Shown: one piece after another, positions 1-64,000 of the stretch | Position numbering within the stretch: position 1 is the stretch's first letter | Layout of the letters: each line of letters opens with the position of its first letter | Source: Candidatus Poribacteria bacterium | GTDB taxonomy: Bacteria > Poribacteria > WGA-4E > WGA-3G | Assembly: GCA_022824265.1 (NCBI GenBank) | Contig: JAJEAG010000055.1 | Span: 62,001-126,000, forward strand | DNA length: 64,000 bases | Reading direction: 5' to 3' | The notes under the pieces: model-generated | Told to the model about the DNA's origin: nothing | Seen by the model: the letters and a program-made list of their open reading frames with translations, nothing else | Database searches by the model: none | Translations under genes and position numbers: made by a program

Positions 1-1115
1 GGCAGAATCATGTTTATCCCTGATGCAGCCAATTCTTTCGCAGAACGTTTCCAGTCGCCAGGATATGCACCAAGACCGGAATGATTCCATACTGCGCGTC
101 CTTCTGTCTTATCGCTTAGATGAGACAAAAAGTATGCTTTTGATAGTGCCTTTCGACTTTCGCGAGCAGTAGTCATAGAGGTATGATAATCCTTTTGTGC
201 ATATTCTGTTCGTGCTTGATTTGTTAAGATTTTTCCTGACTGTAATGCTTGTTTTGCCTCTGATACCCCGCCCAATGCTACAAATTTCGTTAATGTGTTA
301 ATGTCCTTGATGTGTCCTACGGTTGTCATTGCATCCAATTCACGTTTTGCAATTGCATGCTCAAACTCCGGCACAAGATGTCCGATAAGTGCTGCAAATA
401 GTTGGGTTTTGGTTTGGATATCGTCTGGAAGGAAAACATGACTGAAAAACCCGCCAATGTTGCTCAGGAAAAGTGCAGGATAACCTGTGGGTTCACCATC
501 CTTATTGTGCCAGTGTCCAATCGCCTTTGTTTGCGGATCCGTTGATTCTGCAACTGTGATGTTCCATGAAATCTGTTGAACGGATTTGGGAATTCCCAAT
601 ACTTCCGGAGCATCAAATTTAACGGAAGCGAATTGTCCTGCTACTTCCGCTTTCATCCACTTTACGCTACGTAAATTCAGCAGTTTGGCTACCTCATCGG
701 CAAGACTGTAGGTTACGAATAGTTTACCACCACGTGCAACGAAATTCTTTAGAAGGGTAGCAGTTTCAGGACGTATTTTTGCGTTCAATGGCAGGATAAT
801 CAAACGGTATGGGTTGGAAGATGTATCTTGTAAGCGAGGGACATTGACTGCAGTTGCTTCTTCAATTTGATCTGCGGAAAAACCGATACTATTCAGCATG
901 CGGACAAACCGCTTACTGACAGTACGAGAATAGTTGACATCACCTTGTGCAATACCCGATGCAGTTGAGGGTAGCAAGATTACAATTTCCGCTTGCTGTG
1001 CATCAACATCTGCTACTGCACCCAACGCGCAAACGAGAACAAATACAAAGATAATGATGTTCGTTGAAATTGTCTTGAAAGGTAAATTCCTCCGATGAAG
1101 GAAATTAAAAAGCAT
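1..1115 (-). CDS. Partial secreted GHL10-type (glycoside hydrolase-like family 10) protein, N-terminal part
   Basis: An open frame runs uninterrupted from an ATG at 1115 to the left edge, so only the N-terminal ~371 residues are present. It opens with a hydrophobic stretch (FVFVLVCALGAVADVDA) that looks like a signal peptide. About 300 residues follow that resemble a GATase/Rossmann-like fold of the kind found ahead of GHL10 domains. The last residues (AVWNHSGLGAYPGDWKRS) resemble the first strand and loop of the GHL10 TIM barrel. Family members are exported proteins thought to act on polysaccharides, but catalytic residues lie outside the window and substrate cannot be stated. A GGGGG run sits about 8 bases before the ATG. 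It lies 52 bp downstream of the amidase gene on the same strand, so cotranscription is likely. Confidence 0.6.
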   Translation of the reverse strand, partial: MLFNFLHRRNLPFKTISTNIIIFVFVLVCALGAVADVDAQQAEIVILLPSTASGIAQGDVNYSRTVSKRFVRMLNSIGFSADQIEEATAVNVPRLQDTSSNPYRLIILPLNAKIRPETATLLKNFVARGGKLFVTYSLADEVAKLLNLRSVKWMKAEVAGQFASVKFDAPEVLGIPKSVQQISWNITVAESTDPQTKAIGHWHNKDGEPTGYPALFLSNIGGFFSHVFLPDDIQTKTQLFAALIGHLVPEFEHAIAKRELDAMTTVGHIKDINTLTKFVALGGVSEAKQALQSGKILTNQARTEYAQKDYHTSMTTARESRKALSKAYFLSHLSDKTEGRAVWNHSGLGAYPGDWKRSAKELAASGINMIL

Positions 1116-1167
1116 AACCGATTCCCCCAGCAAAACGCTTTGTGGGTTTTCTATCATCATACGTTGA

Positions 1168-2598
1168 CTAACGTTTTGTTGTGGTGAAATATCTACGGCT
1201 TTTATTTTTGCTGTCTTGACTGATTTGTTCAATGTCACCTAAAAACTTTTCAACACCTCGGACGATAGCTGTAGCGACTGTTTGTTGGTAAGTGTCAGAG
1301 TTTAGTTTCTGCCCTTCTGTCGGGTTCGTAAGAAATCCTGTCTCAACAAGGATAGCAGGGACGCGCGTTCCGATTAACACGACAAAACGTGCGTGTTTAA
1401 CACCACGATCTGCTGCACCTGTCGCTGCAACCAATTCCTTTTGTACGTGTTGCGCCAATCGGCGACTATCTTCACTCTTACTCTCTACTATCAATCCTTT
1501 CAAAAGTGATTCTAACTCTTGAATACTATAACCAGAGTTTGCATTCTCGCGCGCGGCAATTATTTCTGCGTTTTTATCTGTACTCGTTACATCTAAATAA
1601 TATGTTTCTATACCGTTAGCTTTTGGATTTCCACTCGCATTGGCATGAATGCTCAGAAACAAGTCGGCATTGTGTCTTGTAGCAAAGGCTGTTCGTTCCT
1701 TTAACTGAATGAAACGGTCAGAATCTCTTGTAAGCAGCACTTTATAACCTTTTGCCGATAAGATAGCACCAACTTTCTTTGAGATGTTAAGCGCAATCGG
1801 TTTTTCAATAGGACTCCCTGCACCGCCTCCTCCAGGATCTTTTCCACCGTGTCCAGCGTCTATAACTATCGTCTTAGCAGTTAATCCAAATTCACGTGTT
1901 AGCGATCCAGGTGTGATTGTTTCTGGTTCAGGTGCTGGAGGTTGAGGTTTTACTTGAGGGTGTGGTTCAGCAGGAGTTTCATCTGGTTGTTTCGTGTGAT
2001 TAATAGGAGTCTTTAACGTCTTTAATTCTTCAGTTGCCAGGTTAATTATTTCCTTATTATCTGCAGATTCAACGATTTCAACGTATAATGTTTCAGCACG
2101 TGTATCAAAACCATGCTCAGCATAAGAACGTCCTAACGCCAACTGTGCTTCTGCTGCGATGTCTGTATCAGCATATTGATTAGTAACAATCTGGTAATGA
2201 TATGCTGCACGGGCGGAATCCCCAATCAGTGTATAGCAACGGGCTATCCAGTAGTGCGCCTGAGGTAAATGTTCAGAATCTGGATAGGCGTAAATCAACC
2301 TACGAAATGCTGAAATTGCTTGTTGCGGTGCCTCTGGATCTCCAGCCTTGATGCACCACAACCAACAGGATGCAATGGCGTACTGCACCTCATCCGCCGA
2401 TACACCTTCTATATTCGAGCGGTTGATGTTTTCGAACTCCGAGATAAGTGCGCGCCAATCACCCACCGTAGCGCGTTTATCTCCGCTGGTATATTCGTAA
2501 TGTCGCTCAGATAATTCATTGTAACTTGTGATGGTTGAGCATCCTGAATATATAGATGCAAATAAAAGTATTACCATACAAGGATAATACGGTCTCAC
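1168..2598 (-). CDS. N-acetylmuramoyl-L-alanine amidase (Amidase_3) lipoprotein with N-terminal TPR-like region
   Basis: This cell-wall hydrolase should cleave the amide bond between N-acetylmuramic acid and the L-Ala of the stem peptide. The N-terminus has a lipoprotein signal with lipobox IYSGC, acylated Cys at residue 20. Residues ~65-195 look like helical TPR/BamD-type repeats (HYWIARCYTLIGD, QLALGRSYAEHG), followed by a Pro-rich linker at ~205-230. The catalytic Amidase_3 domain spans ~242-455. All four zinc and catalytic positions are visible: H250 in DAGHGGKDPG, E265, H318 in LSIHANA and E419 in VETGFLTNP. The start is GTG at 2598 with AGGAG ten bases upstream. Fusion of a TPR lipoprotein region to the amidase is less usual than the AMIN-domain layout of AmiC and suggests outer-membrane or complex anchoring. 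Confidence 0.9.
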   Translation of the reverse strand: MRPYYPCMVILLFASIYSGCSTITSYNELSERHYEYTSGDKRATVGDWRALISEFENINRSNIEGVSADEVQYAIASCWLWCIKAGDPEAPQQAISAFRRLIYAYPDSEHLPQAHYWIARCYTLIGDSARAAYHYQIVTNQYADTDIAAEAQLALGRSYAEHGFDTRAETLYVEIVESADNKEIINLATEELKTLKTPINHTKQPDETPAEPHPQVKPQPPAPEPETITPGSLTREFGLTAKTIVIDAGHGGKDPGGGGAGSPIEKPIALNISKKVGAILSAKGYKVLLTRDSDRFIQLKERTAFATRHNADLFLSIHANASGNPKANGIETYYLDVTSTDKNAEIIAARENANSGYSIQELESLLKGLIVESKSEDSRRLAQHVQKELVAATGAADRGVKHARFVVLIGTRVPAILVETGFLTNPTEGQKLNSDTYQQTVATAIVRGVEKFLGDIEQISQDSKNKSRRYFTTTKR

Positions 2599-2795
2599 TG
2601 TTTTTTACTCCTACCGTTATGTGTTTTTTTATTGTTTTTTCATTCTTTTATCACGTTCTAAAACGATATTTCTACGCTTTCCGTTACTAAAAAGTTTGAA
2701 TGCAGAGGATGCTATGAATTCTGTAATCCAGCAATGATAATACTTAAGTATGGATACAAGATGAAAATATAACGTGAGTTCCATAATTAAATCCA

Positions 2796-2904
2796 AATGC
2801 GCGTATAGCATTTGTCGCCTCTTACATTTTCGTAGGGGCGAGGTCTCCTCGCCCGTATTCTCACATACAGTCTCGTAGGTCGGATCGAACAAAGCGACCT
2901 ACGA
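2796..2904. repeat. Composite REP-like intergenic repeat, copy A
   Basis: Two palindromes sit side by side. The one at 2831-2857 has arms built on GGGCGAGG/CCTCGCCC. The one at 2874-2904 has CGTAGGTCG/CGACCTACG arms. A conserved spacer, TCTCACATACAG, lies between them. The same order and spacer recur at 13870-13990. The segment just before it (GTCGCCTCTTACATT) resembles the start of copies B and C. The surrounding gap 2599-3144 holds no convincing gene; an 87-codon frame here is made of the repeat itself. A further shared segment (TTCAGTGTGTTC.GTGATTCAGAC) lies at about 3020-3062 and has a counterpart near 14070. Confidence 0.75.
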
Positions 2905-3144
2905 CTTGTCTATCTGATTCACAGAACGCCATGCACAAAAATCAATGCAATCTGTCAGAATTGCAGCATAACGCGGTTGTGTTTCAGGCGTTACAAAAAG
3001 ACATTGATATACCAAAACCCTTCAGTGTGTTCACCGTCTTCAGTGTGTTCCGTGATTCAGACAAGTAGCCCAATCAAATACATTTCACACGAAGGCATAA
3101 TCCTTAAGTTGATACCTATACAATTTTGAAAAAATGAAATTTTC

Positions 3145-3173
3145 TTGACAAACCCTAAAGTATGTGATATACT
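3145..3173 (+). promoter_or_regulatory. Sigma-70 type promoter for the tRNA pair
   Basis: TTGACA at 3145-3150 and TATACT at 3168-3173 are separated by exactly 17 bases. The tRNA-Val gene begins 40 bases after the -10 box. This is the best consensus promoter in the window. Confidence 0.85.
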
Positions 3174-3213
3174 TAAAAACGTCCTTGAGATGAGATAATA
3201 TCAATCTCATTTT

Positions 3214-3287
3214 GGGCGGGTAGCTCAGGTGGCTAGAGCGACAGCCTTACAAGCTGTAGGTCACAGGTTCAAGTCCTGTCCCGCCTA
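3214..3287 (+). tRNA. tRNA-Val (anticodon TAC)
   Basis: The 74-base cloverleaf folds completely: acceptor GGGCGGG with CCCGCCT (one G-T pair), D stem GCTC/GAGC, anticodon stem ACAGC/GCTGT around loop CTTACAA, and T stem ACAGG/CCTGT around TTCAAGT. The discriminator is A and CCA is not encoded. It is followed 19 bases later by tRNA-Asp. Confidence 0.96.
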
Positions 3288-3306
3288 CTTGTTAGAAGTA
3301 TCCTCT

Positions 3307-3382
3307 GGGCTCGTGGCGCAGTTTGGTTTAGCGCGCCTGCCTGTCACGCAGGAGGTCGCGGGTTCAAGTCCCGTCGGGCCCG
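3307..3382 (+). tRNA. tRNA-Asp (anticodon GTC)
   Basis: The 76-base cloverleaf has acceptor GGGCTCG with CGGGCCC (one T-G pair), D stem GCGC/GCGC, anticodon stem CCTGC/GCAGG with loop CTGTCAC, and T stem GCGGG/CCCGT around TTCAAGT. The discriminator is G and CCA is not encoded. It is cotranscribed with tRNA-Val. Confidence 0.96.
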
Positions 3383-3513
3383 TTTAAATTTATTGAATTA
3401 GCCACAGGTTGTGCAAACAATACTGTGGTTTTTTCGTTACATCACACACAACGAATTTTACTTCTATAACCGTACATACTAATAACACCCTACAATAAAG
3501 GAGCAGAACCGTA

Positions 3514-4803
3514 GTGCTTGACCTTAAATATATCCGCGAAAATGTAGATGCTGTGCGGCAGATGTTGGAACACCGTCAGACTGAAGCAGACTTAGACAGA
3601 CTAATTGAATTAGATACGCGCTGGCGAGAGAATTTGACACATACCCAAACGCTGCAGGCACATCAGAACCAAGTTTCACAACAAATTGCCGAATTAAAGA
3701 AGGAAAAGCAAGACGCATCAGAAACAATTGCGGAGATGCGGAAACTCTCTCAGGAAATCAAGGAACGAAATGCAGAAGCAACCGACCTAAAAACTGAGAT
3801 AGATGCAATTTGTTTGACAATACCAAATATGCCAGAGTCAAGCACACCCTTTGGCACAGGTGAAGAGGATAACATTGAAATTAAGACTTGGGGTGAACCA
3901 CCGAGTTACGATTTTCAACTGAAACCACATTGGGAAGTCGCGGAAGAATTAGACATTGTTGATTTTCAGCGCGGTGCGAAGGTCGCGGGGAGTAACTTTG
4001 TTGTCTTCAAAGGATTAGGGGCACGACTTGAACGCGCTTTGATCCAGTTTATGCTGGACCTACACACCACTCAACACGGTTATACCGAAATTTCTCCTCC
4101 GTTCCTCGCAAATCGTCCAACAATGACAGGCACAGGTCAAATCCCAAAATTAGAAGCGGATATGTACAGATGTGACAGAGACGAAGAAAACCCTGATACC
4201 GATCTATTTCTTATCCCAACTGCCGAAGTCCCTGTGACCAACCTTTTCGCAGGTGAGATATTATCCGCTGAAGAATTACCTATCTATTATACCGCCTACA
4301 CTCCCTGTTTCCGCCGCGAAGCAGGTGCGTATGGAAAAGATACACGCGGTTTACAGCGTATCCACCAATTTGACAAAGTAGAGATGGTCAAGTTCACAAC
4401 ACCAGAAACTTCTTATGCAGAGCATGAGTCGCTATTAGCAAACGCTGAGAGTGTTTTGCAAACACTCGGATTACCGTATCGTGTTGTGCAGCATTGCACG
4501 GTGGAACTCTCTTTTGCCGCCGCGAAATGTTACGATATTGAGGTTTGGGCTCCAGCAAGAGAACGGTTTTTAGAAGTTTCCTCATGTAGTAACTTTGAAG
4601 CGTTCCAAGCACGTCGTGCAAATATCCGATACCGTCCGGAAGCAGGAGCAAAACCGGAGTTTATTCATACGCTCAATGCATCTGGCACGGCATTGCCGCG
4701 TGTCGTCATTGCACTTCTTGAAACATATCAAAACCCTGATGGAACAGTACGTGTACCTGCAGTTTTACAGCCGTATATGGGTGGTTTAAAGCAGATTGGA
4801 TAA
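3514..4803 (+). CDS. serS: Seryl-tRNA synthetase
   Basis: This class II aminoacyl-tRNA synthetase charges tRNA-Ser and, where needed, tRNA-Sec. At 429 residues it has the normal bacterial length. Residues ~30-100 are the long antiparallel coiled-coil arm that grips the tRNA variable arm. Motif 2 is visible at ~262-272 (YTPCFRREAGAYGKDTRG) and motif 3 near the C-terminus. Motif 3 reads LNASGTALPR where most family members have LNGSGLAVGR, a moderate variant. The start is GTG at 3514, preceded by AAGGAG at 3498-3503, giving the canonical N-terminus MLDLKYIREN. It follows the two tRNA genes by 131 bp. Since SerRS also makes Ser-tRNA(Sec), it would be the first enzyme in any selenocysteine pathway. 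Confidence 0.97.
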   Translation: MLDLKYIRENVDAVRQMLEHRQTEADLDRLIELDTRWRENLTHTQTLQAHQNQVSQQIAELKKEKQDASETIAEMRKLSQEIKERNAEATDLKTEIDAICLTIPNMPESSTPFGTGEEDNIEIKTWGEPPSYDFQLKPHWEVAEELDIVDFQRGAKVAGSNFVVFKGLGARLERALIQFMLDLHTTQHGYTEISPPFLANRPTMTGTGQIPKLEADMYRCDRDEENPDTDLFLIPTAEVPVTNLFAGEILSAEELPIYYTAYTPCFRREAGAYGKDTRGLQRIHQFDKVEMVKFTTPETSYAEHESLLANAESVLQTLGLPYRVVQHCTVELSFAAAKCYDIEVWAPARERFLEVSSCSNFEAFQARRANIRYRPEAGAKPEFIHTLNASGTALPRVVIALLETYQNPDGTVRVPAVLQPYMGGLKQIG

Positions 4804-4878
4804 TATTAGAGATATTAAACTTGCCAAAAATAACTACAGAATTTAAGATAGTGCAGACCCCTTAAAAAGGATAATTAA

Positions 4879-5883
4879 ATGGCAAGAACCACAGACGAAA
4901 AAGTTAGAACGGTCATATCACATAATACTTTCTGGTATTACGATAGAGTGTTTGAAGAGAATTATGAAGCACATATCAATACTCTAAAGGAAACTTTGCT
5001 TGTCCTGAAAAACCAAGTTCAAAACAAAGGACTTTCTAAAGAATTACTTGATACTCTAATATCGGAAAAAACAAATGGGTTGAAGGTTTTATTGGCATTG
5101 ACAGGATTATCAAATGAACACTTCAAGCGATTAATTACCTTTATTAGAGTTGTTGACGACGAAGAACTTTCACGTGTCTCTAATAGAAATCTATGGATAG
5201 ATGAATCCGAGTTGGATGAAACAGGAATCACAGAGTGGCAAAATGACAAGATACAAAACAAAATTCAAACCTGTGCTGATTTTAGAACAGGGATCATCAA
5301 CCTATTCTATGAAGGTTCAACCATTCCAATACTTACCAAAACTCTCCCACTGTTCGAGTTAAAAAAATTGAGTGTTTCTAAACTTGGTTTTGAAGTTGAT
5401 GCAATGATTGATACATTAATTCGGTATAAGGAGAAAGGTTCTTACTCTGGAAAAGCACAGAACAACGCGGAAATTGTTATAGGAAATCTACTGGATGAAA
5501 TGGAAATTGATTATGAAAATGGAGTTGACTTACCAAAGTTGAGAGACTATGCACCAAACGAAAAGCGAACAATGGATTTTGTAATCCCAAACCGAGATAA
5601 CCCACAAGTAATTATTGAGTCTTCATATTCAAAGACAACTTCATCTGGACAAGGTGATAAAGCAAAAACTGAGATTGCAATTAATAATCTACTTGCTGAA
5701 TATTACCCAAGTGCTAATTTTTGGGGATTTGTGGATGGTATTGGTTGGTATGTTAGAAAAAAAGATTTGCAAAGGATGGTAGAAGCATTTGAAGATGTTT
5801 TTACTCTGGAAGAATCTGAACTAAAACGTTTCCAACAATCTCTCATTTCCGTTTTAAAATTACACGATGTCCTTACAAATTAA
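4879..5883 (+). CDS. Putative type II restriction endonuclease (PD-(D/E)XK-like)
   Basis: This 334-residue protein has no signal peptide or membrane segment. It is placed 18 bp upstream of a DNA methyltransferase, which is the main reason for calling it the nuclease of an R-M pair. In the C-terminal third, TMDFVIPN (D233) is followed by VIIESSYSKTTSSGQGDK (E247). This fits a PD-(D/E)XK core in which the usual Lys is replaced by Ser, as in some DpnII-like enzymes. The N-terminal ~180 residues are helical and unassigned. An RBS-like AAAAGGA lies about 7 bases before the ATG. The pair looks A+T-richer than serS or bioB on either side and splits housekeeping genes, which suggests horizontal acquisition. 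Target sequence cannot be read from the protein. Confidence 0.7.
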   Translation: MARTTDEKVRTVISHNTFWYYDRVFEENYEAHINTLKETLLVLKNQVQNKGLSKELLDTLISEKTNGLKVLLALTGLSNEHFKRLITFIRVVDDEELSRVSNRNLWIDESELDETGITEWQNDKIQNKIQTCADFRTGIINLFYEGSTIPILTKTLPLFELKKLSVSKLGFEVDAMIDTLIRYKEKGSYSGKAQNNAEIVIGNLLDEMEIDYENGVDLPKLRDYAPNEKRTMDFVIPNRDNPQVIIESSYSKTTSSGQGDKAKTEIAINNLLAEYYPSANFWGFVDGIGWYVRKKDLQRMVEAFEDVFTLEESELKRFQQSLISVLKLHDVLTN

Positions 5884-5901
5884 AATAAACTAAGGTGTTC
5901 C

Positions 5902-6873
5902 ATGGAAAAATATATCAATCAAATTATACATGGCGATTGTATTGAGGTAATGCAGCAGATTCCTTCAGATAGTATTGATGTGACATTTGCGGATCCGCCT
6001 TTTAACCTCAAAAAGAATTATGGAACCTACAAGGATGAGAAGGACACAGACGATTATCTCAGTTGGTGCAAACAGTGGATCCTTGAGATGGTAAGGATCA
6101 CAAAACCGAGTGGGTCCATCTTCTTACACAATATCCCAAAGTGGCTTACATATTATACAGAATTCCTTAACGAAGTTGCAGACTTCAGACACTGGATAGC
6201 ATGGGATGCCCCAACAGCACCTATGGGAAAGACCTTGCAACCCTCTCACTACGGTATCTTGTTTTATGCTAAGAATCAACAAGAAAACAAATTCTATGAA
6301 ATTCGTTATCCACATAAACGGTGCAGGAAATGTGGATACTTGTTGAAAGACTATGGTGGAAAAAAGAAGATTTTACACCCTTTTGGACCTCTTGTCTCTG
6401 ATATCTGGTCGGATATTCATCGCATTCGTCATAACAAACATAGAGACCTACATCCGTGTCAACTCCCAGTACATCTTTTAGAACGTCTTATTTTGATGAG
6501 TACTGATGAAGGGGACGTAGTCTTAGACCCATTTATGGGAACTGGGACAACTGCAGTTGCAGCAGCAAGATTGGGAAGAAACGTTATTGGAATAGATATT
6601 GACCCGCAATATGTAGAGATCACACAACAGAAATTAGCACAAGAATCTCCAAACTCTAAAATTAGGGATATCTGGGTAAGTTTCTATCTTGGTGAAATTG
6701 TTACAATTGTAGATAAAGATTGGGAAGTGTTGAAGTCGTCCTTTGTGATTCCAGAAGATATGAGACATATTGATTTTGAAAAAATAAAAACTAACGGAGG
6801 AGTCGTTGCAACGGCACCGCAGTCACGCCAACTTTCCTTTGACCTTAAGGAGGAAAACTGCGATTGCTATTAG
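5902..6873 (+). CDS. DNA methyltransferase, beta-class type (N6-adenine or N4-cytosine)
   Basis: This protein should transfer a methyl group from SAM to DNA and protect the host from the adjacent nuclease. The catalytic motif IV is near the N-terminus (ADPPFNLKKNY, D31-F34). The SAM-binding motif I comes later (VVLDPFMGTGTTAVAA, ~207-220), followed by an acidic motif (IGIDIDPQYVEI). The order IV then I defines the beta class. DPPF favours adenine-N6 methylation, although N4-cytosine enzymes of this architecture exist. A CRKCGYLLKDYGGKKK segment at ~141-156 and a conserved-looking RDLHPCQLPVHLLERL segment are recognition-region candidates. The overall text resembles CTAG-type methylases such as M.MthZI from memory; this is unverified. 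A frame of about 85 residues after motif I extends the protein beyond the minimal core. Confidence 0.9.
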   Translation: MEKYINQIIHGDCIEVMQQIPSDSIDVTFADPPFNLKKNYGTYKDEKDTDDYLSWCKQWILEMVRITKPSGSIFLHNIPKWLTYYTEFLNEVADFRHWIAWDAPTAPMGKTLQPSHYGILFYAKNQQENKFYEIRYPHKRCRKCGYLLKDYGGKKKILHPFGPLVSDIWSDIHRIRHNKHRDLHPCQLPVHLLERLILMSTDEGDVVLDPFMGTGTTAVAAARLGRNVIGIDIDPQYVEITQQKLAQESPNSKIRDIWVSFYLGEIVTIVDKDWEVLKSSFVIPEDMRHIDFEKIKTNGGVVATAPQSRQLSFDLKEENCDCY

Positions 6874-6901
6874 ATATCAATCTATTTTAAACTAACTTCT
6901 A

Positions 6902-7981
6902 TTATGTCTTGGATCCCATCCGTGGACGTAGCACTTCCAATTCCTTGAGAAGCACACCTTCTTGCCCTATTTGAGTTTGTTGCAAGTGTTCCGAAATATC
7001 ACCGTTTGTTTCGATGACAAACCCCGCATCCGTTATCATCTGCAGCGTGCGGGATGATTCTTTCCCTGTTGCATTTAGATAACCTTCCAAAAACATGGAG
7101 TTCGCAGGATAGAGTGACATTACCTCCATACCGCGCAGATGATGTTCTCTACCAGCAGCAACACGAATCTCTGCACTCGGATTTATAAACCGAAATAAAC
7201 AAAGCACACGTAAACAGTAGTCGGGTGTCAAAGATGATGTATCCTCAAGCTGCGTCCCGTCAATTGGAAGAAAAAAGTTGACCGGGATAGAGGCTACTTC
7301 TAATTTACGGAGTTCTTTAGCAACCCTGATTAAATCTCTGTTTTCTTCTCCCATACCAACAATAACCCCCGAGCAACACGCAAGTCCTGCCGATTGTGCA
7401 GCATGTAAGGTATCCATCCTATCTTGATAGGTATGTGTGGTACATATCTTCGGGTAGTGTGATTCAGATGTGTTGAGATTATGATTTAACCTGTCAAGTC
7501 CTGCTTCCTTCAAAGTGCGTGCAGCGGGTTCGTCAATCAAGCCAACAGATAGACACACTTCAATTGGATATTTTGTTTTTACCGCTTGTATTAAGTCTGC
7601 TAATTGTGTGACTCGTTTAGGTGAGGGACCTCTACCGCTCATCACTATGCAATAGCGATACGCACCAGATTGATATGCACGTTCTGCTTCAGCAAGGACT
7701 TCAGACTGTGGTTTTAATGGATAGGAATCAATGTCTGTCGTTGCAGTTTTTGCTTGCACACAGTAATGGCAATCCTCTGGACAATTGCCGTTCTGTGCAT
7801 TATTGAGGATATGGAGTTGGACCGTGTTTTGAAAGTATGTTTTGCGAATCTGATATGCCGAGTCTAACAGTGGAAGCAACTCAATTTCTGGTGAAGAAAG
7901 TATCTTTTCACAACAAGCATCTGAAATGAGTTCACCATCTAAACTTGTTGATACTAATTCGCTGTAGAATGTTCGTTTCAT
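6902..7981 (-). CDS. bioB: Biotin synthase
   Basis: This radical SAM enzyme inserts sulphur into dethiobiotin to make biotin. The radical SAM cluster motif is NCPEDCHYC (C67, C71, C74). Further BioB features are CSGVIVGMGE and RVAAGREHHL in the C-terminal half, the latter containing the Arg that helps bind the [2Fe-2S] cluster. Its 359 residues are slightly longer than the E. coli enzyme. It begins 18 bp downstream of pyrK on the same strand, so the two are probably one transcript. No other biotin genes are in the window. The end lies 28 bp from the converging methyltransferase gene. Confidence 0.95.
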   Translation of the reverse strand: MKRTFYSELVSTSLDGELISDACCEKILSSPEIELLPLLDSAYQIRKTYFQNTVQLHILNNAQNGNCPEDCHYCVQAKTATTDIDSYPLKPQSEVLAEAERAYQSGAYRYCIVMSGRGPSPKRVTQLADLIQAVKTKYPIEVCLSVGLIDEPAARTLKEAGLDRLNHNLNTSESHYPKICTTHTYQDRMDTLHAAQSAGLACCSGVIVGMGEENRDLIRVAKELRKLEVASIPVNFFLPIDGTQLEDTSSLTPDYCLRVLCLFRFINPSAEIRVAAGREHHLRGMEVMSLYPANSMFLEGYLNATGKESSRTLQMITDAGFVIETNGDISEHLQQTQIGQEGVLLKELEVLRPRMGSKT

Positions 7982-7999
7982 ATTATCTGCTTTCTCAAT

Positions 8000-8800
8000 C
8001 TATGATATTTCCCAAGCTATGTCTGACGCATTAAAAACAGGACCTTCGGTGCAAACGCGTTGATATTCAATGCGTTTGTCATCAATATAAACAGGACAAA
8101 CACACCCAAGACAAACCCCCATTGCACAACCCATCCGATTTTCCATCGCAACTTGTGTCGGCACTTCAAATTCTTCTGTAATCTTAGCGACTGCAGCGAG
8201 CATACCGTGTGGACCACAAGCATATATTGTTGGTTGATGCAGATCATTTTTATGCAGAAGGTCTGTTAAAATATCGGTGACAAATCCGTGATGTCCAACG
8301 CTACCGTCATCAGTAGCGATATGCACCTTCACTCCGATTTCTTCTAAATCTTCTACACTTAGAAGTCTGTCCTGATGTTGTGCACCTACCAATCCGATTG
8401 TTGGTGTGTCTTGTGCACGTAAAGCGACTGCAAGCAACATCAAAGAAGCAATTCCTGCCCCACCACCAACTAAAATTGCTGGTTCAGGATTTTTTGCAAT
8501 GTCAAATGTATTACCGAGTGGTCCAAGCACCTGTATTGTTGCCTCTTTCCGCATTTTTGATAATTGTCTCGTGCCTTCTCCGATAATCTGGTAGAGCATT
8601 GTAATTTCTCTACCATTAACTGTATAGATTGTAAAGGGACGGCGGAGTAATAGTCCCGCACCTTGTGAAATCATGACATGAATGAACTGTCCCGGACGTG
8701 CAAACTTAGCAATATCAGAACACTCACAACGTAATAGGTAATGATCTTCCGCTACTTTCTCATTTGAGATGATAGTGGTATTTGTATCGTAAGTATCCAT
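8000..8800 (-). CDS. pyrK: Dihydroorotate dehydrogenase B electron-transfer subunit
   Basis: PyrK carries FAD and a [2Fe-2S] cluster and passes electrons from dihydroorotate oxidation (PyrD) to NAD+. The FAD-binding beta-barrel spans ~1-100, with RRPFTIY as the flavin-binding motif. The NAD-binding domain includes VGGGAGIASL and ACGPHGM. The cluster ligands are C225, C230 and C233 (CAMGVCLGC) and C250 (QRVCTEGPVF). At 266 residues the length is normal. No pyrD lies beside it here, so the catalytic subunit must be elsewhere. Its start (ATG, 8800) is preceded by a poor Shine-Dalgarno sequence. It is followed directly by bioB. Confidence 0.93.
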   Translation of the reverse strand: MDTYDTNTTIISNEKVAEDHYLLRCECSDIAKFARPGQFIHVMISQGAGLLLRRPFTIYTVNGREITMLYQIIGEGTRQLSKMRKEATIQVLGPLGNTFDIAKNPEPAILVGGGAGIASLMLLAVALRAQDTPTIGLVGAQHQDRLLSVEDLEEIGVKVHIATDDGSVGHHGFVTDILTDLLHKNDLHQPTIYACGPHGMLAAVAKITEEFEVPTQVAMENRMGCAMGVCLGCVCPVYIDDKRIEYQRVCTEGPVFNASDIAWEIS

Positions 8801-9158
8801 GAGTAGAATTGAAATAAAATAGTAGTATTGGAAGTAAATATCCTAAGATTTGATTTTAACGTTGTGGTCTTAATTCTCGTAGTTTGCCTAAATAGATTTC
8901 TAATTATACCACTACTTGTATAGAATCACAACACAAACCATTGAGATTACACTATATCAGTAGAAACACAAAGGAATCACTATAATAAAAGACACCGTGA
9001 ATGTCTTCAAGGTGTCTTATAATTTTCTTATATTCTCTGAAATATGCTGTTAGTATACACTCAAGAAATACATACGATCAAATTGTAATGTAAGATATCG
9101 TTTGAAATGAAAAGTGTTTAAAGCATACGGTATGTACTTTCCATAACTAAACGTAATA
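8801..9158. other. Intergenic gap with one terminator
   Basis: This A+T-rich gap separates two minus-strand genes. Apart from the hairpin terminator at 8989-9018, nothing gene-like is visible on either strand. It presumably also contains the pyrK-bioB promoter, but I see no clear -35/-10 pair. Confidence 0.6.
8989..9018 (-). terminator. Rho-independent terminator
   Basis: An 8-bp stem, AAGACACC with GGTGTCTT, encloses a 14-base loop. On the minus strand it is followed by TTTTATTAT. It would end transcription of the small membrane-protein gene at 9159-9524. Confidence 0.7.
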
Positions 9159-9524
9159 TTATAATATCGGAGTTACAGGAGTAGCTGGAACCTGTTTTCT
9201 CAAACGGATATGGGAAAATATACCGCGCCACAGACCCAATAAAATACCAACAATAGGCCATAGTAAAAATCCGTATTCACCACCAGGAGTGAAAAACAAG
9301 ACCACTTTTTCTGGAACGGTAAGTGGTACTCCCTTCCTTGCAAGTTCGTGCGTTTCGTTGACAATCCGATAGAATTCAATCAAATCTTCATCCATCTGCT
9401 GCTTCATTTCGGAATCCGCGAGCGTGTTGTAAAATAAAAACGGCATTATAGGATAATACCATAAGACTCCCAAAAAAACAAAAACAGTGAAATTGATACA
9501 GATTAACAGAAGTATTTTTTTCAT
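9159..9524 (-). CDS. Small two-helix membrane protein of unknown function
   Basis: I do not recognise this 121-residue protein. A hydrophobic N-terminal segment at ~4-28 (ICINFTVFVFLGVLWYYPI) and a second at ~82-100 (YGFLLWPIVGILLGLWRGI) flank a charged, helical middle section. The C-terminus is basic. An AGGTGA Shine-Dalgarno sequence sits about 7 bases before the ATG, and a terminator follows the gene, so it is probably a real monocistronic gene. The loop between the helices is ~50 residues with several Glu and Asp. Nothing in the neighbourhood indicates a role. Confidence 0.7.
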   Translation of the reverse strand: MKKILLLICINFTVFVFLGVLWYYPIMPFLFYNTLADSEMKQQMDEDLIEFYRIVNETHELARKGVPLTVPEKVVLFFTPGGEYGFLLWPIVGILLGLWRGIFSHIRLRKQVPATPVTPIL

Positions 9525-9994
9525 GATTAATCACCTGATTTTGGTAAGTATCCTGTCTTTGGAAACCTAAGTTAATCTTATACGGGTCGCATGATGTGAA
9601 TGTCAAAATTTATATTAGACTTTTCGGCAAATAACTTAATTGTGAATTATTATTATACAAAGACCAATTAAGTTCCTTTAGTTATACATGTCAGAGCAAT
9701 TCGCTTGCCAATCTGAAAGCCCTTACTGTTATTGACTTCAACAATCAAGAAATTTACCCCAACAAATTATGTGTGTCTTGCATTCCTAAACATACATTTT
9801 TTGCTAAAAATCACGATGTTAACTTGATAATGATTAACGTCTCTTTTTTGTATCTGTTACCAAAATTTGTGTACACAAATTTTACTTTTCTCAATTGATT
9901 TATGGAACTCACGTTATTTTAGGAATTTTGTGCCTTTATTTTTCTTGCTTTTTTTTTGAAATATGTTTATAGTTACACGGGAGGAAAAAATAGA
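9525..9994. other. Intergenic gap, nothing recognised
   Basis: This divergent spacer separates the membrane-protein gene and the metallophosphoesterase. It is A+T-rich and has stop codons in all frames. It must hold promoters for both genes, but no consensus pair is convincing. The GGGAGG at 9979-9984 is the ribosome-binding site of the next gene. Confidence 0.5.
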
Positions 9995-10939
9995 GTGAAA
10001 ACTGAATTAAAGTTTGATGAAAACGGCTCTTTTAAAATAGTTCAATTCACAGATATTCATTGGCAAAATGGAGAAGATCCTGATCAGAAGTCTGCTGCAT
10101 TGATGGAAAGTATAATCGGCGCAGAAGTACCAGATTTGATCGTCCTGACAGGAGATATTTTGTCTGGAGGAGGATGCCATGATGCTGCTGAATCTCTTCA
10201 ACAGATAGTTGATTTATTAGAACGGTGTGGTATACCTTGGGCAGCTGTCTTTGGTAATCATGATGACGAAGGCACAGCAGACCGTCACGAATTGATGGCA
10301 GTGATGCAGGAAAGTGAATTATCACTTGTAGAACCGGGACCAGAAGAAATATCTGGTGTCGGAAATTATGTCTTAACAATTCATCATGCAAATGAACGTA
10401 ACACTGCAGCACTCCTCTATTTTATTGACTCTGGAAGCTATGCACCCACAGATATTGGTGGTTACGATTGGATCAAACGTGACCAAATAGAATGGTTTCT
10501 CAATGAATCCTCAAAGCACACCGTATCTGCAGGAAATCATCTTCCTGCCCTCGCTTTTTTCCATATTCCAATTCCTGAATACGACGAAGTATGGGATTTT
10601 CACACCTGCTACGGTGTAAAATACGAGGATGTTTGCCCACCACGGATTAATACAGGTCTTTTCGCCGCCCTACACGAAGCAGGAGATGTAATAGGGACCT
10701 TCGTTGGACATGAGCACATTAACGATTTCTGGGGAGAATTACACGGGATTCGTCTCTGTTACGGTAGAGCCACTGGCTATAATACTTACGGTAAAGACGG
10801 ATTTCCACGTGGAGCACGAGTAATTGAATTAAAAGAAGGTCAACGTCAATTCAATACATGGATTCATCTTGATGGTGGAACCGTAGTGCGTGATCAACAG
10901 GAACATACACCACTAAAACGCACTTACACTGAAGAATGA
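9995..10939 (+). CDS. Calcineurin-like metallophosphoesterase (Dcr2/purple-acid-phosphatase-like group)
   Basis: This is a predicted dinuclear metal phosphoesterase. Metal-binding motifs appear in the family order: FTDIHW (D20, H22), LTGDIL (D54), FGNHDDE (N88, H89), FFHIPIPEY, and VGHEHINDF near the C-terminus. I chose GTG at 9995 because GGGAGG lies ten bases upstream; a TTG 39 bases earlier in the same frame has no ribosome-binding site and would add 13 residues. The product is 314 residues with no signal peptide, so it is probably cytoplasmic. Substrate is unknown. It is followed by a strong hairpin. Confidence 0.88.
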   Translation: MKTELKFDENGSFKIVQFTDIHWQNGEDPDQKSAALMESIIGAEVPDLIVLTGDILSGGGCHDAAESLQQIVDLLERCGIPWAAVFGNHDDEGTADRHELMAVMQESELSLVEPGPEEISGVGNYVLTIHHANERNTAALLYFIDSGSYAPTDIGGYDWIKRDQIEWFLNESSKHTVSAGNHLPALAFFHIPIPEYDEVWDFHTCYGVKYEDVCPPRINTGLFAALHEAGDVIGTFVGHEHINDFWGELHGIRLCYGRATGYNTYGKDGFPRGARVIELKEGQRQFNTWIHLDGGTVVRDQQEHTPLKRTYTEE

Positions 10940-10970
10940 CGTTCCGCTCATGTTATATGTAACCATAGAA

Positions 10971-11009
10971 TTTATACCTTGATTTCCCACACTGAAATCA
11001 AGGTATAAA
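10971..11009 (+). terminator. Perfect 16-bp hairpin, probable transcription end
   Basis: Arms 10971-10986 and 10994-11009 are perfectly complementary (TTTATACCTTGATTTC on the left) with a 7-base loop. The trailing sequence is not a clean T run, so it may stabilise the 3' end rather than act as a classical terminator. Confidence 0.5.
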
Positions 11010-11080
11010 CCGCACTTATACACTAAATAAATTAGGGGTTTTATTTATATATGATGGATGCAGTTCTTGAGGAGGAAAAT

Positions 11081-11425
11081 GTGAGAGCACAACCACAAAT
11101 CTCTATTCGTCACGAAGGAGACGTAGCAATTTTTGATATTACAGGATATCTAACAAACGAGTCTGAAGAGGCAATAAATGACGCTTATGCTGACAATGAG
11201 GTACAGCAGGCAACAAAACTCCTGCTTAACTTTGATCGGCAAAGTTTTATCACAAGTAGTGGATTTGGAACAATAATAAAATTATTATGGAAAACGCGGG
11301 ATAAAGGACAAGAAATGAGAATTGCACATCCTGCGACACAGGTACGCACTATATTTAATACCATCGGCTTGACACAGAGTATCGGTGTCTATGCATCTGA
11401 AGTTGAGGCATTGGAAGACTTTTAA
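11081..11425 (+). CDS. STAS-domain anti-sigma factor antagonist-like protein
   Basis: This single-domain STAS protein is of the SpoIIAA/RsbV type, which bind anti-sigma kinases in a partner-switching cascade. The core motif FDRQSFITSSGFGTI corresponds to the SpoIIAA phosphorylation loop. S59 aligns with the phosphorylated Ser, while the preceding Asp is Thr here. GTG at 11081 is the best start because GGAGG sits five bases before it. An in-frame ATG at 11051 would add ten residues but lacks a ribosome-binding site. The product is 114 residues, typical for the family. No anti-sigma kinase or PP2C phosphatase is adjacent, so the partner is unknown. Confidence 0.88.
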   Translation: MRAQPQISIRHEGDVAIFDITGYLTNESEEAINDAYADNEVQQATKLLLNFDRQSFITSSGFGTIIKLLWKTRDKGQEMRIAHPATQVRTIFNTIGLTQSIGVYASEVEALEDF

Positions 11426-11429
11426 ATTA

Positions 11430-13340
11430 TTACGGAAAAAGGGTGTACATATTCTTATTAAACAGTACACCTAATAAACTCCATAGACTTCCAGCAAGGA
11501 ATTGACCGAAGATCAATCCTAAAAATAAAGGTAACGCTTGGCGATAGGCTCGCACACCACCTCCTGTGAATAATATCCTTTTGAAAAGCCAACCTAAGAA
11601 GATTGAAAACCACATCCATCCTATTGCCCAACCGTTACCTACTGCATAACCTACTGGATAAAACGGCCACCACAAAAACTGCCGTTTGAGAATCGTCAAC
11701 ACACCAGTTAAAAGGAAACCAAATCCCATGTGTTGAATCGCAGGAAGGTTAGGAGCGCGTGGAGTAGTTATCCAGTTCTGTAAACGATTAAACTCACCGA
11801 CACCCCACAGAGCAAACCTGTATTCATAGTAAAGGGCTACGTGTCCAATAATCGATATAAAGGCACCAACTATTGATGCTACTATCAAGGCTATGACTAT
11901 CCGATTTTCACGTAAACGAAATTGTCTACCGATTTTAAACGCCTCTAACTGATGAGGCATCGGGTGACATCTATAACCGTACGCTAACCACGATAACAAT
12001 GTTGTATTTGTCAAATTCTGTGCTCCTAATGGACGACTACCCATAAATAGCAGCATGATGCGGTCAGGATGTACCCCGTGTAATTCATGTGTCGGTGGAC
12101 CGAGTTCAGCACGCATACGCGTCATTCCTATACACAATACTAAATAAATACCGAAATAACCAAGAGCAACCCACGTCGATAAACCTGCGAAATACCAAAA
12201 TATCAAAACAATTGCTAACCCGAATATCAATCCATAGACAGCGAGTTGATATAAACGATCTTTTGATTTAAATGAGAACACACCACCCAATACTCTTAAT
12301 ATCTCTCTTCGACTTGTAAATAGCGCGAGTAATCCTATTCCGAGCCATGCGCCTGTCCGTTGTTCAGTTTGGAAGCCAATTGCCGTTGTCCATCCTGTTG
12401 CGCTAAAAAAGACACGTTGTAAACCCCAAAATAGATAAAAACTCCAAAATGACAGTGCTAAATCTAACGGCATAAGATAACCAAGACCTATTGCAAATGG
12501 ATATACGTAAACCGGTAAACGCCCCATCGCATTCCAAGGTCTATCCGAAAAGAAAAGTTGGTATTTTATTTTTAGTGAAGGTATGACCGGAAAAAGATAA
12601 TTTAGACCTGCCATCATCTCAAGACCAAACGCTATCCCAAATCCCAGCCAGATCAGTTTGTTGCGAAACAGATTGGAGGTGTTTCCAAGCAATTCAACAG
12701 GGAGCGTTGTCAACGGATAGCTCAGCTTTTCATGGTCTATCCACTGCTTCCGGATGATGATGTTGATACATAACATCATAAATAGCAAAACAATTACTAA
12801 GAAACTCCATGCAATTATTGGGAAAAACCAAGCCTCCATATAACGTTCTTGCCAAAATGAATCATCCCCTTCAAAATAACCTTGTAATATCTTTCGATCA
12901 GTTATTGTTAACCATGTAGGTAGGAAGCGAAAGAATATGTCTGCCCATTCATTTTCCGGTGTTGCAAACCACCCAGCATTAGCTATCATGGGAACTAATT
13001 GTCGCACAATATCGTGTCCAGCCAGTGCTGTAGCAACCGAGACCATGATATACGTCATCGCAAGTTCACGTGATGTCGGGGCAGCGCGTTTAAGGACTCT
13101 TCTCAGGAAAGGGGCAAGTGCAGCCAGCAGAAAGAATGTGAAAAGCACGGTGGGAAAGATTGAGAAATCTGTGAGTTCCCAAACCACACGGTTTTCTGCA
13201 GAGATAATCCAATAGCAGGTAAGAATGATAAGGATAGAACCGAAGAGGAGAGTACCAACAAAAAAGCGGAGTGTTGAAGGTTTCTCAACGTCCTGAATCG
13301 CACTTGGCTCATTTTGATGCATGCTACTATCATACCACAT
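11430..13340 (-). CDS. Polytopic membrane protein, DUF6785-like
   Basis: A 636-residue integral membrane protein with roughly a dozen or more hydrophobic helices, beginning at ~28-48 (FFVGTLLFGSILIILTCYWI). The composition, and motifs such as ELAMTYIMVSVATALAGHD, WIDHEKLSYPL and RAELGPPTHELHG, match the large uncharacterised DUF6784/6785 proteins common in Planctomycetes, Armatimonadetes and Poribacteria, from memory. Some similarity to oligopeptide-type transporters is possible; no function is established. The start is uncertain: AGGAG directly abuts the ATG at 13340, and an in-frame ATG at 13322 (MHQNEPSAIQ) is an alternative. It converges on the STAS gene with only 4 bp between their ends. 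Confidence 0.65.
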   Translation of the reverse strand: MWYDSSMHQNEPSAIQDVEKPSTLRFFVGTLLFGSILIILTCYWIISAENRVVWELTDFSIFPTVLFTFFLLAALAPFLRRVLKRAAPTSRELAMTYIMVSVATALAGHDIVRQLVPMIANAGWFATPENEWADIFFRFLPTWLTITDRKILQGYFEGDDSFWQERYMEAWFFPIIAWSFLVIVLLFMMLCINIIIRKQWIDHEKLSYPLTTLPVELLGNTSNLFRNKLIWLGFGIAFGLEMMAGLNYLFPVIPSLKIKYQLFFSDRPWNAMGRLPVYVYPFAIGLGYLMPLDLALSFWSFYLFWGLQRVFFSATGWTTAIGFQTEQRTGAWLGIGLLALFTSRREILRVLGGVFSFKSKDRLYQLAVYGLIFGLAIVLIFWYFAGLSTWVALGYFGIYLVLCIGMTRMRAELGPPTHELHGVHPDRIMLLFMGSRPLGAQNLTNTTLLSWLAYGYRCHPMPHQLEAFKIGRQFRLRENRIVIALIVASIVGAFISIIGHVALYYEYRFALWGVGEFNRLQNWITTPRAPNLPAIQHMGFGFLLTGVLTILKRQFLWWPFYPVGYAVGNGWAIGWMWFSIFLGWLFKRILFTGGGVRAYRQALPLFLGLIFGQFLAGSLWSLLGVLFNKNMYTLFP

Positions 13341-13526
13341 CTCCTAAATCTATACAACAGATATTTATCTACACACAGAGCCATTCAGTTTTCCAAATCC
13401 TACTATTTTTAATATTAAACCTTCCTTTGTAGAAGCACTCTCGCGAATAGCGACCTCTTATCCTGAAAAGCCTCGTTCAGACAACATCGTAAGGTGAGGT
13501 CCACCACCCATATTGCCCCTTCCCAT

Positions 13527-13553
13527 CGTAGGGGCGGGGTCTCCCCGCCCGTA
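13527..13553. repeat. GTAGGGGCG palindrome, copy 1 of the 13.5-kb cluster
   Basis: A hairpin with GGGGCGGGG and CCCCGCCC arms around a TCT loop, flanked by CGTA and GTA. It differs from the 2831 copy by one base in each arm (GGGCGGGG instead of GGGCGAGG), a compensatory change that keeps the stem paired. Confidence 0.8.
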
Positions 13554-13594
13554 TCATCTTGACAGGTTTCTCCACCTGTATTAATCCATCTCAT

Positions 13595-13621
13595 CGTAGG
13601 GGCGAGGTCCCCTCGCCCGTA
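13595..13621. repeat. GTAGGGGCGAGG palindrome, copy 2 of the 13.5-kb cluster
   Basis: A hairpin with GGGCGAGG/CCTCGCCC arms and the same CGTA/GTA flanks as the copies at 2831 and 13527. It lies 41 bases downstream of copy 1. Confidence 0.8.
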
Positions 13622-13650
13622 GCAGCCCGTGACATGTACACTATAGACTC

Positions 13651-13721
13651 GGAGAGGCGACAGGTGTATAGTTACCGGGTATCCATCAACAAAGAGCCCC
13701 AGTGGGGCGAAAGGTGTATAG
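13651..13721. repeat. Pair of GGCGA-AGGTGTATAG repeats
   Basis: GAGGCGACAGGTGTATAG ends at 13671 and GGGGCGAAAGGTGTATAG ends at 13721. The second is preceded by AGAGCCCC, so GCCCC-AGT-GGGGC forms a hairpin. Similar GGGGCGAAA.GT.TATAG elements are, to my knowledge, scattered between genes in Planctomycetes and Poribacteria. Confidence 0.65.
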
Positions 13722-13869
13722 CAGCTGACAACTGACACTGACAACTAAAAACCAAACCCACATAAAACATATTGGATATATATTGTTCCACCTCCCTGAT
13801 AAACTACCCTCCACAACCCACTACCCGTTAAACTATAACATCATTTCGAAATGAAACCTTTTATTAACT

Positions 13870-13990
13870 GAAAAACGCGTTCGTAGTCGCGCAATTTATT
13901 GCGCGACTTATATTCCGTAGGGGCGAGGTTGTCTCGTCCGCATTCTCACATACAGTCCCGTAAGTCGGAGCAAGCAAAGCGACCTACGAT
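13870..13990. repeat. Composite REP-like intergenic repeat, copy B
   Basis: Three palindromic parts in a row. GTCGCGCAAT/ATTGCGCGAC lies at about 13884-13908. A degenerate CGTAGGGGCGAGG unit begins at about 13916. A CGTAAGTCGG/CGACCTACGA unit ends at 13990. The spacer TTCTCACATACAGT is shared with copy A at 2796-2904. Confidence 0.75.
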
Positions 13991-14422
13991 ATATTGTGTA
14001 GTAATTTATTGTGAGCTAATATGTTTGTCTTCAACAGTGAATGTATTACTGGAAAAATCCTTTAGCGTATTCAGTGTTTTCAGTGATTCAGACAGTTCAA
14101 ACGATACTAACAAAAATGAGCAAAATAAAAAAAAGCAAAATTCGCGTCACATTCCTTATCCTGACTGGATTCATAACGTCACTGTGACTTTCAAAGAAGT
14201 CACATAAATATGACACAAATTCATTCGGTTTTCGTCAATACGTTGGTATTTGTCGTAAAGATCAGGACAAAAAAATCGCTCCTGTAGAGGAAGACCTTAT
14301 TTGAAATTCATATTATTTGGAAAACTGAACGGCTCTGATTATTCTTGGCAAGAATTCTGCTTGAAATTTCACACTCATTCTGCTAAAATGACTCACAATT
14401 AATATGACAATTGGAGACCCTA

Positions 14423-15283
14423 ATGGTATTTGGACAAGGAACACATCAGTATACTGTGGAAGAAAATTGGTGGACACTTCCGGACGGTTGGGAATTCGGT
14501 TGGATCCCTGCTGTTGCTGTGGATTCACAAGATCGAGTCTATGTATATAGCCGTAGCGAACACCCAATGGTCGTCTTCGACCGTGATGGCAATTTTCTTA
14601 CCTCATGGGGAGACGATATCCTCAAAGATGCACACGGTATTTTTATTGATGCTGATGATAATATATATTGTGTAGAACGAGAAACGCATGTAATGCACAA
14701 GTTCACAACTGACGGTGAACTGCTAATGACACTCGGTACTATGGATAAACCCGGTGCAGAGGGTGAACCTTTCAATCTACCAACAGATTTCGCACTTGGA
14801 CCCGACGGTGAGATGTTTATCAGTGACGGCTACGGTAATGCTCGTATTCACAAATATTCACCTGATGGAGAATTGATCAAGTCTTGGGGAAAACCAGGAA
14901 CAGGTCCGGGTGAGTTCGATCTACCACACTGTGTACGTGTTGACCCACGTAATAGAGTTATGGTAGCTGACAGAGAAAACAATCGTATCCAATTCTTCAC
15001 TTTGGATGGAGAATACATTGAAGAATGGGGTGACCTCCTTCAACCCGACACGATATTTATAGACGATGATGACCTTGTATATATTGCTGAATTAGAGCAA
15101 CGAATTTCTATTATGACTCTGGATGGTGAAGTTATATCACAATGGGGTAGTGAACGCGGTAGTACTGTTCCCGGTGAATTTCTTGCCTGTCCACACGGTA
15201 TCTGGTTAGACTCGCACGGTGATATATACGTTGGTGAAGTTCAAGCAGACGCAAGGTTACAAAAATACGTCCGACAAAGGTAA
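14423..15283 (+). CDS. NHL-repeat / six-bladed beta-propeller protein
   Basis: A soluble propeller made of about six NHL-type blades, each with a G-D-I/V-Y-V core. Examples are DSQDRVYVYSR, DADDNIYCVER, GPDGEMFISDGYGNARI, DPRNRVMVADRENNRIQ and DSHGDIYVGEVQADARL. Sequence signatures resemble the bacterial relatives of peptidylamidoglycolate lyase, but no catalytic assignment is possible. No signal peptide is present. The ATG at 14423 has GGAG six bases upstream and is preferred over an in-frame TTG at 14411. The product is 286 residues. Proteins like this are abundant in Poribacteria and Planctomycetes and often bind ligands or partners. Confidence 0.8.
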   Translation: MVFGQGTHQYTVEENWWTLPDGWEFGWIPAVAVDSQDRVYVYSRSEHPMVVFDRDGNFLTSWGDDILKDAHGIFIDADDNIYCVERETHVMHKFTTDGELLMTLGTMDKPGAEGEPFNLPTDFALGPDGEMFISDGYGNARIHKYSPDGELIKSWGKPGTGPGEFDLPHCVRVDPRNRVMVADRENNRIQFFTLDGEYIEEWGDLLQPDTIFIDDDDLVYIAELEQRISIMTLDGEVISQWGSERGSTVPGEFLACPHGIWLDSHGDIYVGEVQADARLQKYVRQR

Positions 15284-15314
15284 TACCATTTCTGAATTAT
15301 AACTACTCATTAGC

Positions 15315-15357
15315 AAAAAACGCGTTTGTAGTCGCGCAATTCATTGCGCCTCTTACA
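15315..15357. repeat. Composite repeat, copy C (left part only)
   Basis: GTAGTCGCGCAATTCATTGC followed by GCCTCTTACA repeats the left end of copy B and the lead-in of copy A. The GTAGGGGCGAGG part is absent. It lies just after the NHL gene. Confidence 0.65.
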
Positions 15358-15493
15358 TTAAAGTCTCAAAATGTGGTTTTATTAATTAGAATTGGTATAA
15401 TTTATCCTTGGACTTTGTGTGAAATGGAAAACCCACAATTGAATTGATACTGTTTTCAATGAGATGCTGCCCTTTCCACTGAAAGGTTACACA

Positions 15494-16909
15494 ATGGTAG
15501 AAAGCTTGTCTTTTTTTCAAAAAGTGAACGAGAATTTTGACAAAGCTGCGAAGTTCACAGATTATCCGAAAGGGTTATTGGAACAGATAAAGATCTGTAA
15601 CAGTTCCTGCCATTTCACTTTTCCCATAAAACGAGATGATGGCACCATTGAGACGATCCACGGGTGGCGCGCTGAACATAGTCATCACAACCTCCCAACG
15701 AAAGGTGGTATTCGCTATAGCACGTTGGTGAACGAAGATGAAATAATGGCACTTGCTGCATTGATGACATATAAATGTGCTGTAGTGGATATACCTTTCG
15801 GTGGTGCCAAAGGAGGAATTCAACTCAATAGGAACGAGTACACCGATAGCGAATTAGAACGTATTACCCGACGGTTTACTTATGAACTGATACAAAAGAA
15901 CTATATCGGTCCTGGTATAGATGTCCCCGCACCCGATTTTGGAACAAGTGAAATTGAAATGGCATGGATCTTTGACACTTATCTTACTATGTCACCAGAC
16001 AAACTGGATGCTATCGCTTGTGTTACGGGAAAACCGATTAAACAAAACGGAATTCAAGGACGAAAAGAGGCAACTGGACGTGGGGTTGTCTTCGGTTTGG
16101 AAGAGGCATGCAGTTTTGAAGACGATATGAAACAGGTGGGACTTGATCCCGGTATTAGAGGAAAAACTGTCATAGTTCAAGGCTTTGGAAACGTGGGTTA
16201 TCATGCCTCTAAATACTTAACTGAAACAGATGCAATAGTTATTGGGATTGCAGAAATAGACGGTGCAATCTATCATCCAAAAGGAATAGATATTGAAAAG
16301 GCATCCACGTTTCGAAATGAAACCGGTTCAATTCGGCACTATCCAGATGCAACCTTTTTCGAGAATCCGAACGACAGTTTAGAGTTGGAATGCGATATCC
16401 TTATTCCAGCCGCACTTGAAAACCAGATAACTGCTGCGAATGCACCACGGATAAAGGCACGTATAATCGGTGAAGCAGCAAATGGTCCTACAACAGCAAA
16501 AGCGCATGAAATACTACAACAACGCGGTGCGTTAATTATACCAGACACTTATCTAAACGCTGGAGGTGTTACAGTCTCCTATTTTGAATGGCTGAGAAAC
16601 CTATCACACGTTGGATTCGGTAGGCTTGCAAGACGATATGAAGAAAGCGCGTACAATGCAATGCTCCACTTTATTGAACAAGCAACCGGTTACCAATTAT
16701 CCGACGAAGAACGTGGACATGTACACGGTGCCAATGAAACAGATATAGTCAACTCAGGATTACAGGATACAATGGTAAATGCTTATCAAGAAATACGAGA
16801 AACCCGTGCGAAATATGGTAGAGAAGTTGTAGATTGTAGAACAGCAGCATTTATCAATGCAATCCACAAAATAGCACAATCCTATATGCAACTTGGCATT
16901 TTTCCATAG
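15494..16909 (+). CDS. Glu/Leu/Phe/Val dehydrogenase (probable glutamate dehydrogenase)
   Basis: This enzyme performs reversible oxidative deamination of an amino acid, most likely glutamate to 2-oxoglutarate, linking carbon and nitrogen metabolism. The substrate domain contains [10 protein letters not shown] and the catalytic-lysine motif PFGGAKGGI. The Rossmann domain contains [13 protein letters not shown]. The C-terminal region has GEAANGPTT and [14 protein letters not shown] chose ATG at 15494 because AAAGG lies seven bases upstream and the resulting N-terminus fits family proteins. An ATG at 15464 would add ten residues. The product is 471 residues. NAD versus NADP preference cannot be decided by eye. 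Confidence 0.9.
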
Positions 16910-16963
16910 AATGTAGGTTGTGTCAAACTTATGTAACCTAACCTACGACAAAAAGGAGAAAAG

Positions 16964-17716
16964 ATGATCGCGCTAAGCGTCAACGTCAACAAAATCGCAA
17001 CCTTACGAAATTCAAGAGGAGGTGACCTTCCGAAAGTCCTAACTGCCGTGGACACCTGTATTGATGCGGGGGCACAAGGCATTACAGTACATCCTCGCGA
17101 AGATCAACGCCACATTAGACCAACGGATGTTTATGAGATTTCAGACCACTTAAATAAAATAAACTCAGAAAAAAACACTAACATTGAATACAACATTGAA
17201 GGGGATCCACGTCCAGAACTCATTGATATGGTCTTGGATGTGAAACCAACACAATGCACACTTGTTCCGGTTGTTAGTGGAGAAATTACGAGCCACACCG
17301 TTTGGGATATTCAAAAAGATGGCAACATGTTAAAACCTATAATAGAATCTCTTAAAGATGCTAACATCCGTGTTAGTCTATTTAGTGGTACTGATCTTGA
17401 ACAGATTGAGAGGACAGGCGATATAGGTGCGGATAGAATCGAACTCTACACTGCCCCTTATGCGATGGCACAAACTGATGCGGAAATTACGCACGAATTC
17501 TCACTCTTGCAAGGGGCAGGTGAAAAGGCACTTGATTTAGGTCTTGGCACGAATGCAGGACATGATCTCAATCTTGACAATCTCCCGTTGATGCAACAAT
17601 TACCCGGACTTCTTGAAGTTTCTATCGGACACCATTTGATGGCAGATGCGCTCTATATCGGGTTGGAAACCGCAGTTAAAGCTTATCGTAAAGCGTTAGG
17701 ACACACTATACAATGA
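16964..17716 (+). CDS. pdxJ: Pyridoxine 5'-phosphate synthase
   Basis: PdxJ condenses 1-deoxyxylulose 5-phosphate with 3-amino-2-oxopropyl phosphate to form pyridoxine 5'-phosphate, the ring-closing step of DXP-dependent vitamin B6 synthesis. The 250-residue TIM barrel begins with the family-typical SVNVNKIATLRNSRGG. It contains TVHPREDQRHIR in the active site and LGTNAGHDLNLDNL near the C-terminus. AAAAGGAG sits about six bases before the ATG. The stop overlaps the next start as ATGA, indicating translational coupling with the HAD gene. The PLP-dependent enzymes in the window include the class V aminotransferase at 38.4 kb. Confidence 0.96.
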   Translation: MIALSVNVNKIATLRNSRGGDLPKVLTAVDTCIDAGAQGITVHPREDQRHIRPTDVYEISDHLNKINSEKNTNIEYNIEGDPRPELIDMVLDVKPTQCTLVPVVSGEITSHTVWDIQKDGNMLKPIIESLKDANIRVSLFSGTDLEQIERTGDIGADRIELYTAPYAMAQTDAEITHEFSLLQGAGEKALDLGLGTNAGHDLNLDNLPLMQQLPGLLEVSIGHHLMADALYIGLETAVKAYRKALGHTIQ

Positions 17717-18348
17717 AAAAAACATGTGCGATATTTGACCTTGATGGCACACTTATACAAAAATCATCAGAAAAGGTATTTCTCAAACACCTATTGAGCC
17801 AAGGGGAAATCCCTATATCAAATTTACTTACATGGACATCTCATTTTTTGAAAGTCAAATCCTATACTGTGGCAAAATCAAACAAAATTCATCTCCGTGG
17901 TTTAGAACAACGTAACCTTATTAAACTTGCTCATGAATGTTTTGTCAATTCCCTACGTGCAAGCATTGTACCTCGTATTTCAACACTCATTCGCACACAC
18001 CGAAATGAAGGACGATCAGTCATCATAATGTCAGGTTCGTTATCATTTTTGGTAGAACTTTTTCATAATCATTTTCAAACCGACTTCATGGTGGCAGATG
18101 AATTAGAGGTGACTGATGGTAGATTTACCGGAAACCGTGTCGGATTACGACCTTACGCGGAGAACAAAGCTGCCCTTGCTAAAGAACTGGCAACTACACA
18201 TGGGTTTGATCTTAACGCTTCTTATGCTTATGGAAATCATCACTCAGATGTATATAAGTTGGAACTGTTTGGCAATCCGGTTGCAGTAAATCCTGATCGT
18301 GAACTCCGACGTATTGCAACAGAGAGAAATTGGCAAATAGAACTGTAG
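17713..18348 (+). CDS. HAD-superfamily phosphatase, subfamily IB (SerB-like)
   Basis: A 211-residue haloacid-dehalogenase-fold hydrolase. Motif I is FDLDGTLI (D9 nucleophile, D11), motif II is IIMSGS, and motif IV is probably AYGNHHSDV. The helical cap between motifs I and II and the FMVADELEVTDGRFTG segment fit subfamily IB, which includes phosphoserine phosphatases and lipid-phosphate phosphatases. The YGNHHSDV motif has His where GDSxxD enzymes have other residues, so the substrate is uncertain. It is coupled to pdxJ by an ATGA overlap. A role in dephosphorylating a B6 intermediate is possible but is only inferred from position. Confidence 0.82.
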   Translation: MKKTCAIFDLDGTLIQKSSEKVFLKHLLSQGEIPISNLLTWTSHFLKVKSYTVAKSNKIHLRGLEQRNLIKLAHECFVNSLRASIVPRISTLIRTHRNEGRSVIIMSGSLSFLVELFHNHFQTDFMVADELEVTDGRFTGNRVGLRPYAENKAALAKELATTHGFDLNASYAYGNHHSDVYKLELFGNPVAVNPDRELRRIATERNWQIEL

Positions 18349-18367
18349 GCACAGGTGGGATACGATA

Positions 18368-19114
18368 GTGCGACTGGAAAAATTTATCGCTACTTCAGGC
18401 GTTGCCTCTCGTAGAGCAGTAAAACACGCTATTCGAGAAGGACTTGTGACCGTTAACGGAAATGTAATACACATCCCCGGTCATCCCATCAACATAGAAA
18501 CAGATGACATTGAATTTGATGGGATAGCAGTTGAGCCATTAACCGAACGCATCTATATTATGTTAAATAAACCGACAGGTTATTTGACAACTCGTCATGA
18601 TGAACGGGGACGTCCTACTGTTATGGATCTGTTAGTAGACCTTCCGAAGTCTATTTATCCTGTAGGACGTTTAGATTTGAATTCTGAAGGTCTCTTGCTA
18701 TTTACAAACGATGGCAACTTTGCTTATCGGATGATGCATCCCAGTCATGAAATTGAAAAGACATATCTCGCTTGGGTAAATGGCGTTCTCAGTAGACGTG
18801 CACTTAATCGTCTGCGAAATGGTGTCAATATCCTTGGTGGAAGAACTTCTCCTGCCAAAATCAAACAACTAAATGTAAAATCAGCTGCTATACCTAACAG
18901 AAAAAAGAAAAGAGTTAGATATGGAGAAGTTGCAAAATATCGCGTAATAATCCACGAAGGAAAAAAACGACAGGTACGTTTGATGTTTAAAGCGGTAGGA
19001 CATAACGTTATCCGTTTAAAACGGACACACATTGGAAGGTTAGGATTAGGCAATCTCCCGCAGGGGAAGTACAGATTACTGACCCCTGCGGAAGTTGCTG
19101 AATTACAAACTTAA
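18368..19114 (+). CDS. Pseudouridine synthase, RsuA/RluB family
   Basis: This enzyme isomerises specific uridines to pseudouridine in ribosomal RNA. An N-terminal S4 RNA-binding domain (MRLEKFIATSGVASRRA) is followed by the catalytic domain. The catalytic Asp is D103 in GRLDLNSEGLLLFTNDG, and KKRQVRLMFKAVGHNV is the C-terminal family motif. At 248 residues the size and the basic insertion near residues 177-185 fit RluB-like enzymes. The start is GTG at 18368. The stop codon shares the palindrome TTAA with the stop of the converging selenoprotein gene, so the two reading frames overlap by four bases. Confidence 0.92.
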   Translation: MRLEKFIATSGVASRRAVKHAIREGLVTVNGNVIHIPGHPINIETDDIEFDGIAVEPLTERIYIMLNKPTGYLTTRHDERGRPTVMDLLVDLPKSIYPVGRLDLNSEGLLLFTNDGNFAYRMMHPSHEIEKTYLAWVNGVLSRRALNRLRNGVNILGGRTSPAKIKQLNVKSAAIPNRKKKRVRYGEVAKYRVIIHEGKKRQVRLMFKAVGHNVIRLKRTHIGRLGLGNLPQGKYRLLTPAEVAELQT

Positions 19115-20256
19115 TTGTCAGATGTCTCTCCGGCTTCCGCAGCCAATCCTTTGACACGTTCCAATTGCCTGGTAGCAGCTTGTTTCATCTGGTCATCACC
19201 AGTATGATTTATCAACTTCTCAAGAGCCTCAATTGATTTGTCATACTGTTTGTTGAGTGAATATGTAATACCAAGATAGTATTGGGAACGGTCATAAACA
19301 TTGCTTTTCGGATAATTATCAACGATTTTTTGGAAATGCATTACTGCATTTTCTGCTAATTCTGAGACATCAACGCCTTCTTTTCCAGCTTGTATCTGAA
19401 GTTGCATTGCATAAGCGAGACCAATTTCGATATGCAAATTAGGCAATAATCCCGTGCTGTTTTTTGGATCTTTTTCAATAACCTTATTACTGAACGAAAG
19501 TGCTAATTCTATTTTCTGTTGAAACTCCATTGCCCGGTGTTTCAAATAAGTAATAGCGATCCGACTATTCAACTTAACATCATCAGGCATCTTCTCGCTA
19601 ATCTGAAGTGCTTCATCAATTTGATTCTTACCAAGATAATAGAATCCAATCTCTCTGTTCAGTTCAACATCATCAGGCATTTTCTTGCTAATTGGAAGTG
19701 CTTTTTCAATCTGTTGACGCTGTAAGAATAGGATAGCAATCTCACGGTTTAGTTTAACATCATCAGGATTCTCTTCATATTTTGCCAATTTTTCTTGGAA
19801 CTCAGTCTCTTTTTTGAGGACATCTTCCATTACAGGCAAAAAATTATCTGGAGGCATGTAGCCGGAATGGTTTTTTATTACACCACCATCCGGACTAATG
19901 AACAGAATTGCTGGAAATCCTCTAATCCCATATTTTTTCTGTGCTTCCAAATTTTCAGGGCGTTCTTTATCTTCAGGGTTAACTTTAACAGGGACGAAAT
20001 TCTCAGCAATAGCAACAATACGAGGATCAGTGAAGGTGTCGGCATCCAGCCGCTTACACCATCCTCACCACTCTGTAAAGAAATCCATCATAATCGGTTT
20101 ATTGGTTTCAATGGATTGTGATGTAGCTTCCTCAATAGACATTCCCCATTCAACTTCTTCTCCTTCTGCCAGCACAGGTATTGACACTGTGAGCAGTAAC
20201 AGGACACAAAGTCCTACTAAATAGGGTGAGTGTCTGTGAAAAACAGAATTAATCAT
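19111..20256 (-). CDS. Probable selenoprotein: secreted thioredoxin-fold domain (UxxC) with C-terminal TPR region
   Basis: A standard translation breaks this gene into 63 and 279 residues, but the frame is continuous across one TGA at 20065-20067. Read through, it gives 381 residues. These are a signal peptide (~1-30, VGLCVLLLLTVSIPVLA), a thioredoxin-like domain (~35-150), then TPR-like repeats. The TGA is codon 64 in FFTEW-x-GWCKRLD, exactly where homologous domains have the first Cys of CxxC. C67 is the second. The cis-Pro loop GIRGFPAILFI is intact. A SECIS-like hairpin follows the TGA. AAGGAG lies about 7 bases before the ATG at 20256. A redox role in the periplasm is inferred. Alternatives are a nonsense mutation or a base-call error; the preserved downstream frame argues against old decay. 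Confidence 0.78.
19576..19770. repeat. In-gene tandem repeat, 90-bp period
   Basis: The word AACATCATCAGG recurs at 19576, 19666 and 19756. It encodes 30-residue units that begin MPDDVKLN or MPDDVELN in the TPR region of the selenoprotein candidate. The units are similar enough at DNA level to suggest recent duplication. Confidence 0.8.
20035..20060 (-). promoter_or_regulatory. Putative bacterial SECIS element
   Basis: On the minus strand, four bases after the TGA, arms GGTGT (20060-20056) and ACACC (20039-20035) pair. Inside them CGGC and GCCG pair around a five-base loop UGGAU, with an unpaired AAG on the 5' side. The apical loop starts 16 bases after the TGA and carries G as its second base. 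This fits the published description of bacterial SECIS elements: loop 16-37 bases downstream, with G in the first two loop positions. Confidence 0.65.
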
Positions 20257-20534
20257 TAATTCTCTCCTTAAATTTAACGTGAGCGATAGTCTCAGTATGT
20301 TATGGACTAACCTGTAAATTCAGGTGAAAATCACATTACCAACTATCTCTCTATGAGTTGTTACAATAGTATCATATTTAACAAAGCATGTCCAATTAAG
20401 TTTACAACAGGGGTAAAGTTATCCACAAGTGTTTGCTGTCAGAATCACCAAATCCACGGAATTCTTGACTGCAACTTCGATACATGCTATTGTGCATTCA
20501 TTTATATCACACCTTATCATGAAGGAGCAATCGA

Positions 20535-21629
20535 ATGAGTATAAGTGTCGGGATGGTAGGTTTAGGGATGTTCGGTCCATCCTTTATCCAATCATATAAA
20601 GCACATCCAGATGTACATCGGCTTGCCTTGTGTGATTTACATGAAGACCGTTTGAAAAAATGGGCAAAAGAGTATGAGATCTCTGAAACCTATACAAGCC
20701 TTGACGACATCTGCAAATCCGATCTGGATGCCCTTGTCATCATAACACAACACTGGATGCATGCCCCGCAGGCAATTCAAGCAATGGAAGCTGGAAAACA
20801 TGTCTACACTGCTGTTCCCGCTGCCATATCGCTGGATGAATGTGAGCAGTTGATAAGAACTGTTGAACGAACTGGGATGATCTACATGAACGGTGAGACA
20901 AGTTATTTTCGTCCCGAAACAGCGTTCTGTCGTCAGAAAGCAGCGGAAGGGGCGTTTGGTGAATTTGTCCACTGTCGCGCTGAGTATTTCCACGACATGG
21001 ATCATGGACTTTACAATGTACTAAAAAACCGTTGGGGTGACCAGTGGAGTCGGGACAAATCCGGTATGATACCGATGTATTACCCAACACACTCAACTTG
21101 TTTCCCAATTTCTGTGATGAACGCACATGCCACCTCTGTTTCTGCACAAGGTTACATCTATCCGAATGATGATTGGTTTCGGTTAGACACAATTCACAAG
21201 AATCCATTTTCCAACGAGGTAGGTTTATTCACAATGAACAATGGTGCCATAATGCAAATCTGTGAGTTCCGTAGAATAGGTCATCCGGGGTCTGAACGCG
21301 TCAGCGGTATATATGGCACCGAAGGAAGTTACGAACAAAGTCTTGCAGGGAAGACATGGGCAACCAAGTCTGGCACAGAAAATGTCCAACCACCACAAAT
21401 GCATGAGTTTCTCCCAGAAGAACTTAAGGATAATTTAGGAGGACATGGCGGTTCACATGCTTACCTCGTGCATGAATTTGTTGATTCAGTCAATCAACAG
21501 CGGTTGCCACGCATCAACGTTTGGGAAGCAGTCCGATATTGTGCACCGGGAATTGTTGCGCATGAATCAGCACTTAAAGATGGTGAATTGCTCCAAATTC
21601 CTGACTGGGGAGATGCCCCTAAAGATTAA
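20535..21629 (+). CDS. Gfo/Idh/MocA-family oxidoreductase
   Basis: This is a NAD(P)-dependent dehydrogenase of the family that oxidises sugars, inositols and their derivatives. The Rossmann fold starts immediately (VGMVGLGMFGPSF), and the second conserved element AGKHVYTAVPAAISLDEC replaces the usual GKHVxxEKP. The catalytic Lys of the common EKP motif is therefore Ala-Val-Pro here, so chemistry may differ. The C-terminal alpha/beta domain is complete. The length of 364 residues is typical. AAGGAG lies nine bases before the ATG. The family is strongly expanded in Poribacteria and Planctomycetes. No sugar gene neighbours it. Confidence 0.88.
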   Translation: MSISVGMVGLGMFGPSFIQSYKAHPDVHRLALCDLHEDRLKKWAKEYEISETYTSLDDICKSDLDALVIITQHWMHAPQAIQAMEAGKHVYTAVPAAISLDECEQLIRTVERTGMIYMNGETSYFRPETAFCRQKAAEGAFGEFVHCRAEYFHDMDHGLYNVLKNRWGDQWSRDKSGMIPMYYPTHSTCFPISVMNAHATSVSAQGYIYPNDDWFRLDTIHKNPFSNEVGLFTMNNGAIMQICEFRRIGHPGSERVSGIYGTEGSYEQSLAGKTWATKSGTENVQPPQMHEFLPEELKDNLGGHGGSHAYLVHEFVDSVNQQRLPRINVWEAVRYCAPGIVAHESALKDGELLQIPDWGDAPKD

Positions 21630-21804
21630 ATGTATATTTCTTTTGATTTAAAATACTTTTTAAGGTATACTATACTACTTAAATAAGATATTTTCTACCA
21701 CGTGATATTTAGCAGCGTTATTGACTTGCAAACTGTACATAAACAGAGAGTAATCGGAGATCAATTAACCTACCCTACATATATAAGGTTTCAAGGAGTA
21801 TAGA

Positions 21805-24249
21805 ATGGCTATTGAATACGCGGGAGCTTATGATGCATCGGCTATTCCTGCTGATGTTGCCCGCGAAATCGAAATTTATGAGATACAACTTGGTCGGGTA
21901 CAAGATGGTCAAGTTGAAGAGTCCCTATTTACCGAATTCAGACTCCGCCATGGTGTTTACGGTCAACGTGATGATAGATCGCAGATGATCCGTGTCAAAA
22001 TACCTTTCGGTGGACTCACAGCAGTACAACTTGAAATGTTAGCGGATGTCGCTGAAGAATTTTCGGACAATATCATCCACATCACAACACGTCAAGATGT
22101 ACAGTATCATTATGTAGATATCAACCACACACCAGAGTTAATGCGCCGTCTCGCAAGTGTTGATATTACAACGAAAGAGGCGTGTGGCAATGTTGTTCGG
22201 AATGTCACCGCATGTCCCATTAGTGGCGTGTGCCAAGATGAAGCATTTGATGTAACACCCTATTCCAAGGCGTTGTCTGCATTCCTCTTAGGACACCCCG
22301 ATGCACAGGATTTTGGACGAAAATTTAAAATCGCCTTTTCTGGATGTGAAGAACACGCCTGTGGATTAGCAAACATGCACGACATTGGTGCGGTTGCTGC
22401 AGTTAAAGAGGTTGACGGTGAAATCAAGAAAGGCTTCAAACTTTATGTTGGTGGTGGACTCGGTGCAGTACCACATCAGGCAAAGGTTTTAGATGAATTT
22501 TTATCAGCAGAAGAACTCTTGCCGATTTCACAATCAATTTGTAGAGTCTTTACCCGTTTAGGTGAACGTCGAAATCGGAATAAAGCGCGTTTGAAGTTTG
22601 TAATTGCGAAATACGGCATTGAAGAATTCCGTAGGTTGGTATATGAAGATCGTGAAACACTACGGCACGACCCAGAATGGACCGCATATCTTGATAATCT
22701 GAATGCTTACGACGAAAGCCCACTCAAAGCACCTACACAGCTTAACGGTGCCTCAACACCTGATGGATTTGATGAGTGGTATCAGTCCAATATTCGTTTA
22801 CAGAAACAACCCGGTTATGCTTTTGTTACGATTACACTCCCACTCGGTGATATTACTGCTGACCAAACCCGTGCCTTGGCAGACATCTCTCGGAAATATG
22901 TGAAAGACACTATCCGTGCCACAGTGGAACAAAATATAGTGCTCCGTTGGGTAACAATGACCGACCTTCCCGCACTATACAAAGAACTGAAAGCTATCGG
23001 TTTAGGTGATCCGGGGGCAGAATCCTTAGTAGATATCGTGGCTTGCCCAGGAACTGACTCATGCAAACTGGGTGTATCTTCTTCTCGCGGTTTGGCTGCA
23101 CATTTACGAAACTATTTTATTGAAAACGGTGTGCAGAATGAGATAGATGACTTCCGAATAAAGATTAGCGGATGCCCCAATTCATGTGGACAGCACCACA
23201 TTGCTAACATCGGTTTCTTCGGTTCTACTAAACGAATAGAGGGACGTAACGCACCTATTTACCAAGTACTACTCGGTGGACACATGGTGGAAAACGCCAG
23301 TTCCTACGGACTTGCCACTGGAAAAATCCACGGTAATTATATTCCAGATTTTATTGAAGAATTGACTGGAAAATACGTAGATGAAAAGCAAGGTGAGGAA
23401 ACATTCACCGAATACGTTGCCCGTCTCGGCAAAGCAGAAATCAAGACTATGTTGTCCAAGTACGATAAGATCCCCTCTTACGAGGAATCACCGGAGTTCT
23501 ACGTGGACACAGGCGATACGAAAGATTACCAACTCAAAACAGGTGTTGGTGAATGTGCAGGAGAGGTCGTAGCACTGGTATCCATGAAGTTAGAAGAAGC
23601 AGATAGACTTATCTATGAATCCGGTTTGAGTTTGGAAAAAGCAACATATCAAGATTGCGCAGATAAAGCATTTGATGCAATGATAAGAGCCGCTGACGGA
23701 CTCCTAACGACAGTTGGATTACAATACATTGACAATGAAACAACTGTCCAAGCATTCAAAAAACACTTCTTTGATACAGGAAACTTCTTCGCTGGATACG
23801 GGGCACATCTGTTTAAGGCAACGGAAGAAGATGCCTCTACGTTTGACCATGAATTGGCACACCGTCGTGTAGAAGAAGCTACCCTTTTTGTTGAAGAATC
23901 GCATCACATCTATGGACGTATGCGTATTAAACAAGAGGAAGAGGAAGCGAGTAAACGTAAAACCCGTAGATCGCGTTCTGCTCCGAAACCGAAGGTTGTC
24001 AAAGAGAAAAAACCTGTAGAGGAAATCACTGATAGCCTTGACCTGAAAGGTGTCGCATGCCCATTCAACTATGTCCAAGCGAAAGTTCGGTTAGAAACGA
24101 TGGATGTTGGTCAACTCTTAGAGATTACTATTGACGATGGTGAACCGATTGAGAACGTACCGAAGAGTCTTACGAACGATGGTCACGATATTCTTGATAC
24201 TAAGAAGATTGGAAAACACTACCGCCTGACGATCAAGAAAGGTGAGTAG
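21805..24249 (+). CDS. Siroheme sulfite/nitrite reductase fused to a HEPN-like and a TusA-like domain
   Basis: The first ~560 residues are a ferredoxin-type siroheme reductase with two symmetric halves. The second half carries the four [4Fe-4S]-siroheme ligands: CPGTDSC (C414, C420) and CPNSC (C457, C461). Residues ~575-705 are an all-helical HEPN-like domain. A basic linker (KRKTRRSRS) follows, and the last ~80 residues are TusA/SirA-like with the sulfur-carrier motif LKGVACPFNYVQAKV. The reaction is six-electron reduction of sulfite to sulfide or nitrite to ammonia. The fused sulfur carrier favours sulfite reduction coupled to persulfide transfer, by inference. CAAGGAG precedes the ATG. A double hairpin follows. 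Confidence 0.87.
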   Translation: MAIEYAGAYDASAIPADVAREIEIYEIQLGRVQDGQVEESLFTEFRLRHGVYGQRDDRSQMIRVKIPFGGLTAVQLEMLADVAEEFSDNIIHITTRQDVQYHYVDINHTPELMRRLASVDITTKEACGNVVRNVTACPISGVCQDEAFDVTPYSKALSAFLLGHPDAQDFGRKFKIAFSGCEEHACGLANMHDIGAVAAVKEVDGEIKKGFKLYVGGGLGAVPHQAKVLDEFLSAEELLPISQSICRVFTRLGERRNRNKARLKFVIAKYGIEEFRRLVYEDRETLRHDPEWTAYLDNLNAYDESPLKAPTQLNGASTPDGFDEWYQSNIRLQKQPGYAFVTITLPLGDITADQTRALADISRKYVKDTIRATVEQNIVLRWVTMTDLPALYKELKAIGLGDPGAESLVDIVACPGTDSCKLGVSSSRGLAAHLRNYFIENGVQNEIDDFRIKISGCPNSCGQHHIANIGFFGSTKRIEGRNAPIYQVLLGGHMVENASSYGLATGKIHGNYIPDFIEELTGKYVDEKQGEETFTEYVARLGKAEIKTMLSKYDKIPSYEESPEFYVDTGDTKDYQLKTGVGECAGEVVALVSMKLEEADRLIYESGLSLEKATYQDCADKAFDAMIRAADGLLTTVGLQYIDNETTVQAFKKHFFDTGNFFAGYGAHLFKATEEDASTFDHELAHRRVEEATLFVEESHHIYGRMRIKQEEEEASKRKTRRSRSAPKPKVVKEKKPVEEITDSLDLKGVACPFNYVQAKVRLETMDVGQLLEITIDDGEPIENVPKSLTNDGHDILDTKKIGKHYRLTIKKGE

Positions 24250-24305
24250 GGGTAATTATTTTCTAAAGTAATTTGACTATCTGTCCGTATAATTGCTGCA
24301 TATTC

Positions 24306-24341
24306 GCGTTTGCCTTCCAACTAAATTGGACAGGCAAACGC
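24306..24341 (+). terminator. Rho-independent terminator of the sulfite reductase gene
   Basis: GCGTTTGCCT (24306-24315) pairs with AGGCAAACGC (24332-24341). Inside, TCCAA pairs with TTGGA after a one-base bulge, giving a 15-bp stem with a CTAAA loop. TTATTATTT follows. Confidence 0.75.
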
Positions 24342-24351
24342 TTATTATTTG

Positions 24352-24372
24352 AGTTCCTATTCCATAGGAACT
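24352..24372. repeat. Second hairpin behind the terminator
   Basis: A perfect 9-bp stem AGTTCCTAT/ATAGGAACT with a TCC loop starts 10 bases after the terminator stem. It may be a backup 3' structure, or an operator for the toxin-antitoxin module that starts 43 bp later. Confidence 0.5.
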
Positions 24373-24414
24373 TGGAGATTAAGTTTTGTATAGGTGCGAT
24401 ATAGTAACTTACTA

Positions 24415-24752
24415 ATGCGTACAACACATCCGAGAGAAATACAATACTATCGCGCCCCAAACGGACGGTTACCTTTCATAGAATGGTTAGAATCAATTCA
24501 AGACACAAAGACACAAGATCGGATTCAGGCAAGACTTGAACGGCTTGAAGATGGAAATTTAGGAGATTGTCGAAGTGTTGGTGATGGTGTCTTTGAGTTA
24601 CGTATTCACTTTGGTGCAGGTTATCGGATCTATTTTGGACAAGTAGGCAACACAATCGTACTTTTGCTTTGTGGCGGAGACAATCATCTCAAACACGTGA
24701 CATTGAACGCGCAAAAACATATTGGCAAGAATTCAAGGAGACACACCGATGA
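24415..24752 (+). pseudogene. Frameshifted RelE/HigB-type toxin (addiction module killer protein)
   Basis: The start matches addiction-module killer proteins: IQYYRAPNGRLPFIEWLES, then RIQARLERLEDGNLGDC and YRIYFGQVGNTIVLLLCGGD. After GGD at 24681 the frame goes wrong. The expected tail (SSQTRDIERAKTYWQEFKE) is present one base out of phase and would end at TGA 24750-24752, overlapping the antitoxin start as ATGA. A single missing A in GACAA(A)TCATC around 24682 restores the whole 112-residue protein. As written, the frame instead runs to 24786 through the antitoxin start. The toxin is probably inactive, unless this is a base-call error or a programmed shift. No clear ribosome-binding site precedes the ATG at 24415. 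Confidence 0.82.
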
Positions 24753-25138
24753 GAAAAATGGGGGTATGGCGCGAATATCTTATTGAAAAACTCGCTGACC
24801 GGGAAAGAGTTATTGGTTATCTCCAAGCAATACTTGAAGACTATCAATTTTACGGAGAACCTGTTGTTGTTCTAAGGGCACTACAGACAGTCATAGAAGC
24901 ACAAGGCGGTATTTCTGAACTCGCAAAACAGTCTGATACAGATCCAGAATCTCTTTCAAAAGTACTGTCTAACCAAGATACACCACTGATTGATGCACTT
25001 GGAATTGTCTTAAAAGCACTCGGACACCAACTTTCAATCAAACCGATAGAACCTGAAAACTCAGTTAATAATACATATACAGAAGCATTAGAAGCACAAG
25101 ATACATCAACACAAGTAGCAGAGAATCCAACCATTTAA
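24749..25138 (+). CDS. HigA-type antitoxin (addiction module antidote protein)
   Basis: This 129-residue protein has an N-terminal arm (MGVWREYLIEKLADRERV) typical of antidote proteins paired with Gp49-like toxins. It is followed by a Cro/cI-type helix-turn-helix at ~55-95 (ISELAKQSDTDPESLSKVLS). The C-terminal ~25 residues are polar and probably disordered. AAGGAG at 24735-24740 lies eight bases before ATG 24749, which I prefer over an in-frame TTG at 24722. It should neutralise the toxin and repress its own operon. It remains intact while the upstream toxin is frameshifted. Confidence 0.86.
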   Translation: MRKMGVWREYLIEKLADRERVIGYLQAILEDYQFYGEPVVVLRALQTVIEAQGGISELAKQSDTDPESLSKVLSNQDTPLIDALGIVLKALGHQLSIKPIEPENSVNNTYTEALEAQDTSTQVAENPTI

Positions 25139-25284
25139 CAATAGTTGCAATATTCAGAAAAACTATCCATTAGGTTGAAATCGCAGCAAATCCTATTAGA
25201 ACCATCCCAAAATAACACCGAATGCCATGCATGCACTCGGTACCTCTTCTTTAACCAATAATCAAAGCCAAATTCAGAACTTAC

Positions 25285-25313
25285 TTGAAATATCATTTGA
25301 TTTAGGATATAAT
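25285..25313 (+). promoter_or_regulatory. Sigma-70 type promoter of the PorY/PorX-like operon
   Basis: TTGAAA at 25285-25290 and TATAAT at 25308-25313 are 17 bases apart. The histidine kinase ATG is 48 bases downstream. The gap 25139-25284 shows nothing else beyond a weak ACCGA/TCGGT hairpin near 25217-25241. Confidence 0.75.
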
Positions 25314-25361
25314 ATTACTATACCGATATGTTGAAACGTAATAAATTTGCTCGGTGACGTT

Positions 25362-26846
25362 ATGTCAAGATGGAAACGTAGTATTATTTCTACTTATCCA
25401 ACTGGTCGTTTAATGTTTATATATTTCGGTATAGGCGTATGTATATTGATTCTCGTGTTTGCATATTATACACGCCAGATTGCTCAGTTAAACAAGGACA
25501 TTGAATCACAAATAGAAATCTTCGTTAATCTTGCTGCTGAATTACCGAGCATTGAAGACCCCGTATTGCAAGAACGACTACTTAAAGTTATGAGGCAAGA
25601 ACTTTATGCTGAGAACAGGGAGCGAAGGTTTTCCTTTATCATTACTGATGCCGATGGAAAAGAATTAATTTCGCAGGGAATTGATACAGAACTGGATGAG
25701 AAGGTCAACGGAAGTGATAATGTCTCGTTAACAATAGATGAGAAAAAACTCTTAACTTCATCATTGGAACGGATGAAAAACAAGAATCAACCGAGAAAAA
25801 TTCCGTTCCTCAAAGAAGATAGACAGATTGCAGGTTATTTTTTCCACGGAGATGCCGCCCCGAGTGAGATGGCACACCTCCCTTTCGCAATAACTGATAC
25901 CGAAAAAACACCACAAAAATGGCAGATGTGGAAGGATGTCCTTACTACCGAGAATGCAACACCGGAAGAAAAAGAACGCGCAAGAACATTCGTTCATAAT
26001 ACACCCGCCTTTGCAAGGATTCAAACATCTCCCGATTGGCAGGAGGGTTATTTCTATTACGAAATAAAATCGTTTTACGGTTTATTAGTAACACCAATTG
26101 TGTTAACCATTGTTGTTCCTCTCTTCGCGTTTGGGGCATTGCTTGTCTATCAGCGAATAAAATCTTATGAACATGCAGCGATTTGGGGTGGGTTAGCAAA
26201 AGAGACAGCACATCAACTCGGTACACCTATATCCGCATTGCTTGCATGGGCAGAGATGTTGGATGAACGGAGTCAAGAAACTGAAGATGAGGTTGTTGCT
26301 GAACTCTCAACAAACATGCAAAGTGACCTTGAACGGCTTCAGAAAACGACTACTCGGTTTGGAATGATTGGCACGGAGCCAACCAAAACCAACGTTAACC
26401 TCAAAGTGGTACTTGAAGAGGTACTTACATATTTTGAAAAGCGACTTCCACAAATTAGTCGGAACATTGATATAAACGTCACACCGCATGATGTCCCTGA
26501 GATTTCTGCGAATTCGCTACTGTTACAGTGGGTTTTTGAAAATCTGATCCGAAATTCCATGGATGCAATGCAAAAAGTGGATGGACATATAGAAATTGAA
26601 CCTTTATATGATGAACGCCAGAAACAAGTTATCATTCGCTATTCCGATAACGGGAGTGGTATTCCAAAGGAAAATCAACGTAGAATTTTTGAACCGGGAA
26701 TGACAACAAAAATGCATGGATGGGGACTTGGCTTGACAATAGTTCAGAGAATTATTAGGGAATATCATCACGGGAGCATACGATTGATTAACAGTAGTCC
26801 AGATGGAACAACATTTGAAATCCGTTTGCCGTGTAATCTTTCCTAA
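25362..26846 (+). CDS. Membrane sensor histidine kinase (PorY-like)
   Basis: The sensor of a two-component pair, with two membrane helices (~17-37 and ~239-263) that enclose a ~200-residue extracytoplasmic domain. The H-box is KETAHQLGTPISALL with H284 as the phosphorylated residue. The ATPase domain shows WVFENLIRNSMDAM (N box), YSDNGSGIP (G1) and GWGLGLTIVQRI (G2). The AHQLGTP form of the H-box is shared with kinases like PorY. I chose ATG 25362, which has GGTGA five bases upstream, over an in-frame TTG 15 bases earlier. The product is 494 residues. The response regulator follows after 20 bp, so the pair is an operon. The signal is unknown. Confidence 0.88.
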   Translation: MSRWKRSIISTYPTGRLMFIYFGIGVCILILVFAYYTRQIAQLNKDIESQIEIFVNLAAELPSIEDPVLQERLLKVMRQELYAENRERRFSFIITDADGKELISQGIDTELDEKVNGSDNVSLTIDEKKLLTSSLERMKNKNQPRKIPFLKEDRQIAGYFFHGDAAPSEMAHLPFAITDTEKTPQKWQMWKDVLTTENATPEEKERARTFVHNTPAFARIQTSPDWQEGYFYYEIKSFYGLLVTPIVLTIVVPLFAFGALLVYQRIKSYEHAAIWGGLAKETAHQLGTPISALLAWAEMLDERSQETEDEVVAELSTNMQSDLERLQKTTTRFGMIGTEPTKTNVNLKVVLEEVLTYFEKRLPQISRNIDINVTPHDVPEISANSLLLQWVFENLIRNSMDAMQKVDGHIEIEPLYDERQKQVIIRYSDNGSGIPKENQRRIFEPGMTTKMHGWGLGLTIVQRIIREYHHGSIRLINSSPDGTTFEIRLPCNLS

Positions 26847-26866
26847 TTGATTTTGAGGAAACAGAT

Positions 26867-28441
26867 ATGCCACAAAATTTACATAAAATTCTATGGATTG
26901 ATGATGAAGTAGAAGCATTGCTGCCCCACAGACGTTCTCTTGAAACACGCGGATATGATATTACCGCAGCGACAAATGGCGAAGACGGAATTGAACTGCT
27001 TAAACAAAACAATAACCAATATGATGCTATCCTACTGGACCAAGTTATGCCGGGTAAGGATGGCATGGAAACCTTAGATATAATCAGAACAATTGATGCA
27101 CAGGTACCCGTAATTCTCGTGACACAGTCAAGTGATGATAAATTTGTTGATGTAGCTCTCGGAAAACAGGTAACAGATTTTTTAGTAAAACCGATTGGAG
27201 TCGCACAAATCGCATCTACACTTAAACGGGTACTTGAACAGAAAAATATTGTGGAAACCCATATACCAGGGCGTTACACTTATGACTTTAACACGATTAG
27301 CACACTCAAAGCATCACAACCCAGTTGGCAGGATTGGATTGATATTTACGTCAAATTGCTGGAATGGGACCTGCTATCCGATCAATTAGCTAAACAAGGA
27401 TTAGAGGAGACGCACATAGAACAAAAAAAAGAGTGTAATACTGAATTCTCCGACTTTGTTGAAACAAATTATCGTGATTGGGTAAACGGGAATCAAGACA
27501 GACCTACGTTGTCGGTCGACGTATTAGACCAATATGTGTTGCCATTACTCCAAAACAATGTTCCTACCTACTTTATCGTCGTTGATTGTTTCAGACTTGA
27601 CCATTGGATGGCGATAGAACCACTGTTACATCCTTATTTCTCTATTGATCGCAATTATAGTTTCTCTATTTTGCCAAGTGCCACGATGTATTCACGGAAT
27701 GCTCTCTTTAGCGCATTGTTTCCAGCAGAAATAGCGAAAGATTATCCAGAGTATTGGCAGGAGAAATCGGATGGAGGGACAAGCACAAATCAGTTTGAAC
27801 GACAGTTACTTGAAGAATACTTAAAAAGAAATGGAATCAGGATAAAGCCTGGAGTCCAATATTTCAAGATATTTGATCTACGCGGAGGAAGTGAATACAA
27901 AAAACGTGTCGCTGCAGCCACGCGAGTTGGTTTATCGGCATTAGTTGTTAACTTCATTGACATCCTAACACATCAACGATCGCAATCGGAAGTTTTACAA
28001 CAATTAGCACCAGATGAACCCGCTTTTAGAGCATTAGCTCGTTCTTGGTTTGCACATTCTGCACTGTTTGATATCCTACGACTAATTGCTGACCAAGGTG
28101 CACACGTCGTACTTACTACAGACCACGGTTCAGAGTTCTGTAACCGAGCAACCCGTGCTTATGGCAATCGTGACACCAGCACAAGCCTTCGATTTAAAAT
28201 TGGGAATAATCTGAATTGCGATGAGAACCAAGCTGTGTACATTCCAAAACCAAAGGAATACCAACTACCCGCTGAAAGCTCAAGCAAAGATTATATTCTC
28301 GCTAAAGACGATTATTACTTCGTCTACCCAAACGACTTTTACAAATACAAGCGGCAGTTTCAGGGAGGGTTTCAACATGGCGGCATTTCAATGGGAGAAC
28401 TAATAACGCCTATAGTTACCCTAACACCGAGGAACGGATAG
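26867..28441 (+). CDS. PorX-like response regulator with PglZ alkaline-phosphatase-fold output domain
   Basis: An N-terminal receiver domain (~6-120) has acidic residues D12/D13, the phospho-acceptor D58 (LLDQVMPG), T86 and K108 (LVKPIG). A helical linker follows. The PglZ domain (~205-524) shows metal and nucleophile motifs of the alkaline-phosphatase superfamily: FIVVDCFRLDHW, SATMYSRNALFS, LTTDHGSEF and GGFQHGGISMGELITP. This REC-PglZ layout is that of PorX, the regulator of type IX secretion in Porphyromonas, which hydrolyses phosphodiester signals. GAGGA lies eight bases before the ATG. No type IX structural genes are in the window, so the target process here is not known. Confidence 0.88.
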   Translation: MPQNLHKILWIDDEVEALLPHRRSLETRGYDITAATNGEDGIELLKQNNNQYDAILLDQVMPGKDGMETLDIIRTIDAQVPVILVTQSSDDKFVDVALGKQVTDFLVKPIGVAQIASTLKRVLEQKNIVETHIPGRYTYDFNTISTLKASQPSWQDWIDIYVKLLEWDLLSDQLAKQGLEETHIEQKKECNTEFSDFVETNYRDWVNGNQDRPTLSVDVLDQYVLPLLQNNVPTYFIVVDCFRLDHWMAIEPLLHPYFSIDRNYSFSILPSATMYSRNALFSALFPAEIAKDYPEYWQEKSDGGTSTNQFERQLLEEYLKRNGIRIKPGVQYFKIFDLRGGSEYKKRVAAATRVGLSALVVNFIDILTHQRSQSEVLQQLAPDEPAFRALARSWFAHSALFDILRLIADQGAHVVLTTDHGSEFCNRATRAYGNRDTSTSLRFKIGNNLNCDENQAVYIPKPKEYQLPAESSSKDYILAKDDYYFVYPNDFYKYKRQFQGGFQHGGISMGELITPIVTLTPRNG

Positions 28442-28691
28442 TCATTCAAATACATTTGTTCCTACCTGAACTGATCTTATTAGTAGTATAAAGACCAAGG
28501 TAAATAACTTTACACTTTATTGCATTTAACTATGTTTATCATTGAGGATTCAATCACACATCGTCACATAATCTCACATAAATTGAATCCTATGCATTAT
28601 TCTTTAAATGAACTGCCGCTTTTTGATATGACCGAATTCATTAACCGAGATGCCTTTGTAGAAAAAGGCATGATAGGAGGAAACGTTAATA
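28442..28691. other. Gap and 5' leader of rng with hairpin
   Basis: A 65-codon frame here has no ribosome-binding site and is not convincing. At 28650-28671 an ATGCCTTT/AAAGGCAT hairpin lies immediately before the AGGAGG ribosome-binding site at 28675-28680 of the RNase gene. It could modulate translation, since RNase E/G family genes are often autoregulated through their leaders; that is inference. Confidence 0.5.
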
Positions 28692-30242
28692 ATGGAAAAG
28701 GAGATACTTATATCTGACGATGAGTATGAAACGCGTTGTGCAGTTCTTGAAAAAGGAGTACTGAATGAAATTCATATTGAGCGGAAATCTACAAAACCCG
28801 TTTTAGGCAACATATATAAAGGGAGAGTTGAAAACGTATTACCGGGGATGCAAGTGGCTTTTGTTGATATCGGTTTGGAACGGCACGCTTTTCTACATAT
28901 ATCAGACCTAAAATACAACAATAACTCTGAAAACGGAAGACCGGATGATGGAATACAGACTTTAGACATGCAGGCAACACCTCCTAATAAATCGCGTGGG
29001 GGCAGAGGATTTCCGTTTCTTATTACCGACCTTATTTCAAAGAATCAAGAACTTCTTGTGCAAGTTGGAAAAGAACCTATTGGTAGTAAAGGGGCGCGTG
29101 TCACCAGCAATATAACACTTCCGGGACGTTATGTCGTGTATCTACCAAATTCGTCCACCATCGGGGTTTCAAGACGAATAGAATCTGAAAACGAACGAGA
29201 CCGTTTACGTGACTTGGCACAAACCCTAAAAGAAGATGTTGAAGGAGGTTTTATAATCCGAACTGCCGCAGAAGGGCTGAGCGAAGAAGAGTTTTCCGCT
29301 GAAATTCGCTCCCTAATCAATCAGTGGAAACAAACAGGTCAGCGCGCAAAACAGAAAACTGCACCAAGTTTAGTGAGCAGAGATGTCAGTTTCACGAATC
29401 GAATCGTACGGGATATGTTTACCAAAGATGTAAAACACCTTCTAATCGATTCACATTCGAGTTATAATGAGACGATTGATTATGTTAAATCTGAAATGCC
29501 GACTTTAAAAGATCGGATTTCCTTTTACGACAAAGACAAAACACTTTTTGCAGCTTATGGCGTAGATGAAGAGTTGCAAAAGGCACTCAGTGAGAAAATC
29601 TGGCTTAAGTGTGGTGGACACATCATCATCCAGCAGACTGAAGCAATGGTCTCAATTGATGTCAACACAGGAAAATTCGTCGGGCAATCTGATCCAGACA
29701 ACACAATCTTAAGTGCAAATCTTGAGGCTGTTGATGAAGTTGTCCGACAAATCCAATTGAGAGATTTAGGGGGTATTATCGTTGTTGATTTCATTGATAT
29801 GGATGAACCCTCACATCGAAAACAGGTTTTCAAGATGCTTCAAGAGGCATTACGGAAGGATAAAGCACGGACAAATATCCTTCATTTTTCAGACTTAGGG
29901 TTGGTGGAAATGACCCGTCAACGCACGCGTGCAAGTCTGTCTACTTTGCTGACTGAGCAGTGTCCCTACTGTGAAGGTCATGGCACAATTTTGTCAATAG
30001 AAACTGTTGTAATCGGTTTGTTCCGAGCAATAAAAAGGGCACATCGTCATACACGTCAACCTAAACTTCGTATTGTCGCAAATGATCATATCGTTTCCCA
30101 TCTCAACGCACAGATGTATTCCGAATTTCGTGAACTCAAAAGATCGTTAAAGTTAGACTTAACGCTTGAACCAGACGCGGATTTGCATCTTGAAGACTAC
30201 CGTATTTTTGCCGCAAACGGTGAGGAACTATATTTAGATTAG
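28692..30242 (+). CDS. rng: Ribonuclease E/G family endoribonuclease
   Basis: This endoribonuclease cuts single-stranded A/U-rich RNA and processes rRNA and mRNA. The N-terminal S1 RNA-binding domain spans ~35-135 (GNIYKGRVENVLPGMQVAFVD) and carries an insertion of about 40 residues with NKSRGGRG. The catalytic DNase-I-like domain contains the two acidic motifs VSIDVNTGKFVG and IIVVDFIDM. The Zn-link CPYCEGHG near ~430 holds the dimer. The protein ends soon after and lacks the RNase E degradosome tail, so RNase G-type is the better name. AGGAGG is about 11 bases before the ATG. Confidence 0.93.
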   Translation: MEKEILISDDEYETRCAVLEKGVLNEIHIERKSTKPVLGNIYKGRVENVLPGMQVAFVDIGLERHAFLHISDLKYNNNSENGRPDDGIQTLDMQATPPNKSRGGRGFPFLITDLISKNQELLVQVGKEPIGSKGARVTSNITLPGRYVVYLPNSSTIGVSRRIESENERDRLRDLAQTLKEDVEGGFIIRTAAEGLSEEEFSAEIRSLINQWKQTGQRAKQKTAPSLVSRDVSFTNRIVRDMFTKDVKHLLIDSHSSYNETIDYVKSEMPTLKDRISFYDKDKTLFAAYGVDEELQKALSEKIWLKCGGHIIIQQTEAMVSIDVNTGKFVGQSDPDNTILSANLEAVDEVVRQIQLRDLGGIIVVDFIDMDEPSHRKQVFKMLQEALRKDKARTNILHFSDLGLVEMTRQRTRASLSTLLTEQCPYCEGHGTILSIETVVIGLFRAIKRAHRHTRQPKLRIVANDHIVSHLNAQMYSEFRELKRSLKLDLTLEPDADLHLEDYRIFAANGEELYLD

Positions 30243-30683
30243 CCACATAAAACAATTTGTCCATAGCCTAAATTAGAGCTATATAACAAGTCAAAAAGAC
30301 AGGATTATTTAGTTTTCGGTTTTTCTGATGCATTTTATCACAAACGTTAATGTAATGTAGGTAAGGTAATACTTAGGAACTCAACATGGTAGTAGGCACA
30401 CTCCGTGTGCCTACTACCATGCACCGATGCAATTCAAATCTAACTATTAGTCCAACTCGTCAACTATAAATTTATAAAACTAAATAACCCTGTCAAAAAG
30501 ACTTGACTTTTGAACTAAATTGTGGCATCATGTTATTGTCCAAATTACTAATCAGGGCGGATAGGTGCGCCCAACACCTTCATAACATACTTTCTACGAT
30601 ATGTCTAAACTGAGGGTAAATTAGAAATAGAATATTCCTACATATCCTTCGGAATTTCTTCACCTAAAAGGAGTGAAAATAAA
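30243..30683. other. Gap and leader of the rplU-rpmA operon
   Basis: No gene is visible. A TTGACT at 30503-30508 with CATCAT 17 bases later is a weak promoter candidate. The ~150-base leader contains a GGGCG/CGCCC hairpin at about 30554-30571 and AAAAGGAG before rplU. An L21-type autoregulatory leader is possible but I cannot show it. Confidence 0.45.
30385..30421. repeat. Perfect 17-bp palindrome with TCC loop
   Basis: CATGGTAGTAGGCACAC (30385-30401) pairs perfectly with the sequence ending at 30421. It has no T run on either side, so it looks like a REP-type palindrome rather than a terminator. The GTAG-rich arms recall the GTAGGGG repeats elsewhere in the window. Confidence 0.7.
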
Positions 30684-31046
30684 ATGTACGCAGTATTTGC
30701 AAGCGGTGGGAGACAGCATCGTGTTGAGGTCGGAAACCTTATAGATGTAGAAAAGTTAGACAATGCTATTGGTGAAACAGTAACATTTCCCTCCGTTTTA
30801 GCGATTGCCGGTGAAGATGGTCAGTTGCAAACTGGAACACCTTACCTTGATAATATTTCTGTTACAGGTGAAGTCGTTGAACAAGGACGTGCAAAAAAGA
30901 TCGTCGTTTTTAAATCTAAACGTCGGAAAGGCTACAAGCGAAAATTGGGACACCGTCAATCATATACCCGTATTAAAATCACCGCGATTGGTGGTGAAGA
31001 AAATACCACTAATGACGCAGAGGAGGTTGAATCTGATGGCACATAA
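30684..31046 (+). CDS. rplU: 50S ribosomal protein L21
   Basis: A large-subunit ribosomal protein that binds 23S rRNA. The N-terminus [17 protein letters not shown] and the C-terminal [19 protein letters not shown] are diagnostic. An acidic tail of about 16 residues ([16 protein letters not shown]) extends beyond the usual end and overlaps the beginning of rpmA. AAAAGGAG lies 7-8 bases before the ATG. Confidence 0.97.
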
Positions 31047-31302
31047 GAAAGGTGGCGGAAGTACACGGAACGGTCGAGACAGTATAGGAAAACGGCTTGG
31101 TGTCAAGAGATTTTCTGGGAACTATGTTTCTGCTGGAAGCATTCTCGTCCGACAAAGAGGAACACATTTACACGCTGGCAATAACGTCGGAGTTGGCAGA
31201 GACTATACGCTCTTCTCAAAGATTGACGGTTATGTCTGGTTTGAGCGAAAAGACAAATACCGTCGTAAGGTGAGTGTATACACAGAACGTCCTGCGTTCT
31301 AA
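31036..31302 (+). CDS. rpmA: 50S ribosomal protein L27
   Basis: A large-subunit protein near the peptidyl-transferase centre. It is 88 residues and begins [20 protein letters not shown], with no Firmicutes-type cleavable extension. The ATG at 31036 overlaps the rplU reading frame by 11 bases and has AGGAGG at 31021-31026. The usual rplU-rpmA order is conserved; obg does not follow here. Confidence 0.97.
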
Positions 31303-31315
31303 AACGTATTTCAGG

Positions 31316-31346
31316 AAGCCTCACCTCTGTGTGGGGCTTTTTTGCT
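31316..31346 (+). terminator. Rho-independent terminator of rplU-rpmA
   Basis: AAGCCTCAC pairs with GTGGGGCTT (nine pairs including one T-G) around loop CTCTGT. TTTTTT follows directly. Confidence 0.92.
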
Positions 31347-31407
31347 TATTGCACAATTCAATATGTTAAATACTCTTTGGGAAAGAGATTAACTTCGGGG
31401 AAAACTA

Positions 31408-31812
31408 ATGAAATGGACAATCTCGTTCTTGTTGCTAATTGCAGTATTAGGATGCGGAAATCCTGAAATCCATCAATTAGCAATTGAAACCATTGAAAAT
31501 GCACGGGTAAGCATTTCTTCTGCAGAAAACGTTGGTGCCCGTGATGTCGCAGTCAGTGAAATAAACTCAGCAGAGGAGATGCTCAAAAGTGCAGATTCTT
31601 CTACGCTGTCTGGCAATGTAGAACTCGCATATCGATTAGGATTACGGGCGTATCTCTACGCACGAATCGCTACAGAGAAATCGATAGCAGCCGAGGAGGA
31701 AGCGCAAGTTCTGGAAGCACAAGCTCAATTAGAACTTGATCAACAAGCGACAGCTGATGTTCTCAATCAACTTGAATCTCTTAAAAAAGAACGTGATTCA
31801 AAGAAACAATAA
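31408..31812 (+). CDS. DUF4398-type lipoprotein
   Basis: A 134-residue protein with a lipoprotein signal ending in lipobox VLGC (Cys16). The mature part is an Ala/Glu-rich helix-hairpin repeat (SAENVGARDVAVSEINSAEE, AYRLGLRAYLYARIATEK) that matches the DUF4398 pattern, and it ends in a charged coiled coil. It lies 12 bp upstream of a longer lipoprotein with the same repeat plus an OmpA domain, so the two probably act together at the inner face of the outer membrane. The function of DUF4398 is not established. Confidence 0.8.
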   Translation: MKWTISFLLLIAVLGCGNPEIHQLAIETIENARVSISSAENVGARDVAVSEINSAEEMLKSADSSTLSGNVELAYRLGLRAYLYARIATEKSIAAEEEAQVLEAQAQLELDQQATADVLNQLESLKKERDSKKQ

Positions 31813-31824
31813 AGGTCCTTCCTA

Positions 31825-33465
31825 ATGCGATTTTATGTATGCTTACTTCTTATAACTTTTCTGATTAGTAGCGGTTGTGCGCCTTTACAGATTGATGAGG
31901 TAATCTTAGAGACACAACTTCAGAATGGTCAAAAGGCAATTGCCATCGCAGCCGAATCAGATGCTGAGAAATTAGCTGCTGACGAATATAGCCGCGCAGT
32001 CAAACTACTGAAATTTGCCAGACAAGCAAAAGATCAAGAAAAATTAGCACAAAGCATGGAATTCGCATACCAAGCGGAACTTGTTGCACAAATCGCTTTA
32101 TACAGGGCGAAACAGCAACAAGCACGATCACAACTCATCTCAATTCGTGAACAGATATACCAAGAGTTAATAACACAAAAAGATTACGAGATTGAGATGG
32201 TGAAGATACGCAATGAGATGAAAGAGATGGAAAATGCACGAGCGTTGAAAGAGATTCAGGCAGAAAGACAACGCGCAGGTTCACTCACTTCTGATCTCGC
32301 CACTGCAAATGACGCTATACGTCATGCCAAAATTTATTTATCGATTGCAAGAGCAGAAATATACATCACCATTGCAAAACAGACATATCCTGAAATTGTG
32401 GAGATTGCAGATTACGAACGCGTGCAATCTACGATAAAGCAAGCCGCATCACAACTTGATCGAAAGGAGTTTGATACTGCGGAAAAAGTCGCAACTGACG
32501 CGCAAGCACAAGCTAACAAACTCTATGAACAGGCAGTTCAGTCTCAGAAAAAACGTGATGCAGCCGCAACCATAGCACTTATTGCTGTTGAACGCGCACA
32601 GCTTAAAATTGAACGCGCTGAATCTCTGAATGCTGCTACACATGATCCAAAACAATTTCAGCAATCGCAAAGCCAATTGGACAAAGCGAAAAAGGCGATG
32701 AATGAAATACGGTATGGAGAAGCGCGTCAAGCAGCAGAAGCTGTAGAACCGATCATTGATAAAGTCATAGCCACTTCAGAAACTGCCGAATATCGCAGAC
32801 GTGCACAACAGGAACTCGCAGCTAAAATTAAAAGTGCAGAAGGTGCTGTGACATCACTAAAAGCAGCAATTACTGAACAAACAGAGACAAAAGTACCGCA
32901 GTTTGCACCACAACTATTTGAACTTGCAACATCAGCACTCGCTACTGCCGAAGCAGCACTCGCAAAAAAAGAATATTCTGCAACGATTGATTCCGCTCAG
33001 CAAGGCAGTGATTATCTTAAACGCGCTATTAATAAAACAAATCAACAGAATACAGCACAAACTTCTCTCATTGAAGCAACAAAACAAATTCCAAAAGCTG
33101 TCATCATAGAACTTGAGGAGGGTGTGATCATTAGAATTAGTGGTAACCTATTTGCAACCACCAGCACCCGTCTAAAGGATGAGTATTTCCCAACTTTTCT
33201 CAAAATCGCTGCTATATTGCAACAGGAAGGTTTTATAGACTATGTAGCAAGAATTGAAGGTCATAGCGATTCACTTGGACCCGCTGCATCTAATCGCGCA
33301 CTCAGTGAAAAACGAGCAAACGCCGTAAAAACGTTTCTTATTGATAGAGGAAAAGTAATAGCAAAACGGTTGACGGCTGTCGGTTTAGGAGAAGAAAAAC
33401 CGATTGATCAGAATTCAGAAGAAAAAAATCGTAGAATCGATATTATTATCAGTAAAGCACCATAA
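31825..33465 (+). CDS. OmpA-family lipoprotein with DUF4398-like helical repeats
   Basis: The lipobox ISSGC puts the acylated Cys at residue 18. Residues ~25-400 are long Ala-rich helices with several DUF4398-like repeats (EYSRAVKLLKFARQAKDQEK, QLDKAKKAMNEIRYGEARQ). The C-terminal ~120 residues form an OmpA-like peptidoglycan-binding domain with IEGHSDSLGPAASNRALSEK and GLGEEKPIDQNSEEKNRRI. Such proteins tether the outer membrane to peptidoglycan. The long helical part could span the periplasm. The preceding small lipoprotein is the likely partner. Confidence 0.88.
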   Translation: MRFYVCLLLITFLISSGCAPLQIDEVILETQLQNGQKAIAIAAESDAEKLAADEYSRAVKLLKFARQAKDQEKLAQSMEFAYQAELVAQIALYRAKQQQARSQLISIREQIYQELITQKDYEIEMVKIRNEMKEMENARALKEIQAERQRAGSLTSDLATANDAIRHAKIYLSIARAEIYITIAKQTYPEIVEIADYERVQSTIKQAASQLDRKEFDTAEKVATDAQAQANKLYEQAVQSQKKRDAAATIALIAVERAQLKIERAESLNAATHDPKQFQQSQSQLDKAKKAMNEIRYGEARQAAEAVEPIIDKVIATSETAEYRRRAQQELAAKIKSAEGAVTSLKAAITEQTETKVPQFAPQLFELATSALATAEAALAKKEYSATIDSAQQGSDYLKRAINKTNQQNTAQTSLIEATKQIPKAVIIELEEGVIIRISGNLFATTSTRLKDEYFPTFLKIAAILQQEGFIDYVARIEGHSDSLGPAASNRALSEKRANAVKTFLIDRGKVIAKRLTAVGLGEEKPIDQNSEEKNRRIDIIISKAP

Positions 33466-33508
33466 AGATAACGGTCTGCATCCATAATCGCGTAGGGAAT
33501 CATAAGTA

Positions 33509-33793
33509 TTGCAGAAAAAAATAGATCCCTATATCGTCAATCAGATTGCACATAATCTGTTCGGTGATAGATATATCATTATCTACGGCAACACAATTCA
33601 GTTCCATAACCACTGTTATCATGTACGAACGATTGACATTGATGGACATCCTCACAAAGGCTGTTACTATTTAGAAGATGCAAATACTAATTTAGCAATG
33701 TGGGACGATGTGGAATTTGCACCACAAGGGAACTACGGTGTTATTTTTGCACCTGAAACTGGAGAGATTATTGATTGCGAACCGCAACGATGA
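33509..33793 (+). CDS. Small protein of unknown function
   Basis: I do not recognise this 94-residue protein. It is rich in His, Tyr and Cys (FHNHCYHVRTIDIDGHPHKGCYY) and ends with an alternating beta-like segment. The pattern H-x-H-C-Y-H and H-x-H-x-x-C could bind a metal. The only possible start is TTG at 33509, because an in-frame stop lies two codons upstream. AGGGA ten bases before the TTG could serve as a ribosome-binding site. It sits between the OmpA lipoprotein and guaA with no obvious coupling. Confidence 0.55.
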   Translation: MQKKIDPYIVNQIAHNLFGDRYIIIYGNTIQFHNHCYHVRTIDIDGHPHKGCYYLEDANTNLAMWDDVEFAPQGNYGVIFAPETGEIIDCEPQR

Positions 33794-33918
33794 TATTGAA
33801 CACTTTGTTGCAATTTATTTTAACCTAAGTTCGCGCTACAATTAGTTTTACCGTTTTAATACTAACTTTTATTTTTCACTTCTGTTCAAAAATCCTATAT
33901 CTTAAATGGAGAAAAGAC

Positions 33919-35463
33919 ATGAAGCGTGACGCTATTGTCGTATTAGACTTTGGCTCGCAATATACGCAGTTAATTGCTCGACGCATTCGGGAACAGCAAG
34001 TTTACTGTGAGATTGAACCTTATACTATTCCAATTGCCGATATTGAGAAGATGGCACCAAAAGGGATTATCCTTTCAGGTGGACCCGCAAGCGTCTACGA
34101 GGATGATTCTCCGAAGATAGATGCTGAGTTCTTGAAACTAGGAATTCCTGTCTTAGGTATCTGCTACGGTATGCAACTTATTGCTTTCCTATTAAAGGGC
34201 GGGAAAGTTCATCCTGCTTCAGAGCGGGAATACGGTAATGCTCAACTTCAAGTCAGTTCTACTAATACCGAACCTTTATTTGCGGGACTTTCATCGGAAG
34301 TGACAGCATGGATGAGCCACGGAGATAGGATTGACAGACTACCCGACGGGTTCCACACAATTGCCCAAACGTCTAATTCCCCAATTGCTGCTATGGTCAA
34401 CTCAGACCAAACAGTATACGGTTTACAATTTCATCCTGAGGTAGAACATACACGTGACTCGGACAAAATCCTTTACAACTTCGTCAGAAAAATCTGTGGT
34501 TGTGAAGCAAATTGGACGATGGACACTTTTATTACGGAAGCTATCACACATATCCGCGCAACAGTGAAGGATGAAAGGGTGTTGTGTGCGGTCAGTGGAG
34601 GTGTAGATTCCATGGTGTTAGCAACACTCCTCCATGAAGCAATAGGTGATGCTTCAGTGTCTGTCTTTGTTGATAATGGTCTCTTGCGACATAATGAAGT
34701 AGAACAAGTATTAGCAACCAGTAAAACATTAGGTCTAAATTTAGAATTCGTAGATGCAACAGACTCCTTTCTGAATGCATTAGAAGGTGTTGTCAACCCA
34801 GAACAGAAACGGAAGATAATTGGGGCACAATTTATTGAAACATTCAGAGCAAAAGTTAAGCAACTCGGTCCTTGCCGTTTTCTTGCACAAGGCACACTCT
34901 ACCCAGATGTGATAGAAAGCGTTTCTACCAAAGGTCCTTCCGCTACTATAAAAACACATCATAATGTTGGTGGTCTCCCACCCGATATGCCATTTGACCT
35001 AATTGAACCTTTCCGAGAACTATTCAAAGACGAAGTACGTGCAGTAGGTGCAGAACTAAAGATTCCCTCTCACGTCCTTGGAAGACACCCGTTCCCTGGA
35101 CCGGGACTCGCGGTTAGAATCCTTAGTGAGGTAACACCTGAACAGTTAGAAGTCCTCCGTTTAGCAGATGCCATTTTTATCAATGAAATTAAAAATGCAG
35201 GGTTGTACGATGATATTTGGCAAGCATTGGCGGTTCTATTGCCTGTTAAAAGCGTTGGTGTCATGGGTGATGAACGGACTTATGAAAATGCAATCGCACT
35301 ACGAGCGGTTACCAGTAGTGATGCCATGACAGCAGATTGGGCAAGAATCCCCAACGATGTTTTGGCAAAAATATCCACTCGAATTATCAATGAGGTACAA
35401 GGTATCAACCGCGTAGTCTACGATATTAGTTCAAAACCACCGAGCACAATTGAATGGGAGTAA
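33919..35463 (+). CDS. guaA: GMP synthase (glutamine-hydrolysing)
   Basis: This enzyme makes GMP from XMP, ATP and glutamine. The class I glutamine amidotransferase domain (~1-195) has the nucleophile C82 in GICYGMQL and FHPEVEHT. The ATP-pyrophosphatase domain contains the P-loop [11 protein letters not shown], and the C-terminal dimerisation domain contains [14 protein letters not shown]. At 514 residues the enzyme is full length and ends with the diagnostic [14 protein letters not shown] lies nine bases before the ATG. The next gene begins within 5 bp of its stop. Confidence 0.97.
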
Positions 35464-35468
35464 TTCGG

Positions 35469-36275
35469 GTGAAAGTCCGAAACTATGCTGATGTCGTAGA
35501 ACGCATTCTTATTGCTCTTAGAAAGTCTGAACGTCTCTCAGTCTGGCACAAAACGTCATCTTTTTCTCATCCGTTATACTGCTTGCATTATTCTGCGAAG
35601 ATCGCGGATGCTCCAACACTTTATGTGTCAGCAGGTATCCACGGTGATGAACCTGCAGGGGTTGAATGTGCAGTCCGTCTTATTGAACAACTTGCAGACA
35701 CAACACACCAAAACTTTTTCAGACTACTATTAAAGGAATTCAACTGGATTATTTCTCCCTGTGATAACCCTTACGGATATGAACATGACACACGGAAAAA
35801 CGCATTGGGAAATGACCTAAATCGGATGTTCGAAACACCAAACCAATGTCCAGAGACAAAATTCATTACAGAGTCGCTCCTGCGGACACAGACCCATCCT
35901 AAGACTAAAATTACACTTGCATTGGATTTACACGAGGATACAGATAGTACTGGATTTTACCTATGGGAACGTCGGGCATCAACAAGCTCCCCTATCGGCA
36001 ATGCAATAGTGAAACACATAGAAAATATATGTCCAATCAACCGAGAACCCATGATTGAAAATCACCGAAACGACAACGGTGTGATAACTCTTCTTGATAC
36101 AGTTACGACCAAAGGATGGACGCGCGGAAGGTATTTAGCTGAGCAGATACAGACACGGTGTCTAATACTTGAAACACCAACGTTATTAGATCTTGAAACA
36201 CGCATCAAAGTCCACATGACTGCTATTGAAACTGCGGTCAAACATTCTTTGAAATCTCCAAACGCAGCCCCGTAG
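35469..36275 (+). CDS. M14/AstE-AspA-like zinc deacylase or carboxypeptidase
   Basis: A predicted zinc hydrolase of the succinylglutamate desuccinylase/aspartoacylase group. Zinc ligands are visible in YVSAGIHGDEPAGVE (His and Glu) and LALDLHEDTD (His). NPYGYEHDTRKNALGNDLNR gives the substrate-carboxylate-binding Arg and Asn of the family. The 268-residue protein has no signal peptide. I chose GTG at 35469 because GGGAG lies eight bases upstream. An ATG at 35454 overlaps guaA and lacks its own ribosome-binding site. The substrate is unknown. Confidence 0.82.
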   Translation: MKVRNYADVVERILIALRKSERLSVWHKTSSFSHPLYCLHYSAKIADAPTLYVSAGIHGDEPAGVECAVRLIEQLADTTHQNFFRLLLKEFNWIISPCDNPYGYEHDTRKNALGNDLNRMFETPNQCPETKFITESLLRTQTHPKTKITLALDLHEDTDSTGFYLWERRASTSSPIGNAIVKHIENICPINREPMIENHRNDNGVITLLDTVTTKGWTRGRYLAEQIQTRCLILETPTLLDLETRIKVHMTAIETAVKHSLKSPNAAP

Positions 36276-36304
36276 GTCGGAACAAACGTAGCAACCTCCG
36301 ACAT
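36271..36304. repeat. CGTAGGTCGGA partial repeat
   Basis: This is a degenerate copy of the second half of composite repeats A and B (CGTAGGTCGGAACAAACGTA, then GCAACCTCCGACA). It overlaps the last codons of the M14-like gene. The two arms can pair with mismatches. Confidence 0.6.
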
Positions 36305-36361
36305 GGACACTTTTGCTTAACACAATCTATATGACGATATAAAAGTAAGGAGTAACTTGCA

Positions 36362-38323
36362 ATGAAAAAACACATATATTCGTGGCTTGCAATCCTTCTC
36401 ATCACATTTTGTCTATCAACGGCATTCGGTGAAAATGAGCCTTCACCGCAAATCGGTTTACCCGAAGGTGCTACTACGCGGTTCGGTAAAGGTGCGATAA
36501 GCAAAATAGCCTACGCTCCCGACGGTACTAAGTTGGCAGTAGGGAGTTCTATCGGTGTTTGGATTTACGATGTAGAGAATGGAAAAGCACTAAATCTTTT
36601 CCCTATGTATGGTGTATCCTGCTTAACATTTAGTCCGGATGGAAAGACCTTTGTCAGTGGGAGTAGACAGCATCATCTCGTTTTATGGGATATGGCAACC
36701 GGTGAACCACTGCGCACTTTCAACAATGGTTATGGCAGTGATGTTTTCAGCGTGGCGTTTAGTCCTGATGGGAAAACCCTTGTCAGTGGGCATGACAACG
36801 GCTTTATTTGTTTGTGGGAGACAGCAACAGGTAAAGCTTCAAACGACTTCTTCAATATCTGGGGTGAAGAAGGAACTGAACTCATGCCTGATCATATAGG
36901 TGCGATTCATAGCATAGCGTTTAGTCCTGATGGGAAAACTCTCGTCATTTTGTGCAAGGGGACGAATGATGCTGTTCATTTGTGGGAGGCGACAACGGGT
37001 AAGTATATCCGACGCATGTTCGTTACAGGAGGTGAGGAAAATTCAATAGAGAGTATCAGCTTCAGTCCGGATGGACGGACAGTCGCAATTGGATTGGGAA
37101 CAACAGGGATTTCCTTGTGGGATACGAAAACCGACCAACCCTATCAATTCCTTGATGGACATCATAAATGGGGAGTTTTAAGTTTAGCGTTCAGTTCAGA
37201 TGGTTTGCTGCTCGCCAGTTGTGGTGAGGATCAGATTGTAAATTTATGGGATATGGAAAACAACAAACACCTTCGAAGTTTTAGGGGACACAAAAACGAG
37301 GTCTTTAGTGCGGTGTTTAGTCCTGACGGGAGAACAGTCGCGAGTAGCAGTAAGGAATCTGTCCATTTATGGAATACGGAAGGAGAAGAGCATCTATGTT
37401 CTGTCATCGCGCATGCTGCTATTTTGGATGTAACGTTCAGTCCTGATGGGAAAACTCTCGCCAGTGGGAATGGAGACAATACTATTAGTTTATTGGATGC
37501 GAAAACCGGTAAACACATGTCCACTCTCACTGGACATAAGAGTGAGGTATCTAACGTAGCGTTTAGTCCTGATGAGAAAACCCTCGCCAGTGTGGGGGAC
37601 GACAGTATCCGTTTGTGGAATACGAGAACAGGTAAACACCTCCAAACTCTCTCTGAATCTAAGTATCGTAGTGCTGTGTTTAGTCCAGATGGGGAGACAC
37701 TTGCGACTAAAAACTGGGATGGCAATGTCCATTTGTGGGATACAAAAACAAACGAAGTTGTCTATACGTTCACTAAGCAAAAACATTGGGTCTTTCACAT
37801 GGCATTTAGCCCCAATGGACAGATACTTGCTGTGCTTCAGAATGAGAACAGAAACCGCAGTTTATGGGATATAAAGACAAATGAACTTATATGCTCTTTT
37901 ACTGTGCCAGTAACGGTAAGGAATCAGTGGAGAGCAGCATTCAGCCCGGATGGTAGCATGCTCGCAACAGGCATGGTAGATAAAACACCCTTGGGAAGAA
38001 GAGCTGATGTTGTTTGGCTGTGGGATACAACTACAGGTAAACATATTCGCACGCTCACCGGACATCTTAGCACAATTACGTGCGTAACGTTTAGTTCGGA
38101 TGGGCAGCTGTTTGCCAGTGGTAGTGAGAATGAGACAGTTCTTTTATGGGATTTGAAAACCAGCAAACCTCCTTACATACTCATTGGACACAATGATGAT
38201 GTTTTGGGAGTGACGTTTAGTCCGGATGGAAAGACACTCGCAAGTCGAAGCAAGGACGGCATCGTGCTTCTGTGGAATTTGAATGCAGTTGTCACTAATA
38301 CAGCAGATAACACGGAAAGATAG
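36362..38323 (+). CDS. Secreted WD40-repeat protein
   Basis: A signal peptide (~1-24, LAILLITFCLSTAFG) is followed by about fourteen WD40 units, each with a recognisable VAFSPDGKTLASG strand and a VxLWD end. This is enough for two seven-bladed propellers. Several units are almost identical in DNA sequence (for example around 37311, 37431 and 37551), suggesting recent internal duplication. No extra catalytic domain is present. Bacterial WD40 proteins act as binding platforms; the partner is unknown. AAGGAG precedes the ATG by about 10 bases. Confidence 0.9.
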   Translation: MKKHIYSWLAILLITFCLSTAFGENEPSPQIGLPEGATTRFGKGAISKIAYAPDGTKLAVGSSIGVWIYDVENGKALNLFPMYGVSCLTFSPDGKTFVSGSRQHHLVLWDMATGEPLRTFNNGYGSDVFSVAFSPDGKTLVSGHDNGFICLWETATGKASNDFFNIWGEEGTELMPDHIGAIHSIAFSPDGKTLVILCKGTNDAVHLWEATTGKYIRRMFVTGGEENSIESISFSPDGRTVAIGLGTTGISLWDTKTDQPYQFLDGHHKWGVLSLAFSSDGLLLASCGEDQIVNLWDMENNKHLRSFRGHKNEVFSAVFSPDGRTVASSSKESVHLWNTEGEEHLCSVIAHAAILDVTFSPDGKTLASGNGDNTISLLDAKTGKHMSTLTGHKSEVSNVAFSPDEKTLASVGDDSIRLWNTRTGKHLQTLSESKYRSAVFSPDGETLATKNWDGNVHLWDTKTNEVVYTFTKQKHWVFHMAFSPNGQILAVLQNENRNRSLWDIKTNELICSFTVPVTVRNQWRAAFSPDGSMLATGMVDKTPLGRRADVVWLWDTTTGKHIRTLTGHLSTITCVTFSSDGQLFASGSENETVLLWDLKTSKPPYILIGHNDDVLGVTFSPDGKTLASRSKDGIVLLWNLNAVVTNTADNTER

Positions 38324-38426
38324 CCAAACCTATCCGCTTATTCACATAGCACGCAAATGGTTTTGTAGCATAATCTATTAGATTCTGCTTTTAAAGGGCA
38401 TCTTGTCATATAATAACGTAACTTTG

Positions 38427-39602
38427 CTAACTGTTCTGATAAACCGCAGCAGCCGCACGGACAGCTGTCCCAGGTTCAACACTATGACCTACTTCACCAA
38501 GAAGTTTCTCAATTGCGTTTAATACGAGCAAAACGTACTGTTCGTTAGCAGCATCACCCATCAATCCAATTCGCCACGCTTTTCCAGCAAATATTCCCAA
38601 TCCACCGCCAATTTCAATATTATAGTCCTGAATAAGACGTTTACGAACGGTAGCATCATCAACACCATTCGGGATACGTAATGTAGTCAACATCGGTAGA
38701 CGATGGTTTTCTGATGCCGCTGGTTCAAGACCGATCGCTTCTGCCCCTGCAATCAAAGCACGAGCATTATGTTCATGACGTTCATAACGTGTCTCTTCCC
38801 CTTCTTCCACTACAATCCGTAGTGCTTCCCGTAATGCATAAACGAGAGTCATAGATAAGGTGTGGTGATATTTACGGGTGTCACCCATCCAATATTCTTC
38901 AAGAAGGGTTACATCCATATAAAAACTTTGTATCTTCGTTTTACGATTCCGAATCACCTCCACAGCGCGATCACTGAAACTGATTGGGGATAGTCCTGGT
39001 GGACCAGCAAGACATTTCTGCGTACAACTATATGCGATATCGATGCCGCGTGCATCCAAAGAAACCGGTTGTCCTCCAAGTGTTGTAACACAATCCGCAA
39101 GAAACAGCGCATCATTCTGGTGTGCAATCTCTATAATCTTTTCCAATGGTTGTAAGATACCCGTAGACGTTTCACCGTGAACCACTGCTACGAGCTTCGG
39201 AGAAACCTTGTTACATGCCTCTGCGATCTGATCCGGTTCAATAATATCACCCCAATCCCCGTGCACAGGTGTAACCACCCCGCCACACCGTTCAGCAATT
39301 TCTGCTATTCTTCCACCGAAATATCCGTTTATACCAACGATGACATGATCTCCCGGTTCAATGACATTGATCAGAGCAGTTTCCATACCCGAAGTACCAG
39401 TACCGGACACAGGAAAAGTCAGCGAATTTTGTGTGCCGAAGACTTGGCGCAATAAAGCAACGGTGTCATCCATTATGTCAACAAAATCCGCATCTAAATA
39501 ACCAAGCATGGGAGTTGTCATTGCTTTAAGGACACGCGGGTTCGCTATGGTCGGACCTGGACCGAGAAGAATACGGGGTGGAACTTTTAATTCATCATAC
39601 AC
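38427..39602 (-). CDS. Class V aminotransferase (alanine/serine-glyoxylate aminotransferase family)
   Basis: This PLP enzyme should transfer an amino group from serine or alanine to glyoxylate. The N-terminus PRILLGPGPTIANPRVL is typical. The glycine-rich FPVSGTGTSGMET and the PLP lysine in SCTQKCLAGPPGL are present, with GGLGIFAGKAWRIGLMG near the C-terminus. At 391 residues the length is normal. The start is GTG at 39602 with AGGAG about nine bases upstream; the overlapping ATG ATG is out of frame. It may also be a purine-catabolic ureidoglycine aminotransferase (PucG-like), which cannot be separated by eye. Confidence 0.9.
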   Translation of the reverse strand: MYDELKVPPRILLGPGPTIANPRVLKAMTTPMLGYLDADFVDIMDDTVALLRQVFGTQNSLTFPVSGTGTSGMETALINVIEPGDHVIVGINGYFGGRIAEIAERCGGVVTPVHGDWGDIIEPDQIAEACNKVSPKLVAVVHGETSTGILQPLEKIIEIAHQNDALFLADCVTTLGGQPVSLDARGIDIAYSCTQKCLAGPPGLSPISFSDRAVEVIRNRKTKIQSFYMDVTLLEEYWMGDTRKYHHTLSMTLVYALREALRIVVEEGEETRYERHEHNARALIAGAEAIGLEPAASENHRLPMLTTLRIPNGVDDATVRKRLIQDYNIEIGGGLGIFAGKAWRIGLMGDAANEQYVLLVLNAIEKLLGEVGHSVEPGTAVRAAAAVYQNS

Positions 39603-39626
39603 TATTCTTTACTCCTATAAATAAAA

Positions 39627-39652
39627 TAGGGACAGGAAATGACCTGTCCCTA
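39627..39652. repeat. Palindrome TAGGGACAGG/CCTGTCCCTA
   Basis: A perfect 10-bp stem with a six-base loop lies between two minus-strand genes. It has A-rich flanks rather than a strong T run on the minus strand, so it may be a REP-like hairpin acting as a weak terminator of the TPR gene. Confidence 0.6.
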
Positions 39653-39682
39653 CAAAATACTGTTTTCAAAAGACAAGACAAA

Positions 39683-42600
39683 TTAGTCGGAATCCTCAGA
39701 AACTTGACGTTCTGGAATGTTCCGGGCATTCATATATGCTTTAATTTCACTTGCCTTAAGAACACAGTAGTTAATTACCTCTTCAACCTGTGGATCTGCA
39801 GGTTTTGTCGTCGCATATTTCTTAGGTAATACATTGAAATAATGCAATGCATCAGCATAATAGTTTTCCTCATCATTTGCCAGGATTGTATATGCCTCAC
39901 CTAACTTACCGTAAGAAAGATCACCATACTTGGTATTTGAATAATCGTCCGCAATAGATTTAAACAGCTTAATTGCGGCTTCAATGTCTTCCTTTTTGCC
40001 TGCCTTTTGAGCCTGACCAAGTGACGAATTGGCATACTTGTATTCATTATGTGCAAGGAAACTTGCAGTCTCATTGAGGAATGTCTGTGCAGTGTTTTTG
40101 GATTCAGAACTGAGACCGGGTGAAGACAATGCACGCTCATAATTGTCAATCGCCTTACGGAAAAGCTCAATTTGCTCTGTCGGTTGAAGTCCCGGATCTA
40201 ATGCAGAGTTATAGTGCTTATTGCCGATGTTGATAAACGCTTCACCAGCGAATTTGCTATTATTATATTCTTTGACAAGAGTTTCGTTTGTAGCGAATAG
40301 TTTGTCAAGATATGCTTTTTCAGCAGATGCATTACCTGCCTCTTTCGCTGATTCCGATAAGTATTGATAGCAAGTCGCAATAGCGTATAAGGATTCAGGT
40401 GCTTTTTCATGGGCTTTATTAACCTTTCTGACCTTATCGTATTCAGCAATTGCCTTTTCAAACTGCTCGGTTGTGTAATAAGCTTCCCCTGCTTGATACT
40501 GCCAGAGGGCTGCATCCTTAGCATTCGGGTAACGTTGAACTAATTCTATGAAAAGTTTAGCAGACTTATCAAAATAGGCTACCGCTTGAGGAGACATCTC
40601 TTCATCAATACCTACTTGCATCCTACCTAAGTCAAAGTTGGCAGATGCCAGATATGTTGATGCAGTTTCAACGTTTTCAGAAAGTTGACTTGATGCTGGA
40701 AAAACACCTGCAGTTGCATACTTAATAAAATCTGTAAGTGGATCAATAGAAAGCAACAACTCTGGACGACGTTTGAATCCAATCCCTACAGAGTAGTAAA
40801 TTTGACCTGCTTGGAACAGGGACGTTTGCACATACGGAATAACCGTTTGTTTGTCCGCTTTTTCTACAGGTGAAGCAAGTTTACTGACTTCATAGAATGT
40901 TGATGCAGCTTGTCCACTCATATCAATGTAAGGTTTGGCATCATACCCTTGAGCTACATCACTCGGTAAGAGCGAACGCGCTTTATCAGAATAGAGATAG
41001 CCAAGGTTATATTGCGCAGCTGCTTTCTGTGAAACAGTCGCAGTCGGACTCGACTTAAGTGATTCTACCGAACTCACTGTTTCTGCGATAGCCTCATCTA
41101 AACGTCCTAATTTAACATAGAGTTCAGAACGTCGCAGACTTGCATCCGCCACCATAGAAGCAACACCAGTGTTCTCTTCCGTACTATAGTTGGTAATTAG
41201 GTTTTGGAACATTTCCAACGCTTTATCAAGTTCGTTGATTTTTTCCTGATAAATCAAACCCATTCTATAGTAGGATTGTGCTTGAACCACTTTATCTGCC
41301 AAGTTAATTGCATTCTGATAATTTTTCAATGCATCATCGTACAACTTAAGGTGCTCATCTTGTGCATAAGCCATTGCGAAGTAGGAACGTCCACGGAGGT
41401 CGTCATCTTCGGTATTCGAAATGATGTATTGATACTCTTTCACAGCATCTTGATAATTACCAACACTGCTGTGTAATTCGGCAAGTCGAGAATGTGCTTG
41501 AGAGATGAGATTCAACCGTGCTTGATCCTCGGTTTGTCCTTCAAGAGCAGTAACCTGTTGGAATGCTTCAATAGCACCTTTTGAGTCTTTCAGCCCTAAC
41601 TTTGCTAAGCCAAGCGTATAACCTGCACTGATACGGTTGTCAACATTATCTGTCATCTCCGCAACCTGCATTGCTGCACCAACGGCATTCGTATAGGCAA
41701 GTTGTGCAGAATCGGCATCTTCAGCTTTCAATGCTATCTGGTAATAGCAGACAGCTGCTTGATATTGTGCACTTGGGGCAATATCACTATCCGGGAAACT
41801 TTCCACGAATGTTTTATATGAAGCAAGTGCTTCTTGATAACGTTCCTTACCGTAGTAAGTATGCCCTATTTTAAGTTGGGATCGGATACGAGCATCTTCG
41901 GATGCTCCAGGATTGTTAACAATTTGTTGGAGGCTTGCAATGATAGCATCTATATTGTCTGCATCTGTATTTTCAAGAGCAATTGCTTTGATGAGATCAA
42001 TACGTCCGAGTGTCTTGAGAATTGCCTCATCACTGGAGTTCGCGAAGTAACCACTGGCAGCATCCGCTGTCTGAATCACGAGAGACCATTTAGATGTGTC
42101 ACCACGTTTTTGTGCGGCATCCTGATAAACAAGCACTAAACCGAAATATGCTTCAATTGCATTAGGGCTATCTTGATGTTCAGTGATAACTTGATTAAAT
42201 GCTGCAATGGCTTGTTCTGCCAATTCCGGTTTCTCTTCTGAAGCATGGTAGTAACAGAGACCTACAAGATAGAGCGCATCATCCGCATATTCACCTGTCG
42301 GATCACCATCAACAACAGCCTGATATTGCACAGCAGCTTCTTCAAAACGACTTTCCGCACGCAGTAAGTCAGCAAGTTTAATCTCTGCTAATGATAGGTT
42401 GTTCTTATCAGTAAGTTGAGGTAAGATTGAATTGTAGTATGTGATGGCTTGTTCCTTGTCACCCTGTTTCACATAACTATTTGCGGTGAGTAGCAGTGCA
42501 CGTTGATAATATTCACTGGTATCAACTATCATCGCATAACGTTCGCGTGCTGCATCCCAGGCACCGAGCATTTCGTGAGAGAGTGCCTCGTTCATGATAC

Positions 42601-44386
42601 AAGCTTCTATTTGTGAAATACGATCTGGGAAGTCTTGATAACGCCCTTCACTGATACCAGGAAGAAATGCTTCATCAGAGAACGTATTGATAGCTAACTG
42701 GTATGCTGCAACAGATTTTTGGAGATATTCGGTATTGAAATTTGTCGAAGGATCTCCTTCCTGATACCCCTCAGGTTTCGCTGCTTCATAATAGGAACGA
42801 CCTTCAAAGAATTTACCCATCAACTTTACGTTATGGAATTTCGGTAGCGGACGGTAATCCCATAATTTTGCATATTCCTCAGCGGCTTCAAGATACTGAT
42901 GGAATTCAGTCCGTTTCATATCGGCAAATCTGAGTTGCACTTCTGCTGCCAGAATATCATACTCGTTATCGCTCTTATTCTTTTCAATAAAATCACGGGC
43001 AACTTTTTCCAATTCTTCCTTACGGTCTAAGTCGTTCAATGTCCAGATCGCACCATACAAGGCATGCGGTGTAACAGGATTCTCTGGATAATTGTCTACC
43101 GTATTCTGATACCATTCTAACGCGAGTTGAAGTGTTTCATTCCCCTGTTCTTCATCGCCTGCTCCACGCTGATTAGTACCAAGTTTATAATACGCTTCAC
43201 CAATTTGGAAGGAACAGTAAGGGGTAAAATTAAGTTCTGCTCCATCATCACCTTCGGAGGCTTTTTCATGTTCAATCACAGTTTGATATGAGTCTACCGC
43301 ATCACTCCAACGCTCCAATTTGAACTGACAATCTGCTATACCAAGTTTTGCGTCACCAACAAAGGTACTTTCTGGATATTCTTCTATCAACACCGTGTAG
43401 GAGACAATAGCGTTTTCATAATCTTCTTGATCAAAATATGTCTGTCCAATTGCAGACTGAATATCTGCTTGAACTGAGCGATCCGCTGTGTTTTGCATTG
43501 CCAACTCATAGTTAACACGGGCATTGTCATAGTCTTTTTGTTTAGCGTAGATCGCACCTTGGTCAAAGTATGCAGCGGTAACAAGATTATGGTCAGGGAA
43601 TTGTGTGATAAAGTTTGTATACCGACTTATAGCCTCATCATGTCTGTCTAATTGGTTCAAACAGTACGCAGCCTTATACATAGCTTCGGCATGCAGTTCG
43701 GGAAAGTTCTTGAACTCTTCAGTAGCAAACTTATCAAATTCCGGGTATGCTTGCTCATATTCATTTTCATCAAGGAACGATTGTGCAATGAGAAGCTGCG
43801 CATCATCCTTAAAATCGGAGTTCGGAAAATTAGCAATAATATTACTGAAGGCTGTTCGAGAAGGTTCAAAGTTTCCTAACTTATAGTTCAATTGTCCGAT
43901 AGCGTACCATGCATTCTCAATTTGCAGACTATTAGGGAAGTTCTCAATCAACTGCATGAACTTGGCTTCTGCAATTTCATATTGTTCAGTACGATACAGA
44001 ATATGTCCCCAAAGGTATGTCAAGCCCTCTTGGTGTTTCGGGATAGTAGCGTCTGGGGCAACTGATTCAATATACTCAAGTGCGGTAGCATAGTGATTGA
44101 CATCACCACTCTGTTCCGCAAGTCGAGAATATGTGACAGCAATCTTAAAGTTTGCGAGGGTATTGAAGTCCTTATCGATAACCTCTGTTTTTACACCGCG
44201 TTTCTTGGATTCTTCAAGTGCCTCATTATATTTGTCGATCGCCCCTTCATAATCTGCTTGTCCGTATAAGGCTTCTGCAGAATTGTAAAGTTGCTCAACC
44301 TTTTTTGAGCTACCCATCATAAAAGGTGAGATGAGCGCAACAATCAAGGCAAGACCACCAATAATCCCCAAAAATCTTGGATTCAT
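39683..44386 (-). CDS. Giant TPR-repeat protein anchored by one N-terminal helix
   Basis: This 1567-residue protein starts with a hydrophobic helix (~5-25, FLGIIGGLALIVALISPFMM) that would anchor it in the inner membrane with the rest outside. The remainder is a tandem array of more than twenty TPR-like helix pairs (for example YDNARVNYELAMQ, YENAIVSYTVLIEEYPES, YQEALASYKTFVESFPDSD). Many resemble YbgF/BamD-type repeats (PNSxFxxDA). No catalytic domain is visible. AAGGAG lies eight bases before the ATG. It follows the ECF sigma and anti-sigma genes on the same strand, which suggests membership in their regulon. It is probably a large periplasmic scaffold. Confidence 0.9.
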   Translation of the reverse strand: MNPRFLGIIGGLALIVALISPFMMGSSKKVEQLYNSAEALYGQADYEGAIDKYNEALEESKKRGVKTEVIDKDFNTLANFKIAVTYSRLAEQSGDVNHYATALEYIESVAPDATIPKHQEGLTYLWGHILYRTEQYEIAEAKFMQLIENFPNSLQIENAWYAIGQLNYKLGNFEPSRTAFSNIIANFPNSDFKDDAQLLIAQSFLDENEYEQAYPEFDKFATEEFKNFPELHAEAMYKAAYCLNQLDRHDEAISRYTNFITQFPDHNLVTAAYFDQGAIYAKQKDYDNARVNYELAMQNTADRSVQADIQSAIGQTYFDQEDYENAIVSYTVLIEEYPESTFVGDAKLGIADCQFKLERWSDAVDSYQTVIEHEKASEGDDGAELNFTPYCSFQIGEAYYKLGTNQRGAGDEEQGNETLQLALEWYQNTVDNYPENPVTPHALYGAIWTLNDLDRKEELEKVARDFIEKNKSDNEYDILAAEVQLRFADMKRTEFHQYLEAAEEYAKLWDYRPLPKFHNVKLMGKFFEGRSYYEAAKPEGYQEGDPSTNFNTEYLQKSVAAYQLAINTFSDEAFLPGISEGRYQDFPDRISQIEACIMNEALSHEMLGAWDAARERYAMIVDTSEYYQRALLLTANSYVKQGDKEQAITYYNSILPQLTDKNNLSLAEIKLADLLRAESRFEEAAVQYQAVVDGDPTGEYADDALYLVGLCYYHASEEKPELAEQAIAAFNQVITEHQDSPNAIEAYFGLVLVYQDAAQKRGDTSKWSLVIQTADAASGYFANSSDEAILKTLGRIDLIKAIALENTDADNIDAIIASLQQIVNNPGASEDARIRSQLKIGHTYYGKERYQEALASYKTFVESFPDSDIAPSAQYQAAVCYYQIALKAEDADSAQLAYTNAVGAAMQVAEMTDNVDNRISAGYTLGLAKLGLKDSKGAIEAFQQVTALEGQTEDQARLNLISQAHSRLAELHSSVGNYQDAVKEYQYIISNTEDDDLRGRSYFAMAYAQDEHLKLYDDALKNYQNAINLADKVVQAQSYYRMGLIYQEKINELDKALEMFQNLITNYSTEENTGVASMVADASLRRSELYVKLGRLDEAIAETVSSVESLKSSPTATVSQKAAAQYNLGYLYSDKARSLLPSDVAQGYDAKPYIDMSGQAASTFYEVSKLASPVEKADKQTVIPYVQTSLFQAGQIYYSVGIGFKRRPELLLSIDPLTDFIKYATAGVFPASSQLSENVETASTYLASANFDLGRMQVGIDEEMSPQAVAYFDKSAKLFIELVQRYPNAKDAALWQYQAGEAYYTTEQFEKAIAEYDKVRKVNKAHEKAPESLYAIATCYQYLSESAKEAGNASAEKAYLDKLFATNETLVKEYNNSKFAGEAFINIGNKHYNSALDPGLQPTEQIELFRKAIDNYERALSSPGLSSESKNTAQTFLNETASFLAHNEYKYANSSLGQAQKAGKKEDIEAAIKLFKSIADDYSNTKYGDLSYGKLGEAYTILANDEENYYADALHYFNVLPKKYATTKPADPQVEEVINYCVLKASEIKAYMNARNIPERQVSEDSD

Positions 44387-44566
44387 TACATTCTCCTTTA
44401 GATATATGTAAAAACTGTGTGAAAATCGGAAATCTTTCCGTCACATCAATTGTGTGAATATAGGAACGGAATATTCGAACCGTCCTTTACATTTAGGATT
44501 CCTTCTTGATAATTCATCAAGGTAATGTTACGAAGCATTACAAATACTTCATAGATATATAACGTA

Positions 44567-45490
44567 TTACAATTTACTAAATTCGTAAGATTCAGAGATA
44601 GTGAGTATCTCTGATGGAACGTTCATCAATTCGTCAACAACCTGCAATGATTTGCGGTACTGCCGCGGATACTGTTCTAAATACTGTGCAACACGAAGTT
44701 CCAACGGAAACGCTGCATATTCATCATCGTGTAAAGGTGATTTATTATTTAAAATATCAGGTTGGGCATAAACAATCAGTTCGGAATTAGCATCATCTGT
44801 TGGAACAGAACGGTCATTGCTGATATGCATAACAATGATATGTCCTTCAGTTTCAGTCGTCAAAGGTTCTGCCAGCTTCCAATATCCTACCTTATCAGCA
44901 TCTGCTGCAAGGTTTGTGTTACTAACTTCCCCTGGCACCTTCCGCTTTGTAACGTAATCATTGTAAATGCCTTGTAACACTTCAGGTTTATTGTTGTCAG
45001 CATTGAGTTCCTGTGCAATGACTGGTTTGCCGACTTGTTTGGAAACTTGATTAGAATGCAGCCAAATATTCTGTTTAAACATGTGTGTGGCAACAAATCC
45101 CGTTACAATTAACAAAAATAGTGTACCTATTGGCAACAAATTTCTACCAATGAAACTATATCGACCAAAACTCTGACGAACTCGCGTCAGAAGAGACCAA
45201 GTAAATTGTCCCACTGAGGTTTTTAGACGTTCATATAGTGGTGTGGGACCTTTATTTTCAATGCAACGGTGCAATTCTACCTTAAATTGACGGTAATAAT
45301 TATCAGATACTTCAGGTTCAACATAGAAACCAACAACAAGATCACGCGTTTTCCTAAGTGCAGCAACTTCATGTTGGCATGTTTGACAGGATCTAAGATG
45401 TGACTCAACCTTTTCTGTGTCCTTGGTTGAAAGTGTATCATCTATGTAATCTGATATAAAACGTTGTATAGCGTTACACTTCAGTTTCAT
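44567..45490 (-). CDS. Anti-sigma factor with zinc-finger (ZAS-type) domain
   Basis: The N-terminal zinc-binding anti-sigma domain has the H-x3-C-x2-C pattern (H31, C35, C38, in SHLRSCQTCQHEV) plus C5. A single transmembrane helix at ~113-135 (LLPIGTLFLLIVTGFVATHMF) separates it from a ~170-residue extracytoplasmic part. It should hold the ECF sigma factor encoded 100 bp upstream inactive until an envelope signal leads to release. The periplasmic part has no recognised domain. Confidence 0.88.
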   Translation of the reverse strand: MKLKCNAIQRFISDYIDDTLSTKDTEKVESHLRSCQTCQHEVAALRKTRDLVVGFYVEPEVSDNYYRQFKVELHRCIENKGPTPLYERLKTSVGQFTWSLLTRVRQSFGRYSFIGRNLLPIGTLFLLIVTGFVATHMFKQNIWLHSNQVSKQVGKPVIAQELNADNNKPEVLQGIYNDYVTKRKVPGEVSNTNLAADADKVGYWKLAEPLTTETEGHIIVMHISNDRSVPTDDANSELIVYAQPDILNNKSPLHDDEYAAFPLELRVAQYLEQYPRQYRKSLQVVDELMNVPSEILTISESYEFSKL

Positions 45491-45590
45491 AACTTTTTCG
45501 GTTCCAACGTCCTTTACTTAGCATTTGAAACCGCTCCCACAAGGATTTTCCAAACACTTTCAATATATATTCAAATATAATAGTAACTAA

Positions 45591-46178
45591 CTAAAAATTG
45601 GAGTTAGCATCAACATACGGCTTTAACAGTGTTCTGAGTTGTTTCCGAGCATAGTGTAACCTTGAACGAACTGTCCCTTCTGAACAATTTAAGATTGACG
45701 CTATTTCAGCATGTGTTAATCCTTCTAATTCATGAAGGATTACGACAATCCGATGTTTAAGTGAGAGACTATTAACCGCTTTTGTTACCCAACGCCGTAA
45801 CTCTACTTTCTCCGCGTGTACTTGAGGATCATTCACCATCTCCGCTTTCTGTCGCACACTTGGATCAAAATCAATTTCTTGTGCAGTGGTTAGTGGAGAT
45901 TCACGTCTACGTTCGCGACGTTTAACGAAGTTCAGTGCTTCATTGACAGTTATACGATACACCCAAGTTTCAAAAGCTGCCTCTTGCCGAAAGGTGTGAA
46001 TTGACTGATACACCTTAATAAAGGTCTCTTGCATTACATCGTTAGCGTCCTCGTGGTTTTTAGTAATTTGCAACGCGAGGCGATGCACCATACGTTTATA
46101 CTTATCAACTAACGGTGCTAACGCTGTTTCATCTCCTTCACGAAGATGGTCAATGAGCAAGGCTTCAGTTCTTTCCAC
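45591..46178 (-). CDS. ECF-type RNA polymerase sigma factor (RpoE-like)
   Basis: A 195-residue extracytoplasmic-function sigma factor. Region 2 is at ~20-90 (DANDVMQETFIKVYQSIHTF, ETWVYRITVNEALNFVKRR). Region 4 is at ~130-185 with the helix-turn-helix LTHAEIASILNCSEGTVRSR. The start is GTG at 46178 with AGGAG nine bases upstream. It is followed by its probable anti-sigma gene and the giant TPR gene, the classic ECF arrangement. I see no clear ECF -35 GGAAC element before it. Confidence 0.93.
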   Translation of the reverse strand: MERTEALLIDHLREGDETALAPLVDKYKRMVHRLALQITKNHEDANDVMQETFIKVYQSIHTFRQEAAFETWVYRITVNEALNFVKRRERRRESPLTTAQEIDFDPSVRQKAEMVNDPQVHAEKVELRRWVTKAVNSLSLKHRIVVILHELEGLTHAEIASILNCSEGTVRSRLHYARKQLRTLLKPYVDANSNF

Positions 46179-46392
46179 GGAACATTTCTCCTACGGCTTC
46201 TACTATATTTAGACAACACTATTTTAAAAACTGTTCAATATTTCTAAAAAGACATTATAGCATACATTAATATATTGTAAATAAAAATATTGTGAATAAA
46301 ATTTGATCGGTACACTTCAGACCATTACGTTGAATTATACCCTCTACAACCCAATCTAAGAACCAATCTTTTCTGTTGCTGTACAACTAAAA

Positions 46393-46423
46393 AAGGACAA
46401 CGTATCTTAGATACGTTGTCCTT
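46393..46423 (-). terminator. Rho-independent terminator of the Ig-like lipoprotein gene
   Basis: A perfect 14-bp stem (AAGGACAACGTATC) with a three-base loop. On the minus strand it is followed by TTTTTTAG. It lies 22 bp after the stop codon of the lipoprotein gene. Confidence 0.92.
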
Positions 46424-46445
46424 CATGTCCGAAATAGTCGAAAAT

Positions 46446-47108
46446 TTATTCTTTTGCTTTAGTGACAAATGTGAGTTCGACTTCGGTTTCGTTGCCAGCA
46501 CCGTCTTCGACTGTACCTGCAATTGTATACTCAGTTTCGTTACTGAGTTCTGCACCGGCAATACCTGTTAGAGTAATCGTGTCACCATCAGTGTCGGATT
46601 CCCAACCGAGATCGTCATCACCGTCAAGTAACATCAGATCACCGGACACAGGTTCGCTGAAGACAACTTCAATACCATCTTCAAACACATCCGCCGGATC
46701 AACACCTTCAGCTCCATCTTCAGGATCACTGGATGTAACTTCTGGTGCGGTTTCATCTGCCGCTACGACAGTGTAGGTAAGATCTTGTGATCCATCACCA
46801 TTTTCCCAAGAGACTGTAATGGTAAGAGCACCAGTCGAGTATCCAGCTGCGGGAGGTGAGATTGTCCGGGTTGTACCAGATGTAGAAACAGAACCACCAC
46901 CGGTAACTGATACTTCACCAGGATTGTTGTCGAACTTCAGGCTAATACTACCATTTGCTGCAAGTTCTGCTCCACTGGCTGGTGTAGCACTCTCTAATGC
47001 TGCATCTGGAGTATCAGCATCATCATCATCATCTCCACCGCATCCAACCAATGAAACGGCAAGCAAGGCTGCCATAACTATTGCCAATGTTCTAAAAAAA
47101 AGTTTCAT
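46446..47108 (-). CDS. Lipoprotein with Ig-like (Big_5/SbsA-type) domains
   Basis: A lipoprotein signal ends in lipobox SLVGC (Cys23), followed by an acidic spacer GGDDDDDADTPDA. Two beta-rich regions follow. Residues ~40-115 are Ser/Gly/Thr-rich. Residues ~120-218 match the Big_5 Ig-like pattern (SSDPEDGAEGVDP, IEVVFSEPVSGD, TEYTIAGTVEDGAGN). AAGGAG lies ten bases before the ATG and a strong terminator follows, so this is a monocistronic gene. The Asp-rich composition could bind calcium. It is probably surface or periplasmic, and its partner is unknown. Confidence 0.82.
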   Translation of the reverse strand: MKLFFRTLAIVMAALLAVSLVGCGGDDDDDADTPDAALESATPASGAELAANGSISLKFDNNPGEVSVTGGGSVSTSGTTRTISPPAAGYSTGALTITVSWENGDGSQDLTYTVVAADETAPEVTSSDPEDGAEGVDPADVFEDGIEVVFSEPVSGDLMLLDGDDDLGWESDTDGDTITLTGIAGAELSNETEYTIAGTVEDGAGNETEVELTFVTKAKE

Positions 47109-47633
47109 GAGTAGGTAACTCCTTAATTAAGGTTTATCAGAATGTAATGTACCCGTATATGGGTACAGGTTAAAATCTTCATATATTCATACATATATAT
47201 ATATATAAGGTTCCCGTATTATCATTCGCTATTTTTTTCGAATGGACAGGAAACCTGCCATCATATCTTTGTTTAGTCATGTAATTTCAGACTATTTCGT
47301 TTGTCCTCCTCTGAGATGTTTAGAGGATAGACGATGCTTTGAGAATAAAACTTTCTACGGAACTGTTGCTTACTAATACCTTCAGATAAGCAAAAAATAT
47401 GTTCCGAAAGTCAACGCCCAAACTCAATATCTTTCAGTTTAGCAAAAATTGCAAAAACTGTAAAGGTGAAAAAATCGATTTTCGTATAAAATTATACAAA
47501 ATGTACTTAATTTTGTAAAGCAAAAATTAATGTCACATATAAATTTGCTACAGAATAGCATAATTTATAACGTTAATCAACAGAAAATGGAACATAAAAT
47601 ATAAAATATTTACAAATTAGATAAAATATCAGT
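47109..47633. other. A+T-rich gap with an inverted repeat near the lipoprotein start
   Basis: GTACCC and GGGTAC at 47149-47166 flank six bases and lie 41 bp upstream of the lipoprotein ATG, where an operator or promoter would be expected. A TA repeat (about 47192-47208) follows. The remainder to 47633 is A+T-rich with no gene, tRNA or clear structured RNA visible. Confidence 0.55.
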
Positions 47634-48605
47634 TTATTGATTGTCAAAAAGTGTCATCTGTTCAACTGAAGTTCCTACTGAACGGTTTTCAAGACGTTCA
47701 GGATTTGTCAACATATCAACGACTGTATCAAGTTGATTTGGCAAAAACGATATGGCTCCCTTATTTATCAGTTGGCGTGTGCCATCGCTTTTCTGATAGT
47801 TTGTATCCCATTGACAGGCTAATACTGGTCGGTCTTGTCGTTGCGCGTAGCGGGCAGTGTGCATTGCACCGCCTTCTCTGGAAGTTTCAATCACTACAGA
47901 CGCCATAGAAATTCCACTGATAATCCGATTGCGTAGCACAAGGTTAGCAGGTGTTGGCGAAACTTTAAAAGGATGTTCCGAAAAAAGACAACCTGTTTCA
48001 GATATTTTCTCAGCGAGGGCAATATTTTCTACAGGATAAACAGATGATAAATCCGTTGAAAGAACTGCAATAGTCGTACCGTTTACCTCTAACGCACCAC
48101 TATGGGCAGTTGTATCAATCCCATTAGCAAGTCCACTCACAACCGTAAAACCCGCTTCAACCAATCGGATAGAGAGTTCAAGTGTTACATTAATACCTTC
48201 AGATGACGGACGTTTAGTTCCAACAATTGCAACACACTTGTCACTTACTTCAGATAACTCACCGACTCTGCACAGCACAGTTGGTGCGTCAGGTATAGAT
48301 TTTAGTAGAGTCGGATATTCATTATCTTCAGGAAAAAGAACAGTTATGTTTTGGTCGGCAAGTTCGTCCAATTTTTGTCGTAATTCAGTTAATCTTTTTC
48401 GGACAGTAAGTATCCTTAATGCTAAGGCAGGATTGAATTGTGGCAACTGTGCTATCTCAACCAGTTCCGCATCAAAAATACGTTCGACGTTACCAAAACG
48501 AGTCAACAAACGTTTGATTCGAACAGGACCTACTCCTTCAACCGATGCAAGGGCAAATAAATATTCTCGCTGTTTCTTTTTGTCTGTTTCGGTTGAATAT
48601 GTCAT
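47634..48605 (-). CDS. dprA: DNA-processing protein DprA
   Basis: DprA binds incoming single-stranded DNA and loads RecA during natural transformation. The N-terminal helical region (VEGVGPVRIKRLLTRFG) resembles a helix-hairpin-helix. The Rossmann-like DprA domain contains VAIVGTKRPSSEG, VSGLANGIDTTAHSGAL, NLVLRNRIISGIS and SREGGAMHTARYA. The 323-residue length is in range, although the C-terminal winged helix of many homologues seems absent. The Shine-Dalgarno before ATG 48605 is weak. Confidence 0.92.
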   Translation of the reverse strand: MTYSTETDKKKQREYLFALASVEGVGPVRIKRLLTRFGNVERIFDAELVEIAQLPQFNPALALRILTVRKRLTELRQKLDELADQNITVLFPEDNEYPTLLKSIPDAPTVLCRVGELSEVSDKCVAIVGTKRPSSEGINVTLELSIRLVEAGFTVVSGLANGIDTTAHSGALEVNGTTIAVLSTDLSSVYPVENIALAEKISETGCLFSEHPFKVSPTPANLVLRNRIISGISMASVVIETSREGGAMHTARYAQRQDRPVLACQWDTNYQKSDGTRQLINKGAISFLPNQLDTVVDMLTNPERLENRSVGTSVEQMTLFDNQ

Positions 48606-48827
48606 AATAACGGTGAAACTCCATCAGAGTTAACTATATTACCTGTAATTTCAATCTAACAAAAACTTTTATTATCATAATTGCTATATTAATTATTACA
48701 TATTTTGATATATTTTACAATACAAATTTTAGAGTGTATCAAAAGCATTTTATTCGATAATATACGCACAATATATAATATAAAGTCGCATCGGAGATAA
48801 CGTCTACAGAATCTGCACAGAAATCAA

Positions 48828-48857
48828 TTGACACTATGAACAGATTTAAGGTATCCT
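48828..48857 (+). promoter_or_regulatory. Sigma-70 type promoter of livG-livF-lgt
   Basis: TTGACA at 48828-48833 and TATCCT at 48852-48857 have an 18-base spacer. The livG ATG is 32 bases downstream. The same TATCCT -10 hexamer occurs before rpmH. Confidence 0.72.
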
Positions 48858-48889
48858 ATAAGAGAGATGATTAGAATCTGGAGAAGCAA

Positions 48890-49672
48890 ATGGAAAATAA
48901 ACCTATAAATATCCTTGAAACACGAGAATTGAGTCGACATTATGGTGGTGTAATCGCACTATCTAAAGTTACAATACAGATTCATCCTGGTCAAATATCA
49001 AGTTTGATAGGTCCCAACGGTGCTGGGAAAACAACACTATTTAACTGTGTTACTGGGTTAGATTCACCCACATTGGGAGGTGTTAACTTCCTTGGAAAGT
49101 CAATCACAGGTTTACGTCCTGATGAGGTCACAAGTATGGGGATCGCGAGGACATTCCAAAATATAAGACTATTTACTGAGTTAACTGTTTTAGATAATGT
49201 CAAAATTGGGAGACACGCTCGTACATCCAGTGCATTTATAGGGGCAGTATTCCACACGAGAAGACAACAGAAGGAAGAAATAGAAATTACGGAATACGCT
49301 GAGGAAATGTTACAATTTGTTGGGTTAGCAGACGTTAGTGAACAAACAGCCGGAAACCTATCTTATGGAGACCAACGGCGCGTTGAAATCGCGAGGGCAT
49401 TGGCAACTAAACCCCTACTTATTCTCCTTGATGAACCTGCTGCTGGTATGAACCCACAAGAAACACAACAACTGATTGATCTAATCTATACCATTCGTGA
49501 ACAAGGTATTTCTGTCTTGCTCATTGAACACGATATGAAGTTAGTAATGCAAATTTCCGATTGGGTCACTGTGCTTGACCACGGTGAAAAAATTAGCGAT
49601 GGACTACCCTCAGACGTACAAAACGATGAACGCGTGATTGAGGCATACTTAGGAACTTCTGATGATGCTTGA
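48890..49672 (+). CDS. livG: Branched-chain amino acid ABC transporter ATP-binding protein LivG
   Basis: A cytoplasmic ATPase of a LIV-type importer. It shows Walker A GPNGAGKTTLFN, the ABC signature LSYGDQRRVEIARAL, Walker B LLILLDEPAAGMNP and the H-loop IEHDMKLVM. The AGMNP after Walker B and the C-terminal extension are LivG-like. The gene overlaps livF by 11 bases. The permeases (livH, livM) and binding protein are not in the window, so the substrate is only inferred from family. Confidence 0.9.
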   Translation: MENKPINILETRELSRHYGGVIALSKVTIQIHPGQISSLIGPNGAGKTTLFNCVTGLDSPTLGGVNFLGKSITGLRPDEVTSMGIARTFQNIRLFTELTVLDNVKIGRHARTSSAFIGAVFHTRRQQKEEIEITEYAEEMLQFVGLADVSEQTAGNLSYGDQRRVEIARALATKPLLILLDEPAAGMNPQETQQLIDLIYTIREQGISVLLIEHDMKLVMQISDWVTVLDHGEKISDGLPSDVQNDERVIEAYLGTSDDA

Positions 49673-50369
49673 ACTCCAGAACATTCATACGTATTATGGA
49701 AATATCCGGGCAGTACGCGGTATTTCAATTGTGGTCAACGCTGGTGAAAAGGTGTGTATGATTGGCGCAAATGGTGCCGGTAAATCTACCACACTCATGA
49801 CTATTTCCGGTGTTTACGCACCAGTACAAGGCACTATTACCTTTGAAGAACAGGACATTACTGGAACTTCAGCTGAACAACGTGTGTCACTCGGTATTTC
49901 ACAAGTTCCTGAAGGACGCATGATTTTTCAGGATATGACTGTTCTTGAAAACCTTGAACTCGGTGCATACATTAGAAACGACTCTGCTGGAATAAAATCT
50001 GATTTAGACAAGATATTTGATTATTTCCCAGTGCTTGCTGAACGCCGTAAGCAGCGAGGTGGAAGTCTCAGCGGTGGTGAACAACAGATGTTAGCAATCG
50101 GCAGATCATTGATGTCTAATCCGAGACTCTTGCTACTTGACGAACCCTCTCTTGGCCTTGCCCCGCTTATTGTAAAACAGATTTTTGAAATCCTCCAACA
50201 GATTAATGAAGAGGGCACGACCATTCTATTAGTGGAGCAAAATGCACAACTTGCTCTGAACTTAACAGACAGAGGATATGTAATGGAGACTGGAGAAATA
50301 ACAATTGAAGGTGCATCTGTTGACCTTTTGGCAGATGAGCGCGTCCGACAAGCTTATCTGGGAGAATAG
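49662..50369 (+). CDS. livF: Branched-chain amino acid ABC transporter ATP-binding protein LivF
   Basis: The second ATPase subunit, 235 residues. It shows Walker A GANGAGKSTTLM, the signature LSGGEQQMLAIGRSLM, Walker B LLLLDEPSLGLAPL and the H-loop VEQNAQLAL. The LGLAP motif and the ISQVPEGRMIF segment are typical of LivF. Its ATG ATG start overlaps the end of livG, so the two are translationally coupled. It should form a heterodimer with LivG. Confidence 0.92.
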   Translation: MMLELQNIHTYYGNIRAVRGISIVVNAGEKVCMIGANGAGKSTTLMTISGVYAPVQGTITFEEQDITGTSAEQRVSLGISQVPEGRMIFQDMTVLENLELGAYIRNDSAGIKSDLDKIFDYFPVLAERRKQRGGSLSGGEQQMLAIGRSLMSNPRLLLLDEPSLGLAPLIVKQIFEILQQINEEGTTILLVEQNAQLALNLTDRGYVMETGEITIEGASVDLLADERVRQAYLGE

Positions 50370-50374
50370 CATAG

Positions 50375-51226
50375 ATGTATCCTACGCTTATTGATTTGGA
50401 ACCGATTTTATCTATTCCAATCGGCATTCACAGTTACGGAGTGATGTTAGCCACGGCTTTCATTACCTGCAGCGTGCTTATACAGCGAGAATTGGACAGG
50501 AGAGGTCTACAAGGTGAGTTAGCTACAACCATTGTTATTGCCGGTGCTATTGGTGGGATAGTTGGTGCAAAAATCTATTTTGTATTCTTGGATGGTAGGA
50601 TAGAAGTCGCAGAAATCTTCTCGCCAAGTGGATTAGTATGGTATGGAGGATTATTCGGTGGTAGTGCTGCTGTCGCCTGGGTTATACATAAATCTCCAAA
50701 TCCATTTTTACCGACCGCTGACATAATTGGTCCACTCCTGTTGCTCGGTTACGGTATTGGTAGAATCGGATGCTTACTTGCTGGCGATGGAGACTACGGT
50801 CCACCCACTGATGTTCCATGGGCGATGTCATTTCCAAACGGAACCGTACCTACTACTGACCTTGTCCACCCAACTCCTATCTATGAAACCTCAATGTCGG
50901 TTATTTTCTTCGGTATACTCTGGTCACAACGCAAAAAAGCTGCTGCAATTCCAGGTCTTCTATTTGGCGCGAGTCTTGTCTTGATCGGTGTGGAAAGGTT
51001 CATTGCCGAATTTTGGAGACTTTCCCCGCATGTATTCCCACCAACATCATCCTTGTCATGGCTGACATCCCCGCAGTTGGTAAGTATTATTTTGTTCTGT
51101 TTTGGGATATTCTTTACGGTATGGATGTCCAAGCGACCAAGAGTAGTTGTGGAAGTTGAAACACCAATCCCTGAACCTAAAAAAGAAACACCGCGTCCCC
51201 CAAAACGAAGACGGCGGCGTTCGTAG
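50375..51226 (+). CDS. lgt: Prolipoprotein diacylglyceryl transferase
   Basis: Lgt transfers diacylglycerol from phosphatidylglycerol to the lipobox Cys of prolipoproteins in the inner membrane. About seven hydrophobic helices are visible. The signature region is YGIGRIGCLLAGDGDYG, a variant of GRIGNFxNxExYG in which Asn and Glu are replaced. GLVWYGGLFGG and VHPTPIYE are conserved. The C-terminus is a basic tail (PPKRRRRRS). The enzyme serves the lipoproteins in this window. It begins 5 bp after livF, presumably on the same transcript. Confidence 0.9.
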   Translation: MYPTLIDLEPILSIPIGIHSYGVMLATAFITCSVLIQRELDRRGLQGELATTIVIAGAIGGIVGAKIYFVFLDGRIEVAEIFSPSGLVWYGGLFGGSAAVAWVIHKSPNPFLPTADIIGPLLLLGYGIGRIGCLLAGDGDYGPPTDVPWAMSFPNGTVPTTDLVHPTPIYETSMSVIFFGILWSQRKKAAAIPGLLFGASLVLIGVERFIAEFWRLSPHVFPPTSSLSWLTSPQLVSIILFCFGIFFTVWMSKRPRVVVEVETPIPEPKKETPRPPKRRRRRS

Positions 51227-51270
51227 ATACTTACTTCAATACTTCATATCCGTGTTCCGTAATACTACTG

Positions 51271-52134
51271 TTATTCTTGCAGCATCTGCTCAAAGGCTTC
51301 AATACTTTGCACCTTCGCAGCAGCAAGAAGCAACTCCTCAAGTCGCTGTAGATTGTCTATGTTTTGAAGTGCTGGAGCCAGGGCATTGACTGTATCTACT
51401 GGCAATTTCATCTTTAGTAATGCCATGATGTGTTTAATAGTATTCTCTCTTGAAATTTTTGCCACTTGGCGTTGGTAAAATTTAGATTCTTGCATAAGTT
51501 CCTCCTGTATAAGTCGTTCATACAACTCAGGATTATGTACTATACTTCCGAACAGGGAAATAGCATAAAGTAGATCTCCTTGTGTCCGCTGATCAACAGG
51601 TGTTGCAAGCGTTGCGTCCACGCATTCTCTCGCCCATTGTTGAATGTCCATCCCAGCAGGAGGTTTCATAAGTGGCGTAAATGGCAAGATACCCGGTGCT
51701 TGCATCTCAAAAACCGATTGTCCATCTATCTCTATAAGACGTATTACCTTATAGTGTAGTGTGTATTTGTAACCTTGCCAACTATATTCATATATCCCTG
51801 TGTCATTCCTATCTGCATTCGGATGAAGATAGATGACATTGGAGTAGACAGGTAACTGATGTTCACCAACGAGGTATCCGTGATATGCTGCGTTTCGTGC
51901 CCACATCGGTCTGCGTGTACTATCGCGAAGTTGAAGCTCAATGTGCAAGATAACTTCACGATTGTCTACTCGGATACGTTTTACACTATCGGTACGTCGC
52001 GCTATAACGGTTTGTTGTTCAGTATCAATTGTTTCGAGCACCTCAACATCCTTTACACCCAGGACAAACTGTGAGATGTCGGTGGCATAATCTGTCAACA
52101 GATTCTTTGCCATATTATCATAATCTTGCGGCAT
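51271..52134 (-). CDS. Rpn-family / PD-(D/E)XK nuclease-like protein
   Basis: A 287-residue protein resembling Rpn recombination-promoting nucleases and the large family often labelled transposase in cyanobacteria. The putative nuclease core is RTDSVKRIRV followed by VILHIELQLRD, a PD-(D/E)xK variant ending in E-x-Q. The C-terminal half is helical and charged. I place the start at ATG 52134, because a consensus promoter ends six bases upstream of it; a longer frame starting at 52230 would put that promoter inside coding sequence. No terminal inverted repeats were seen around it. Confidence 0.72.
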   Translation of the reverse strand: MPQDYDNMAKNLLTDYATDISQFVLGVKDVEVLETIDTEQQTVIARRTDSVKRIRVDNREVILHIELQLRDSTRRPMWARNAAYHGYLVGEHQLPVYSNVIYLHPNADRNDTGIYEYSWQGYKYTLHYKVIRLIEIDGQSVFEMQAPGILPFTPLMKPPAGMDIQQWARECVDATLATPVDQRTQGDLLYAISLFGSIVHNPELYERLIQEELMQESKFYQRQVAKISRENTIKHIMALLKMKLPVDTVNALAPALQNIDNLQRLEELLLAAAKVQSIEAFEQMLQE

Positions 52135-52140
52135 AGAGTT

Positions 52141-52169
52141 ATTGTACAGTAGTGTGATAAGAAAGTCAA
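52141..52169 (-). promoter_or_regulatory. Promoter for a leaderless transcript
   Basis: On the minus strand, TTGACT (52169-52164) and TACAAT (52146-52141) are 17 bases apart. The ATG at 52134 begins six bases after the -10 box and has no Shine-Dalgarno sequence, so translation would start at or next to the mRNA 5' end. Confidence 0.7.
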
Positions 52170-52259
52170 GATATACAATTATATTGTTGCTTATATGTAT
52201 ATATGAAGCAACCTTGCAAAACAAAATCACAAAATGTGTTCAACTTACTTTATCCACAC

Positions 52260-53522
52260 CTACTCACGCACCTGACCATCCCCATAAATCACATACTTAT
52301 AACTTGTCAAACCTTCAAGTCCCATCGGACCGCGAGAATGTAGTTTTTGCGTGCTAATACCAACTTCAGCACCTAATCCAAACTCATAACCATCTGTGAA
52401 GACAGTACTCGCGTTGACATACACAGCAGCAGAATCTACCTCTTTGAGAAAACGCTGCGACGCTGAATAACTTTCAGTGATAATCGCATCCGAATGATGA
52501 GAACCGTAAGTTTCAATATGGTCAATTGCCGTATCTATATCGTCCACCACCCTGATAGAAACGATGTAATCGAGATATTCTGTACACCAATCCTCTTCCG
52601 TTGCGGGTTTTGCCTCGGAATAAATCTGCTGTGTCTGTGGACAACCGCGGACTTCAACACCCACCTCATGCAACACCTTACAGAAATCGGGAAGGAACTT
52701 TTTAGCAACCTCAGCGTGAACAAGAAGCGACTCCAAAGCATTACAGACAGCCACTTTATACCCAACTTTCGCGTTCATACATATCTTGGAAGCCATCTCA
52801 AGGTCAGCAGCCTCGTCTACGTAAATATGGCAAATACCGTCTGCATGTCCGAGCACAGGAATATCAGATTCCTTCATCAAAAACTGGACAAATTCGTTAC
52901 TGCCACGTGGAATAACAAGATCAATATATTCTGGAAGACGGATGAGTTCGTAGACCGCTTGTCTATCGGTTGTATCAACGAACTGGATAGCATCTGGCAC
53001 ACCCTCTTTCGCAGCAGTATCGCTGAGGATACGAGCAAGAATTGTATTAGAGTGAATCGCTTCCGAACCACCCCGTAAAATAACTCCGTTCCCAGATTTG
53101 ATACACAATGCCGATACTTCAACGGTCACGTCTGGACGCGACTCATACACGACACCTACAACACCGATAGGAACACGGACTGTACCAATTCTGAGTCCGT
53201 TGGGACGTTCTCTCATGCTAATAACTTCACCGATTGGGTCTGGTAAAGCCGCAACTTGACGTAGGTTGTCTGCCATCCGTTCAATCTTCTGATCATCTAT
53301 AAGCAGCCGTTGCATGAGTGGTGCAGCAAGTTCTGTTTTCTTACCGTTTTCAAGATCAAAACGGTTTACTTCCTGAATATCGTCCTTTGCTTTCAGTATC
53401 TTTTCAGACATCGCTAAAAGCGTGTTGTTACGGATATCGGCAGAACTACGCGATAATACACGCATTCCCTCTTTTGCTTTTCGCGCTTTTGTCTGAATCA
53501 TGTGTTGTATATCTGTGTTCAT
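52260..53522 (-). CDS. proA: Gamma-glutamyl phosphate reductase
   Basis: This enzyme reduces gamma-glutamyl phosphate to glutamate semialdehyde in proline synthesis, using NADPH. It has the aldehyde-dehydrogenase fold. GVVGVVYESRPDVTVE is the ProA nucleotide-binding signature, and the catalytic Cys lies in HADGICHIYVDEAAD. RGPMGLEGLTSYKYVIYGDG is the diagnostic C-terminus. I chose ATG 53522 (AAGGA upstream) over an in-frame extension to 53606, which adds 28 non-homologous-looking residues. The product is 420 residues. proB is not adjacent. Confidence 0.95.
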   Translation of the reverse strand: MNTDIQHMIQTKARKAKEGMRVLSRSSADIRNNTLLAMSEKILKAKDDIQEVNRFDLENGKKTELAAPLMQRLLIDDQKIERMADNLRQVAALPDPIGEVISMRERPNGLRIGTVRVPIGVVGVVYESRPDVTVEVSALCIKSGNGVILRGGSEAIHSNTILARILSDTAAKEGVPDAIQFVDTTDRQAVYELIRLPEYIDLVIPRGSNEFVQFLMKESDIPVLGHADGICHIYVDEAADLEMASKICMNAKVGYKVAVCNALESLLVHAEVAKKFLPDFCKVLHEVGVEVRGCPQTQQIYSEAKPATEEDWCTEYLDYIVSIRVVDDIDTAIDHIETYGSHHSDAIITESYSASQRFLKEVDSAAVYVNASTVFTDGYEFGLGAEVGISTQKLHSRGPMGLEGLTSYKYVIYGDGQVRE

Positions 53523-53722
53523 AATTTCCTTCTCTACATCTTGTACGTATGGTATATTATGTTTCTTCTTAGAGCAATTATAATATAATTTTGGTATTAA
53601 CCGCAAGTTGTTTTGACGGAATTACTCTACTGCCTTGAATAGAATCAACATAACCACTGTAAACACCTCACAATAAATCAACGTTAATATAAGACAAATA
53701 CCAAAGTTAAATCAGAGGAAAA

Positions 53723-54349
53723 ATGACTAAAAAATTTATATCAATCACAACCCTACTTGTTAGCTTGATGCTATTAACAATGTTTGGCTGCGGAAGCGAT
53801 GAAGATGAACCTGATAAACCAACGACAAAACCGACTACGAAAGAACCAATGGATCCTCCTGAGGAATTACTCGGTTCTTGGAATGTCATATCAATAAACG
53901 GTGAAGATCCATTGATATTCGTTAATGCCGATGAACCAGATGAAGAGGATCGTCCAAAAATTACTACTGAAAACTTCATTTATCAATTTGATTCGGATGG
54001 TTCATGGACCCTGAATGTCAAATTTGAAATGGGAGAATTTCCAGAAGAACCTGAAAATGAAGGTAAGATTGTGTTGAATGGAGATTGGTCAGGCACATAT
54101 ACCGTTGATGATTCTGTCCTATCCATGGTCAAGTTAGAAACAGATGTGGATATCACCTCTGTTCCAGAAGACTTTTTTGAGAACTTTTTTGAAGTAAGCG
54201 TGATTGAGGCAAAAAACGAGATTCTTGAGAAATTCAAAACCCACGTTTTCAATCCCTTTGCCAAAACAATTATCTCCATAGATGGAGATACGCTTACCCT
54301 TGAAGCTACAGGTTCTGTAAAAGACAAAATGATTCTTGAAAAACAGTAG
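53723..54349 (+). CDS. Lipoprotein of unknown function (lipocalin-like layout)
   Basis: The lipobox TMFGC (Cys23) is followed by an acidic and Thr/Pro-rich spacer (DEDEPDKPTTKPTTKEP). The mature domain opens with ELLGSWNVISINGEDP, a phrase typical of lipocalin-like DUF lipoproteins. It continues with alternating beta strands (FIYQFDSDGSWTLNVKFEM, LNGDWSGTYTVDDSVL). No specific family is certain. GAGGAAAA precedes the ATG and a bidirectional terminator follows. Confidence 0.72.
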   Translation: MTKKFISITTLLVSLMLLTMFGCGSDEDEPDKPTTKPTTKEPMDPPEELLGSWNVISINGEDPLIFVNADEPDEEDRPKITTENFIYQFDSDGSWTLNVKFEMGEFPEEPENEGKIVLNGDWSGTYTVDDSVLSMVKLETDVDITSVPEDFFENFFEVSVIEAKNEILEKFKTHVFNPFAKTIISIDGDTLTLEATGSVKDKMILEKQ

Positions 54350-54370
54350 GTATCTTTACAAAACCACGCA

Positions 54371-54409
54371 AAAAAGGAACAATAGGTGGTGTGCCTATTG
54401 TTCCTTTTT
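54371..54409. terminator. Bidirectional Rho-independent terminator
   Basis: A 16-bp perfect stem (AAAAAGGAACAATAGG with its complement) and a seven-base loop lie between converging genes. T runs are present on both strands. Confidence 0.92.
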
Positions 54410-54435
54410 CTATGGCTATATCAAGTGGATAAAGG

Positions 54436-54891
54436 TTATTCGTATTCTTTGAGGAACCCTCTGAATTCTCTGCGATGTGTTTCTTCATCTGCAAGTAATC
54501 TGATACAAAGGTCTTGCGTAACATAGTCTAATCCATCACATAGACGGATAATTTTATTGTATTGATCAATAGCAGCGTTTTCCGCCTCAATGACACCGTG
54601 AATCGCAGCCACTACATCAGTAGTCTTTTCAGGTGGTTGTAGTGAACTTTGTATCGGTTTGAATTTGAACGAACCGGGAACATTTCCACCAATCTCCTTT
54701 ATTCGCGAGGCAAGGTCTTTCGCATGTGAAATTTCCGTTTGAATATCTGCTGCAAGTGATTTCTTAATTTCTTCAGCACGGATGCCATCCAGATCAACTG
54801 ATATTGCCAGATAATTAATTGTCGCTTCCAACTCCATCCAATACACTTTCGTCAATTCTTCAATAATTTCGTCTCTTTTTGCTTGTTCCAT
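54436..54891 (-). CDS. Ferritin-like diiron protein (bacterioferritin/rubrerythrin-like)
   Basis: A four-helix-bundle protein of 151 residues. Possible di-iron ligands are E20 or E22 on helix A, E53 and H56 (EISHAKDLASRI) on helix B, E102 (VIEAENAAIDQY) on helix C, and E136 and H139 (ADEETHRREF) on helix D. It may store iron, detoxify peroxide or be a Dps-like relative. It lies on the same strand directly downstream of the haem uptake locus (92 bp from hmuV), fitting a role in handling iron released from haem. AGGAG precedes the ATG. Confidence 0.85.
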   Translation of the reverse strand: MEQAKRDEIIEELTKVYWMELEATINYLAISVDLDGIRAEEIKKSLAADIQTEISHAKDLASRIKEIGGNVPGSFKFKPIQSSLQPPEKTTDVVAAIHGVIEAENAAIDQYNKIIRLCDGLDYVTQDLCIRLLADEETHRREFRGFLKEYE

Positions 54892-54980
54892 GGTTTTCTC
54901 CTATCATTATTGTGTCGAATTTCAATGTATTGTTGTACATTAATAATAGAAATAGTATATTATAACGCTAAAAATCCGTA

Positions 54981-55001
54981 AACCTAAAAATGATTTAGGT
55001 T
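54981..55001 (-). terminator. Hairpin over the hmuV stop codon
   Basis: AACCTAAA and TTTAGGTT pair around five bases and overlap the last codons of hmuV on the minus strand. TACGGATTTTTAG follows, so it could be a partial terminator before the ferritin-like gene. Confidence 0.45.
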
Positions 55002-55754
55002 CGGCATCACACATGGGAATCCATTAGGATGCGTTAATATATTAAACGATATATCGTAGGTATCGGTTAACATATTTTGCGTTAATACTGATTTTGGAGA
55101 ACCACAAGCAACAGAAACACCATTTTTCAACATCAACAGTTGATCTGCATACATTGAGGCGAGATTTAGGTCATGGATTGCTGTGATAACGGTCTTACCT
55201 TGATCACAAATCTTCTTGCATAAATTAAGAATCTGTACCTGGTGTCTTGGATCGAGATGGTTTGTCGGTTCATCTAACAGAAGCAGACCTGGGGTTTGTG
55301 CCAAGATACGTGCGACATCAACGCGGCTTGATTCACCGCCAGATAAGGTGCCATATAACCGTTCAGAGAACATCTCAGCTTCTACATGACGAAGTGCTTT
55401 ATCTGCAATTGCTATATCGCTTGCAGTTTCTTTTGTCCCGTTCAGATACGGATAACGACCAAAAAGCACTACCTCAAATGCGGTAAATGGAAAATTTACA
55501 TCTCTTTTTTGTTGTAAATAGGCACGGAGTCTGGCAAGTTCCTTTGGCTCATAACTATTAATCGGTTTACCAAATAACCTTATTTCACCTGTTGTTGGAA
55601 TAAGTTCACCAGAAATCAAACGCAAGAGTGTAGATTTACCTGCTCCGTTGGGACCGACGAATCCCCATAGCAATCCATTTTTTATTGAAAGATTGATGTC
55701 TCGCACTAACCATTTTCCATTAATCCGATAACCGACCTGTTCCAATTCAATCAT
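54984..55754 (-). CDS. hmuV: Hemin ABC transporter ATP-binding protein
   Basis: The cytoplasmic ATPase of a FecCDE/BtuCD-type importer, 256 residues. It has Walker A GFVGPNGAGKSTLL, the Q-loop LQQKRDVNFPF, the signature GTLSGGESSRVDVARI, Walker B GLLLLDEPTNHLDP and an H-loop in AIHDLNLASM. The RHVEAEMFSERLY segment is HmuV-like. It follows hmuU and should energise it. The name rests mainly on the surrounding HmuY/HmuT-type genes; related vitamin B12 or siderophore ATPases are hard to separate. Confidence 0.88.
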   Translation of the reverse strand: MIELEQVGYRINGKWLVRDINLSIKNGLLWGFVGPNGAGKSTLLRLISGELIPTTGEIRLFGKPINSYEPKELARLRAYLQQKRDVNFPFTAFEVVLFGRYPYLNGTKETASDIAIADKALRHVEAEMFSERLYGTLSGGESSRVDVARILAQTPGLLLLDEPTNHLDPRHQVQILNLCKKICDQGKTVITAIHDLNLASMYADQLLMLKNGVSVACGSPKSVLTQNMLTDTYDISFNILTHPNGFPCVMPNLNHF

Positions 55755-55806
55755 GATGTTTACCTACAGACCTAAAGGAATACTATACCCATAGAATGGA
55801 TAAAAC

Positions 55807-56802
55807 TTATAGAAATACCTCGCGTTTAAATCTAATTAATAGCCACAGGAAAAATGGACCTCCAATTAATGCAGTAACAACACCCACAGGCAATTCAGCA
55901 GGAACGACAACGATACGTGAAAATAGGTCTGCCAATATTAATAGTATAGCACCACCCAATACGGAACCCGGCAATACAAACCGATGATCTGCACCACCTA
56001 TTAACCTTAGAAGATGAGGCACGACAAGTCCAACAAAACCAATTCCACCTGCAGCTGCAACCGCAGCACCAACCGTTAAAGCAACCCCAAATACAGACCA
56101 CCGTTTCAAAGATTCTGTTGGAACACCGAGATGATATGCTTCAGATTCACCAAGACTTAACGCATTCAGTGCCGATGCTTGCTGTAACAACAAAAACACA
56201 CCTACAATCGTTACTGGTAACGTTACAAATACAACTGACCAAGTTGATCCACCAAACCCACCAAGTAGCCAGAAAGTAAGACTACGTAGTTGCTCATCGT
56301 CAGCAAGGAACGTCATTAAACCGATACACGCACCAGCCAAGCTGTTTAGGGCGATCCCCGCAAGCAATAACGTTACTGTGTGCACTTTTCCACCAGATTC
56401 CGATATCTTCCAGACACCAATCGTAACAAGCATTCCACATCCAAAGGCAGCGATAGGAAGTCCCCATATCCCCAAAACACCACCTCCAATTAAAACAATC
56501 CATAGTGATGCTCCTAATCCTGCCCCTGCTGTAACACCGATTAATCCAGGATCAGCCAATGGATTACGAAAGATACCTTGAAGTGTTGTTCCTGAAATTG
56601 CTAACATTGCGCCAACAAGTGCAGCAAGGATGATACGTGGAAAACGGACATAGACAAGTACAGCAAAACCGTCCTCTTGAGTAAAGAGAATCTTCGGGAT
56701 TTTCCAAGGTAGAATTTGATATGCGCCTACTCCCGCTGCAACACAGATTGATAACGGAAGTAAAATAATGAGGATCAAGAGAATCTTTATTCGCTTTTGC
56801 AT
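55807..56802 (-). CDS. hmuU: Hemin ABC transporter permease (FecCD family)
   Basis: An integral membrane permease of 331 residues with about ten helices. It carries the FecCD signatures RFPRIILAALVGAMLAISG near the N-terminus, the GFVGLVVPHLLRLIGG coupling motif that docks on the ATPase, and RIVVVPAELPVGVVTALIG near the end. It is 25 bp downstream of hmuT and 52 bp upstream of hmuV. It moves haem, or a related iron chelate, from the periplasm to the cytoplasm. Confidence 0.92.
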   Translation of the reverse strand: MQKRIKILLILIILLPLSICVAAGVGAYQILPWKIPKILFTQEDGFAVLVYVRFPRIILAALVGAMLAISGTTLQGIFRNPLADPGLIGVTAGAGLGASLWIVLIGGGVLGIWGLPIAAFGCGMLVTIGVWKISESGGKVHTVTLLLAGIALNSLAGACIGLMTFLADDEQLRSLTFWLLGGFGGSTWSVVFVTLPVTIVGVFLLLQQASALNALSLGESEAYHLGVPTESLKRWSVFGVALTVGAAVAAAGGIGFVGLVVPHLLRLIGGADHRFVLPGSVLGGAILLILADLFSRIVVVPAELPVGVVTALIGGPFFLWLLIRFKREVFL

Positions 56803-56827
56803 CTTTTCTCAAGTGGCGTGGAGTAAG

Positions 56828-57781
56828 TTATTCACCTGTTGCCAAAAAATGACCATCAACTTCATAAATGCCTCGGAACAAGTCAAGTGCAGCACGAGCA
56901 CAACGAGGACCAAATCCAGATAAATACTGACCTGCCATTGCTACAACACGCCTATTTTCACCAGCAGGGGTAAGTGCTAATCCTGGCAATTTAAGTAAAC
57001 CATCAACACCATCAATAGATTCTAATCCTGTGGTAAACAACACATAAACGTCCGGTTGTGCAGCAATTACCGCTTCCGCAGTCATCGGTTTATTACCTTT
57101 TATGTTACCTGCAGCGTTTTCTGCTCCGACAATATCAAACATTGCACCCGGGGCAGTTTCTTTACCTAAAACTAAAGTCGTTTGTGTGCCTCTCAAATAC
57201 AAAAACAGTGCTTTGCGTTTCGGTTTTCCTTTGCGCAATTTTAGTTTTGTTTCCAACTTCTTGATGTCTTCGTCTATTGCCTTCGTTAACGTCTCAGCTT
57301 TCTTTTCACGCCCAACTGCCTTACCAATTGTCAAAAGCCGCTTCTTAGCAGTTTCAAAATTACGAGGTTCCTTAAGTAATAGTACTGTTACACCTGCCAT
57401 GCGGAGTTGTTCAACGACTTGTGGCGGTTTCACATCATCACGTCCAATCACTAAAGTCGGCTTCAATGAGAGAATTCCTTCCGCATTGAGTCCATACTGA
57501 TATCCAACACTCGGAAGTTTCTCTCTCACATCTTTTGGGTATGAGGACGAGGCATCGCAACCGACAACATTTTCACCTACACCGAGTGTAAAGAGAATCT
57601 CAGTGGTACTACCGTTAAGACTCACGATACGTTCCGCAGAGGTGATTACCACGATTTTTCCTTTTGCATCTTTGACTTCAACAGATTCGGCGACAACAAA
57701 GCACAGGAAGACACCAAACATAATGAAAATTAGAACACTTAATATCCACGACTTAAACAAATTTGAACGTATATATTTCAT
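56828..57781 (-). CDS. hmuT: Hemin-binding periplasmic protein
   Basis: A type III substrate-binding protein of 317 residues. The N-terminal ~32 residues form an uncleaved anchor or signal (ILSVLIFIMFGVFLCFVVA). The mature part matches HmuT: RIVSLNGSTTEILFTLGVG, VVGCDASSSYP, VGYQYGLNAEGILSLKPTLVIG and ALDLFRGIYEV. A Tyr in SVGYQYGLNAEG aligns with a haem-coordinating Tyr in HmuT/PhuT from memory. AGGAG lies about eight bases before the ATG. A 22-bp palindrome lies 66 bp upstream. Confidence 0.9.
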   Translation of the reverse strand: MKYIRSNLFKSWILSVLIFIMFGVFLCFVVAESVEVKDAKGKIVVITSAERIVSLNGSTTEILFTLGVGENVVGCDASSSYPKDVREKLPSVGYQYGLNAEGILSLKPTLVIGRDDVKPPQVVEQLRMAGVTVLLLKEPRNFETAKKRLLTIGKAVGREKKAETLTKAIDEDIKKLETKLKLRKGKPKRKALFLYLRGTQTTLVLGKETAPGAMFDIVGAENAAGNIKGNKPMTAEAVIAAQPDVYVLFTTGLESIDGVDGLLKLPGLALTPAGENRRVVAMAGQYLSGFGPRCARAALDLFRGIYEVDGHFLATGE

Positions 57782-57846
57782 TGTGATCTCCTAAAGATGA
57801 GCTGCTGGACATGAAATCTATTGAGGTTAAGGAGATTTTGATGCGT

Positions 57847-57868
57847 AATTTATGCTCAAGCATAAATT
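57847..57868. promoter_or_regulatory. 22-bp palindrome upstream of hmuT
   Basis: AATTTATGCT and AGCATAAATT flank a CA centre. It lies between the HmuY-like gene and hmuT, 66 bp before the hmuT start. It is too short-looped for a good RNA hairpin and lacks a T run, so a protein-binding operator is plausible. It does not match the Fur consensus. Confidence 0.5.
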
Positions 57869-57989
57869 TATATTCAAATAGATTCCATGTCCAACGTCCC
57901 ATGAACTCAGTGTTCAGTTGTTCTGGGTAAACGATAGAAACATAGTTAAGTAAACTGTCCTAATAACATATACATAAGGAAAGTCAAAA

Positions 57990-58667
57990 TTAAAAATTAT
58001 GGCTTCCATCCGGTTGATGGACGTATTCAAACGTCACGAAACCGCTATCCTGCTTGTTTGCATTATCTTTGTAATATCCTATAAAATGAAGTTTTGCGAA
58101 TGTTCCGTCTGCTGCTTTAATTACAAATACACGATCTTCCAAAGGCAGAATCCAGTGGGTTGGGGGACCTGTATAGATGTACCACCCCTTTTCACTTTGA
58201 GCTACGATAGCAAGCGTGTCATCCGTATCAGATCGGTAACCATCTTCTGGTGCAGTATCTACATCTTCAAAAGTGGTATCTGTAAGCATAACAGCACTTC
58301 CCATTCCTGGACCGCTGATACCACCGTTAAGTTTGACTTTTGTTCGCTGAAATCCCATGTCCCATGCATCAGAATTTAGGGCATCAGCAACTTCAACGAC
58401 ATCTCCAGTTTCAAAAGAGAAATATGTCCACTCTTCATTACTCGTCGCATCAATCGTAAACGTCAGTGCTTCTAATATTATGGATTCGTTAATCAGTCCT
58501 TGATCCCCAGACGTAGGTGTTTGTGTTGTTACATCAGCAGTATCGGTTTCCATAAGTTGATCATCAGTGTCATCATCAGAACCACAACCGAAAAAGATAA
58601 AAACGGCAAGGAATAACATAAACCAGACAATTACATTCCAATGTAAGTAATCTTTGATTGTATACAT
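57990..58667 (-). CDS. HmuY-like haem-binding lipoprotein
   Basis: The lipobox IFFGC gives Cys28 and predicts an outer-membrane lipoprotein. The mature part is a beta-rich HmuY fold with WDMGFQRTKVKLNGGISGPG, YRSDTDDTLAIVAQSEKGW and a YTGPPTHWILP segment whose His could bind haem. HmuY proteins capture haem outside the cell and pass it to a TonB-dependent receptor. AGGAG lies before ATG 58667; a longer frame to 58712 has no ribosome-binding site. It is the second HmuY homologue in the locus and is similar to the one at 59003 across its length. Confidence 0.87.
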   Translation of the reverse strand: MYTIKDYLHWNVIVWFMLFLAVFIFFGCGSDDDTDDQLMETDTADVTTQTPTSGDQGLINESIILEALTFTIDATSNEEWTYFSFETGDVVEVADALNSDAWDMGFQRTKVKLNGGISGPGMGSAVMLTDTTFEDVDTAPEDGYRSDTDDTLAIVAQSEKGWYIYTGPPTHWILPLEDRVFVIKAADGTFAKLHFIGYYKDNANKQDSGFVTFEYVHQPDGSHNF

Positions 58668-58717
58668 GACAATTCTCCTGTTAAGAGCACGCCAATGTAG
58701 CGCACTACTCACAATAA

Positions 58718-58948
58718 TTAGACCTTTAAGTATATATCAAGGTCTTTTAAATCAATTTTGTCGTCTATTGGTTCTTCAACTTTCCGCAAGGTGTGTAACG
58801 CATCAGAAAAGACTTGAGCAACCTGATAGAATTCTTCCGGATCCATGGTGAGATCCAAAGTTCGATATTTAAGATGGATATGACCATCAAGACATTTGTA
58901 GATGGCACATATATCGGATTGCGATAAAAAGTTGGTTTTGTGTCTCAT
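58718..58948 (-). CDS. Small conserved-looking protein of the haem locus
   Basis: A 76-residue soluble protein with CLDGHIHLKYRTLDLTMDPEEF followed by a helix. The C-x-x-G-x-I-H-L and P-E-E-F pattern weakly recalls small DUF6686-like proteins of Bacteroidetes haem loci; I cannot confirm this. AGGAGG sits eight bases before the ATG, and it is placed between two HmuY-like genes on the same strand. It is therefore probably a real member of the operon, perhaps a haem or metal-binding accessory protein. Confidence 0.7.
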   Translation of the reverse strand: MRHKTNFLSQSDICAIYKCLDGHIHLKYRTLDLTMDPEEFYQVAQVFSDALHTLRKVEEPIDDKIDLKDLDIYLKV

Positions 58949-59002
58949 TTATTACCTCCTGAATTTAGCCCGAGGTTGGCTAAATTACGAATATTAGATT
59001 CA

Positions 59003-59647
59003 TTATTCTGATTTAATATCTGCCCAAGTTGTCGTGAGTTTCTGCTTTGCAGTTACAGCAGTAGTTTCTGTTTCAATGAAATTCTGACTACCATCGTCTT
59101 GAAGGACATATTCTATGCCAATGTTCCCCGAACCTTCTTTGCTTTCATTATTCTCGTAATATCCAATAAAACGGAATTTGGCAAAATTGCCTATTGCTGT
59201 CTGTAAGACATAAACTACGTCATTGGGCAATATCCAATGATTTGGGGGACCTGTATAGGTATACCACCCATCTCCTCTTGCGATTGTAGTAATCTCATCC
59301 GTATCGGAAACATAGTCTCCATTTGGAGCTTCAAGGACATCTTCAAAAATGGTGTCTTCCAAAGCCAATACACTGGCTTTACCAGGACCACTTACACCAC
59401 CATTGACAATGACAGAAGTGCGTCTAAAACCGAGGTCCCACTTAAGGGAGGTTGCTGCATCTTCAATATCAACAACCTTACCCTCAAAGAGACTAATATA
59501 AGACCAATTCTCACGGTCAGTTGCATCGACCGTGAGAGTGTTTTGATGTAGTTCAGCGGACACAATAAGTGCTGCAACGCTGACGGTAAAGATAAAAAGT
59601 GAAATGCTGCCAATAATTAGGTTGTGTAAGCACATGACTCTTTTCAT
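59003..59647 (-). CDS. Second HmuY-like protein, secreted form without lipobox
   Basis: A 214-residue protein with an N-terminal signal (IIGSISLFIFTVSVAALIVS) and no lipobox Cys at the cleavage point. The mature HmuY-like part contains WDLGFRRTSVIVNGGVSGPG, YVSDTDEITTIARGDGW and YTGPPNHWILP. It parallels the lipidated copy but ends in an extra ~25-residue polar tail. Absence of a lipobox suggests a soluble periplasmic or released haemophore. GAAAGGAG precedes the ATG. It is directly downstream of the receptor gene. Confidence 0.86.
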   Translation of the reverse strand: MKRVMCLHNLIIGSISLFIFTVSVAALIVSAELHQNTLTVDATDRENWSYISLFEGKVVDIEDAATSLKWDLGFRRTSVIVNGGVSGPGKASVLALEDTIFEDVLEAPNGDYVSDTDEITTIARGDGWYTYTGPPNHWILPNDVVYVLQTAIGNFAKFRFIGYYENNESKEGSGNIGIEYVLQDDGSQNFIETETTAVTAKQKLTTTWADIKSE

Positions 59648-59746
59648 CAGATAACTCCTTTCGATACTTAAAGGTGATTGCTGGATTCAATTATTATGAA
59701 ATTCCCAGATAGGTGGTAAGACCGATTACAATGCTTACCATAAGAT

Positions 59747-61702
59747 TTAATACGCTAATGATAATCCACCATACAGTGAACGACCAGAAAACGTGTAATA
59801 AGTCGGTATTTTGAAATCAAATATATTGTTTATTCCTATTGAGACTTTGAACGATTTGAAGAGTGTCTTTGAGGTGCGAATGTTCCAAATCCAATAACTT
59901 GGGGCAAGTTCCTCAGGTTCAAGCACATTATCACCATCATCAAAGAAACCCCATTCACTCGCGTATCTTCCGCGAAGATCCACTTGGAACCCGCTATTGA
60001 GATGTAGGTATGCTAATTTGAGTACCCCATTGTGTGTTGAACGATTTAGTAAAGGTGTTCCAGTAGTTTTATCAGCACCACGGAGATATGCATATCCGAC
60101 AGTCGATGTGAAACCTTGGAAACTACCGATTATGATTTCAACATCTACACCTTCTGTATATGCTTCGCTAATGTTTTGATATTCAAACCTACTTCCACCT
60201 GCTACAGTCTGTCCGATTCTTTCTGCTTCAATCAGATTATGCAAATCGTTGCGATACCCATGTATTCTGGCAAGCAAACCGTTGAATAACTGATATTCTA
60301 TCCCCAAATTCCAGTTATGTGATGATTCAGGTTGCAAACTCGGATTACCCAAGACTTGATAGCCAGAAGTAACATTGGTAAAGTTAAGATAAAGGTCTTT
60401 AAAATCTGGTGCGCGAAACCCCTGTCCATACGAAGCACGAACACGTAAATTGTCTGTTACCCGATAGAGCGAACTCAACTTCGGACTAAAATGTATCCCG
60501 AATTCAGAATGGTTATCTAAACGTCCTCCGACAACAAGAGCAAACGATGAAATTGGACGGTACTCGTTCTGGATAAAAAGAGAATTCGTGAAAAGTCCAC
60601 GTTCCCCACCTTCAATCCGTTGAGATTGTAGATTCTCAATAATGACTTCTCCTCCGAGGATTAATTGGTGTTTATCCAAAAACGTTGCATCAAACTGAAA
60701 TTCACCCTTCAGCAGGTCTTGGATGTTAAGATTGCTGGACGTTATCGCTTCTGTTTCTCTATTGATAACAGTTGATTCATCGTCATATCGCGTAGCATAA
60801 AGTTTGCCTGTTAATAGTGTAGGTGAAACAATTTGTAGATTACCTATACCAAATTCATGTTCCACACCTAAACTTCCACTGAAGTTTTCTATGTCACCAA
60901 GTTGGTCAAAAGCGATAGGTCCGTTTTCAGTAATACCCTCTTGGTCTTGTGTGAAGTATTGACCCGAAATTATCAAGTTTGTTGCAGGTGTAATTTGGTA
61001 TGCTGTCCGCGCGGAACCAGTCAGATTCGCATAACCATGAATTGTCGTTGTGAGTGTGGATTTATCCAAATCAATTGGACTACGTCGGTTAGCACTGAGT
61101 GTGAAAAGACCATTGAATTTACCTTGTTGAAATCCAACAGTACCTCTACTGTCAAAAGTATTGTATCGCTCAATATTTTGTGCCAACTGTATAGAAAATG
61201 GGGAAGCAGCTTTACGAGTTATAATGTTTATGACACCAGCAAGTGCAGAATTACCAAAAAGTGAAGATGTCGCTCCTTTAACAACTTCTATCCGCTCAAC
61301 ATTTTCAATTGCAATACGTGCCATGTCAAGTTTCCCTGTGATCCGTCCTACCTGAGGTTCACCATCAACAAGTATCAAAATGTATTCGGAGTCAAGTCCT
61401 TGAAGTTGCACACCATCCCCATGTCCATCTCTATGAATAATAATACCGGCTTTATGCTCTAACACTTCTCCAATATTCTCTGCTCCAGTCGCTTCAATTT
61501 CTGCACGTGTAATCAAATTCGTAATAACTGGCGTATCTATTATAGAATGCGGTGTTTTTGTGGCAGTCACCACAATAGGATCTAATTCTGAAACACCCTC
61601 AATCTCAGAGGTGTTATTCCTGTTATCAGAATAACTTCGTAACGCGGTTGTAAGACATAAGACCAGTATTGGTAGTAACCATTTTTTACAATCAAAAACC
61701 AT
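59747..61702 (-). CDS. TonB-dependent outer-membrane receptor (haem-type)
   Basis: An outer-membrane gated channel of 651 residues. Residues 1-25 are a signal peptide. A TonB-box-like ELDPIVVTATKTP follows. The plug domain (~35-165) carries ENIGEVLEHKAGIIIHRDG, LILVDGEPQVG and RIEVVKGATSSLFGNSALAG. The barrel continues to the end and closes with an aromatic residue (SLAY). The haem specificity is inferred from its HmuY, HmuT and IsdG-like neighbours. ATG 61702 has AAGGAG seven bases upstream. A frame to 61885 would add 61 residues before the signal peptide and is unlikely. Confidence 0.9.
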   Translation of the reverse strand: MVFDCKKWLLPILVLCLTTALRSYSDNRNNTSEIEGVSELDPIVVTATKTPHSIIDTPVITNLITRAEIEATGAENIGEVLEHKAGIIIHRDGHGDGVQLQGLDSEYILILVDGEPQVGRITGKLDMARIAIENVERIEVVKGATSSLFGNSALAGVINIITRKAASPFSIQLAQNIERYNTFDSRGTVGFQQGKFNGLFTLSANRRSPIDLDKSTLTTTIHGYANLTGSARTAYQITPATNLIISGQYFTQDQEGITENGPIAFDQLGDIENFSGSLGVEHEFGIGNLQIVSPTLLTGKLYATRYDDESTVINRETEAITSSNLNIQDLLKGEFQFDATFLDKHQLILGGEVIIENLQSQRIEGGERGLFTNSLFIQNEYRPISSFALVVGGRLDNHSEFGIHFSPKLSSLYRVTDNLRVRASYGQGFRAPDFKDLYLNFTNVTSGYQVLGNPSLQPESSHNWNLGIEYQLFNGLLARIHGYRNDLHNLIEAERIGQTVAGGSRFEYQNISEAYTEGVDVEIIIGSFQGFTSTVGYAYLRGADKTTGTPLLNRSTHNGVLKLAYLHLNSGFQVDLRGRYASEWGFFDDGDNVLEPEELAPSYWIWNIRTSKTLFKSFKVSIGINNIFDFKIPTYYTFSGRSLYGGLSLAY

Positions 61703-61922
61703 ATCGTACTCCTTACTAAATCGCCTAAATTCGCTTGACAATTGATAGGGTGATAACGTATCCTTATAAAAGCAGAAAGGGCGATATGCGCGATACCCAC
61801 AATACCAAAATGTGGCCAATTCGCTATTAATATATAATTCAATTAGAAACAAGGGTCGTAGCTTACAATTGGCAGTTGGGAGCAAACCCCGTTCTAATCC
61901 CGCTTTTTCTGCTTATCTATTT

Positions 61923-62279
61923 TTAGTGGACTTTGAAAGGTCCACCTCGTGGTTCTTCCTTCAACTCTGGTTGGGATGAATCCAAAAATACCTCGTGAAG
62001 TTCCAACTTGTTGGATTGAGTAAATGCTTCTTTAGGTAATGTACCAGATTGTGCATGTCCCTTCCGAAATTCCTCAGAATCAACCCAGTTCTCAAAATCC
62101 TTTCGAGATTCCCAAAGTGTAAATACAATATATGGATCACCATCGTTAACAGGTCGCAAAACCTGATTAGAGACAAAACCCGGCATTCCATCCACAAGAC
62201 GCGCTCTATTTCGAAACCGCTTCTCAAATTCCTCACTATATTCTGGTGAAACGAAAATCCTATTTGCAACAGTAATCAT
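61923..62279 (-). CDS. IsdG/HmoA-like haem-degrading monooxygenase
   Basis: An ABM-domain protein of 118 residues. The N-W-H triad of IsdG enzymes fits here as N6, W65 and H75, and NRIFVSPEYSEEFEKRF and FVSNQVLRPVND are typical. These enzymes open the haem ring in the cytoplasm and release iron. A ~12-residue polar extension ends the protein. It is the first gene of the haem locus and lies 152 bp from a Fur-box-like site. AAGGA precedes the ATG. Confidence 0.88.
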   Translation of the reverse strand: MITVANRIFVSPEYSEEFEKRFRNRARLVDGMPGFVSNQVLRPVNDGDPYIVFTLWESRKDFENWVDSEEFRKGHAQSGTLPKEAFTQSNKLELHEVFLDSSQPELKEEPRGGPFKVH

Positions 62280-62344
62280 GAATCAATCCTTATTAAATTG
62301 TTCGTTTGATTAACACATAACACTACATCATAACTTCTTCGATT

Positions 62345-62383
62345 GGAACATCCGAGGGTTATGGTAATTTGCTCGGATGTTCC
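62345..62383. repeat. 12-bp inverted repeat in the haem locus promoter region
   Basis: GGAACATCCGAG and CTCGGATGTTCC flank 15 bases. There is no T run on either strand. It lies between the Fur-box-like site and the first haem gene, in what would be its 5' leader. Confidence 0.6.
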
Positions 62384-62430
62384 GTTGCGATATTATACCT
62401 AAGGAGGAAGTTGTCAGATAAATAATATTT

Positions 62431-62449
62431 GAAAATGAATCTCATTATC
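62431..62449 (-). promoter_or_regulatory. Fur-box-like operator
   Basis: The 19 bases at 62431-62449 match the consensus GATAATGATAATCATTATC at 15 positions, with a perfect right half. The site is upstream of the IsdG-like gene, in the intergenic region before a haem uptake locus, where iron-dependent repression is expected. The spacing to the start (152 bp) leaves room for a promoter and leader. Confidence 0.7.
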
Positions 62450-62561
62450 AAATAAAAATGCTTAACAACATCTTTGCTGACACTAATTCTAATACCACAT
62501 CTACATTATACTATACCTGTTAAACAATGTCAAATTTTAATTTTGATTCCTACAGAAAAAC

Positions 62562-62590
62562 TTGACAATTTGAGAAAAATCGGGTATCCT
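62562..62590 (+). promoter_or_regulatory. Sigma-70 type promoter of rpmH
   Basis: TTGACA at 62562-62567 and TATCCT at 62585-62590 are 17 bases apart. The rpmH ATG is 62 bases downstream. Confidence 0.8.
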
Positions 62591-62652
62591 TATTAGTTAA
62601 GAAAACAGATTAAAACGAGTATTTAAAGGTAAGAAACAGAAAGGATACTGTA

Positions 62653-62787
62653 ATGAAACGCACCTATCAGCCACATAGACGGAAACGAAAAAACAAACTC
62701 GGATTTAGAAAACGGATGTCTACCCGTCATGGCAGAAAAACCATTGCGCGCCGCAGAGCAAAAGGTAGAAAAGTTCTCAGCGCATAA
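62653..62787 (+). CDS. rpmH: 50S ribosomal protein L34
   Basis: A 44-residue basic protein beginning [15 protein letters not shown] and continuing [19 protein letters not shown], the unmistakable L34 sequence. AGAAAGGA lies about ten bases before the ATG. In most bacteria rnpA follows rpmH; here ispH follows after 23 bp and no rnpA is seen. Confidence 0.97.
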
Positions 62788-62810
62788 AGTTGACAAGGTA
62801 CAATCTAAAG

Positions 62811-64000
62811 ATGCCTCGCACTTTTAACTTGCCCCGCTTTTATGAAAGTCCTATTATTTCTGCCGTTAAGGCATCGCGGCGGAACATGGATACCCGCAAA
62901 CGGGACTTATCCCCCTCCATTTTAGACTTTGGACCTGTTCGTTTTAAGATAGCACGCCATTTCGGATTCTGTTACGGTGTTGAAAATGCTGTTGAGATTG
63001 CGTATCGTGCCCTTGAAGAGAATCCAGATAAACGTATTTTCCTGCTATCAGAAATTATCCATAATCCACGCGTCAACGACAATTTGAGACAAAACGGAGT
63101 GCAATTCCTTTCTGATACTGAAGGCAATCCGTTGCTGCCATTTGATGTCTTGGTACCCAATGATGTCGTCATTGTTCCAGCCTTTGGTACAACGTTAGAA
63201 GTTGAGCAGGAACTCAACGATCGCGGTGTTACACTTTCATCCTATAATACTACCTGTCCGTTTGTAGAAAAAGTATGGAAGCGAAGCCAGGAAATTGGCA
63301 AGCAAGATTATACCGTAGTTGTGCATGGCAAACGTTATCATGAGGAGACGCGCGCCACATTTTCTCATGCACAAGCGGAGGCACCAGTCGTTGTCGTGCG
63401 TGACCTTGTGGAAGCAGAAGACCTCGCAAAAGTGATACGCGGCGAAGAGAATGCTGAATTCTTCTTTGAAAAGTTTGCTGATCGATACTCCGAAGGGTTC
63501 CATCCAGATTTCAATCTAAAACGTATCGGTGTTGTCAACCAAACAACGATGCTCGCAACAGAAACACAAGCGATTGCGGATTTATTGCGACAGGCTATCA
63601 TCACAAGATACGACAAAGAGAATCTCTCTGAACATTTTGCTGATACCAAAGATACCCTCTGCTATGCAACAAAAGAGAACCAAGACGCAACGCTCGCGCT
63701 TATCGCTGAAGGTGGTGATGTCGCAGTTGTTGTGGGTGGATATAATTCCTCCAACACAAGCCATCTCGTAGAACTTTGCGAACACGAACTGTCGACATAC
63801 TTTGTCCGAGACGCTGAAGAGTTGCTTAGTCCGAAACAGATTCGGCATTTATCACTTGAGACAAAACAGGTACAGATGACTGAGAATTGGTTACCAACTG
63901 AACATCCTGATGGTAGCCCGGTTGACATCGTTTTGACTGCGGGAGCATCCTGTCCAGATATTCTACTTGATGAGGTATTGCGGAAGATTGTTGGATGGTT
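62811..64000 (+). CDS. ispH: 4-Hydroxy-3-methylbut-2-enyl diphosphate reductase (partial, cut by right edge)
   Basis: IspH is the last enzyme of the MEP pathway and makes isopentenyl and dimethylallyl diphosphates. It carries a [4Fe-4S] cluster bound by three Cys, all visible: HFGFCYGVENAVE (C54), YNTTCPFVEKVW and AGASCPDILL. ISEIIHNPRVND-like text (LSEIIHNPRVND) and VVHGKRYHEET supply the diphosphate-binding His residues, and VVNQTTMLA is conserved. The ~45-residue N-terminal extension and large size match the long plant/cyanobacterial-type IspH. The gene runs off the window at residue ~396, near its expected end. It lies 23 bp after rpmH without a clear Shine-Dalgarno sequence. Confidence 0.94.
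   Translation, partial: MPRTFNLPRFYESPIISAVKASRRNMDTRKRDLSPSILDFGPVRFKIARHFGFCYGVENAVEIAYRALEENPDKRIFLLSEIIHNPRVNDNLRQNGVQFLSDTEGNPLLPFDVLVPNDVVIVPAFGTTLEVEQELNDRGVTLSSYNTTCPFVEKVWKRSQEIGKQDYTVVVHGKRYHEETRATFSHAQAEAPVVVVRDLVEAEDLAKVIRGEENAEFFFEKFADRYSEGFHPDFNLKRIGVVNQTTMLATETQAIADLLRQAIITRYDKENLSEHFADTKDTLCYATKENQDATLALIAEGGDVAVVVGGYNSSNTSHLVELCEHELSTYFVRDAEELLSPKQIRHLSLETKQVQMTENWLPTEHPDGSPVDIVLTAGASCPDILLDEVLRKIVGW

Follow-up and report, generated by a model that had tools for sequence, protein, structure and literature searches.

An in-frame UGA very probably encodes selenocysteine in an apparently undescribed thioredoxin–TPR protein family of Poribacteria

Described relatives of the thioredoxin–TPR protein

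In systems that have a SECIS element together with the selenocysteine (Sec) machinery, SelB carries Sec-tRNA to an in-frame UGA, selenocysteine is inserted, and translation continues. In a catalogue from 2026, prokaryotic selenoproteins are sorted into 119 families or subfamilies. Thioredoxin-like ones are among them, one being a thiol:disulfide interchange protein with a UxxC motif (PF13098); no family in the 119 is described there as having a thioredoxin–TPR architecture (PMC13188914). The protein analyzed here, encoded on the minus strand of a 64,000-nucleotide stretch of a Poribacteria contig (the window), shares both the Thioredoxin_2 domain PF13098 and the UxxC motif with the thiol:disulfide interchange entry (PMC13188914, Table 1), and the features of that class are found in it: the Thioredoxin_2 match is above the cut-off, the predicted Sec comes first in the motif, and Cys67 and cis-Pro115 are invariant. 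The catalogue entry is listed under PF13098 only, whereas the Poribacteria protein adds a TPR superhelix; it is by this listing that the two are set apart. We therefore regard the thioredoxin–TPR family as a new and apparently undescribed member of the known UxxC thioredoxin-fold selenoproteins, which narrows the original prediction of a possibly undescribed protein, since the UxxC class was already known and it is the TPR-fused family that appears new. A literature search, with most subscription literature and preprints outside its scope, returned no paper naming both Poribacteria and selenoprotein.

Three other described proteins bear comparison. The best NCBIfam match is TsoB (NF045694, a rhodanese/DsbD fusion-like selenoprotein; E 2e-22). 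The alignment pairs residues 17-146 with the thioredoxin part at the C-terminus of TsoB, but the score of 78.9 bits is far below the cut-off, 805, and the Poribacteria protein has neither a rhodanese nor a DsbD membrane part; moreover, the motif given for TsoB is UxxxxU, unlike the UxxC found here (PMC13188914). Among solved structures, DsbD gamma and DsbH resemble the thioredoxin domain most closely by fold, and by sequence they are among the best matches, but they have Cys where the Poribacteria protein has its predicted Sec, and they have no TPR. CnoX (YbbN), which is cytosolic in E. coli and is not known to be a selenoprotein, has a thioredoxin domain followed by TPR in one protein, as here, but a specific relationship of the TPR part is not detectable by sequence search.

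The gene and its TGA codon

The gene runs on the minus strand from an ATG at 20256 to a TAA at 19113-19111, a frame (20256-19111) of 381 codons whose sole interruption in the window sequence is the TGA at 20067-20065 (codon 64); the original prediction thus had the coordinates of the lone TGA right, and the product would be 381 aa with Sec at residue 64. A ribosome-binding site, AAGGAG (20264-20269), precedes the ATG with a spacing of 7 nt and is retained in the homologues checked (upstream regions of 7 genes). Residues 1-30 (20167-20256) form a probable Sec-type export signal, presumably cleaved after VLA, and the N-terminus is hydrophobic in most homologues. The TGA (20065-20067, in the context FFTEW-TGA-GWCKRLD) is the first position of a putative UGWC motif. 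As proposed, it occupies the site of the first active-site Cys, in a DsbD-gamma/DsbH-like thioredoxin domain, and distant relatives have Cys there. The other elements said to be intact were likewise recovered, namely the AAGGAG site, the probable export signal, an invariant cis-Pro and a region that matches TPR models.

To ordinary gene callers codon 64 is a stop, and the gene would be split in two. Were the TGA a true stop, because the gene is a pseudogene, is divided into two parts or contains a sequencing error, a TTG at 19950 could start a separate thioredoxin/TPR part of 279 aa, and an open frame from this TTG (19950-19111) is indeed present in the ORF list. A start at 19950 would, however, leave out the active site together with half the thioredoxin fold, and the ribosome-binding site stands in front of the ATG at 20256. 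Selection is purifying on both sides of the TGA: downstream of it, dN/dS is 0.09-0.19 (Nei-Gojobori, 13 homologue pairs), indicating that the region past the TGA is selected as protein in this frame. Codon 64 is TGA in 60 of 60 loci of a first set and in all 30 of a second search (the two sets overlap in part), across families of the phylum, in homologues down to 30% identity and in independent assemblies, some with contigs of more than 5 Mb; this recurrence excludes chance or sequencing error. We consequently rejected a pseudogene or sequencing error on the conserved TGA and the low dN/dS, and a true stop of any kind is extremely improbable.

The residue at codon 64 in homologues follows the same pattern: it is TGA in all homologues examined, and no Cys form was seen among the close orthologues examined, with Cys appearing at the equivalent site only further away, in the distant relative L143 (CYWC) and the same genome's DsbD-like paralogue L149 (CAAC). 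L143 (G047:C6:52400-56400) is a single open frame that joins a sigma-factor region, a Cys-type thioredoxin–TPR part related to the selenoprotein family, and a WD40/TolB-like propeller.

SECIS hairpin and selenocysteine machinery

Scanning the window for TGA codons flanked by long open frames with no competing ORF gave three candidates, of which only codon 64 has a good bacterial SECIS-like fold. Folding and alignment place an apical hairpin, CGGC-UGGAU-GCCG, at 20040-20052 (minus strand), with its loop starting 16 nt after the UGA. The constraints published for bacterial SECIS elements are a loop of 3-9 nt, a G in the first two loop positions, a distance of 16-37 nt from the UGA, a stem of at least 4 bp and an MFE of -7.5 kcal/mol or lower (PMC13188914). 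The hairpin of the window gene lies within these limits, its best SECIS fold reaching -19.9 kcal/mol, and the mRNA downstream of the UGA folds with z = -2.85. Among the 60 homologues, our folding script found 50 within all of the limits, while in 57 the scored loop is this one, at 16 nt from the UGA; the 10 that fall outside the full rule do so mostly because the lower stem varies, so that the part that is really conserved is the apical hairpin only.

The loop itself is UGGAU in 58 of the 60 homologues and UGGAC in the other 2. The R-L-D-A codons that lie over the hairpin are CGG in 55, CTG in all 60, GAT in 58 and GCC in 56, compared with usages outside the hairpin in the same genes of 0.21, 0.16, 0.64 and 0.17, respectively; for an invariant Thr two codons further on, all four codons are used. 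Judged from these sequences, the near-frozen hairpin codons are a mark of constraint on the RNA and not on the protein. The third stem pair changes from G-C to A-U, with both sides altered, in three sequences; this is a modest covariation signal at most, since the sequences are related and the change may be one event. A nearly invariant 13-nt hairpin at a fixed 16 nt from the UGA offers a natural series of SECIS elements for studying SelB recognition outside the classical models.

All four selenocysteine genes are present in the genome of the window (4.45 Mb, 96.7% complete): tRNA-Sec (selC, 78.1 bits, anticodon UCA), selB (TIGR00475, 354.5 bits against a cut-off of 242), selA (608.8 bits) and selD (361.8 bits). 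The tRNA-Sec gene is directly downstream of selB (L044:6933-8948 and L001:1501-1590; G000:C34); a lipoyl synthase-like gene follows the pair, and two signal peptidase-like genes are immediately upstream of selB. SelD (L109, G000:C8:37723-38649) has an in-frame TGA of its own, in the context CAG-U-ASK. A hairpin of weak predicted energy follows, its loop, CGGGU, starting 16 nt past the UGA; by this reading SelD is itself a selenoprotein. Of 60 relatives, 53 have the tRNA-Sec gene. G009, a genome from the same genus that is 95% complete, keeps tRNA-Sec but does not have the thioredoxin–TPR selenoprotein, and other selenoproteins presumably maintain the Sec trait there.

These data also bear on the alternative that a suppressor or reassigned tRNA places Cys, Trp or some other amino acid at the UGA, which would make the product an ordinary protein. 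The larger ORFs of the window end in TGA in only 3 of 38 cases (TAA 20, TAG 15), as in lineages drifting towards reassignment, and distant relatives have Cys at the site. Yet no UCA anticodon other than that of tRNA-Sec was found among the tRNAs examined in the window's genome, where tRNA-Trp has anticodon CCA and tRNA-Cys GCA, and it is for want of a further UCA tRNA that we rejected a suppressor or reassigned UGA. Intact selA, selB and selD, a SelD with its own Sec codon, and a TGA present in every homologue together with a frozen hairpin, spaced from it as in known cases of SelB-dependent insertion, also weigh against reassignment, which we consider very unlikely. TGA is a rare yet genuine stop in the window; the original prediction had called it a normal one, which holds for its function but not for its frequency.

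Insertion of selenocysteine at the codon 64 UGA, and with it a genuine selenoprotein gene, is what we infer with high confidence from the sequence evidence, and the prediction of a probable Sec-containing selenoprotein is supported by the sel genes, the conserved TGA, the SECIS hairpin and the purifying selection downstream. In the mRNA, the UGA is followed 16 nt on by the bacterial-type hairpin CGGC-UGGAU-GCCG; SelB would bring Sec-tRNA to codon 64, selenocysteine would be inserted and translation would continue. The product would be exported and would consist of a thioredoxin-fold domain, with Sec-x-x-Cys at its active site, and an attached TPR superhelix.

Architecture, proposed function and distribution

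The thioredoxin domain comprises residues 39-149 (19810-20142, minus strand) and is of the Thioredoxin_2/Thioredoxin_7, DsbD-gamma/DsbH-like type: Thioredoxin_2 (PF13098) matches the read-through protein with 58.7 bits against a Pfam cut-off of 27 (E 8e-16), Thioredoxin_7 and DsbH-type models match as well, and the thioredoxin-type matches together span residues 33-149. Within it, the putative resolving Cys67 of the UxxC motif (20056-20058) is Cys in 60 of 60 homologues, the residues between U and C vary (GW, GF, GA, GS, GY, PA, YW, DF and others), cis-Pro115 (19912-19914) is invariant, and D71 and K91 are invariant across the aligned homologues. Residues 150-372 (19141-19809, minus strand) form a TPR superhelix, as indicated by several TPR models, paired helices and matches to TPR structures. 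An AlphaFold2 model built with nine sequences (mean pLDDT 84.8) has a thioredoxin fold at about residues 41-149 and, joined to it, the TPR superhelix. In fold and sequence searches the thioredoxin part groups with DsbD-gamma, DsbH and related envelope disulfide oxidoreductases, and the remainder of the protein groups with TPR proteins. The original prediction of a secreted redox protein fused to TPRs is supported, the export signal being probable and the redox role putative.

The relatives of the thioredoxin part and the probable export signal make an envelope thiol-disulfide oxidoreductase with an attacking Sec the most likely function, and we favor, at somewhat better than even odds, an envelope thiol-disulfide reductase or repair protein. 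The Sec selenolate would attack disulfides, or sulfenic acids or peroxides, in cell-envelope substrates, Cys67 would resolve the selenenylsulfide, and the TPR part might hold partner proteins or an electron donor.

A different possibility, still within the selenoprotein reading, is a CnoX-type chaperedoxin, a thioredoxin–TPR holdase that guards proteins during oxidative stress, in this case one that carries Sec and is exported. CnoX is described as uniting holdase and redox protection (PMC6282202, PMC8129009); the identical domain order and matches to TPR_19 and TPR_20, both weak, are in keeping with such a relationship. Against it, the thioredoxin domain is nearer to DsbD-gamma and DsbH, the 50 best fold matches include no CnoX structure and the matches of the TPR-region sequence search include none either, and the export signal contrasts with the cytosolic location of the E. 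coli protein; we consider a CnoX-type protein unlikely. Equally doubtful is a wider scenario in which an exported, Sec-only "seleno-chaperedoxin" binds oxidized envelope proteins, repairs them with its selenocysteine, is kept almost order-wide and is one reason for the enrichment of Sec machinery in sponge symbionts. The neighboring genes (pseudouridine synthase, HAD hydrolase, PdxJ, Gfo/Idh oxidoreductase and a sulfite reductase/TusA fusion) are uninformative on function. The last of these, at 21805-24249 on the plus strand of the window, encodes an 814-aa protein in which a duplicated nitrite/sulfite reductase is fused to a TusA sulfurtransferase domain at the C-terminus.

Whole-genome searches located thioredoxin–TPR homologues throughout the Poribacteria order. 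With a profile built from 46 homologues, site-spanning matches with one TGA were obtained in 73 of 85 Poribacteria genomes, as counted from the match listing. Nearly all deep-branching relatives in the class and phylum are without the thioredoxin–TPR selenoprotein in the genome searches, and when genome contigs were sampled for close relatives in a single pattern scan reaching beyond the phylum, all matches were Poribacteria. On these sequences the family is apparently Sec-only across Poribacteria, so that the selenoprotein catalogue would gain a well-supported family of this kind, carried by nearly an entire order of uncultured bacteria and by most of the phylum as searched here.

Poribacteria are mostly sponge-associated. 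SelA and SelB have been reported to co-occur in the majority of sponge symbiont genomes and to be missing from most of their relatives, in a passage that names no selenoprotein (PMC5649159); the thioredoxin–TPR protein is a concrete candidate for what lies behind the enrichment left unexplained in that passage.

Two apparent exceptions were set aside. A copy in G078 that starts past the Sec site is truncated at the end of its contig (L151, contig 3531 long), and the TGA codons flagged inside DsbD-like proteins of other genera (L144-L147) are off the active site, where the residue is Cys.

Additional TGA-containing genes accompany the family in several genomes. In G006, a second, longer paralogue adjoins the first copy (L018, L083; G006:C130:19822-22549), and second TGA-containing copies also occur in G003, G004, G007, G008 and G013, some of these second paralogues seemingly without the usual N-terminal signal. 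A 148-aa relative (L107, G022:C50:2223-4465) shares the position of the TGA, has an N-terminus like that of a lipoprotein and lacks the TPR part.
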